Positions 1-64,000 of a stretch of DNA of 64,000 nt are shown in pieces; position 1 is the first letter of the stretch, and each line of letters begins with the position of its first letter. A model generated the notes under the pieces. It saw nothing but the letters and a program-made list of their open reading frames with translations, searched no databases and had not been told where the DNA came from. The DNA comes from Patellaria atrata CBS 101060. Taxonomy: Eukaryota > Ascomycota > Dothideomycetes > Patellariales > Patellariaceae. The stretch is taken from the NCBI GenBank assembly GCA_010093705.1, contig MU006096.1, positions 488,163-552,162 of the forward strand, in the 5' to 3' direction. A program made the translations under genes and the position numbers.

Positions 1-203
1 CTAGGAGCCTCCGGCGACTTCTTTGCTTCCTCTAAATAGTGTGATGCGTTCTGGCGGATAGTATTTGACGATCGAGGGTCATAAATTGCTTGTAAGGCTT
101 GGAGAATCTTTAATAAATCTTCAGGGTCAGGATCGGGTTTGCCATTTAGACGCCCGTTAGATTGATGACCAGGCTGTAGTGTGGTTGTCCCAGCCTGATC
201 CAT
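1..203 (-). CDS. Partial exportin/karyopherin-beta-like protein, N-terminus
   Basis: An open frame runs from an ATG at 201-203 leftwards off the window edge, giving 67 codons. After an 18-residue polar leader the sequence becomes helical (PEDLLKILQALQAIYDPRSS, followed by a TIRQNASHYLEEAKKS-type segment). This is the look of the first HEAT helices of importin-beta superfamily proteins, where a nucleus-encoded receptor binds Ran-GTP. The pattern of a short variable leader followed by 'alternating residues, then Asn/Arg-rich, then LEE.K' resembles fungal MSN5/exportin-5. The rest of the gene, and therefore any Ran-binding region, lies outside the window. Family assignment rests on one short stretch and could be another importin-beta member. 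Confidence 0.5.
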   Translation of the reverse strand, partial: MDQAGTTTLQPGHQSNGRLNGKPDPDPEDLLKILQALQAIYDPRSSNTIRQNASHYLEEAKKSPEAP

Positions 204-851
204 ATTTCAGAGAAGGCAAATTTGCGAGAAGCTGTACATGTATGTCAGAAATCATATAAAGATTCTAAGGAGGTAGGGTGCTGAAAAGTTGTGTATGTTT
301 GTTACCTTTATCTTACGGTTGAACAGTGCAAGGGAAATTGTGACAGCCGACAAGTCATCGACTACCGCATAGCACGAGCGCGCAGGTAAGGACGTTTGCT
401 GCGAGCCATAATTATGGTAACAAAGTCGATTGAACATTTTGTGAAGGAAATGTTGGATGCAACACTGGCTTTGGGGCTTCCTTGGCCTTTATCTTTCACA
501 AATACCTCATTATCAAGTTAATGCACCGTGGCTCCATAACGCCGCACAAGAATCGATACCAGCAGACGCGCGCTTCGCCTGATTCGACGCGCTGTCACCT
601 GCTTTAAAGTATTGACCGATGACGATGTCCACATCATTTCATTACCCGTCCGCTTTGCCAAATAGTATCATATACGGAGTATGTATGTACTGTACAGTGA
701 AATGCCCAAAAGAAAATGTACACGTGTAAATGATTTCCGCTTAATGCAATGTTCAACAATCGATACGCCCCCCTAAATAAGCAAAGCTGTGTGCTAACAA
801 CGCTGAGCTATATCTGTACACGTCTCCCTAAGGTAGACTCACCTACACCAC
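204..851. other. Intergenic, exportin 5' side to GH5 3' side
   Basis: No frame longer than about 60 codons looks coding here. The stretch should hold the promoter of the leftward exportin-like gene and the terminator region of the leftward GH5 gene. I see nothing else in it. Confidence 0.6.
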
Positions 852-3298
852 CTACATAACGGTACAAGTCCTTTGCTGGCACTGCTCAAGATAACCCTCT
901 TCTTCGTCTGCGGGTAATAGGGAGCCTTGTTTTCGTTTGACACCTTTTATGGTGATGCTCTGGCTTCCTTCGGCATGCCACCATCTTAGTCTTTGTTGGA
1001 CCGCTTCCCCTTCCTCATCCGTACTGATCTTCCATTTACCGCCGCTGACCTCAACGGTAGTTGCACCCTGAGGAAAGTGGTACTCGGGAAGAAACACTTC
1101 AGTGGGCGCCTCTTCTTTCGTCGAGGACTGGGCGGATAGCGACAATGTAAAGGTGCAGTTGCGAAGGTCAAACCCGTAGGAAACCACATCGCCATGTGTT
1201 GCTATGGGTGTAGGTCGTACATAGGCTTCAGCTGCTCTGAAGCCTACTTGGTCTGGTTTATCACCCGCATCAACATTGGAAGACGAAACCATGTTATCCG
1301 AAGATAAGGTCTGTTTCAGATTCGAAGGTGAAACGCTTGAGGTCTCCGATAACTGACTACGAGAGTAAGATGGAGATTCAGTGATAAAAGACGCGGTCGA
1401 CTCGTTGTTTGGGAACGATACTGGTAATGGTGGATCGTCTAGGGAAAATATAGACAAATCCTCGCCGTTCCATTGATCCCCCCAGTTATGAACATTCTGT
1501 TTTTCTTGTTAGAGGGGCTGCGTCTTGTATCGCTACTGTACTCACGCTAGCAACATATGTCCAGAGGGTGTATCCATTGGCCTTGCTGCCTTCAATAGCA
1601 AAATGATTGGCATCCATCGCAGCAATTTGGCTGCTATAGTTACCAGTCTTATAGGCATATTTATCATCCATGTCATAGGGAATACCGATTTCTGTGAATA
1701 TGCATGGATGTTCTCCCATATAATCGACGCCTTCTTGCCGAATCGCAGATAACTGATCTCGGAAACAGTTTCGAATCGCCGTTTCACCTATCTTGATCGC
1801 AAATGCTGGTGTAAGATACTTGCCTCTCAGAACCCCAAAAACATCTATGTTCCATATGCGGTTCCTAGGTGTCGGTTAGTGAAACTACGAGTCTACTGCG
1901 CTGACTTGTATGAACTTACCACTTTTTCGTGAGTAAGGTTATTCCGTCATAGAAATGTGCAGCAAAGACCATATTCGGATCATCATCTTCAGTGTCTTTG
2001 GTGCTTGGTGGAATTTCCAGGACTGGTGGTTGAAATAACATAATGGTTTTAGGAAAGACTTGTCTGACCATAGATTTGTACTTGCGATAATAATCTAGGA
2101 ACCAGTTATTTGTGAAATACTCATAAGTTATAGTTTTTCCAGATCGCGGATCTTTTGCAAAATAACCCTTTTTGAGGAGCGTATCGGAGGATGGCTCCCA
2201 TATTCCATGCTGAGCCCACAGACAATCCCCAAGCTTCCAATCTGGGTCGCGTTTCCAACCATACTTCGTATCATCATAATCTTTCGGGAGCCATGCGGAT
2301 TTCCCTTGAGGGTCTATAAGTGTACTTCCAGACTTATAGGGACCCATACCACCGAAATCCCAGGTATCGATCTCGCATGCTCGGCCGGAACCAGTCAATA
2401 TTGCTTGCCAGGCCGTTGGGGATGTCCCCTTCCGGAGCTTTTGTTCTCTTGGTACGAGAGTCAAGTCTTGCCATCCAATAAGTCCTCGGTTAGGCTCGTT
2501 CATACTCTCCCATCCAATAATCACATCGTTCTCGAGGCCACCAGTTTCATATATACGTTTGGCTAGATGTTGCAGTGCACCGATATAATGATCTTGTAGA
2601 TAATCCTGGATGTTTTTCCCATCTATAATCGCTTTCGGAGCAAAGTCCTTACCTCCAAAGAAAAGGGTGAAGATAGTCTGGCACGCGAGGCGCTGATAGT
2701 TCGTAGCCCATATCATCTTCGGGAAATTTTCGGGTTCAGGATAAGTATTATGAACCAGAGCAGCTTCTGTAATGTCAAAAGCGCGTGGATTCAGTCCACA
2801 GGCATAAACAGTCCACATAGGTGCCCCTGAGCCACCTGTAAATCTCGACCACTAGGCACAACGTCAGGAGATGGGTCAAAGCTTGTCAAATTCCGATGAA
2901 TTGTGTTTACATACAACATCTTGATGAGGGTCCATGAAAACATAGAATCCATAATTCCTAGCAAGCCGTAGTATCGAGATTGTGTGCTGTATCCATTCCT
3001 CATCGTACTTCTTCGGTCCAGCTGCCTCAATTGCCTCCCACGTAAAAACATAACGAATCATATTATATCCCCATCTTCTTAGCCTCGAGAAGTGTGTATG
3101 TGCATCATCCACGCTGAAAGGGCGTCCGACAAAAGAAACATTATCACCATCGAAGAAGTCATCTAGGATGTGTGAGGGCTGATCCGGATTTGCGGGAAAT
3201 TTGGCGTCTGCTGCAGCATTTATGCCATGTATGGTAACTTCTCGATTGTGACTATCTCTGAATATCCGACCCTCAATCCGAAGCTGTAGGGGTGCCAT
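852..3298 (-). CDS. GH5 glycosidase, ergosteryl-beta-glucosidase/endoglycoceramidase type (GH5_12)
   Basis: Four exons on the minus strand: 2915-3298, 1920-2851, 1546-1864 and 852-1496. All joins keep frame and give 759 aa. The longest open frame starts at a GTG, so the first ATG (3298) is used. The acid/base Glu is in WESMNEPNRG and the nucleophile Glu in FTEIGIPYD, both hallmarks of clan A GH5. The WSRFTGGSGAP motif after the first intron matches the fungal glucosylceramide/ergosteryl-glucoside hydrolase subfamily (EGCrP2/Egh1). These enzymes remove glucose from ergosteryl-beta-glucoside inside the cell and help vacuole homeostasis. There is no signal peptide, which fits. The C-terminal part (about residues 550-759) is a Ser-rich linker plus a beta domain. 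The protein ends in CTVM, a farnesylation-type CaaX box. Confidence 0.9.
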
Positions 3299-3764
3299 AT
3301 GGTACAGAAACAAAGGAGAATGCGAAAGCGTTGACACGGCTTTAGGTATCTAAACGCTGCGTTCGGGGGTAACGCTTGATATTACGGGTATAGGAACTAT
3401 TTAGGACCACTTTTCTAGTTTGAAGATTACAGAAGCAGGTATTGCTGGCGGACTGTGTATAAGAGTGAGGGAATAATGAAGAGGGCGTCATGCTCGCAAG
3501 GTCTACCGCGTGAGGCAAGAATTGTGTTTGGGGTGTTTGTTACCGTCTGGCTTGGCAAAGTTGGCCTCTTTGTTCAAAGGTGGCATCATTTTGGGAACCA
3601 TAGAACCCGCATCATACCTTCGACAGATTTGCCAGATGGCCTAATTCCACCGTACTTCTCGTCATATTTTAGATTTCATCGACGCTTTCCTCCCTTTCTT
3701 TTTTTCTTTTTTTCATCTCTCTCAAGATTAGTACAAAGGTTCCTGCACATTCCAAATTGGCGTC
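3299..3764. promoter_or_regulatory. Shared promoter region of GH5 and DNAJC3-like genes
   Basis: The stretch lies between two divergently transcribed genes. A pyrimidine-rich tract around 3688-3722, of the kind found just before fungal start codons, precedes the plus-strand gene. No coding content is evident. Confidence 0.5.
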
Positions 3765-5398
3765 ATGATCATCCGGTCTTATCCCTTAGCTATAGGAGCT
3801 GCTCTCCTATATACAGCTCCTCTCGTTTCGGGCCTCTCTTGTGAGCCCTCTGCAGATGTACCTCTTTCACATCTAATCACGTCGGCCAATGCGAACCTAG
3901 CGGCCGGGAATGCTCAAGACGCACTCACCTGCTTCGATATCGCCGTTTCCCGAGATCCCCAGAGCTACCTCACATTGTTCAAGCGTGGCGCAACATACCT
4001 TTCTCTAGGGAGAACTACCCAGGCGTTACAAGACTTCGACAAGGCATTGGTGATCAAACCCGACTTCGAAGGAGCACTGCTGCAGAGAGCCAAACTCAAA
4101 AGCCGGGCCGGTGACTGGGTTGGAGCGAAAAGGGACTATAAAGCTGCTGGAAAAATCGATGGGCCAGAAATTGCGGAGATAGAAGAGGCGCAAGTAGCAG
4201 TGTCTCTCGCTGCGGAGGCTGAAAGAAACGGTGATTGGGAAAGATGCGTCACTCAGGCAGGGACGGCCATACTTGTCGCTGGCGGGGCGCTAGATATTCG
4301 AAGAACTCGGGCGAAATGCCGATTAGAGAAGGGAGAAGTAGCAGAGGCCCTCAATGATATTCAGCATGTGCTCCAGATGACGGGGTCGACCGAACCGCAC
4401 CTCCAGATCTCTGCTATGATGTTCTATTCATTAGGAGAGACGGATAAAGGTCTATCGCAAATCAGGAAGTGCCTTCAATCGGATCCTGATTCAAAAGTGT
4501 GCAGAAAACTCATGAGGTCAGAGAAAAGTGTGGATAAATCTTTGAAGAAAGTTAGAACATTTAGGGAGAAGAGACAGTTTAACAGCGCAGTGAAGTTGCT
4601 CATCCCTACAGGAGAGGAGCCTGGTTTGATTCAGGAGGTCAAGGATGAGGTCAAGTCCCTGCAAAAAGAAGGTTGGATCCACGATAAAGCTCCAAATGGG
4701 CTATTAGGCGATCTCTATGAAATGGCGTGTGAGGCATATGTTGAAGTAAGCCTCCGAGAGTATCAATAAAGCGCAAGAATCCACTGACACACTCCTAGAT
4801 GAATAACCACAAACGAGCCGAACCCTGGTGCAACGAAGCACTCACATACAATCCCACATGCCTTCATGCTCTACTGTCTAAGGCACAACGACAGATTGAT
4901 GCGGACGATTTTGAGCCTGCAATCTCGACTTTGAACCAGGCGAAAGAGCATCATCAAAATGACCGAAAGATCCAAGAAATGCTCCAAAATGCCCATACTC
5001 TTCTAAAACGCTCGAAACAGAAGGACTATTATAAGGTCCTTGGTGTCTCTAGGGATGCGGATGAGAGGACTATTAAAAAGGCGTATAGAAATCTTTCGAA
5101 ATTATTCCATCCCGATAAAGCTTCACAACAAGGGTTAAGCAAGGAAGAGTCGGAAAAGAAAATGGGCGCCATTAACGAAGCTTATGAGGTTCTCAAGGAC
5201 CCTGAACTTAGAGCACGGTTCGACCGTGGTGATGACCCAAATAATCCAGAGGGTCAGGGCAATCCCTTCCAAGGCTCACCGTTCGGTGGTGGTCAACAAT
5301 TCTTCTTTCAACAGGGCGGGTTTTCAGGGGGAGGATTCCCAGGTGGTGGATTCCCAGGGGGTGGAGGAGGGAGTCAGTTCAAGTTCAACTTCGGTTGA
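3765..5398 (+). CDS. ER-lumen TPR/DnaJ co-chaperone (DNAJC3/p58IPK-like)
   Basis: Two exons, 3765-4745 and 4799-5398, encode 526 aa. The 53-nt intron is phase 0. Residues 1-24 form a signal peptide ending near LVSGLS. About 350 residues of tetratricopeptide repeats follow (for example LFKRGATYLSLGRTTQALQD). A J domain at about residues 403-470 contains the HPD tripeptide in LFHPDKAS, and a Gly/Phe-rich tail ends the protein. The order signal peptide, TPRs, J domain is diagnostic of the DNAJC3 family. Members hand misfolded lumenal proteins to the BiP/Kar2 Hsp70 and are induced by ER stress. I see no KDEL-like retention signal at the C-terminus; the protein ends in FKFNFG. Confidence 0.93.
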
Positions 5399-6002
5399 GG
5401 GATGTCGCAATGTCTCTAACAGCATTAAAGGGTGTTTCGGAGTACTCTACCTAGTGGTGGCGTCTTTTGCATATACCTTATGTATTTCTAGACCAGAGAG
5501 CTCCCGTTGATATCCTCATCAAGGAGCCTAGTGAGAGAAACAAAATTCTTAAGATTCAATCACTCTTCTACAACTCAGCTACTTCCAGGGCTGGAATTTG
5601 GGTTCTTTTGAGCAAGACTATCCTCTACATGGACGCGCCTATGATTCAGACTACACGTTACCCCTGCATCTCAGTACGGTAGAGGGGTCCTTGGGTCCGA
5701 TAGCCACTGTATCGACGTAGCTATCAGTGCTGTACACCTGACCACGATGTCTCATACTGTAAACTTGAAGATTTATTACGAGAGATGGACGCACCGCTTG
5801 GGCGACAGCCTTGATCATACACCTATATCAAGCCCTATCACTGCCCCGATGATAAGCACCTGATCAGGACTCATCCTCTAACCTTCTCACTGAATACCTT
5901 CATCTCAACCCAACATTCTTTGTGCATGAACTCGTCCATATCATTATCGAGCAATATACTATAGTATTAGAGACCTGTTAGTCCAGCTCACTGCTCTACG
6001 CA
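5399..6002. other. Intergenic, no gene seen
   Basis: This is the 3' region of the DNAJC3-like gene and the upstream region of the RNase T2 gene. It has short frames only and no recognisable repeats. Confidence 0.6.
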
Positions 6003-7473
6003 ATGGCGTTACCAGCGCAGAACCTCCACGAAGGCCGCGTCCTCCCTAACGGCGCGTTTGAGTATCTCTCCAGAATAGCTTCATCTCTTCCCTCTATACA
6101 ATCGTTCAGTAAGCTCGCCTTCGGCGGGGCTCAGGTACTCCTGGGTTCCGAGACCCAAGTTCCCCTGGGCCGCTCTTCAGGCTACAGCTGCCCACACCCA
6201 CAGTTAAGCTGTCACAACACGAGCGTGGTGGAAAATACATGCTGCTTCAACTATCCAGGGGGTCAGATGCTCCAGACCCAGTTCTGGGATACACATCCGG
6301 TAACGGGACCGGTCGATTCATGGACGGTGCATGGATTGTGGTATGTGTGATCGGACCAGGCTAAAAGAGCTCTACGGTCGTGTTGCCCCTTGTGTTAATG
6401 ATGATATAGGCCAGATAAATGCGACGGCACCTACGAAGCGAACTGCGATTCTTCACGCGCTTACGGGAACATATCTGCTATCTTGACTTCATTCAACAAG
6501 ACCGAGCTTGTGTCATATATGCGCACCTACTGGAAGGACTACAAGGGTAACGATGATGATCTATGGAAACACGAATGGAGTAAGCACGGCACATGCGTGT
6601 CGACGCTCGAGACGAAATGCTTTACCGACTACACAGCAACGGAAGAAGTGGTGGATTACTTCGAAAAGACTATCGAACTATTCAAGAAGTTACCCTCTTA
6701 TGAGGTTCGTGACCTTCCTTTACTTTCCTACTCCCACTTGTGTTCCTCCTCTAACTCTATTACAGTGGCTCGCCTCATTTGACATCGTCCCCTCTTATAC
6801 CCGCACATACGATCGCCGCGCCATACAAGAAGCCCTGAGCACCCACCACGGCGCTCCTGTGACCCTTGGCTGCCGCTACGGTGCTCTTCAAGAGATCTGG
6901 TATCATTACGCTGTACGTGGCTCTTTACAATCCGGTATGTTTGTGCCCGAATTACCGGATGGAATGAAGTCTACCTGTCCACAAACCGGAATCCGGTACC
7001 TCCCTAAGAGCCATGACAGACCAGGACGGCCAACAGGTACTACAACAACTACCGGAGCATTACCCACAGGGACCGGCGGTGCGTTTGAAGGGCGGGGGAT
7101 CCTGAACGTGGAGATGGCATCTGGCGGGGAGAAAGGCTGCATCATCAGCAAAGGGACATGGTACACTGGCGGACGATGTGCCACCTTCAAAGCGGAAAAA
7201 AAAAGCCGTGGTGATGGTAGCAGGAATGACGACGATGATAACGAGCGCGGGTTCACCCTGTCCTCTCGTCGTGGCAAATGTGGTATCGCGCATTCCGCAC
7301 TTGTCTGTGGACCCGGCGTTTCCGCCACACGCTTCACCAATAAAGGAGGTCTTTTAGCGGTAGAAGGTAACACGACATTCTATGCGGAAGAGGTTCCAAG
7401 GCATTCTGTGCAGGAGAAAGTATTCACGGATGAAAGAGACCAAGAATTAGGAATCCGGTGGAAGGGGGTATGA
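6003..7473 (+). CDS. Ribonuclease T2-like protein (RNY1-type)
   Basis: Three exons, 6003-6340, 6410-6704 and 6766-7473, encode 446 aa. Both RNase T2 active-site blocks are present: WTVHGLWPDKC (CAS I, rebuilt across intron 1) and HEWSKHGTC (CAS II). T2 enzymes are base-nonspecific, acid RNases that act in the vacuole or outside the cell. The cysteines between them (SCPHPQLSCHN, CCFNYPGG) are the usual disulfide positions. After the catalytic domain comes a Thr/Gly/Pro linker and a C-terminal domain of about 130 residues (GRCATF, RRGKCGIAHSALVCG), as in fungal RNY1 proteins. The predicted N-terminus lacks a convincing signal peptide, so an upstream start or exon could have been missed. Confidence 0.9.
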
Positions 7474-7934
7474 TTTCCAAGTGAGTATATTACTGATCTG
7501 GTGATGAAGAGGTACGTTTAGATCTACAGCCGTCTGAGATTGGTAATATTGTGACAGGGGAGTTGATACGATGCATTTCAGTTTTGGCAGTGCGGCACTA
7601 GTATAATTATACAATTTTGACTGCAATGTCTCCTTCTCTTGGGTCAGAACTACAAACCAACCAGATCATAGAACCTCTTTTGTTTTTCATTTTCTATGAA
7701 GTTCATTCTTCTTCCCTACGATAATAATATGTTCTGGGTAAAAGCCCAAAGTGCTAACACCCCTCATTCCTCAGGAAATATGCCACCAATCAGAACCACA
7801 GAACCGAGTTTACGAGAAGATCACGGGGATGACGGGAGGTGATGGATTGTCTCTCCTATATCTTCTCATCTCCTACACATTATGGATACTGTAGGTAACT
7901 CAGACGCTTCCGTTATACATCAATTCTCTCCAAA
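7474..7934. other. Intergenic, upstream of GH43
   Basis: No coding frame. The part next to the GH43 start should contain its promoter. I found no motif I could assign. Confidence 0.5.
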
Positions 7935-9479
7935 ATGTTGCTCTTTAGCCCGGTCCTTTCGTTGCTAGCGCTCTCTGTCGTCGGACAACAATTCACGAAT
8001 CCTGTACTATGGGAGGATCTTGCTGATACCGACGTAATTCGAGTCAATGACACTTATTATCTTACTTCTTCAACAATGCACTATTCCCCTGGTGCACCGA
8101 TCCTCCGATCATACGATCTCGTCAACTGGGAATACATCTCTCATGCTGTCCCTCGTCTGGACTGGGGCTCAAAGTATGACCTTACTGGTGGACAACGAGC
8201 GTACGTTGAAGGGATCTGGGCGTCAACATTCAACTATCGCAAGAGTTCGCGAACTTACTACTGGCTCGGTTGCATTCGTGGCTCTAACACTCAAATCTAC
8301 ACGGCACCGGCCGCAGAGGGTCCCTGGAGTAGGAAAGGCACCATTAGCAACTGCTACTATGATGCAGGCCTTCTCGTCGATCCCGATACCGATATCATGT
8401 ATGTCGCTTACGGAAACACCCAACTCAGCGTCGCACAGCTCTCCTCCGACGGCCTTAGTCAGGCACGCACTCAAAATGTTTTCAACTCCCCCTCAAACAT
8501 CGGAACCCTCGAGGGAAGTAGATTCTATAAACGCAACGGAAACTACTATATCTTTGTAACTAAACCCGCTAACGGACAATACGTTCTTAAAGCTAGTAGT
8601 CCCTGGGGACCCTATACTTCCAAACAGCTATTATTCAACATCCAGACTCCAATCGCAGGTGGTGGGATTCCTCATCAAGGTGGTCTCGTGGAGACTCAGA
8701 ATGGGGTTTGGTACTACATGGCCTTTGTAGATTCTTATCCCGGCGGCCGTATCCCGGTGCTTGCACCTATAACTTGGGACTCTGACGGCTTTCCCGTAAT
8801 TCAAACTGTCAATGGGGGTTGGGGTGCTTCGTATCCCTATCCTCTTCCAAAACGGGTGCTTGAGTCTCCTGTTGGTACGGATACGTTCAACTCAACTTCT
8901 TTGAGCCATCATTGGGAATGGAACCACAACCCCGAAATCTCGAAGTTCAGCGTTGGTGCTGGTCTAAAACTGGAGACAGTGACCGTGACGAATGATCTTT
9001 ACGTAGCACGAAATACAGTCTCGCGTCGCATCCTAGGTCCTGCTTCGACCGCAACGATTGTGCTCGACTACTCAGGAATGAAACAAGGAGACCGCGCAGG
9101 GCTAGCTCTTCTCCGCGATCAGTCTGCTTGGATTGGGATCAAGAATGACAGCGGCACATTCCGTGTGATCATGGTCAACGGTGTTGCTATGAACAGCAAC
9201 TGGTCCACCAGAAGCACTGGCTCGGAAGTTTCTGCTACAACGGTGACAGGTGGTAAAATCTGGCTTCGAGCATCTGCCGATATTCGGCCCGGTTCTGGGA
9301 GACAAGGAAGGTTTTCTTACAGTACAGATGGTAAGACTTTTACAACATTTGGAAATGCGCTGGTGATGAACAATGATTGGCATTTTTTTATGGGATATCG
9401 ATTCGCGGTTTTCAATTATGCTACTACTTCTTTAGGAGGGGAGGTCATAGTTGAGGAGTTTACTTTGACTGCGGCATAA
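7935..9479 (+). CDS. Secreted GH43 beta-xylosidase/alpha-arabinofuranosidase-type enzyme
   Basis: A single exon encodes 514 aa with an N-terminal signal peptide (LLFSPVLSLLALSVVGQQ). The five-bladed propeller of GH43 is indicated by FTNPVLWEDLADTDVIR (catalytic base Asp), YYDAGLLVDPDTDIMYV (pKa-modulating Asp) and GTLEGSRFYKRNGNYYIF (general-acid Glu). Residues from about 320 on form a beta-sandwich C-terminal domain (DNDWHFFMGYRFAVFNYAT-type ending) found in the xylosidase branch of GH43. The enzyme should trim xylose or arabinose from plant cell-wall xylan oligosaccharides outside the cell. It could work with the GH62 enzyme at 40,660-41,658. Substrate cannot be fixed from sequence alone. 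Confidence 0.92.
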   Translation: MLLFSPVLSLLALSVVGQQFTNPVLWEDLADTDVIRVNDTYYLTSSTMHYSPGAPILRSYDLVNWEYISHAVPRLDWGSKYDLTGGQRAYVEGIWASTFNYRKSSRTYYWLGCIRGSNTQIYTAPAAEGPWSRKGTISNCYYDAGLLVDPDTDIMYVAYGNTQLSVAQLSSDGLSQARTQNVFNSPSNIGTLEGSRFYKRNGNYYIFVTKPANGQYVLKASSPWGPYTSKQLLFNIQTPIAGGGIPHQGGLVETQNGVWYYMAFVDSYPGGRIPVLAPITWDSDGFPVIQTVNGGWGASYPYPLPKRVLESPVGTDTFNSTSLSHHWEWNHNPEISKFSVGAGLKLETVTVTNDLYVARNTVSRRILGPASTATIVLDYSGMKQGDRAGLALLRDQSAWIGIKNDSGTFRVIMVNGVAMNSNWSTRSTGSEVSATTVTGGKIWLRASADIRPGSGRQGRFSYSTDGKTFTTFGNALVMNNDWHFFMGYRFAVFNYATTSLGGEVIVEEFTLTAA

Positions 9480-9924
9480 CTTCAAATTTGGCCAGTAAAA
9501 ATATACGAGGCCTTGGAAACTTTATGGTGGCTAGATGTTGTATGCTGCTAAGTTCACCGCATATGTGATCTTGTGATGAAGGTTGATAGATGCTTCTGAG
9601 GTCTGGCAAAGCTTGTGTTGAGATGATCGATCTATAATTTATCCAGTATATCTGACTTCCTAACATAGAACTTAGATTCAATCTCATGGTGTACCATCTT
9701 AAAAGTTCCGGTCCGTCTCTCGCAATAATGTTGCTAACCTCTTTAGGTAGTCGGGATCAGCGTTGGGATTTCAATTCCGGGGAAAGCCCGAATTACCTCA
9801 TCGTCCTAAGGTATCCCAAGTGGTGTGATAATTCGACAACAATACATTCAGCTAGAGCCACAGAAGAGAAATATAGCCTCAATCTCTTTCTTGCTACAAT
9901 TGCTAAATCAAACCCTCGCTGTTG
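9480..9924. other. Intergenic, between GH43 and PNPOx
   Basis: Contains only a 79-codon frame (9686-9925) without domain-like composition. I regard the stretch as the 3' flank of GH43 and the promoter of the next gene. Confidence 0.5.
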
Positions 9925-10680
9925 ATGCTTCTACCGCCTAGGCGCAACCTTCTACCTCTCCTCCGCACAATGTCAACCACCAGCAGCCTCAGCCCGCCTC
10001 AAAAACTAATCTTCGCCCCCGGCCGCACAAACTCCACCCACCAAGCCGAGCAATACACGAAAGGCTCCTTGGACTCCTCTCAACTCCTGCCAGACCCCCT
10101 CGCCCAGTTCCACCGCTGGTTCACCCACGCTCGCGAATCCGCCGTGCACCAGCCCGAAACTCTCACCTTCAGCACCGCGCATCTTCCCTCCGGCCGTGTC
10201 TCCGCGCGGACCGTCTATCTCAAAGAGCTTGACGCCCGTGGCTTCGTCATCTACTCGAACTGGGGCACCTCGCGCAAAGCGGCTGACGTGGCCAGCAATC
10301 CGCACGCGGCGATGACGTTTTGGTGGCACGAGCTCGAGCGGCAGGTGAGAGTGGAAGGGAAGGTGGAGAGGTTGGGTAAGAAGGAGAGTCAGGTGTATTT
10401 TGATACGCGGATACGAGGGAGCAGGATTGGAGCGTGGGCGAGCCGACAGAGCGAGGTGTTGAGGGGACGGGAGGAGTTAGAGGAGAGGGTTAGTGAGGTG
10501 GAGAGCACATTTCAGGGGGTGGAGAAGATTCCGGTGCCTGAGTTTTGGGGGGGTTTGAGGGTCGTGCCTGAAGTGATTGAGTTTTGGCAGGGGAGGGAGA
10601 GTAGGTTGCATGATCGGTTTAGGTACACGAGGGGGGGGGAAGAGGATAAGGTATGGGTTAAGGAGAGACTCAGTCCATAG
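9925..10680 (+). CDS. PDX3: Pyridoxamine/pyridoxine 5'-phosphate oxidase
   Basis: A single exon encodes 251 aa. The first ATG is 9925; a second at 9970 would remove a basic leader that could be mitochondrial. Recognisable blocks are SARTVYLKELDARGFVIYSNW, KAADVASNPHAAMTFWW and WQGRESRLHDRFRYTR. They correspond to the FMN-binding split barrel and the C-terminal dimerisation segment that binds the PLP phosphate. The enzyme oxidises pyridoxine- or pyridoxamine-5'-phosphate to pyridoxal phosphate, the last step of vitamin B6 salvage. Length fits the family (about 230-260 aa). Confidence 0.94.
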   Translation: MLLPPRRNLLPLLRTMSTTSSLSPPQKLIFAPGRTNSTHQAEQYTKGSLDSSQLLPDPLAQFHRWFTHARESAVHQPETLTFSTAHLPSGRVSARTVYLKELDARGFVIYSNWGTSRKAADVASNPHAAMTFWWHELERQVRVEGKVERLGKKESQVYFDTRIRGSRIGAWASRQSEVLRGREELEERVSEVESTFQGVEKIPVPEFWGGLRVVPEVIEFWQGRESRLHDRFRYTRGGEEDKVWVKERLSP

Positions 10681-10872
10681 TGTCAGCCTCATCTTAATCT
10701 GATATCTGATGAATATTTGTCTCACGTGCACTCGATCTCTTTGGACATGAGAAGGAACATATAGAGGAGCATTTTATGTTTAATCAATGCTTGAATATAA
10801 CCACAAAAGGACGATGTTCAATACCTTGTGTTACTCTTTCTCCATTCATTCATAGAGAAGCTTCTCCAAACA

Positions 10873-13232
10873 CTACACCGTCCCGAATCTCCCCTTCAAT
10901 TTCTCAAAATGGTGGATATTCGCGACACTAGGTTTAACAACCGCTCTCGCCTGCTCAATATCTCCAACTTCCAATTCCTCCGCACCCCTTTTCAGGGCGA
11001 TCTGCCCAGCTTTCCGTAATAGACTTGACAAATCCGCCCCGCTAAACCGTTCACAATACTGAGCTTGCTTCCCCAATCGCTCTGTTCCCTGAGAACACGT
11101 GATACCCGCATTTTTGATCAATGTAGTCAATATCTCCACACGTTCTTGGGGTCCGGGTAAGCCAACGTATAGTGGTGTCTCCAATCGCCCAGGCCTTAAC
11201 ATAGCATCGTCCACCACATCGGGCCGGTTGGTCGCTGCTACGACGTAGATGCCTTCTCGGGCGGATAGGCCGTCCAGTTCGGTGAGGAGAGTATTGACGA
11301 CCCGGGAACTGACTTCGGACATGTCGGATCCTCTTTTAGGGACAAGTGCATCTAGTTCGTCGAAGAAGATGACGCAGGGTATAGAGGAGCGGGCGCGGGT
11401 GAATAGGGTGCGGAGAGCGCGTTCAGATTCGCCAACAAACTGGAAAATAGATTAGCATGAAAATGATGGAGGACCGAGCGAGGAGATCGAAATACCTTGT
11501 TAAGTAGTTCGGGTCCTTTGACACTGATAAAGTTCGCCTTCGATTCCGCCGCCACCGCTTTGGCAAGCAGAGTCTTGCCACAACCCGGAGGGCCCCAGAG
11601 TAGCACACCAGTTGGAGCCGAGATACCAACCTTTTTGAACCTTGCCGGATCCATGATTGGCTCCACGATAGCTGTTATGAGTTCATCACGAACGGATTGT
11701 AGAGCGCCGATGTCAGCCCAGGTGATATCGGGAATTGTGGCGAACCCTTCGCGTTTAGAAGACGGTTGTATGTCAGGGAGAACGGTTAGAAATGCTTCCA
11801 TGGTGATGGCTGTGTCCTCAAACCCAACAGGGCGAGGCATGTTCTTATCCTGAACCCGTGTGATCAATCTAGTTATCGATTGATCAACTTCTGACTGTCC
11901 TTGTGTTTCATTTTGTCTCTCTCCGTTATCGAGATCCATCTCCATGCTCCCACCTAGCCCATTCCTCTCAGATGCTTGTTCTTGCACCAATGCTATATCT
12001 GCAGACTGTTTCTCCAAAGCCTCTCTGTACTGGTCCATACTCCACGTCCCCGCCTTTCCTACAAGGTCTCGTAAATCCGCACCCACGAATCCCGGTGTTC
12101 TTTTTGCTAACTCAGCAAAGTCTACATCAGCCGCAATATGCGCATCTCTAGTCTGCGCTCTTAAAATGAGTTCACGCATCCGTTCATTCGGCACACCCAT
12201 GTTGATCTCTGTGTCAAACCTTCCACCACGCCTAAGTGCCGGATCAAGACTGTCAGGGCGATTAGTTGCTGCCAGTACAATGACAGGCTTACCATCATTA
12301 GACTCCATGGCAAGACTATCCATTGAAATCAACAACTGAGCCACGATCCTCTTCTCCATCTGTGACTGAGCTGTATCTCGCTTTGGCGCAATAACATCAA
12401 TCTCATCGATAAAGATTAAGCATGGCGCCTGTTTCCGCGCTTCAGCAAAATGTTCGCGAATCTGCCTTTCAGATTCTCCCGACATGCCCGAAACAACGGA
12501 TGGCCCGAGAATTTCGATAAATGGAACACCAAGTTTTGCCGCAAAAGCACGGGATATGACTGTCTTGCCGCAACCTGGTGGCCCGTGGAGGAGTATGCCT
12601 CGGGGAATGGGAATACGGCGCTTGACATATTCTTCGGGTGCCAGAAGAGGGAGAACTAAATGATTCTTGAGTTGTAGTTTAATATTATCTACACCTCCGA
12701 CGTCTTCTAGCTTGACATGTGTCGGTGGCGATACTGTTATTCCTCTATCCCTATCCCTATCCCTCTCACGTCCAGCTTCGTCCACCTTCTTTCTTTTAGC
12801 CTTCGGTTCGCCATTGGTTTGCCTCTGACCATCTCTCTTCTTGGTCTCTCCGTTTGGTAGCTGTACCGGCGTAACAGCACCAGAATGTGCCCAAGAGCCA
12901 ACTATACTCCTATTCATTGCATTTGTGTCCGGTACTTCGCCCTTGGTAGATGGGTTATCACCAGATTCGCCCTCTAACGCTTCCATCTCGTCTTCACCGG
13001 AGTCCGCTTCGTCACGCAAAACATCCAGAACTCTTTCTACACTGGCACACAAAACATCCTTTTTTTGGCGTTTTAAACTAGAGTTAGACCGTTGAATATG
13101 ATCATATATAGCGTATACGGATGCGGTTGCAGCACGGTCGACCCGATCATCTAGGTATCGCATTACTACAGTAAATACATCTTTATCAAGCCTGCCTTGG
13201 AGGGAAGCTCGTGGTCGGAACTTCGGCGGCAT
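10873..13232 (-). CDS. RIX7: Ribosome-biogenesis AAA-ATPase Rix7 (NVL family)
   Basis: Two exons on the minus strand, 11496-13232 and 10873-11439, encode 767 aa. The 56-nt intron falls directly after LLNK, so the conserved LLNKFVGESERALR reads through it. An N-terminal region of about 170 residues carries a basic KRKKVDEAGRERDRDRDR stretch. Two AAA modules follow. Each has a Walker A (GPPGCGKT at about residues 215 and 545), a Walker B (IFIDEID and IFFDELD) and sensor residues (AATNRPD twice). Rix7 releases maturation factors from pre-60S particles in the nucleolus. Length is a little below yeast Rix7 (837 aa). The gene is convergent with PDX3, with only 192 bp between stops. Confidence 0.95.
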
Positions 13233-13429
13233 CGTTTCGTTGCGCTGCGCGCCAATCAAGGTATTCTAGTCGGGTATGAACAAAGTCGTAAGAAAAATAT
13301 TTCGAGGTGTGATTGTAGACCAGATCCTTCCCCGTAAGATTAGCGCTATCGATAAGATGTGAGATCATCCAAGTAAGCTCCCCGATCCCTGTACACAACA
13401 AATCAATTTACTACCAAATAGACGATATA

Positions 13430-14185
13430 ATGGGAAATTCGGGGAGTTCTAATAAGGTATCCGCGCAGGATAAGTATGTATTCTTCTTACTATGCTATCC
13501 CCCCTCTATCTTCCAATATTATTGCTCCTCAGAGCTGACTATAGTCCGGACAGGGCAATCCTCGACATGAAGAACCAGCGCGACAAACTCCACCAGTATC
13601 AAAAGAGGATTACCGTCATAACGAACCGGGAGACAGAAGTTGCGCGTGAATGTCTTCGTAAAGGCGATAAGTCGAAAGCGTTACTGGCACTGCGGCGGAA
13701 AAAATACCAAGAGTCTTTGCTGGCGAAGACGGATGCGCAACTAGCACAACTAGAGATATTGACAGCAGATGTAGAGTTTGCACTCGTCCAGAAGGATGTT
13801 TTGTTTGGTTTGAAACAAGGTACAGCCGTACTAAAGGAGATTCACCGGGAAATGGGCGGGTTAGAGGCTGTAGAAAAGCTCATGGAGGAGAATGAGGAGG
13901 CGCTGGCATATCAAAGAGTAGGCTACAGGTTGATTTGTGCGTCGTATATTCACAGAGCTGACAAAGTTGTAGGAAATTTCGGAGACTCTCGCAGGCAAGA
14001 TGTCCAATCAGGATGAAGATGAAGTGGAGGACGAGCTAGATGCACTGGAAAGAGAAGTGACAGATGTAAATGTTACCATGCCCGACGTACCAACTGCAGA
14101 ATTACCGCTGGCAGAAGACTTGAATAGACAGAAAGATAGAGCGAAAAGAAGAAGAGAACGAGATGAAGCTCTCGTAGCTGCATGA
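13430..14185 (+). CDS. VPS20: ESCRT-III subunit Vps20 (CHMP6)
   Basis: Three exons, 13430-13473, 13554-13917 and 13973-14185, encode 206 aa. The first exon is only 44 nt and supplies MGNSGSSNK, whose Gly-2 is the N-myristoylation site typical of Vps20/CHMP6. The reading then continues AILDMKNQRDKLHQYQK, a basic helical hairpin, and an acidic C-terminal half (DEDEVEDELDALEREV) with the MIM-like end. Vps20 bridges ESCRT-II to Snf7 on endosomes and starts ESCRT-III assembly for cargo sorting into multivesicular bodies. The start is divergent from RIX7 across about 200 bp. Confidence 0.93.
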
Positions 14186-14417
14186 TTCATGCTAACTATC
14201 TACGCCGCATACGATACCACTTGTTCATTGTATATATGATAGTGGTTATGAGAACTCTTGTGCCCTCTCTAACGTACAAATACTGTTGATAGATGGGAAA
14301 GGGAAGTGCCATAGTGGATGGTGTTCCACACTGTCGATGCAGCTATTCGTATTCCGTTTCACGTCCTCGATCAGGTCATACTCCCAGTACACCACCTCTG
14401 CATGGTAGTTCTCGCTC

Positions 14418-15153
14418 CTATCCACCTATATCTCTACCAACAGCATCTTTCGTCCCTACTATACTCTTATGATCCGCAGGATTGGCTGCCGCCTCGTACA
14501 AGAAGTTCACCGGCTCTTTATTCAACTTCATGAACTCCCCTTTGAATGCGATATAATTTATTCTTGTCACATCCTCGTCACCTTCGCCGAAGTTATCCTC
14601 GAAGAACAGACTTACGGAACGAGTGGTGTTGAAAAGAGCACGCTTCACAGGGTGTTCTTGTATCTTAGAAGTCTGTGACAGTTCCAATGTCTGCGCGGGG
14701 TCAAGGTCGGAGGCAGTTTCGAAGTCGATCTTATCGCAATTCTTGAAGATCTTCAATGTTTTTGGTGCTGATGCTGTCGGAGATGTGCGCAGTAGAATGC
14801 TGTGCAATTTCACCTGTCCCGCAAAACTGTAGCATCCAGTGTTAGACTTAATCGTGTATTGAAGTACTGTACAGCTTTGTTCTTATTGCTCGAACTCACG
14901 GTACAATCATAAGCAATTGTTCATCGGTATCACTCTGAAGTTCGGGTTCTGGTTCCAGCCTTTGTGCCCATGTCTTTTGCAGTATTTTTGCACCTGAGCG
15001 AGGCTCGGTCTCATTCAAGGTTGTAACAGCGCTGAAGTCAATTTGTCCGTATAATAAGTTTTGAAGAGCGGGAGTTATATTGTCTGAATGGTCGTGAGAA
15101 CCCTCACCGTGATCATGGCCGTCGTGACCGTGTTCATCGTGACAGTGGGACAT
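14418..15153 (-). CDS. PITH-domain protein with His/Asp-rich N-terminus
   Basis: Two exons on the minus strand, 14900-15153 and 14418-14826, encode 220 aa. The bulk is a PITH (DUF1000) domain (GQIDFSAVTTLNE, LLMIVPFAGQVKLHSILLRT, SVSLFFEDNFGEGDED, RINYIAFKGEF), as in the C-terminal half of TXNL1 and in stand-alone PITHD1. PITH domains bind the 26S proteasome. The first 25 residues are packed with His and Asp (HCHDEHGHDGHDHG), a likely metal-binding tail that many PITHD1 relatives also have. There is no thioredoxin domain. Function beyond proteasome association is not established. Confidence 0.9.
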
Positions 15154-16014
15154 ATTGGACTGCGGAGTGGATAAGGAACACAGCTGGGGACTAAGGTTTA
15201 TGATTCGTATGTTTGAGTTACTTCACAGAGTGCTATATCTACGCACTAGGTGATGGTAGGGATTTGATCGAATGTCATTGATAGAACCCGACACTGGGTA
15301 ACTACATTTTGTGTTAGGATGTTGGGTGCGGGGCAGGCAAGAACGCCTAAGGTAAGTAAGGTATAGTAGAGTAGATGCGTGTCAGGCGCGCTGTCACGTT
15401 TAAACCAAGTTCACTATAAGATCATGGATCAAGGCAATAAGGTAGCTCTTCGAGAATTCTGACCTCTGTTGAGATACTACCCTTCGTACAAGTGAAATGG
15501 GACGCTTTTGTTTGAAATGGCAATCTGAAACTGACACTGATAGGGTAAAAGCGATCATGAGAAAGATTGCATCCTTAACACTCGTCTCTTATTACCCAAG
15601 GATACCCTCAAGTATAGTTGTACTACATGTGTACACGGGGAAATGAAGCCGTGAGCCTGGTTTGACTAGCTGAGACCTGACATTAGCGATGATCATGAGA
15701 GACAATGGCTATGTGCCGAAAGATAATCGTGGAGTATTTGCTGTCATCGAAGCCGAAAATTGAGAGGGACGGACATACTTGAGAAGAAATCCAATGGTGT
15801 GAACTATCACCTTTCTATACACTCCCAATTCAGTAAAGGATTCCATGACTCAGAAATCCGACTGACAGGTTATAGCTGATAAGAACAGACGGAGTTCCAG
15901 GTGGTACTCTATCTTGACAACTACAAATAGCTAGTGCAGCTTTCCTGGGTGGTAGAGTTTCCATTCACGCCGCATTTCAGGATTTCAAAGCAGCTTCGAG
16001 CAGTAACCCATTCT
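15154..16014. other. Intergenic, no gene seen
   Basis: About 860 bp between the 5' end of the PITH gene and the 3' end of LSM8. No frame looks coding and I see no repeats. Confidence 0.5.
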
Positions 16015-16368
16015 TCAAATATGTTTCGTGGATCCAATCATCTCTCCTTTAACCTTCATCCAATCAATACTATTATCAAGCTCTTCATTTACAAGCCCGC
16101 AAACAACCACAGTGTCCCCTCTGATCATGTAGAGGCCATGTTCGACTTGGGAACTATCGACTTCATCATTCTGGCTTCGTATTAAGCGCTCGATGGTGTC
16201 ATTGAGGACAAGATTTGTCATCTGGTCGCAGGATAGTAGAGTTCCAACTAATGTTCGACCATCGACGGTCATTACAATGATCTTTTCTATCAAGTAACTA
16301 TCAGCTTGAAGAAGGGTAAGGACAGCCTGAAGATTCCACTTACTGTTTAGATATGGGTTTAGCGCCAT
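16015..16368 (-). CDS. LSM8: U6 snRNA-associated Sm-like protein LSm8
   Basis: Two exons on the minus strand, 16344-16368 and 16015-16286. The first is only 25 nt and codes MALNPYLN. Splicing restores a normal 98-aa LSm8: NKKIIVMTVDGRTLVGTL (Sm1), RGDTVVVCGLV (Sm2) and the C-terminal IGSTKHI. Reading straight through the intron would insert about 19 foreign residues into Sm1. LSm8 distinguishes the nuclear LSm2-8 ring, which binds the U6 3' tail, from the cytoplasmic LSm1-7 ring. Confidence 0.95.
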   Translation of the reverse strand: MALNPYLNSKWNLQAVLTLLQADSYLIEKIIVMTVDGRTLVGTLLSCDQMTNLVLNDTIERLIRSQNDEVDSSQVEHGLYMIRGDTVVVCGLVNEELDNSIDWMKVKGEMIGSTKHI

Positions 16369-16679
16369 CTTGGGAAGGAATAAAGGAGTCAATTCCGTTT
16401 CCCGAAAGTGTGTTTAACAGTGAGTAAGCCAAAAGAATGAAGCAGTCCAATTGAAGCGTTAATATCAATATGAGTCGTAAGTTCCGCTGGCTAGAGGTTG
16501 GTAACTTGAGGTTTACCAGCCGGTGAGCTAACTAAGTTAACATTAACGTGCTTCACCAGTCAGTGGGCCACCCCACCAAGATCAACCCGCGTCTTCGCAC
16601 GATTACTCCACTACAACAAAATATATTCGAAAAAAATTATGCTTAAGAGCTACTTAAGATACTAGTACATTGACGCCTT

Positions 16680-18224
16680 GTGTGGCCTTGGTTATAACAG
16701 TTAGAGCACCTTGGTGGTGCTCGCTGTCGCGTCTGACCAGCCCAGCTCTGGTCGGCCTGCTGCTCCCTATTTTCCAACTCCTCAGCTATGAGCTGAGCCC
16801 GCTGAGCCTATAAAGCCCCTCCATGCGCAATATACCTTCGGCGGTGCTGCTGCTTCTAATTTCGGCGTTGATTTTCCGTACGAAGCTCTGAATTCCCCTT
16901 TGCAAGTATGGTAGCGGAATGCATCGCCATCTGGCATCCTTTAACAAGTTGATTGATTGCTTGGCTAGTAGGGCTCTGTGACTGGCGCCGAAGGATGTCC
17001 CGTATGAGCTTTGCTTGCTGCTCTAGCTGGATAGTAGTATATGACGTTTCTGAAGTCCATTGAGGTGCTTCCCCATTAGCCGTGCCTGGTAGAGTCGGAG
17101 TCTTCGTGATTGGAAGCAACGATATAACGCGCTCAGGATCGTACGGCACTAGGCGCGTAGCAAGAAATCCGCTTCTAATATTTTGATCTATAAAGATAGA
17201 TAGCCGCGCCTTAGTATATATTGCTAGGAAGTCTTCTTTATCAATATGGTGGACTCCATAACGAGCGAGCTTTTGAACCTCGTGACCGTACGCGACCTTT
17301 AGAGGGGAGTAGCAGCTTACGTCAAGCGGCTGAAGACGATATAACGTATACGATAGCATATAAAGCGTAATAATCTTGTTTTCCATACAGTATTGGTCGA
17401 ATTCAGGCGTCGCGTGGCTACTATAACCGTCAAGTATAAGTAGACGGTAGACCCCATTCGTACAAAACTTTATATAGTTATTAAAGTGCTTAATCCATTC
17501 AAATCCTAGTTTCTCTATTGTCCAGCATTATCGCTAACAGCGAGTATCCAGTCACTAGGTACGCTCCGATACCAGCTCGACTGGTGGAGCTTTCCTGGAA
17601 GGATGATGAAGGGCGGGATTGCCCACCCAGTCGCATTAACGCACTCAATCGCCGTCGACCATTCGCGATTGCCTAGTTGTATTAGAATTGCTCGGCCTAT
17701 GGTATCGGAGCTTGTAACGACTTTCGATGTCGCAGATACACCCATCATGAATCCAGTCTCGTCAAAGTTGTAGCTATCGTCGTCTAGGATGCCGTACTTC
17801 TGGCGCGTCTCATTTACGCGCTCGTACCACTCGCGATATACGTCTCGATCTTCGCATTTCGCGCGTTGAGAATGGAACTTCCTATTCCATTTTGTCTATA
17901 GGTCTGGCTGGTTGTTGATAAAGCGGCATACCCAGTCCTTACCGACAGGTGTGGGAGGAGTCTAGCCCCGCGCGGCGAGTAAATGGTCTGTCATTCGGCG
18001 TACGTCGATGATATGGGGCGGAAATCCGCGTCGGTCGAGGTCTAGGATCCATTCTACGAGTGCCTGCTCTTCAGATAGCTGTAGCTTTCGTTTTCGCGAG
18101 TTAGACGCGCTCTAAGGTATTACCCCGTATACTCGACGACGGAGTGTAGACTTTGGATTATCGTACAATGTGGCGGCCTTCCGGATACTTGAAATCCTGT
18201 TTTCTTGAAGCGGCTTAGTAGCAA
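16680..18224 (-). pseudogene. Left-arm pogo transposase remnant
   Basis: The minus-strand copy retains QPLDVSCYSPLK, holding the third catalytic Asp, but is interrupted elsewhere. TAG codons sit at 17896-17898 and 17962-17964 where the sister arm has CAG. A 1-nt deletion lies near 17,520, inside the block that reads SDNGW in the other arm. The second catalytic block has also drifted (LDGYSSH where the sister reads LDGHGSH). The C-terminus keeps a CCHC-like knuckle with its His replaced (CSNCYNQGH in place of CSNCHIQGH). Confidence 0.85.
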
Positions 18225-19826
18225 GAAGGTAGATTACTTATTGCTACTAAGTCGCTTCAAGAAAACAGAATTTCAAGTGTCCGGAAGGCCGCCGGATTGT
18301 ACGATGTTCCAAAGTCTACTCTCCATCGTCGCGTACATGGCATAACACCTCAGAGCGTGTCTAATTCGCAAAAACAAAAGCTACAGCTATCTGAGCAGCA
18401 GGCGCTCGTAGAATGGGTCCTAGATCTCGACCGACGCGGATTTCCGCCCCATATCATCGACGTACGACGAATGGCAGACCATTTACTCGCGGCACGCGGC
18501 CAGAATCCTCCTCCCACACCCGTTGGTAAGAACTGGGTATGCCGCTTTATCAACAACCAGCCAGACCTACAGACAAAATGGAATAGGAAGTTCCATTCTC
18601 AACGCGCGAAATGCGAAGATCGAGACATATTTCGCGAGTGGTATGGGCGTGTAAACGAGACGCGCCAGAAGTATGGCATCCTAGACGAAGATAGCTACAA
18701 CTTTGACGAGACTGGATTTATGATGGGTGTATCTGCGACATCAAAAGTCGTTACAAGCTCTGATACTATAGGCCGAGCAATTCTCATACAACCAGGCAAT
18801 CGCGAATGGTCAACGGTGATTGAATGTATTAATGCCACCGGGTGGGCAATCCCGCCCTTCGTTATCCTTCCAGGAAAGCTCCACCAGTCAAGCTAGTATC
18901 AGGATCTACCCGGTGACTGGATGCTCGCTGTTAGCGATAATGGCTGGACAACAAATAAGTTAGGATTCGAATGGATTAAGCACTTTGACAACTGTACAAA
19001 GTCTTATACAAAGGGGATCTACCGTCTACTTATACTTGACGGTCATGGTAGCCACGCAACGCCTGAATTTGACCAATACTGTATGGAAAATAAGATTATT
19101 ACCCTCTGCATGCCGTCGCATACGTCATATCGTCTTCAGCCGCTTAACGTAAGCTGCTACTCCCCTCTAAAGGTTGCGTACGGTCACGAGGTTCAAGAGT
19201 TCGCCCGTCATAGAGTCCACTATATTGATAAAGAAGACTTCCTAGCAATATATACTAAGGTACGGCTATCTGTCTTTATAGATCAGAATATTAGAAGCGG
19301 ATTTCTTGCTACGGGCCTAGTGCTATACGACCCTAAGCACGTCATATCGTTACTTCCAATCACGAAGACTCTGACTCCACCAGGCACGGCTAATGGGGAA
19401 GCACCTCAATGGACTTCAGAAACACCACATACTACTGCCCAGCTAGAGCAGCAGGTAAAGCTTATACGGGACATCCTTCGGCACCAGTCACAGAGCCCTA
19501 CTAGCCGAGCAATCAATCAACTTGTTAAAGGATGCCAGATGGCGATGCATTCCGCTACCATACTTGCAAAGGGGAATTTAGAGCTTCGTACAGAAAATCA
19601 ACGTCGAAAACGGAAGCAGCAGCACCGCCGAAGGTATATCGCGCATGGAGGGGCTCTACAGGCTCAGCAGGCCCAGCTTATAGCTGAGGAGTTGGAAAAT
19701 ATGGAGCAGGAGGCCGACCAGAACTGGGCTGGTCAGACGCGACAGCGAGCAGCACCAACGTGCTCTAACTGCCATATCCAAGGCCACACAAGGCGTCAAT
19801 GTACTAGTGTCTCAAGTAGCTCCTAA
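18225..19826 (+). pseudogene. Right-arm pogo transposase remnant with C-terminal zinc knuckle
   Basis: An open frame without Met begins at the centre of the palindrome. It includes a psq/HTH-like segment (RKAAGLYDVPKSTLHRRVHG), a CENP-B/Tc5-type DNA-binding region and a DDE_1 domain (YNFDETGF, LILDGHGSH). A TAG at 18894-18896 replaces the TGG seen in the left arm. The third catalytic Asp is changed to Asn (AAC at 19146-19148; GAC in the left arm). The C-terminal end carries CSNCHIQGHTRRQC, a C-x2-C-x4-H-x4-C zinc knuckle. These transposases insert at TA dinucleotides; this copy cannot be active. Confidence 0.87.
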
Positions 19827-19897
19827 GTATAATTTTATTTGAATATATTTTGTTGTAGTGGAGTAATTGTATGAAAACGCTGGTTGATCTTGGTGGG

Positions 19898-19931
19898 GTG
19901 TCCCACTGAGTGGTGTGTCCCACTGACTGGT
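19898..19931 (+). repeat. 17-bp tandem duplication inside right terminal repeat
   Basis: Two adjacent 17-mers, GTGTCCCACTGAGTGGT and GTGTCCCACTGACTGGT, differ at one base. The left end of the palindrome has a single copy, which explains the small length difference between the two terminal repeats. Confidence 0.85.
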
Positions 19932-19940
19932 AAAGCACGT

Positions 19941-22028
19941 TAATTTGAACTGCTGACTAAGCCGCCAAAAAGCTTCCACCAGCGTTGTAACTTTGACACC
20001 TACTCAGGATGTGCCAACCAACACCTTATCAACTTCCTCTACTTTTCATATTACCCAGCAACTCGGGTTCGGGATGCTACCTGCGATAATTCTATGTATT
20101 TGACTATAACTATATCCCAATAATCTCTGATGATCCACCCAATGTACGTTGTTGCATCGTCAATTCTTCTGACTGTCCTGAGGCTTTATTTCTTTTCTAT
20201 TCCCTATCTAAACTTCACCTTCGAATTCCCTCCCTTATTTTGATCAACCTGCACCTCAATTTTTTCCTTACCGTTTTCTACACCAAGCATAGGTCATTTG
20301 CTGCTCTATGTCAAAATACCCAAATGAGTAGATGAAAAATGGACTGACATGTGGTATGCAGTACTTGCTTTATTGAAATTTATCCCCCCCATGTGCTTCA
20401 TGTCTCTCAACAATGGTCTTATTACTGGCCCATAACGGGATGGCATATCTCAAAGCACGAAGCGGTTACTAGGCTAAGTTATGATGTCCGCAAGTTACCA
20501 TATTCTACGTGTGGGTGTGCTCCAATCAAATGTTTTTCCCGGCATATGCTCTTTCTTAGATCATCTACTACAAGGAAGATCTCTATGCCATGTGGTACCT
20601 CTTGACCTATTCTTTATGTTCGGTTTCGTGAGCGGCTGCCTGGATTCCTAGCTTCTTACAGGTACGTGACAATAACCGAACAAGATCAGTCGTAGGACAT
20701 CATGTGTACAATTTCACCCGAACCCATAGCCATTCTTCATATAACATCTTTCCTATGTTCAGAGTGCATCGCTTCTTATTATACTTTCTAATTTTGAACT
20801 CTCCGCAGGTGATGGTGCAGGCTTTGGGGGCGAAAAGCCTGGTCGGGTTTGATTTTTCAATCGTGTGCCTGCGAAAACCCTCCCAAAACTTTTGTCTTTC
20901 AAAATTTCATAATAAGTTCCTTTATTCGTTATGATTCAGCATATTAAATGCCATATTTGGATATTTCAATCGATAGGAAAATTCTCACAAATATCCCTAA
21001 ACTGATCAATAAATCACGTCTTGAGGCTTTTAACCGAGTACTGACGACGCAAGCAAAGTAGCGGACCTCTTGAACCTAGCTTCAAGTTCACAATTATTTA
21101 CCTAATAGCAGAATCCCCAGTGGTTTTCATTTTCTTATTCTGTCCATTTGGTAATAGAATAACTGAAGTCTAATAGTAAGCGAGGATTGTCGCGCTCTTT
21201 CGTATAGTAGATGCCGCAGAGTCAGCCTTGTCCTTATGTTGGTCTCCTGGCGATCAATCCTTCCCGTCTAACACACCCTTTATTTGAACTTTAAATACGC
21301 GCGGTGCGCGGTATGAGTCGGACACCGGTAAACCCGAGAGGTCCAATCTTCGGGACGGCTTTATCAGCCGTTATACCAAACACCACCCCGGTCACCTTAC
21401 TGTACCAACGTCTGCAGCATAAGGAGCATATCTCGTTGTAAGCTTATGAGTAAGAAGCTTAATCGACTCAATTTACTACTTGACTTTTACTATGACATCA
21501 AACATCGCCAGAATAGTCATTGCGCTTTTTCGTTGTAGCCGCTTAATCACTTAATCGTAGAGGGCCCCCGAAAGTCTTCTGTTTTGCCCAGATTCTTTCC
21601 GCCCCTCTACTCGTCCATCATGGTGCTTCAGCACCAATGGGTAGTTGGATCATACCTTCGGGCTCAGATTGTGTTAGATGTACGTGTGTCAAGCTCCCAT
21701 ATTGTCAATGCTTTTTGTTAGCTTTTACGACTCTCCTTACATGTAATTCAATTTGAGAACGGGGTATTATGCATTGGCGGTGGCGGATGTGCAGTCGCGG
21801 TCTACGACAGATGATACTGCTACCTCCTTAGCAATCACTTTTCTTTCGATTTGAGGAGATATACAAAGTATATAAAGCACAGCAATATCATCTCCTGAGG
21901 TCTGCCCATCATCACATTCATATATCATTTCTTATATAGACTCATCTCCCAGGAAACTTCAGTCTTCAGTACTCAGTGTCTCTCTTGAGTCATTCGGCTC
22001 TTCTGTTTTAGAGATCCCATCTATCAAA
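19941..22028. other. Gene-poor stretch right of the transposon
   Basis: About 2.1 kb with only short frames (the longest near 80 codons) and no domain I recognise. The last 200 bp, with a T/C-rich run and AT-rich TATA-like patch near 21,865, should be the promoter of the secreted-protein gene. Confidence 0.5.
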
Positions 22029-22636
22029 ATGCTATTCAAAAACCTCCAGACAATCATCACATTCGCAACCCTCATTTCCATACCAGCAGCACTCGCTGAC
22101 TTTCGCATCTATCTTGGTGGCGACAATTCAATTAGTGAAGGTGGTTCTGTTGCTTTTAACGGAGCATGGCTTCTCAATGCTGAACCGTCATGTGACGATA
22201 TCTACAACAGCGTCATGCTGATTAACGGGTACAACGATGTGACCGAGTCTGACGACTGGGCGTGCGATGGCTGTGATGCCAACGAATCAATCGGAAATCT
22301 CCCAATCACTCGCTTCGAGATCGGGGATAAAACCAACGACAGACAGACTACCAGTGGAGGCCTCGGTTATATTACACTCTATCCCAAGCCGGATGGAACT
22401 TACGACTTGACTTATAGCGCTGAGGCCGATGGCCCTAATGGATCAAGGGGCTATTGCAACCGTGAGAATGCTAAGGCTCATGAGTTCACGTGTGTACAGC
22501 CAGTCGGATCTTTGAACGGGAAGCATATCATTACCTGTGTACGTTTATGTCCCACAATCAAATTATGCGATGCTTTTCCAGATATTAACGTGCTTCATAG
22601 GTTACCGATTTGGTGTCTGTTGTGTCTGGCAACTAA
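22029..22636 (+). CDS. Small secreted protein with six cysteines, unknown function
   Basis: Two exons are proposed, 22029-22538 and 22601-22636, giving 181 aa and ending VTDLVSVVSGN. Reading through the 62-nt intron instead gives an unnatural hydrophobic tail. Residues 1-23 form a signal peptide (cleavage near ALADF). The mature part holds six cysteines, including a WACDGCD pair, and is acidic and glycine-rich. I recognise no family. Size, secretion and even cysteine number are those of a candidate effector or surface protein. It stands 356 bp from the leftward UstYa gene, so it may or may not belong to the RiPP locus. Confidence 0.72.
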
Positions 22637-22992
22637 AGTCCGTGTTTGAGAGAAATTGGACAGCTCGAGTCTTACACAAAACTTGGATTTTCTGTTATCT
22701 TCCTACCTGTGCTTCGACTTTCTCGCTTGCAGTCTATAGTTGAATACTAGCACTATTTCTTTCAAAATTGATTGTATATTGGTTTTGGTCATGTCCTAGT
22801 AAATGTTTTCCTATCTAGATGCCTGGAAAATATCAGAATCGATCCGCCTACTCACGCAACACCGCTCACAAAACTTATGAGCTCCCTGTTCACCGCATGA
22901 AACAAGGGTTATTTACACAGTAATATATACCTCCATATATGAATACGAAGGATCATCGCTGTGTTTCTGATGAAGAAATAAAATCCATTTGA
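22637..22992. other. Short convergent intergenic stretch
   Basis: This is the 3' flank of the small secreted protein gene and of the leftward UstYa-like gene. No coding signal was seen. Confidence 0.5.
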
Positions 22993-24226
22993 TTAGAGTG
23001 GTGGATGATAATGACCAGATGCGGTTACCGCTCCAACGTGATTTGTATCCTCCGTAAAGTTTGCGTATGCGGGCCCTAAATAGAAGCAAAGATCATTAGT
23101 AAAAGAGATTGATACGTAGGACTGAAAATACAGCGCCTGGGTCTTATTAACTTATAATTCTACTTACCAAATATTGGATGTACAACTGCACCAGGTTCAT
23201 ATGGATCAACCATCCGCTGTATTGCCCATTTGTTGATGGAATCCCAATCTACGCACTCATGTTCGTACTCCATATCACCAACCGGGACAGGATGATTGTA
23301 ATCCCATTTGTAAACAAGGGGACTGGTATCCCCATGGCACATTGCTGCTTTACGCAAGAAGTCAAGACAGTGCACTATGAACGACTTAGAGGCCATGGCT
23401 AGAATGCAGCATAATGGAGCTCACTGTTATGAAGATGTAGCAGATACTCCTCTTCCTCTGTCATGTTATGGAAATAATGGTCCTTGTTGAGAGACCTGTA
23501 AAGTCTTTTCTACAAAAGTTTGTTAAATTAGGTCAAATTGGACGCACTATTTGATCCTACTCACTATGCAATGAAGGTCATGATATACACTGATGCCGCC
23601 CATGAGAGTACCATCTGGTAAAACTACCGGGTCCCCAGACACTCCACCGAAATGGGCTACTTCTTCTTTAGTAAACCATGAGTTGGCGGCTAGCAAAGTC
23701 AGTCAAACAGGAGGGCTATACGTTGAAGATTTTGTTTACGTTTTAAGATTTGTTCCCATGCCTCGTCCAGTTCTGCTGATGGCTTCCCAAATAGTTCCGG
23801 TGCAAAACCGCCGTTTTGTATATGAAAACGAGATTTACCGTAGACAATTGACTGTCGAGCAGGGGCTTCAAACTAGAGATCAGCACGAAAGAACTAACTT
23901 TATAGAAAGGTTGGACGTTGAGGTGGTTGTTGTTGATGAAAGGGCGACTAACTCCAAACAGTATTTGGTCCGTGCGCATATCTCTTTTTCAGGGAGAGCC
24001 AAAACGAGACGAAGACGACAGTGTAGAGAGCAACAACTCCAAGATGGAACCACATCACTCTGGCCCTGGTTTTCTTCCCCTTTTGGGAGACAAAACTCTC
24101 CCACACTAGAGGAGTACTCTTGTGAGTTCCATCATCTGTTGATGCTTCTGAGCCTGACCGTAACAGTCCCTTTTCTTCTTCATAATGCTGCTCCGATACG
24201 TCAATTGATGCACTTCTGGATTCCAT
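22993..24226 (-). CDS. UstYa-like (DUF3328) oxidase A of the RiPP locus
   Basis: Six exons on the minus strand: 23953-24226, 23740-23865, 23565-23689, 23425-23509, 23168-23374 and 22993-23075. All joins are in frame and give 299 aa. A cytosolic tail is followed by one membrane helix at residues 57-79 (WFHLGVVALYTVVFVSFWL). The conserved UstYa blocks are TPARQSIVY, GKPSAELDEAWEQIL, and two HxxHC motifs, HDLHC (170-174) and HNMHC (202-206). The second motif is created by splicing across intron 4. In ustiloxin, asperipin and related pathways these proteins perform oxidative macrocyclisation of the core peptide. Intron 1 uses an AAG acceptor and is the least certain join. The gene is divergent from the precursor across 838 bp. 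Confidence 0.9.
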
Positions 24227-25064
24227 TGCTGTCAAGACTAAGGTTAAAATTTAGAAGAGGGTTAAGGTTTTGCTTTGATTTGAAAGAAAAGAGTATCATC
24301 AAGAGACCGCAGAAAGAGATGCAATTGCGCTCACCTACTTCTCTGATAGCCGTTCTTCCGATAATTATTACCCGCTGCAATGCTAGCCCCTCCTGTGTCC
24401 GTTTCCTTTGCTCATGTATTTCCATGTCAAGCGATTACGATATCTTCCTTAGTCTTCTGACCTGCAGCTGAAGTATACTGTAACCACGTTAGTAGCGTGT
24501 TATGGACCCTGGAAAACCTCTATCTGAACACTGAATATATTACTTCTTCGCCGATATCCTCCTGTATCATTTGTACTCTGCAGAAAATGCTACGATGTTA
24601 CCTTCTATTTTCCGTTAGAACCCCTTTCCTGCTTCATGTCTGACAACTGTCCGTTCATCTAGTTCTAAGACAGCAACTACGCACTGGCCCCTAACAGTCA
24701 AGCTGTACGACGAGACATTAGGAGTAATGCGGTGTTACGAACAGACTAGAGTCACTGGATTGACCAATAGCTCGAGCATATCATAGCCGAACACAATTCA
24801 CACCGACCATATTGCTACATCTCTATGAGCCTAATTCGGCGAGAAATGGCAACATAGAGCGGAAACTGTTCGAGGAACCATGCTCCTTGTCATAGACTGT
24901 CCGAAATTTTTCTCTTTCGGAGAATGCAGACGCTCTTACCTGATGATCTGTCAAGCAAGTGACACCCTCTTCGTCTTCGTATGGTTATATAAAGGGCTGG
25001 CCTTCCGCATATTTCAAGTCTCGTAGCTAGCTCTCCATTACTACAGATTCTCAATCCATAAAAT
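24227..25064. promoter_or_regulatory. Bidirectional intergenic region of UstYa-A and RiPP precursor
   Basis: The region separates the divergent oxidase and precursor genes, so it should hold both promoters. A TATATAAAG box lies at 24986-24994, about 75 bp before the precursor ATG, which is usual for a strongly expressed fungal gene. No frame here looks coding. Confidence 0.6.
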
Positions 25065-25680
25065 ATGCGTTTCGCAACTCGTCTTCTGGCTCTAGGCCTT
25101 GCTGCCTATGGTACACTCGCTGGTCCGTAATATTGAGAGTCTATCATATGATCGGATAGCTTACAATTCATTAGCTCCAGTTCCAGCCACACAGGACACA
25201 GTCACTAAACGTGCCCTGATCCAACGTAGCGCTGATGCCACTGAATCCGACAGTGCTTGGTGGGTTTACATCCCAGACCTTAACTATGACGAAGCAAACG
25301 ATATCGCGGCACGCGCCGATTCCCTTAAGATCAAGCGGGATCCGGCACAGGACAGTGATAGTGCGTGGTGGGTGTACATCCCAAACGTCAACTATGAGGA
25401 AGCAACCGATGTTGTAGCACGTGACGATTCCCTTCAGGTCAAGCGGGATTCGGCGCAGGACAGTGATAGTGCGTGGTGGGTGTATATCCCAGATCTCAAC
25501 TATGACGAAGCCGTTCAGGTCAAGCGTGATACGACAAAAGACGCCGACAGCGCTTGGACAGTCGTTATCCCACTCCGCACGTATGACACGCGAGACTCTC
25601 TCCGCAACAAGCGAGATCCATCAAAGGATAGCGACGCTGCCTGGACGGTCACTATACCTATCGGTAATTACGATAACTAG
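25065..25680 (+). CDS. RiPP precursor with five KR-bounded core repeats (dikaritin type)
   Basis: Two exons, 25065-25122 and 25175-25680, encode 187 aa. The first exon gives a signal peptide (MRFATRLLALGLAAYG, cleavage near AAPVPA); without splicing the frame stops after 21 codons. An alternative donor (GTACAC at 25111) would drop four residues and keep frame. KR pairs at residues 31-32, 73-74, 109-110, 136-137 and 165-166 are ideal KEX2 sites. They delimit five units, each with one core: AWWVYIPDLNYDE, AWWVYIPNVNYEE, AWWVYIPDLNYDE, AWTVVIPLRTYDT and AWTVTIPIGNYDN. Signal peptide, acidic KR-bounded repeats, an aromatic core and adjacent UstYa genes together define the dikaritin/ustiloxin-like class. 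The product is unknown. Confidence 0.92.
25213..25677 (+). repeat. Five diverged in-frame repeats of the precursor
   Basis: Units start at 25213, 25339, 25447, 25528 and 25615 and are 42, 36, 27, 29 and 21 codons long. Units 1-3 are close (core AWWVYIP, linker ending K-I/V-KR). Units 4-5 share AWTV-x-IP. Unit 3 lacks the roughly ten-residue linker with the VARDDSL-like stretch present in units 1 and 2. Confidence 0.9.
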
Positions 25681-26678
25681 GACTTAGTCGCCTCAAGTTC
25701 AGGGTCTTGTCAGATGCAAGCATGAACAGATCGCAACTGATCAATTACCCTATTAATCGACGATCATGAGGTTCCGGAACTCAAAGGTCTACTGGATTTT
25801 ATGGATGCAGAATGAATGATATATCGGGATCAGAATCGGGTGCTATTCCTAGTCTTTAGAACTGATATCCGCTCCTTGAAACAGTTCTACTAGCTAGTAT
25901 GATAGGAAAATGGGAATCTAGAATGCATTTTCCATGTTAATTTTCGGTGCATATCGATCTGTGAAAACCACCGTCCATATAAGCTTAATAGCTGCACGCT
26001 TGAAAGCTTAGGCGATGTGACAAAGTACTGTAAGTAAACGGTCCGTTAGATGCGTCTCGCTTGACCCTGATTCCCGAAGCCCGTCTTCATATTGTCCGAG
26101 ATCGTAGTGCTCCCGCACGGGTATGCTCAACACCCTGGTTTGCATTGCAGGAAGAAAAGAACTAGTCCGTCAGGCAAATACGCTGAGCTGTTGTTAGAGC
26201 TGTACATTTCTTTTAGAAACATCTTCAACTTTCAGATATGAGGGTGGAATTGTACCAAGATTCAAATCAAGCTCTTGCTTTTTGAAAATTTCTCTCTATC
26301 ACTCCGCTCATATCATTAGTACTGCTCTATTATATATCACCCGTGGGCGGTTAAACTAGAGGCACACCGGTCGAACTGTGTTTCTTCCGTTTCACATTTG
26401 TTGTATCTTGCGGTTCATGATAGGAAAACCTAGATTTTCCCAATTGCGTCTTGAACTCAAAACTCACGTATCAAATGCCAATTCTAGTATGTGATCCAAT
26501 GTCGACCGCTTAGGAGCTCGTTCGGTGAATATAATCCTTGGGCATTCGGAATCACTAAGAGCCGAAAGGATGCACATACATCCGGTACATAACCGTGATG
26601 AAATTATACACAATCTCATGCAGCAGACAAGAACCTCTTATCCTGAATAATATCTCTACGGCAATTCATCCGAATCCG
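25681..26678. other. Intergenic, 3' sides of precursor and UstYa-B
   Basis: About 1 kb between convergent genes. No coding frame, no further precursor repeats and no recognisable tailoring-enzyme fragment were seen on either strand. Confidence 0.6.
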
Positions 26679-27678
26679 CTACGGAGGAGAATCCCAAATC
26701 TTCTCGCCCGGCAGAGGATGTAAGGCATACCGACTGGGCAGATCGGGGATCTGTCTCCGTACAGACCACTCCCTTATGCTGTCAAAATTTCGACAAGAGT
26801 GCAAAGTATTGAAGTTGGGATAGGGGTCAGCATGGCCTTTCACCCACCGATAGGGGATGATTGTAACATCTGCATCGCACATGAGCTTTTGGCGAAGCAT
26901 GTCCGCACAGTGATCGAAATGATGATGTGTCGTGCGGTCTGAATCGGTGAACTCGGCAGATCGGTTCTTATAGTACTCGTGGTTCCAGATACTCGACTTG
27001 CGCATGAAGTTCTATTCTGGTTAGATGATAGAATTGATATTGATTGAGGGTGTGGTTCTGTACCAGACAGTGTAGATGATGAATCACTTCGAGAGAGCCC
27101 ATGTATCCTCCTCCCGCCTCTTCTGGTACTTTTGTGGTCTCAATATCGTAAGGAATCGCTGCGTATTCTTCCTCTGTGATCATTGTCACTCGGACTTTGG
27201 ACGTTGTGAGAATCTCAATGAACTGACTATATTTCTTGAGTAAACTTACACCCTTCAAGCTCTTGCCATGCCTCATTCAACTCTTCTCTTAGTTCACCTC
27301 GGAAGGGGGAATCTAAAATGATAGACCCATTGAACCTTACATCATGATAACTTGTGTCTATCTCAGCAATAGCAGGTGCTGTTTCGATCGTCAAAAGAAG
27401 CTCCTATAGAGTGCATTCATGATAAACTCACAATATGTGGAATGCATCTCGAAACATAATCTTTTCAAATCTTGACCGAACCATGGACCGATAACTGATC
27501 CAACAAGCAATGAGATGATTCCTGTTGCGGCACACAGTAAAAAGCACCCCATCCAGGACGGTCCATGTTGAAAAGATCTCTGAGATTTTGATGAGAGTGA
27601 TGCCTCTTGAATTGAAAATTGCCCATTTTCATCTTCTGTTAAAGAAACCTTTTGGTAGTTGCAAACAGCCATTAGCAT
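26679..27678 (-). CDS. UstYa-like (DUF3328) oxidase B of the RiPP locus
   Basis: Four exons on the minus strand, 27432-27678, 27250-27378, 27064-27194 and 26679-27011, encode 279 aa. A membrane helix at residues 43-65 (MGCFLLCAATGIISLLVGSV) follows a short cytosolic tail. The family blocks are YSPAIAEID (formed across intron 1), ELREELNEAWQELEG, ITEEEYAAIPYD, and two HxxHC motifs, HHLHC (164-168) and HFDHC (200-204). The next ATG, six bases in at 27672, is an alternative start. Intron 2 (GTAAGT to AAAG, 55 nt) is inferred from frame and family alignment and is the weakest join. Two different UstYa proteins also occur in the ustiloxin cluster, suggesting two separate oxidation steps or a heteromer. 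Confidence 0.9.
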
Positions 27679-30311
27679 CAATATCTGCTCACAATTTTTG
27701 CGGTTCCACTAGCTCTTGCAATACTTCAAAAGTGCAGAGAAGAATGGAGATTCATGCTCTGCAGTTCTGGGAGGAGCGAGATGTTCGTGCTGACTATATT
27801 CCGAATGCATGGTTTCGACTGTTTGTACCCGGTGTACTGTACTTTGCTGTAGTTCAATATGTTTTAGCAGCGGGCATTAAAAAAAGGTGCGTTATTGAGT
27901 ACTACCTTCCATATCTGTAGATGTGAGTAGGTATCTGTACAGTCGAAAGATTGGACTAGAATCGTACTAAGACGACATACTAGGGTCGGGTTGCGTGTGA
28001 AGGAGCAAGGAGCCTTCTAAGCGAGCGCGTATGCGATGCATAAGTTCAATATCCTCCGTATAATATACTGCATACAGATTTACAGCTACGGCGGATTAAT
28101 AGTCTTATAATTGAGAGTTTACTGCTAGAAATATCGTATAGTTGTGTCCGAGGTCGATAATGAGATCGTCGCCAAACAGTTTACGCTTTTCCAATTTCAC
28201 GGATAATCTAAATCGTATATGCATTCTTATTGATAAGGATCCAGATCGTGAAGTGAGTACAACTACATCATAGCTTAATACCGCGTTAAGATCAGCGGAG
28301 GAAGAACTGTGGAGTGTAAAGGGCATATATATCGTATGTACCTGATATATTTCGCAAGTAGTTAACGGGAGGAATTCGGAAATTCGTGATTTATAGCCTT
28401 GTGACACTGCGCCGATGGAAGAATACCGAGCAGACACTTTAAGAGTGTAGTTGGTATATTGCATCAATGCGGACGTAGTTCAAGGAATGGTCGTAGGAGT
28501 ACGTCTGTCGCTGGTTGCAATTGTTAGAGACTATGAATATCATGCATATAAAAGGGACATTCATACATTAGCCTCGTTGCCACTGGTACTTACTGATTGA
28601 TTGTAGGTTATCACATCCTTTCAGGTTGGACAAATGGTCCAGCCGCTATTTTTATCGTATAGCGGTGAGGTCAAGACGACCACCACCGACATAGTTTTTC
28701 CATTTGTGAGTACATAACTATTGGAGGGCTGAACTGTGAGACCGAGATTACCTAATCGTAACAACAATACTGCTAAGTTACATGTCTGGGCAACCTGACT
28801 AATATTGAGCTTTGTCTGGATTAGCCCATGAAGAAATGATCCATAGCTCTCTGTATTCCTGGGGTCTGATTTTAATAAGAATCTATATTTGGGATTATCT
28901 TCCTACAGCTAAAGTTGCCCACAAGAACGGGAACAGCAAGCTCATGATTCTTGTTTCTACTAGAACGGTATATTTGATAGAGTGAAATGGTGAAAGTCTA
29001 GAGCATTACTGAGGTCGGAAAAACGAGAGAGGTATAATGCATTTCTGTATTACTCTGTTGGGGTGGTTCCAAAGGAAGATTATTCGATAGAAATGTTTCG
29101 ATAGATCGAAAAGATTGATCAAGAATCGCTTAGGGGATATTAGAGCGGAAACTGAGATTCTGTGAACAAGTATATGCGCTAGTCATACGTGATACTTATA
29201 ATATAGGGTTACACCTCAGCTTCCCACTTTTATACAGGTGCCACGAATGTGAGACATTGAAGGTAACTACTCGTCCCTTTCATATCCAGACGCAATAGGT
29301 AAAGGAGAACCGTTGGAAAGTGGTATCGACTATAGACTATTCCGAGATAACTATCATAGCTTTGTGGTTAGCCCTAAAAATGTTTCAGACGGGATATTAG
29401 TCCTTCAGATCTGTCACTACGACGTAAATTAAAAGTAATTGAGAGGCTCAGTGCGGAACAATGACCTGAAAGGAGAACCTCCAAAGGATATACTTGGCTC
29501 AGATTGTTTTCCTGAAACTCGTCGAGCAGATCGCATATTTTCTAGCGGTATTTGTCTGGCAAATTACGGCGGTGTGTCTGCGCTACAGGCGTTTTTTCAG
29601 ATTAGTGATCACATGACGGCACTCGTCCTATGCTAATATATTCGTGGTACGCGAAAGTATCAAGATCTAGAGCGAAAGGCTCTATACGATCTCTATATTA
29701 GATTTATGCTCGTTCCAGGGTGATAAACCGTTCCTCTTACCTTCCTACTAAATGGAGTACCACCCCCTGGAACCAAGCTGGAGCCTGAGGACAACTAACA
29801 GAGCTCAATTCATTGCTCGTGCAGCATCGTGGATATAGTAGGTAGCGCAGTACTTCATGTGCCTCTGATGTGTACTCGATCTAGGTACTGTTAGGGGTCA
29901 AACAAGTTTTTAGCCAGTCTAGAGGCATTCGAGAAATATAATTCTATATTAACGAAATGGTTAGGATAGCAATAAGGTCAAAGACGCACGTGAATAGAAC
30001 TTGGGCTTTCACGTCGCTACTTTAAACGCTGACTTACAATATCTCAGGGGTCAAGTATCCATTCAGATCACCAGAAGAAAGACAGTTTTCTGGACTTAAC
30101 ATAGAAGTAATCCTCTCTATCCATCTAGAATGCTGAGGTGACCAGTATTGATTGTAGGCAAATGCTGAGGCTGGTGAAGTGGAGTATGATGACAAGAATT
30201 AGCGGAGTGTCGGGCTAGAGCTCGGCAGTAGGAAATATCCGTAAGCGGACTGTGTATGCTTTATACATAAGATTTTCGTCCACATTTTCTTTTGACATTT
30301 AATCGTAATTT
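27679..30311. other. Gene-poor stretch with a possible receptor remnant
   Basis: 2.6 kb without an intact gene. The only coding-looking segment is a minus-strand frame at 28105-28467. It ends with SIRMHIRFRLSVKLEKRKLFGDDLIIDLGH, written here as one 10-residue hallmark: FGDDLIIDLG. That pattern is reminiscent of PTH11-type receptors. The remainder has stops in all frames. Confidence 0.45.
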
Positions 30312-30398
30312 GCCCGCATGGCTTAGTGGTACAGCGTCTCACTCGTAGAAAGTCATCTCGGTATGAGAAGATCGGCGGTTCGATTCCGCCTGTGGGCA
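30312..30398 (+). tRNA. tRNA-Thr(CGT) with 15-nt intron
   Basis: The sequence folds into a full cloverleaf. The acceptor stem GCCCGCA pairs with TGTGGGC, with discriminator A at 30398. The D stem is GCT/AGC, the anticodon stem TCTCA/TGAGA and the T arm GGCGG-TTCGATT-CCGCC. The anticodon loop places CGT after the invariant T33. A 15-nt intron at 30348-30362 sits one base 3' of the anticodon, the standard eukaryotic position. A run of four T at 30407-30410 is a plausible Pol III terminator. No CCA is encoded, as expected. Confidence 0.87.
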
Positions 30399-32316
30399 CG
30401 TGATCATTTTCTTTTGGCATTATTTTTGCAGTTTTTTTGTCTAGATTTGTAAGATCCTCTGTAGCTTCGATAGATGTTGTCCTTTACCTATGATTTTGGC
30501 TCAAACTGAGGAGTTGCACGCGCACTATGGGGTGGCCGAGTTTAAATCTAACTTTCCCCCTTTAGGATTAGCCTGCCTTGGCATACTCATATACTTCACT
30601 CGCCCGAGAACTTCTATCCTTTAAAGGCCTGAAGATGCTACCAAAGGGCCAGAGAAGATAGGGAAAAGCAGGTAGCAAAATCATTGGAACACCAAAAAAT
30701 AAACCTAGTTGAGTGGTCCACGATACTAACAAGCCCTTGGTAACATCTTCAGGCTTTTAAAGGATAGGAAAATGTAGGATTCGGGCTTCGAAATCCAGCC
30801 TTTAGAATAAGAGGTTCGCCGAAATCAATTACGATTCCCCCATCAATCACTTAGGGTTTATTCTACCTATCTTCCTAGTTACGCTACTTAGGGGCCTCGA
30901 GCCTACGCAATCTCATGGTGTCGAGTTCCTAGGTGTAAAATATATTCCCGACTTTAGGAATTTTAACATTAGGAATTTCAACTTCAGGATTTACACTGGA
31001 CGTTCAACGAATTATGTATTATTTCCTAATCCAGCTACTTAGGATCGCGTTTTCTTTCCACCATAAGATACGCCATAGAGACCCTCTCTAATTTCGACTT
31101 CAGGAATTCGGACTATAGGGTGAGACGTTCAACGAGATTGAATGCGAACATCTGAATATGCAACTAAAGTCTATCTAAGGACTACCTTATATAACTTCCA
31201 TGGTCCGGAATTAATGAAGTGTGGATGTAAATTTACATCCTATTGTACCTATTCAATACCATCCAGTCTAAGGTTTCCCATCTCAAACATAATGCTGATT
31301 CTATGGTTTGGTGGATTGAGTACGAGACACGGAGTTGAATACTAGTACTTATTCGAGGAGATCATATATAGGTTCTGGATCAGGAATTAGCCAGTTGCTT
31401 TCTATATATCCCCAGAATGAGTTCACTTCCACATTTCCCCATATTCCCAAAGCTCTTGAAACTGGTGCTGATGTGATGAGACCTGCTACTGTTTTCTACC
31501 CGGTCCCACTGGGTCTCTATTATACCCCATAGGAGCTTACAACCAAGTGAACCAATACTTTAAGGGTTAGTCATATGGGCAAAACAGAACTTTGGTGTCT
31601 TGACCTATACTCATACCGAGGATATCCTATTTCCCAATCATTTTGTACGCATATTGGTTTCTTTCGACTTAAAAGTACGTTCTAGTCAGAAGATGCCATT
31701 TAGCTCTCCTTTTTAGTCGTAGAAATCCTCCTTATTTTTGTAACATTGTCCAGTTAATATCTCTTATCCTAGTTGGCGCATATTGTGCAGTGCTATCTGT
31801 GATATACTCTGTTAGTCCCACTTGGATCCAGTCACGCCATGGGACCGTTTGCGAGAAGTCTGATCAAAGCTGTAGATAGACTTATCTCTCAAATGACTTG
31901 CTCCCATATTTCAAATGATATGTTCTCTCAAACGTCATGCTTCAATTTTTCAAACGACATTCTCCAACCTCTAAACATCATACCCCGATTCACAAACCGA
32001 TTCCAGGACGAAGACTCACCGGGAACGCGTGCACAAGAGAATGTGGGGGCTCTGGGTCTAGTATGATATCAAGGAGAACATTTATCAAACGAATCTCAGG
32101 GATACATGCATGAAGTGTACCTGTTTCAGTTAACTCATGTTCAAGACTCTGCCCCTCCCTTGGACTTCATTTCTTCTAATTACCTATCAATCTGAGATCG
32201 TCTCACTTCACCGCTTTGAGATCTAACCAGCGTCGCTAAGGCGCAACCCATATCTTCATGAGATCTCATTCAACGTTCGATCTCGTCAAGGTTTAGCCCT
32301 CAATACTTATTCTGCG
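30399..32316. other. Gene-poor stretch with inverted repeat and degenerate repeats
   Basis: Besides the inverted repeat at 30602-30786, short phrases recur in diverged form: a TTAGGAATTT-like phrase between 30,950 and 31,100 and GACGTTCAACGA twice, near 31,008 and 31,126. No intact gene is visible. Confidence 0.5.
30602..30786. repeat. MITE-like inverted repeat
   Basis: A 34-nt arm at 30615-30648 (TATCCTTTAAAGGCCTGAAG... reading right) is matched as an imperfect reverse complement at 30734-30766, separated by 85 nt. A weaker outer match, GCCCGA at 30602 and TCGGGC at 30781-30786, extends the symmetry to about 185 bp. It has no coding capacity. Size and symmetry suggest a miniature inverted-repeat element or a fold-back relic. 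No target-site duplication was established. Confidence 0.55.
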
Positions 32317-33537
32317 ATGTTCACTCTTTGGCAACCCAATATGGATGTGAATCATGATTCCACAGCTGATTCTCAACCTCCCCGAAAGAAAGTATGCCGC
32401 AACAAACCTAACACGCTAGTCAAATCCTTTGAAGATGCGGCGGAATCTATACGGACTCATATTGATAAGATGCACAAAGCGAAGGATCCGGCTCGAGAGC
32501 TCACGATTCTGAGGATCGTCTAAAGGAAGCGAAAACCGATTTTGCGACTCTCATAGCACCTTTGACGTCGCTTTTTGACGAGGTTTAACCTTTGCATCAA
32601 GGAGAATTAGGCATACCGAGAGAGATTCAGAAGCCTTTGTCAGAAATTGCCAATTCGCTTCACAAACTATATGGATCCAAAACTACCTCTCGTAAAATAC
32701 TGTTCTTGGTATACAAATTAGCGAAATGGGACATCCCGCTCCATCCGAATTATCATAAGGATTTGAAAGAGACAATGGAGAAAAGTACATCTGGGAAGCG
32801 TCATTGAGAATTCATTTTCACTAACAGATTCTTTCGGAAACTCGCCAGTATATCGAAAAGGAACAATCCCCGGATCACTCCTCAGCTATTATTCCAGATC
32901 CGTCTCTTAACCCGGCTCAATGTCCGACTACTATCTCCAACGCCCAAGTCAACTCTACATATGAAATAAGAGAAATTCCAAGAACCTATAGCGGGAGCGC
33001 AAGACGAGTATTACTAACTCTCCAACGAAATCCGTCAATCTCTGGGGCTTATAGGAGTCTATAATATCAAAATTGAGGTTGCTCTCTGAGAAGAATGGGG
33101 ATGGATTATGGGACGACGGAAAACAAGCTGGCATTCAAAAGATAACAAGCATGTGAGTATCGTGCTTAGGAGCATAAGTGGCAGACGCAAAACGTACCGT
33201 CGGTATATAGACAGTAGACGATCATTTAGCGAAGAGTTACTCCATATGCACAAAGAAAAGAGTACTATAGATACTCTTGCTAGCATAGGAACAGATTTGT
33301 ACCTTCACGGTGATACTGGGATGTTCTGTTGGGATGCTTATTGACGAAGAAACGAGCACGAAGGGCAAGGATTCCTCTTGTCATTGCTTAGGATATACTC
33401 CTTTGAGTCTTGTTGCTTTGGCTGGTTCTACTGAGTCGATCGGGACTACTGACATGGCTGCTGGTGCCATGGATAAAGCACAATTGATGTATCTAAAGCA
33501 AAAGCATACTCTGGACTTTAGGCCTCAAGCTAGATAA
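32317..33537 (+). pseudogene. Decayed gene or intron-rich unrecognised gene
   Basis: Several adjacent plus-strand frames look coding. One starts MFTLWQPNMDVNHDSTADSQ (32317), continues as an amphipathic helical region (KSFEDAAESIRTHIDKMH), then shifts frame near 32,510. It is next interrupted by TAA at about 32,586 before PLHQGELGIPREIQKPLSEI. Later blocks contain ILSETRQYIEKEQSPDHSS and SISGRRKTYRRYIDSRRSFS. The composition is helical and charged, and I recognise no family. A frameshift and a stop argue for decay, but unseen introns could explain part of it. The boundaries are those of the coding-like area only. Confidence 0.4.
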
Positions 33538-33540
33538 TAA

Positions 33541-34136
33541 TCCTCTACGAGAACTGGTTGATTTCTTCAAACCCCGTTCGCTTATGTCAGCTTCTCAGTC
33601 ACAGAGTCGTTATTTTCGAACGTTCCATTGTTCACAGTATGATTCACAAGAGGAGTAGTCGGTACTATTCCGGGCAAAAGTGCTGGAGGAAGAGGATATG
33701 TTGAGGCGATGTATACTCTGTCAGATTTGAGTACCGGTTTCCTTGTCGTGTCGTTTTCCTACTGTATATACACTCGACCCAGGAGCGGATTCGGACTACA
33801 CCTGAAAGGAAAAGCGAATTCTATGAAGGAGCCCCTACAGTACCGCGAGATTGACCGCACAGTGAATTGAAATTGACAATACACTGGAATCAACAGACTA
33901 ATCGTAGTTACAGAGTATGCGTAAAGAGGGGGAAGGATGTCGACCGGGACACCGGAAGGAGCAGGTAAGAAGGTACTGTACTTACGACCATCCGGGATGG
34001 AGTTTGTGGACATATTATTGAAACAAGTAGGGTAGCGGAAGTAAGTCTAACAAGGCATCCAGCGCTCACATGCCAGCCAAAACTTTCAACGACCAGAAAC
34101 GGGTTTGGTAATTCTAACACTTACTACTTGCTTCTG
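33541..34136. other. Intergenic, 3' side of the DUF3237 gene
   Basis: About 600 bp. A minus-strand frame begins with STNSIPDG at about 34,013 and another with LELPNPFLVVESFGW near 34,120, possibly remnants of a second small gene, but I could not build a model. Otherwise empty. Confidence 0.4.
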
Positions 34137-35122
34137 CTACCCCTTGACAACCTTGCTAACTTTGTATTCCACCGTGATCTTGCCGTCCTCAAAGATGAAA
34201 CGGCCTGCAGCGACAAAAACCATGGTCTCGAGGGACTTAAACTTAGAAGAACCGGTCTAACATCATAAGTATACTTTCAGCTTTGGAATGATGATACATA
34301 CCTCAAATTGGAAAGTCACGACTATACATTTAATTTAGTGAGCGCGAGGATTAGACACCAGAACAGATCACATACAGGAGTCCCCCCAAGGAGTTGTTTC
34401 TGCATCCGATGAACCTGTGAGTACTTTGACTACTGCAGGAGTCAATACGACATTTCCCTGATAATACATGGCCAGAAGCTTTTACGATTAGTAAGAGAGA
34501 GATCCGTCAGAGTCTTAGAAAAGACAAGGTACATACTGCGCCGTCCTTGTCCCTATAGTAGATGGAATCAGCTTATATTGAACCACTGATCAGATAATAT
34601 TCTTTACCTCAGTTGAGACCGAACATCAAGTCGCATATGTTCACCAGATGCATCGTTATGTATATAATCGTAACCGACACCATGTCTACCGATATCAACA
34701 CACGTGAACGGCCTTGGTTAAATGAAAACGGGCGAGTAGACGTACAATTCGGCTTCAATTGCAGGTTCAAACCCTGGCTCAGACTTGACTGTGCCTCCCA
34801 CCATGGGCTGAAGTATATTTAGATTATAGCTCATAGAAAATACCTTACCCGAGTATTCGCAGCTGCATATATACTTTTACCATTGGAATGTAGCGAGATT
34901 TAACCTACCACAACAGACAACGGAGTCCCCTTGGATGCAGAACCTTGATTCTTTCAGCTACAGCCGTCTAACGAGGTAATCATCTAAGTATTTGCTTACC
35001 AATTTGAAAGGGAGCATCGATCAAGACCTACAGCCGTGTCAAGTCTCGATATATGAAAGATTCGAAAAATCAAACCCTACCCTGACTGTAAAAGCCGGTT
35101 GAAGAGCAGGATAGTCTGTCAT
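34137..35122 (-). CDS. DUF3237-family protein, nine small exons
   Basis: No single frame is long, yet nine exons on the minus strand join in frame to 167 aa: 35081-35122, 35000-35027, 34909-34943, 34746-34807, 34608-34685, 34537-34552, 34376-34478, 34302-34321 and 34137-34256. The product carries the DUF3237 pattern: IDAPFQIGSASKGTPLSVVP, MVGGTVKSEPGFEP, HMRLDVRSQL, YYQGNVVLTP and the closing VTFQFETGSSKF and VFVAAGRFIFEDGKITVEY. The family is a small beta-barrel of unknown biochemical role with no signal peptide. Exon 6 is only 16 nt. Splice sites are mostly good GTRNGT...YAG. Whether the protein has any link to the RiPP locus 7 kb away is unknown. Confidence 0.85.
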
Positions 35123-36549
35123 CACGAAGGTTGTACAATCTTTCTATAATTCGATCTACCCCTGAAACTGGAAAATAGTGATACAATGCTTAAAGACAGA
35201 TAGACGGACAAATAAGTATATACTGATATATATAGAGGATGCGGAACATTGAAGAATGTCGAAAATTGGGTCATGTCGTTGAGTGATTTCTCATCATCCC
35301 CGCCTCCAAATTCTACTTAGCCTCGAACCTTTTCCCCCTTTTCTCCGAACCTACATTATTAAGCCTCCCTCCGAAAACTGGGAAAGACCAACGCGTCTAC
35401 TCCGCAATTCATACACCTCATCAGACGGAAGGGATTCGGTCAGGAACAGGCAAAGATGACTCTCTAGAACTGGTGCGGAAAAACGACTACGTTGCTCAAC
35501 ATTTATCGATGATTGTACTGCAACCGTCCCTGTAGTCCTTCCAGAAGCAGGGAAAGAAACATGCAGCTATAGTCTCACTATCGCTAGAAACAACATATTC
35601 TTCCCGTTAGCAGAAGAGCTACCTACTCATCCACGATCTTTTTAGACGTCCGGTCTTCAACTAGCATGCTCTAGGTTTCCTGCGCTCGTGGAATTTGCAT
35701 CTTTCTGCATGGTTGGACTATTACTTCGTTCCTCTAGTCTTTACAACCCGTGGTTCCGCTCCCATAGTCATACCACTGATCGAGAGGGGATAAATGAAGA
35801 GAATAGAAGGAGAGAAGTAGGTGCCTTTACAGTACTTCTAACTTAGCATGAACCGAAATATTCAGAATGACAACTGGAATCGGCAACTCATCCCAGCATA
35901 CTGCGTTTTCAGGTAGGCTTTTCTTCGTATGATTTCAATACTCTCACCAAGCATCTCGCTTGAAGGAATCAAACTTCCTAGATATTCCCCCTCCAAGACG
36001 TTATAATTCCTAGTCTCACCCTAGAGTTTCACGGAAGGGCCGAAAAGTGAATACGCTTCCAAATCCCTTGCTAGAAATGCCGGGACCAGGCCGTAGAGCC
36101 GATCAGGACGATCTGTCAGGGGAGTATCTGACCCCTTTCCGTGTCAGCGTCAACCTTTGCATCTCGAGGGAGGATTCAAAGCGTTGGATTAAAGTTTCGT
36201 CCAAGAGGGTTCTAAGCTCCCCCGGATCTCTAGCTGATTGATACCCAATAGAACCGTATGATAGATTCCATGATCGCGGAAGCGAGTAATCGAGGTCCAG
36301 ATCGCGGAAGCGTACTAGTCATGGTGACGATGGCGCGTTTTCTTCCGTTGATAATCTACCTTAGGTTTGAGTTTTGCTAACGTCGTGCCCAATCGTTCCT
36401 CATTCTTGACATTTAACACCTTAACTTCTCAGTCACAAATTTTGTTTCCCTATCTGATCTAAGGATCTTTTCTTTCCTTGTTCTTTTCCTCATTCCTTCG
36501 TATACTGCAATTCTTTCTTTTCAACCCGGTCCTCTACTACAGACCCGTT
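35123..36549. other. Intergenic between divergent DUF3237 and receptor genes
   Basis: About 1.4 kb. Frames are short, and the sequence GATCGCGGAAGCG occurs twice (near 36,272 and 36,301). The T/C-rich run 36,430-36,520 should be the receptor promoter. No gene could be modelled. Confidence 0.45.
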
Positions 36550-38057
36550 ATGGTGGAACAGCTTCAAGATGCCGCATTGGCAATAACCATTCTATTCCCT
36601 GCAATATCGACAATCTTTGTCATCTTGCGGCTATGGTCCAAGTTTGTTTTACGGCGTCTCCATTGGGGTGAGTGCCTTTACATTCCACCTCTACTCACCT
36701 TGTAAACCACGGGTGCGCTGTCTACCTACTTGTATCTTATTCCTGCAACTATTCAAGGGTTTTGTTAGCTGACATTCCAATCATAGATGATGCTCTCATT
36801 GTTTTGGCTTGGTTATTGATAATTGGGCAGACTGTATCTGTTTATAAAGGTACGGCTAGATTATTCCGTGTCATTGACCGCTCTCTCTATGCTCGGTTCC
36901 CTTTGATTAAACTTGAAATGTTGTATAAGAAGCTTCGAAGGAAAGGCTAACTTTGGATGGTACTCCGTACAGTCATAAAAGTCAGTTATATTGGCTACCA
37001 TATCTATGATATTCCTCAGGTCGATCTACACCAGCTCACCGTTGGAAATATCTACAATTTCGCCAACCAGCTATTTTACTATCCGATTTTGTGCATCATC
37101 AAAGCCGCGGTCATCATTTTTCTCTTGCGTATCGGGGACAACCGTCCAGCCGTCAAGATATCTTTGCAGGTTCTCTTTGCGGTCAATCTTATGATGCTCG
37201 TAGCTTTTTGGCTTACCGATTTATTACAATGTACACCACTAAAATATGTATGGGAATTTATAGAGATGGATATCGAAGCTCAGATAAAAGCAGGGGCAGA
37301 TGAAAATGGAATGCTGAACGGGGAATTGGTAAAAGGGGGAAAGTGCATTGACCAAGTCGGCTTTTTCATTACCAGTGCTAGTCTTCACGTTGTGACGGAC
37401 GTGATAGTACTGGTGATCCCTATGGCCATGGTGTGGCACTTGCGCATGGTGATGAAGAAGAAGGTCGCAGTCATCGTCATACTAAGTCTCGGTTGGGTGT
37501 AAGTTCCCCTCCGAGTTCCCCACACCAGGCAAGAGTATGAAAACTCACCATATCCCGATAACAGAGTGACCGGCGTCAGCATCGCCCGTCCCATAATCTT
37601 CAAGCGCGACCTCAACCCCAACCGCCCCGACCCAACCTACGGCGTCGGCATCACCATCTCCGGCATCGAAGTAAATCTCGCTCTCATCGCCGCCTGCGCT
37701 CCCGCCCTCAAAGCCCTCACCAAGCGTTTCGCGCCCAAGATCTGGTCCAACTCCTCACAGACCCCAAATCCATACCAAACCGCCTACGGCAACGGCAATT
37801 CCATTCCTCTGCAGAGCGGACACGGCCAGGGTACGGTACATCGGTACACGGGCCACCAAACGAGTCGCGCGGAGGGGGGTTACGTGAAGGGTAGGAAGAC
37901 CACGGGGATGAATTTGGAGAATGATAGTCAGGAGGAGATTATGATGGATCACGCGAAGAATGGGATTATGGTTAGGACCGAGATTGCCATGGACGAGACG
38001 GATGTTGCGGAGAGTCAGAAGAGTCGGGACAGTTTGAACAATGCTAACAAGGTGTAG
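36550..38057 (+). CDS. PTH11-like seven-transmembrane receptor (fungal rhodopsin-type domain)
   Basis: Four exons, 36550-36667, 36787-36849, 36982-37498 and 37565-38057, encode 396 aa. The protein starts MVEQLQDAALAITILF. The typical signature VILRLWSKFVLRRLHWDDALIV (split by intron 1) marks the Pezizomycotina-specific PTH11/rhodopsin-like group. Several hydrophobic helices follow (FYYPILCIIKAAVIIFLL, VLFAVNLMMLVAFWL, DVIVLVIPMAMVW, GIEVNLALIAACAPAL), then a polar cytosolic tail of about 120 residues. These receptors sense surface or chemical cues, but ligands are mostly unknown. There is no CFEM domain. The acceptor of intron 2 could also be nine bases upstream, in frame. Confidence 0.85.
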
Positions 38058-38464
38058 TTTGTGCATGATTGGAATGAGGGGGGATTTTTGTGGGATTTTG
38101 TATATATATTTCGTGTGTCTGGTTTAAGGGAGATCGTGCGCTGAATCATCAAAATTATAGATCCCCCCTCGAAAACGAAGAGGGTAGTTGCATTTGGTAC
38201 AGACTTATACATCAAAAGAAAAGATTCAACTTTCAGCAAAGCTTAAATCGGTGATGGAAGGGTCCCACTCGGGTCCAAATGCACCACATCACAGAACACT
38301 AGTAGACCTTCACTATGATAGGTAATAAAATGATTTCATTTCACTTGTCTTATTTTTTACAATGACGGATCTGTGCCTTCTCACGAGAATACTTTGACGG
38401 CCCATTCTGCAGGAAATATATCAACACTTGATATAGTAAGCATCAGACCCCATACTCCACCGCT
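38058..38464. other. Convergent intergenic stretch
   Basis: This is the 3' flank of the receptor gene and of the leftward PI31 gene. No coding signal or repeat was seen. Confidence 0.5.
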
Positions 38465-39599
38465 CTACATAAAATCCCTACTCCCAAATCCTCCAAATGG
38501 ATTTGGTGGTTGTCCTCCAATGCCCCCGGGACCACCCCTCGGTCCCATTCCCGGACCTACATGATCATACCTCGACCCAGGCGGTACTTGCGGATCATAA
38601 CTGTCCTGGCCCCTTCTGCCGGCCAAATCATCGAATGTGGGATGCATGCCTCCTCCTCCAGGACCTAGATACGGTCTCATTGGGTCATTTGGACCCAAAC
38701 CAGGAGGGTAGAGATCCCGATCACCTATCCGTGGGAAGTTACCTTGACCTAGAGAGCCTCGTGGTGGACGGTTGATTTCATGTTCGTCCTCGAAGCCTGG
38801 GGGTAGAAAGTCTCCCGCAGGGAAGGGGGGGCGGGGAGGGGCGGCTAGAGGGTCTTCAAAGGGATAGGGACGGGCGGGATGTGGTTCACGATCGTCTCTT
38901 AGCGGGTCGTAGTCCCGCGGACGCGATTCTGGATGATTGTCCCTTGCCCGTTCGGTAGGTGTCTCACGGCTTTCTTCGTATCCTGCCTTGTGGATTCCTG
39001 GCGCAAGCTTCTGTATTATGCTGGTTTGAAGCAATGACCCTAAATCCCCGAGACGTCCCGGGGAGATAAAGATGTCTTGGATGATCCTTTTCCAATCTTC
39101 TGACGAGCGCGTCTCTGATGTGGACAGGGATGATGATAAAGAGGATTCTGATATGAAGTCTTTGACGGTTACGTCGAATGATGCGATCTTATCATCTCCC
39201 AAACCTATTCCTTGTATAGCTGCTTTTCCACCTAACCTATTTATTTTTACTAAATATTCCATAGCGGACTGTGGGTGGGAATATCGGAACGCGTAAGAAC
39301 TCGAAGAGTTCCACTCTGCGGGTAAGGGTAGTACTTCTTGCGAGCCTGAGGTTGTATCTACGGTATTGTTGTTAGAATTCGAAGTTGAACAGAACGCAGA
39401 TTACTTTACCTATGCTATGATCTTCTCCAAGTCCTCTTAGCTTGAAATCTACCGCTGTCATAGCGGCGTGTATTGCGAGAGCAACTGCTTCATATGGTGT
39501 CTTAAGCGGAGATGCGCCATCCTTGGGCAGGCTAGCGGCCATAGTACTAGTTAGAGAATCCACACTCAGCGGGTTACCCGCCCTGTTCGATGGAGCCAT
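38465..39599 (-). CDS. PI31-type proteasome regulator (PSMF1-like)
   Basis: Two exons on the minus strand, 39410-39599 and 38465-39357, encode 360 aa. Residues 1-170 match the FP domain of PI31: TPYEAVALAIHAAMTAVDFK, LPAEWNSSSSYAFRYSHPQS, MEYLVKINRLGGKAAIQGIG and FISPGRLGDLGSLLQ. The second half is Pro/Gly/Arg-rich (RPYPFEDPLAAPPRPP, GPGMGPRGGPGGIGGQPP), the disordered proteasome-binding tail. PI31 binds the 20S core and also couples proteasomes to transport. The C-terminus (GSRDFM) is not an obvious HbYX motif. Confidence 0.85.
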
Positions 39600-40659
39600 G
39601 ATTAGGAGTTTAAAGAGAAGTATGAGGAGCGCCGTAAGAGGTTACGGAAAGTTGCTATGGGGAAAAGTCTAGAAGATGAGAGCTGAGTTGAATCCGAGTG
39701 TTCAAGTTGTAGAACTAAGTGTAAATGAAAAGGGAGACTTTAGGTTTCTGAAGAATTATAACTTAAAGATCCAAACAATGTAACTTAGATAGCGAAGCTG
39801 GGCTATGACGAAGGGATGAATGCCTGAAAGTGACAAGGATGAGGTGGCTGTGAGTGCGGGGTGTGGCTAAGCCCTCTGATCCATCAAGATAAGATAAAAG
39901 GCTTGGTGTATATCTCATACCTACTACATAATAATTCACCAACCACTTTCTTTTTAATGGCCGATCGCTAATAGCTAATGGCTACCTTCATAGCTCATAT
40001 ATCCACTGATATTAAGACCTGGAACCAGTCAGTCGTCGTCCGAGCAGGGCGGTAAAATATTCATCCCGGATCTAGTTCTATGCATGTCCTGCGAACAAGA
40101 ACGAGAGGAAGAATATCATCAGTATCTAGCAAAACCTCAAGAAGTATATCAATTTATGGTTACATATCGGTGTCTAGAAAGGATCAAGTATCAAAAACGG
40201 ACCAGCTCAAATACGAGCTCCACTAGTTGGAACAAAAACACCATACGAATCACCAACCGAACACACAAATATCTTGAGAATCAGCTGTTCTACCATAACT
40301 ACAGTTCCATCAAGTCAGCCACCACTCAGACCACTCTTCTAGCAAGCCTTCAATCTGCAAACATTGCAGATAACCCCCGTTCCAGTCAAGCCATCAATTG
40401 CACAAGCACCCTCTTAGCAATTGACCAAAACATCACTAAATAACGACCTATTCGAGCTAGCCAACCACATCTTCGAAATCCAAGTTCTAGCCAAAACGCT
40501 CAAACCCACCGTCAAATCCGTTAATATACACCAAGATCACTTCCGCAACGGTCTCTTCTAAGCGCACGTGTCTCCATGAACAAGGCCCTCGTCGTGGTTA
40601 CCCTCAACAAGGACCACATATACCCCTCCATATTCTCACGTTAGGATCCACGTCGTGTC
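39600..40659. other. Intergenic with a possible gene fragment
   Basis: Around 40,440-40,560 a plus-strand frame reads NDLFELANHIFEIQVLAKTL and ends in TAA after HFRNGLF. An upstream 119-codon frame (40084-40443) is Asn/Ser/Thr-rich. They could be pieces of one broken gene, but I recognise no family. Confidence 0.35.
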
Positions 40660-41658
40660 CTAGACCTGCAGCGTCAGCAAACCAGGGCGGTAAGGCAGCT
40701 TGCCGTAGTCACCGCCGGAGTTTGGCGCTCGCCCCTGATAGAGCAACTGTAGATTGCACGGGTCAATCGGCATTGTCTGATCGGCATTGGCGCGAAGGAG
40801 CTCGCCATGACTGATATCGTTGGTCCATGTAACGCCAGTGTTGGCCTTGCCGGCAAAAGGCCTGCTCTCACTTGTAGCCTGCGGTGTCCACGAACCGCCC
40901 AAACTGGTAGCCGTGTATGAGCGGAAGTACCGCCCGTTTGCTCCAATAGATTCTACAATCATAAGGTATATGTTCTGGCCTTGGACGCTGTAAACCTGGA
41001 CTGCTTCGAACAGGTTGTTAGTGGTGTCGCTCATGATAATCGTCGACGATGAGCCGAAACTCGACGGGAAATTTCCAATGGGCATCGAGGCTCTGTAAAT
41101 TTTGCCGTTGTCACCCGCGAAGAATAGCCACATGGTCGTGTTATCAGCGATCAGTGTTTGATCGATAGGACCGGTGCTGGAGCCAGAAATCGATCCGGAG
41201 AAAAGCGTCTGTGTCGATGACCATCCATTCGCATTGGTGGGATCACTTGACGTACGGTAGGAGAACGAGGTTGGACCCCATTGAAAGGCGAGTACCCAAA
41301 TGCTCTTCGGGGCGAAGTAGAAAAGTGTGGGCGCGACGGTGCCCGAATTCATCTTGTTCTGGCTTGCCGATGCCATGTCAGTCCAGTTGGTGAAGAGACC
41401 GAAGTTCATTGAGCCCCAGGCCGTTCCCGTGTCATGGGTCGTCGCATACACGAGATGCTGGCCGTTGTATGGGACGGCGGTGAAGTCCTTAAGGGAAACC
41501 CATCCCGATTTCGGGTTCGCCAGTGGACCTGTTGATGTCCATCGGTACGTCGACGGAAGAGTGCACGTAGGGACTGTCTGCGCTACAGCGACTGCTGCCA
41601 AAGCTAGCAGCCCGGTGCTGGCTGACAGTACACTAATAGTGGTCTTTATAAGTCTCAT
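40660..41658 (-). CDS. Secreted GH62 alpha-L-arabinofuranosidase
   Basis: A single exon encodes 332 aa. The start is the ATG at 41658 (MRLIKTT), because upstream in-frame residues are a hydrophobic run without good start context. The signal peptide ends near AVAVAQTVP. The GH62 motifs are all here: [18 protein letters not shown] (catalytic base Asp in KDFT), [18 protein letters not shown] (pKa Asp) and [15 protein letters not shown] (acid Glu in FEA). The protein ends in the family closing block [12 protein letters not shown]62 enzymes remove single arabinose side chains from arabinoxylan outside the cell. No CBM1 module is present. Confidence 0.96.
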
Positions 41659-42463
41659 CGTAACAATTTCTTCTCGCAAGGATAGGTAGAAAAAGAACAA
41701 GAACAACTGAAGGATGGCTGAGATTGTGGACCATTGGGGTTAAAATACCTTCATACATGGCTCTACTGACACAATTACCCTGGATATCTCCCGTGCACAC
41801 AGTGATCAACTGAAGAAGAATTGTATAGTATCATCTCCCAGGGGTGTCCCCCGCTTACTGTGCAGTTATAGTACGCTTTATGGCGGGGTATTTATCGTTC
41901 CGTATACTTATCCACCAATGATATTTAATTTCATCCATCAATGTAAAAGGTAAATCAAACGGATATACGCTTCCGAATCGTTATTGGTAAACGGATCAGA
42001 ATTTCTCCGTAATATGGAGAGCGCTTCTACCTAGGAGGGAGGAACCGAATACCCGTAATTATACGGAAGTAATAAAAATCAATATCTATACTAGGTATGT
42101 CATTAGCTTCTCAACTGTTAAAAATACTCCAGGGTGACTAAGCTTTGTTTTCTACACATTGTAAAGAAAGCAAGGAAAAGTCTGTTCCGTTAAGGTAATG
42201 GAATATTGAGAACCTCCCATTGATATTTCGATAAGCTTCAAGATCAAATGGAGATGAGGATAAATGTTCACATCAGTCATAAATCTGACCCTATCGCACT
42301 TGAACACTGCTGCAGTCCCACATTAAGATAATAAGGAAAATTACGAGGAAATAAGAATGGAATTGGCTTCGGAAAAAAACAGGGGTATCGCCAAACGCCC
42401 TAGAAATGCTTAGATGAGGAAACATGCAAACGTGAAAGGCTGTGGAGAAGAAAGACCTTAGCT
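41659..42463. other. Intergenic, upstream of GH62
   Basis: About 800 AT-rich base pairs with short frames only. It should hold the GH62 promoter and the ATG18 terminator. The repeated motif CGGATATA/CGGATCAG near 41,960-42,000 is not assignable. Confidence 0.45.
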
Positions 42464-43979
42464 TTATTGTTCCTCAGCAATTGACTGTCCTAGTGCACCA
42501 AGTCGATCTTTGGTATCTTCGAGGACTCTATAAGTGCATTGTTAGCACCAAGCCACTCTAAGTGAGATGTAAAACTTACGAATACTGGTCTGTCAGTACC
42601 CCCTCACCACCCTTATCTAGGTCAATCGTGAATACATAAAACTGGCCCTCACTTGTGACGACCATCACTTGTGGTCCATTTGCACTCATTGCCACGGCTG
42701 TCTTCAGAGCTCCCGAAGATGCATTGGCGCTCTTTGGTACTCTTACCCATGCAAAATCTCGTGCCGGCTCCCAGATCTCCTGAACCGCACTGGGAAGATA
42801 TCCACCTAATTTCGCTGCAAAACCCATTCCAACATTTTGTGATGTTCGACGGATCATACTTGCTAATGTTGGATTGCTTTGTTTTCTCTCTCCGGATGGA
42901 GTAATCATGCTATCGCCAAGACCTGCGCTATCATCCTGATCTTCACTTCCCGGACTCAAGCTTCTGTCTCGAGTTCTGGAATTGCTCGATTCAGGACGTT
43001 GTGCTGAAGAAGTACTATTACTCCTACTATGGCTACCAGCATTCGGTGTAATAAGGCGGAATATGTGTACCGTTTCCGTGGCGGAGGAGACGCACAGTAA
43101 TGTGGATGTTGCATTGAAAGACATGCAATATATTCGCGCAGGTATTGAACCCCTGCGGAATTGGTACAGCTTTTGGGCATCGGGAACGGAGAAAACCCGG
43201 ATAATTGTGCCCTTTTCCGAAGCGGTAGCAAGTAGTGTTCCTTCATTATTGAGAGCAATACATGATAATGGAGTTTGATGTGCTTCTACTACATTTACAG
43301 CCTCTAATTTTGTCGCATCAAATATTAAGACTTCACCAGTAGTGGGAGACACATGGCTTCCTGAGGGTGGTGCGTGCGATGGAGGGGCAAAAGCGGAGGG
43401 AGCTGTCTTTTGAGGGAGTGGATAGACCAGATAGTTATGCTCATTTGATGGTGACAGTGCACATATTGCTAGGAAAAGTTAGTATTCCGCCAATTCAAGT
43501 GGGTTGCAAATGTACCATGTGGATTGGGTGATGTCTCTACGGTGGACAACATATTCATATTACTGATATCGTATATGTAGATAGCATCTTCCAGTATAAC
43601 GACGAGGCGCTTCCTATTCATCCTTACCGCTAGAACTCTCGCAGGGAATGTCAGCTCGCATATTGTTGATTGTCTCTAAGCTCTATCAGCCTACAGATAT
43701 CATACCCGTCTAATAACGGCGTACCTTGGTGTTCTGTATGCGCAGTAACCGTGGCGATAGTATCATGGCGACTAGTGATGTGGAGAAAAGCATCTCGAGT
43801 ATGGATATATCTCCATCTCTATTTTCATAACACTTGGAGAATTGGTCGGTATAGAACAATCGGAACCCCTTGTTTGTCCCTAGAAAAGCGGTTAGGGAAC
43901 AAATTTAACCCTCAATAAGTGATTGTCTCTTACCAACTCCTAGCATACTATTATCTTGATTGAACGTGACAAAATTCAT
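42464..43979 (-). CDS. ATG18: Autophagy PROPPIN Atg18 (WIPI)
   Basis: Five exons on the minus strand, 43934-43979, 43725-43879, 43516-43675, 42580-43468 and 42464-42527, encode 437 aa. The protein is a seven-bladed propeller starting [10 protein letters not shown]. It contains the phosphoinositide-binding FRRG motif in [14 protein letters not shown] and the adjacent blade-6 loop. A long Ser/Asp-rich insertion ([19 protein letters not shown]) is typical of filamentous fungi. The last exon adds [20 protein letters not shown]. Atg18 binds PI3P and PI(3,5)P2 on autophagosome precursors and vacuoles and recruits Atg2. Confidence 0.96.
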
Positions 43980-44418
43980 GGTAGTCATCGTTTCCGATTG
44001 AGCTCTTCGTTCACATGCGAGTTATTGGATTGTACTCCTGTAGACGTAGTGCGAAGTGGTGCTTTCAAGCAGTCGCGCTTTCGAAGGGATGATTGTGTTG
44101 TTAGCTCAACATCGAGAGAGATATACTGCTAGGACATCAAAAGGACGGAGTTCTCTAAGCAGTCATGAATCTTCTGCGGGGAGCTTGATGTTGAAGTGTA
44201 ACCTGGGCTAATATCTGAAAATGTCCGGAGCTTGGACCGCATCTCGTCACGGGTAGATCTTACCCCAGCCACAGTTCACAAGCCACCAGGAACTTCCATT
44301 GAGGTCGGGTATGATTTGCTTTTAACACCTCACCTCCCACCATCCTGTCCTATTTGGCTCTATCATACTATGTTTAACTTTCTTTTCACTTAATAGAAGC
44401 TCTTTTCGCCGACTTACT
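43980..44418. promoter_or_regulatory. Divergent promoter region ATG18 / TYW4
   Basis: About 440 bp between two start codons pointing away from each other. A pyrimidine-rich run lies just before the TYW4 start near 44,340-44,395. Nothing coding. Confidence 0.5.

Positions 44419-64000: not shown

Follow-up and report, generated by a model that had tools for sequence, protein, structure and literature searches.

Does a gene for a multi-core repeat protein that lies between two UstYa/DUF3328 genes in Patellaria atrata mark a ribosomal peptide pathway, and what would the oxidases do to a core that always carries tryptophan? In the window, the 64,000-nucleotide stretch analysed here (C8:488163-552162), the precursor gene on the plus strand sits between two UstYa/DUF3328 genes on the minus strand, and we conclude that the three very probably form a compact RiPP set, a KEX2-repeat precursor with two UstYa proteins, that is dikaritin-type in the broad sense. 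The genes, repeats, KR sites, motifs and linkage can be read from the DNA as the following gene models (window coordinates).

22993..24226, minus strand: UstYa-A, 299 aa, six exons (24226-23960, 23872-23740, 23689-23565, 23509-23425, 23374-23168, 23075-22993); Pfam PF11807, 3.5e-41
25065..25122, plus strand: precursor exon 1, with start codon and a hydrophobic, signal-peptide-like stretch (by hydropathy)
25175..25680, plus strand: precursor exon 2, with pro-region, five repeats with KR sites, and stop codon (25678-25680)
25255..25287, plus strand: core 1, AWWVYIPDLNY
25363..25395, plus strand: core 2, AWWVYIPNVNY
25471..25503, plus strand: core 3, AWWVYIPDLNY
25552..25584, plus strand: core 4, AWTVVIPLRTY
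25639..25671, plus strand: core 5, AWTVTIPIGNY
26679..27678, minus strand: UstYa-B, 279 aa, four exons (27678-27432, 27378-27250, 27194-27064, 27011-26679); Pfam PF11807, 9.4e-55

The limits that the first-pass annotation gave for the locus, 22993 and 27678, coincide with the outermost positions of the UstYa-A and UstYa-B models, and the multi-core KEX2-type precursor flanked by two UstYa oxidases that it described is directly visible. The precursor is separated from its neighbours by 838 and 998 bases, and with approximately seven UstYa genes in a 28.3 Mb genome a simple model of random placement, applied after the fact, gives a chance of about 2e-7 that each side would have one within 1.7 kb. 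The exons of all three genes are open and their introns GT..AG, and both UstYa genes have intact motifs.

The precursor (25065-25680, plus strand) contains one 52-nt intron, and its length was re-derived from coordinates: the open frame 25096-25677, together with a canonical 5' intron at 25123-25174 (GT..AG, 52 nt), yields 187 aa. Its first 19-20 residues are hydrophobic, with a top 19-residue hydropathy of 1.44. KEX2-processed repeat proteins (KEPs) are defined by an ER signal peptide, KEX2-separated repeats no shorter than 8 aa, and no separated segment of more than 100 aa (PMC7329392), and the precursor has all of these features, the signal peptide by hydropathy only. The description of the repeats as five and KR-bounded is slightly loose, because KR ends four of them and the fifth stops at the C-terminus. 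At 21 to 42 aa, the segments between KR sites are long, and extra trimming by unnamed proteases would therefore be needed.

The pattern A-W-x-V-x-I-P-x3-Y fits all five cores, in which A, W, V, I, P and Y are constant and positions 3, 5, 8, 9 and 10 vary; a six-frame search of the window with W.V.IP...Y returned these five cores and no others. Between repeats 1 and 3 the 11 core codons differ by five silent changes and no replacements, and the nine codons preceding the core by three silent and five replacement changes; other repeat pairs are less clear (two silent and two replacement for 1 versus 2, one and five for 1 versus 4). No precursor homologue was found at E 0.01 in a protein search (287 candidates), and the sole match in its own genome is the precursor itself.

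Both flanking proteins match PF11807 and contain paired HxxHC motifs and a single N-terminal transmembrane stretch (by hydropathy only), bearing out their earlier description as membrane-anchored DUF3328 proteins. In UstYa-B the hydrophobic stretch starts at residue 45 and the motifs are HHLHC (164) and HFDHC (200). Its spliced model is identical (100%, full length) to a public P. atrata protein, and in an alignment with 31 relatives (32 sequences) H164, H167, C168 and H200 are invariant and H203 and C204 are conserved in at least 90%. A predicted structure of moderate confidence (mean pLDDT 72.9, pTM 0.61) has the first motif on helix 161-178 and the second on helix 194-215; a sequence search of solved structures gave a best E of 0.74, which is not relevant, and a fold search of the model against the PDB gave nothing at E 0.001 (best 2.5). 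In UstYa-A the hydrophobic stretch starts at residue 57 and the motifs are HDLHC (170) and HNMHC (202), the latter created only by splicing out a canonical 50-nt intron (23375-23424). We had regarded this second motif as broken, a reading dropped once the intron was seen to restore it; the splice choice was thus steered by the motif, which is therefore no independent test of a splice model that comes from this analysis alone. Despite the strong Pfam score, no UstYa-A relative was found at 0.001 among 406 candidates, and we do not claim orphan status for it.

CctR, a member of DUF3328, works as a binuclear copper enzyme and depends on its HxxHC motifs (PMC12435403, in extract), and UstYa-A and UstYa-B are probably copper-dependent oxidases that cross-link or otherwise oxidise the core. 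Cyclisation is not certain, because DUF3328 proteins elsewhere hydroxylate, halogenate or desaturate, and also serve non-RiPP pathways (extracts of PMC12048977, PMC12435403 and PMC10512285).

In the broad sense a dikaritin is a repeat precursor cyclised by a UstYa homologue (PMC10512285, in extract), and the locus has KEX2-site-separated repeats in a secreted-type precursor and not one but two close UstYa/DUF3328 genes; the dikaritin-type assignment made earlier is supported to this extent, the product set aside. In the narrow sense it is a phomopsin-like cluster with tyrosinase, S41 peptidase and Zn-finger regulator (PMC6514808, in extract), none of which has a match in the window. Tyrosinase has no match on contig C8 and 23 genome-wide (21 of 21 candidates scored), S41 peptidase none on C8 and four genome-wide, and Zn_clus 67 in the genome and none inside C8:488163-552162, the nearest among the matches listed being at C8:473227. 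P450 matches occur in the genome and none within the window (92 of 102 candidates scored). Pfam was run on 50 window sequences, made up of the precursor, both UstYa proteins after splicing and a selection of 47 frames, and none was a transporter; a genome search for MFS scored 8 of 256 candidates, and a transporter may therefore still be present. The KEX2-type P_proprotein domain is present in one copy in the genome.

Genes are sparse around the locus, and transposase pieces occur at 16.9-19.8 kb of the window. The possibility of a multi-exon gene at approximately 30.8-34 kb, raised by many short plus-strand frames, was dropped after a Pfam scan. Of the 35 frames between 27680 and 36960 that are 60 aa or longer, 19 were scanned, 16 without a match and three with matches below family cut-offs only; we treat this region as gene-poor, and it is perhaps transposon-derived.

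Elsewhere in the genome, a frame with KR-site repeats lies approximately 0.9 kb from the UstYa match at two of five other UstYa places, as at this locus, and is absent from the other three. The cores of both are unrelated to the AWxVxIPx3Y cores.

C6:328578-328964: repeat frame beside UstYa, with six repeats but only two KR sites
C2:569621-569857: repeat frame beside UstYa, with in-frame stops

In a scan that serves as the control, covering 287 candidate frames in 30 sequences with overlapping loci counted repeatedly, scores of at least 57 went to this precursor, to these two frames and to overlapping copies of them; 34 was the next highest score, and no frame at nine tyrosinase and KEX2 loci scored above 28.

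We thus favour the dikaritin-type reading on the strength of the repeats, the two adjacent UstYa genes, the constant core residues, the silent changes between cores 1 and 3, the conserved HxxHC motifs, the CctR precedent, the genomic P_proprotein domain and two of the five other UstYa places. Counted against it are the lack of precursor homologues and UstYa-A relatives, the window without tyrosinase, S41 or P450 matches, the three UstYa places without repeats, the long KR segments, and the non-enrichment of tryptophan described below.

We infer expression, processing, cross-links, product, secretion and activity as follows, with secretory entry, KEX2 cleavage and the copper site taken over from studies of the families. 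The precursor would enter the secretory pathway via its signal peptide, and its cores would be oxidised by the two membrane-anchored UstYa proteins, each with a lumen-facing HxxHC...HxxHC copper site; the likeliest bonds join the constant aromatics W2 and Y11 to the constant beta-branched V4 and I6. A KEX2-type protease would cleave after KR, and exopeptidases encoded elsewhere would trim the flanks. Because core 3 repeats core 1, the five cores could give at most four distinct peptides. The calculated monoisotopic masses of these bare 11-residue cores in linear form are 1438.692, 1423.692, 1317.744 and 1233.639; a ring would lower a mass by 2.016, and a hydroxylation would raise it by 15.995.

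That W2, the constant tryptophan, closes rings with V4 or I6 to yield a Trp-bridged and probably bicyclic peptide with Y11 as second anchor is a tentative proposal that we consider doubtful. The UstYa-linked closures described in the extracts of the literature examined use Tyr, or Phe in victorin, and a Trp bridge would thus, if true, be new chemistry for this copper family. Tyr is enriched in repeats with DUF3328 neighbours (65.6% versus 38.2% without) and Trp is not (20.5% versus 24.5%; PMC7329392), and the latter counts against a Trp bridge.

It is also unlikely, though a serious alternative, that at this same type of locus the UstYa proteins hydroxylate or desaturate the cores and release oxidised linear peptides. 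CctR is a hydroxylating enzyme (PMC12435403, in extract), phomopsin UstYa homologues also desaturate residues (PMC10512285, in extract), and the window has no tyrosinase match; however, aromatic and beta-branched residues are conserved in all five cores, and in asperipin-2a two rings are made by one UstYa homologue in a four-gene cluster without tyrosinase (PMC6514808, in extract).

Much less probably, KEX2 processing releases a secreted pheromone, surface or signalling peptide that stays unmodified, with the UstYa proteins acting on something else. The majority of surveyed repeat precursors, 6,120 of 7,878, lack a DUF3328 neighbour within 15 genes, and closely spaced Trp occurs in some pheromone-type repeats (PMC7329392). 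Yet no yeast alpha-factor type precursor (227 surveyed) and three of 216 putative fungal-pheromone precursors have DUF3328 neighbours (PMC7329392), and both the chance estimate for the flanking UstYa genes and the repeat frames at two other UstYa places speak against it. The precursor matches no Pfam family at E 0.001, pheromone families included, and tandem XA/XP dipeptides of alpha-type pheromone precursors were not seen in it by eye. A decaying locus whose product is no longer made, suggested by the gene-poor setting, the transposase pieces and the stops in the C2 frame, is very unlikely given the open exons, GT..AG introns and intact motifs and the predominance of silent changes between cores 1 and 3.

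For the dikaritin-type reading, the locus type is far from new, since a DUF3328 gene lies near 1,758 of the 7,878 repeat precursors surveyed, and neither are Trp-bearing cores as such, since precursor type P-3, with DUF3328 neighbours in four of seven members, already combines W with P (PMC7329392). The locus had been called previously undescribed-looking, which holds for the core, unmatched in the protein search and, by its letters, in a literature search, and does not hold for the locus type. What is new, as far as searched, is the peptide core and its constant Trp. By 2022 the dikaritins reported numbered only five (PMC10512285, in extract), compared with the 1,758 predicted loci, and this three-gene locus with its natural core variants is a small system in which to ask which residues UstYa proteins cross-link and whether tryptophan can be one of them.

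The signal peptide, KR-separated repeats and UstYa/DUF3328 genes of the ustiloxin and phomopsin loci are also present here, and the phomopsin core, as printed in PMC7329392, shares the I-P step. In contrast, the EDYxI pattern of those peptides (PMC6339444, in extract) is absent from all five cores, and Trp takes the N-terminal aromatic position held there by Tyr. Victorin, compared by description only, has a multi-core precursor, probable KEX2 processing and a ring via an aromatic side chain (PMC9233826, in extract), but uses Phe and Leu and is chlorinated. Epichloecyclin/GigA, likewise compared by description only, has a multi-core precursor of imperfect repeats with Ile N-terminal to Tyr (PMC9233826, in extract), as are I6 and Y11 here, although its core differs from these with their invariant Trp. 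Asperipin-2a has one UstYa homologue with a transporter and a reductase, neither of which was among the frames given to Pfam, whereas there are two UstYa proteins here; like this locus, it is small and without tyrosinase, and its UstYa homologue closes the rings oxidatively (PMC6514808, in extract).

The window corresponds to G000:C8:488163-552162 in a 28.3-Mb assembly of 46 contigs, and the three genes that the first-pass annotation had placed there, a repeat-protein precursor flanked by two UstYa (DUF3328) genes, are all present at that position, with coordinates re-derived using splice models:

22993-24226, minus strand, UstYa-A, six exons, 299 aa
25065 (ATG) to 25122, plus strand, precursor exon 1
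52 nt ending at 25174, plus strand, precursor intron (GT..AG)
from there to the stop codon at 25678-25680, plus strand, precursor exon 2
26679-27678, minus strand, UstYa-B, four exons, 279 aa

The precursor product is 187 aa long with a start that is hydrophobic by hydropathy, and KR sites divide it into a 32-aa start followed by segments of 42, 36, 27, 29 and 21 aa, the last without a terminal KR. On translation of the plus strand the five cores are, in order, AWWVYIPDLNY, AWWVYIPNVNY, AWWVYIPDLNY, AWTVVIPLRTY and AWTVTIPIGNY, with A1, W2, V4, I6, P7 and Y11 fixed in all; none of the papers searched contains any of four core strings. Cores 1 and 3 differ by five silent codon changes and no amino acid changes, while the nine codons preceding them differ by three silent and five replacement changes. 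The remaining pairs are richer in replacements (one silent and five replacement for 1 versus 4), and selection on the whole core is thus visible only between near-identical cores; beyond these, only the six fixed residues in the sequences argue for it.

Both flanking proteins match Pfam UstYa (E-values 3.5e-41 for UstYa-A and 9.4e-55 for UstYa-B), and each has paired HxxHC motifs and a single strong hydrophobic segment, from residues 57 and 45 respectively; they are 27% identical over 223 alignment columns. In protein searches UstYa-B is identical, along its 279 aa, to M501DRAFT_975262, a hypothetical protein from Patellaria atrata CBS 101060, the next-closest relative listed being 41% identical, whereas no public protein was found for UstYa-A or the precursor, which may be absent from public annotation or modelled otherwise there. 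The second HxxHC motif of UstYa-A arises only across a 50-nt intron, and a public-protein match exists for the UstYa-B model alone. Among 32 aligned sequences H164, H167, C168 and H200 (UstYa-B numbering) are invariant, and H203, C204, C214 and C242 are present in at least 90%. The predicted UstYa-B structure (mean pLDDT 72.9, pTM 0.61) has a long N-terminal helix at 42-79 and carries the motifs on helices 161-178 and 194-215. For CctR, a DUF3328 protein that is a binuclear copper enzyme, part of PMC12435403 describes a TM helix and the motifs on paired helices.

The examined neighbourhood contains the following features:

16018-16413, LSM-domain frame (Pfam), left boundary
16859-17527, minus strand, and 18222-19823, plus strand, DDE_1 and Tc5-type transposase frames (Pfam), left of the locus
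22029-22649, plus strand, secreted-looking cysteine-containing frame adjoining UstYa-A, no Pfam match
from 36951, fungal-rhodopsin frames (Pfam), right boundary

Between these boundaries the tested frames comprise only transposase pieces, the three locus genes and family-less frames. Some 8 kb (28500-36500) is gene-poor with many short frames, those tested having no Pfam match above the cut-off, and is perhaps an old transposon. None of the genome's matches to tyrosinase (23), S41 peptidase (4), P450 (95) or Zn_clus (67) lies within the window; the transporter search covered part of the candidates. The genome has one P_proprotein (KEX2-type) match.

UstYa matches fall in at least six places in the genome (at least nine exon matches, about seven genes at least). 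Intron-blind scans of some 20 kb at each of the five sites beyond the window turned up a KR-containing repeat frame roughly 0.9 kb away from the UstYa match at two, and none at the other three:

G000:C6:328578-328964 (L012:1179-1565), six FEADxLLxV...SSY repeats with only two KR sites between
G000:C2:569621-569857 (L014:722-958), EFxDxxYxxLY repeats with KR sites

Upstream of the first, in a different frame, is a start resembling a signal peptide. In the second, in-frame stops occur upstream among the repeats, so this frame could be either spliced or decayed.

Genes, linkage, repeats and motifs are directly observed at the locus; by analogy with family work, the precursor would enter the secretory pathway, be cleaved by KEX2 and meet luminal copper oxidases, and ring closure of the cores is presumed. 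The fixed residues would permit the pairings W2-x-V4-x-I6-P7 and I6...Y11, and two oxidases would suit two cross-links or a single one requiring both, for which UstYa plus UstYb offers a parallel (PMC6514808, in part). The hypothetical Trp bridge is the part worth pursuing.

The locus is of a common kind. The sections of the PMC7329392 survey drawn on here (1,461 assemblies, 7,878 repeat precursors) report DUF3328 genes within 15 genes of 1,758 precursors (mean 1.7 each), and no significant tyrosinase accumulation near the precursors as a whole, apart from a small peak in those cases where DUF3328 occurs. Repeats with DUF3328 neighbours are enriched there in Tyr (65.6% vs 38.2%) and not in Trp (20.5% vs 24.5%), and precursor type P-3 has W with P. 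'Patellaria atrata' is absent from the main text of that survey, as is 'Patellaria' from that of PMC6339444. The earlier dikaritin-type interpretation holds in its broad form, with repeats, KR sites and two UstYa proteins, but the narrow phomopsin-like gene set, as outlined in part of PMC6514808, is absent from the window. The portion of PMC10512285 used here applies the name dikaritin where UstYa homologues cyclise a repeat precursor, and on that usage the locus is a candidate dikaritin with a putative product. The I6...Y11 order is the Ile-before-Tyr order of epichloecyclins (PMC9233826, in part), and the ustiloxin and phomopsin cores, as presented in PMC7329392, have an aromatic-x-beta-branched order in which Trp here replaces Tyr.
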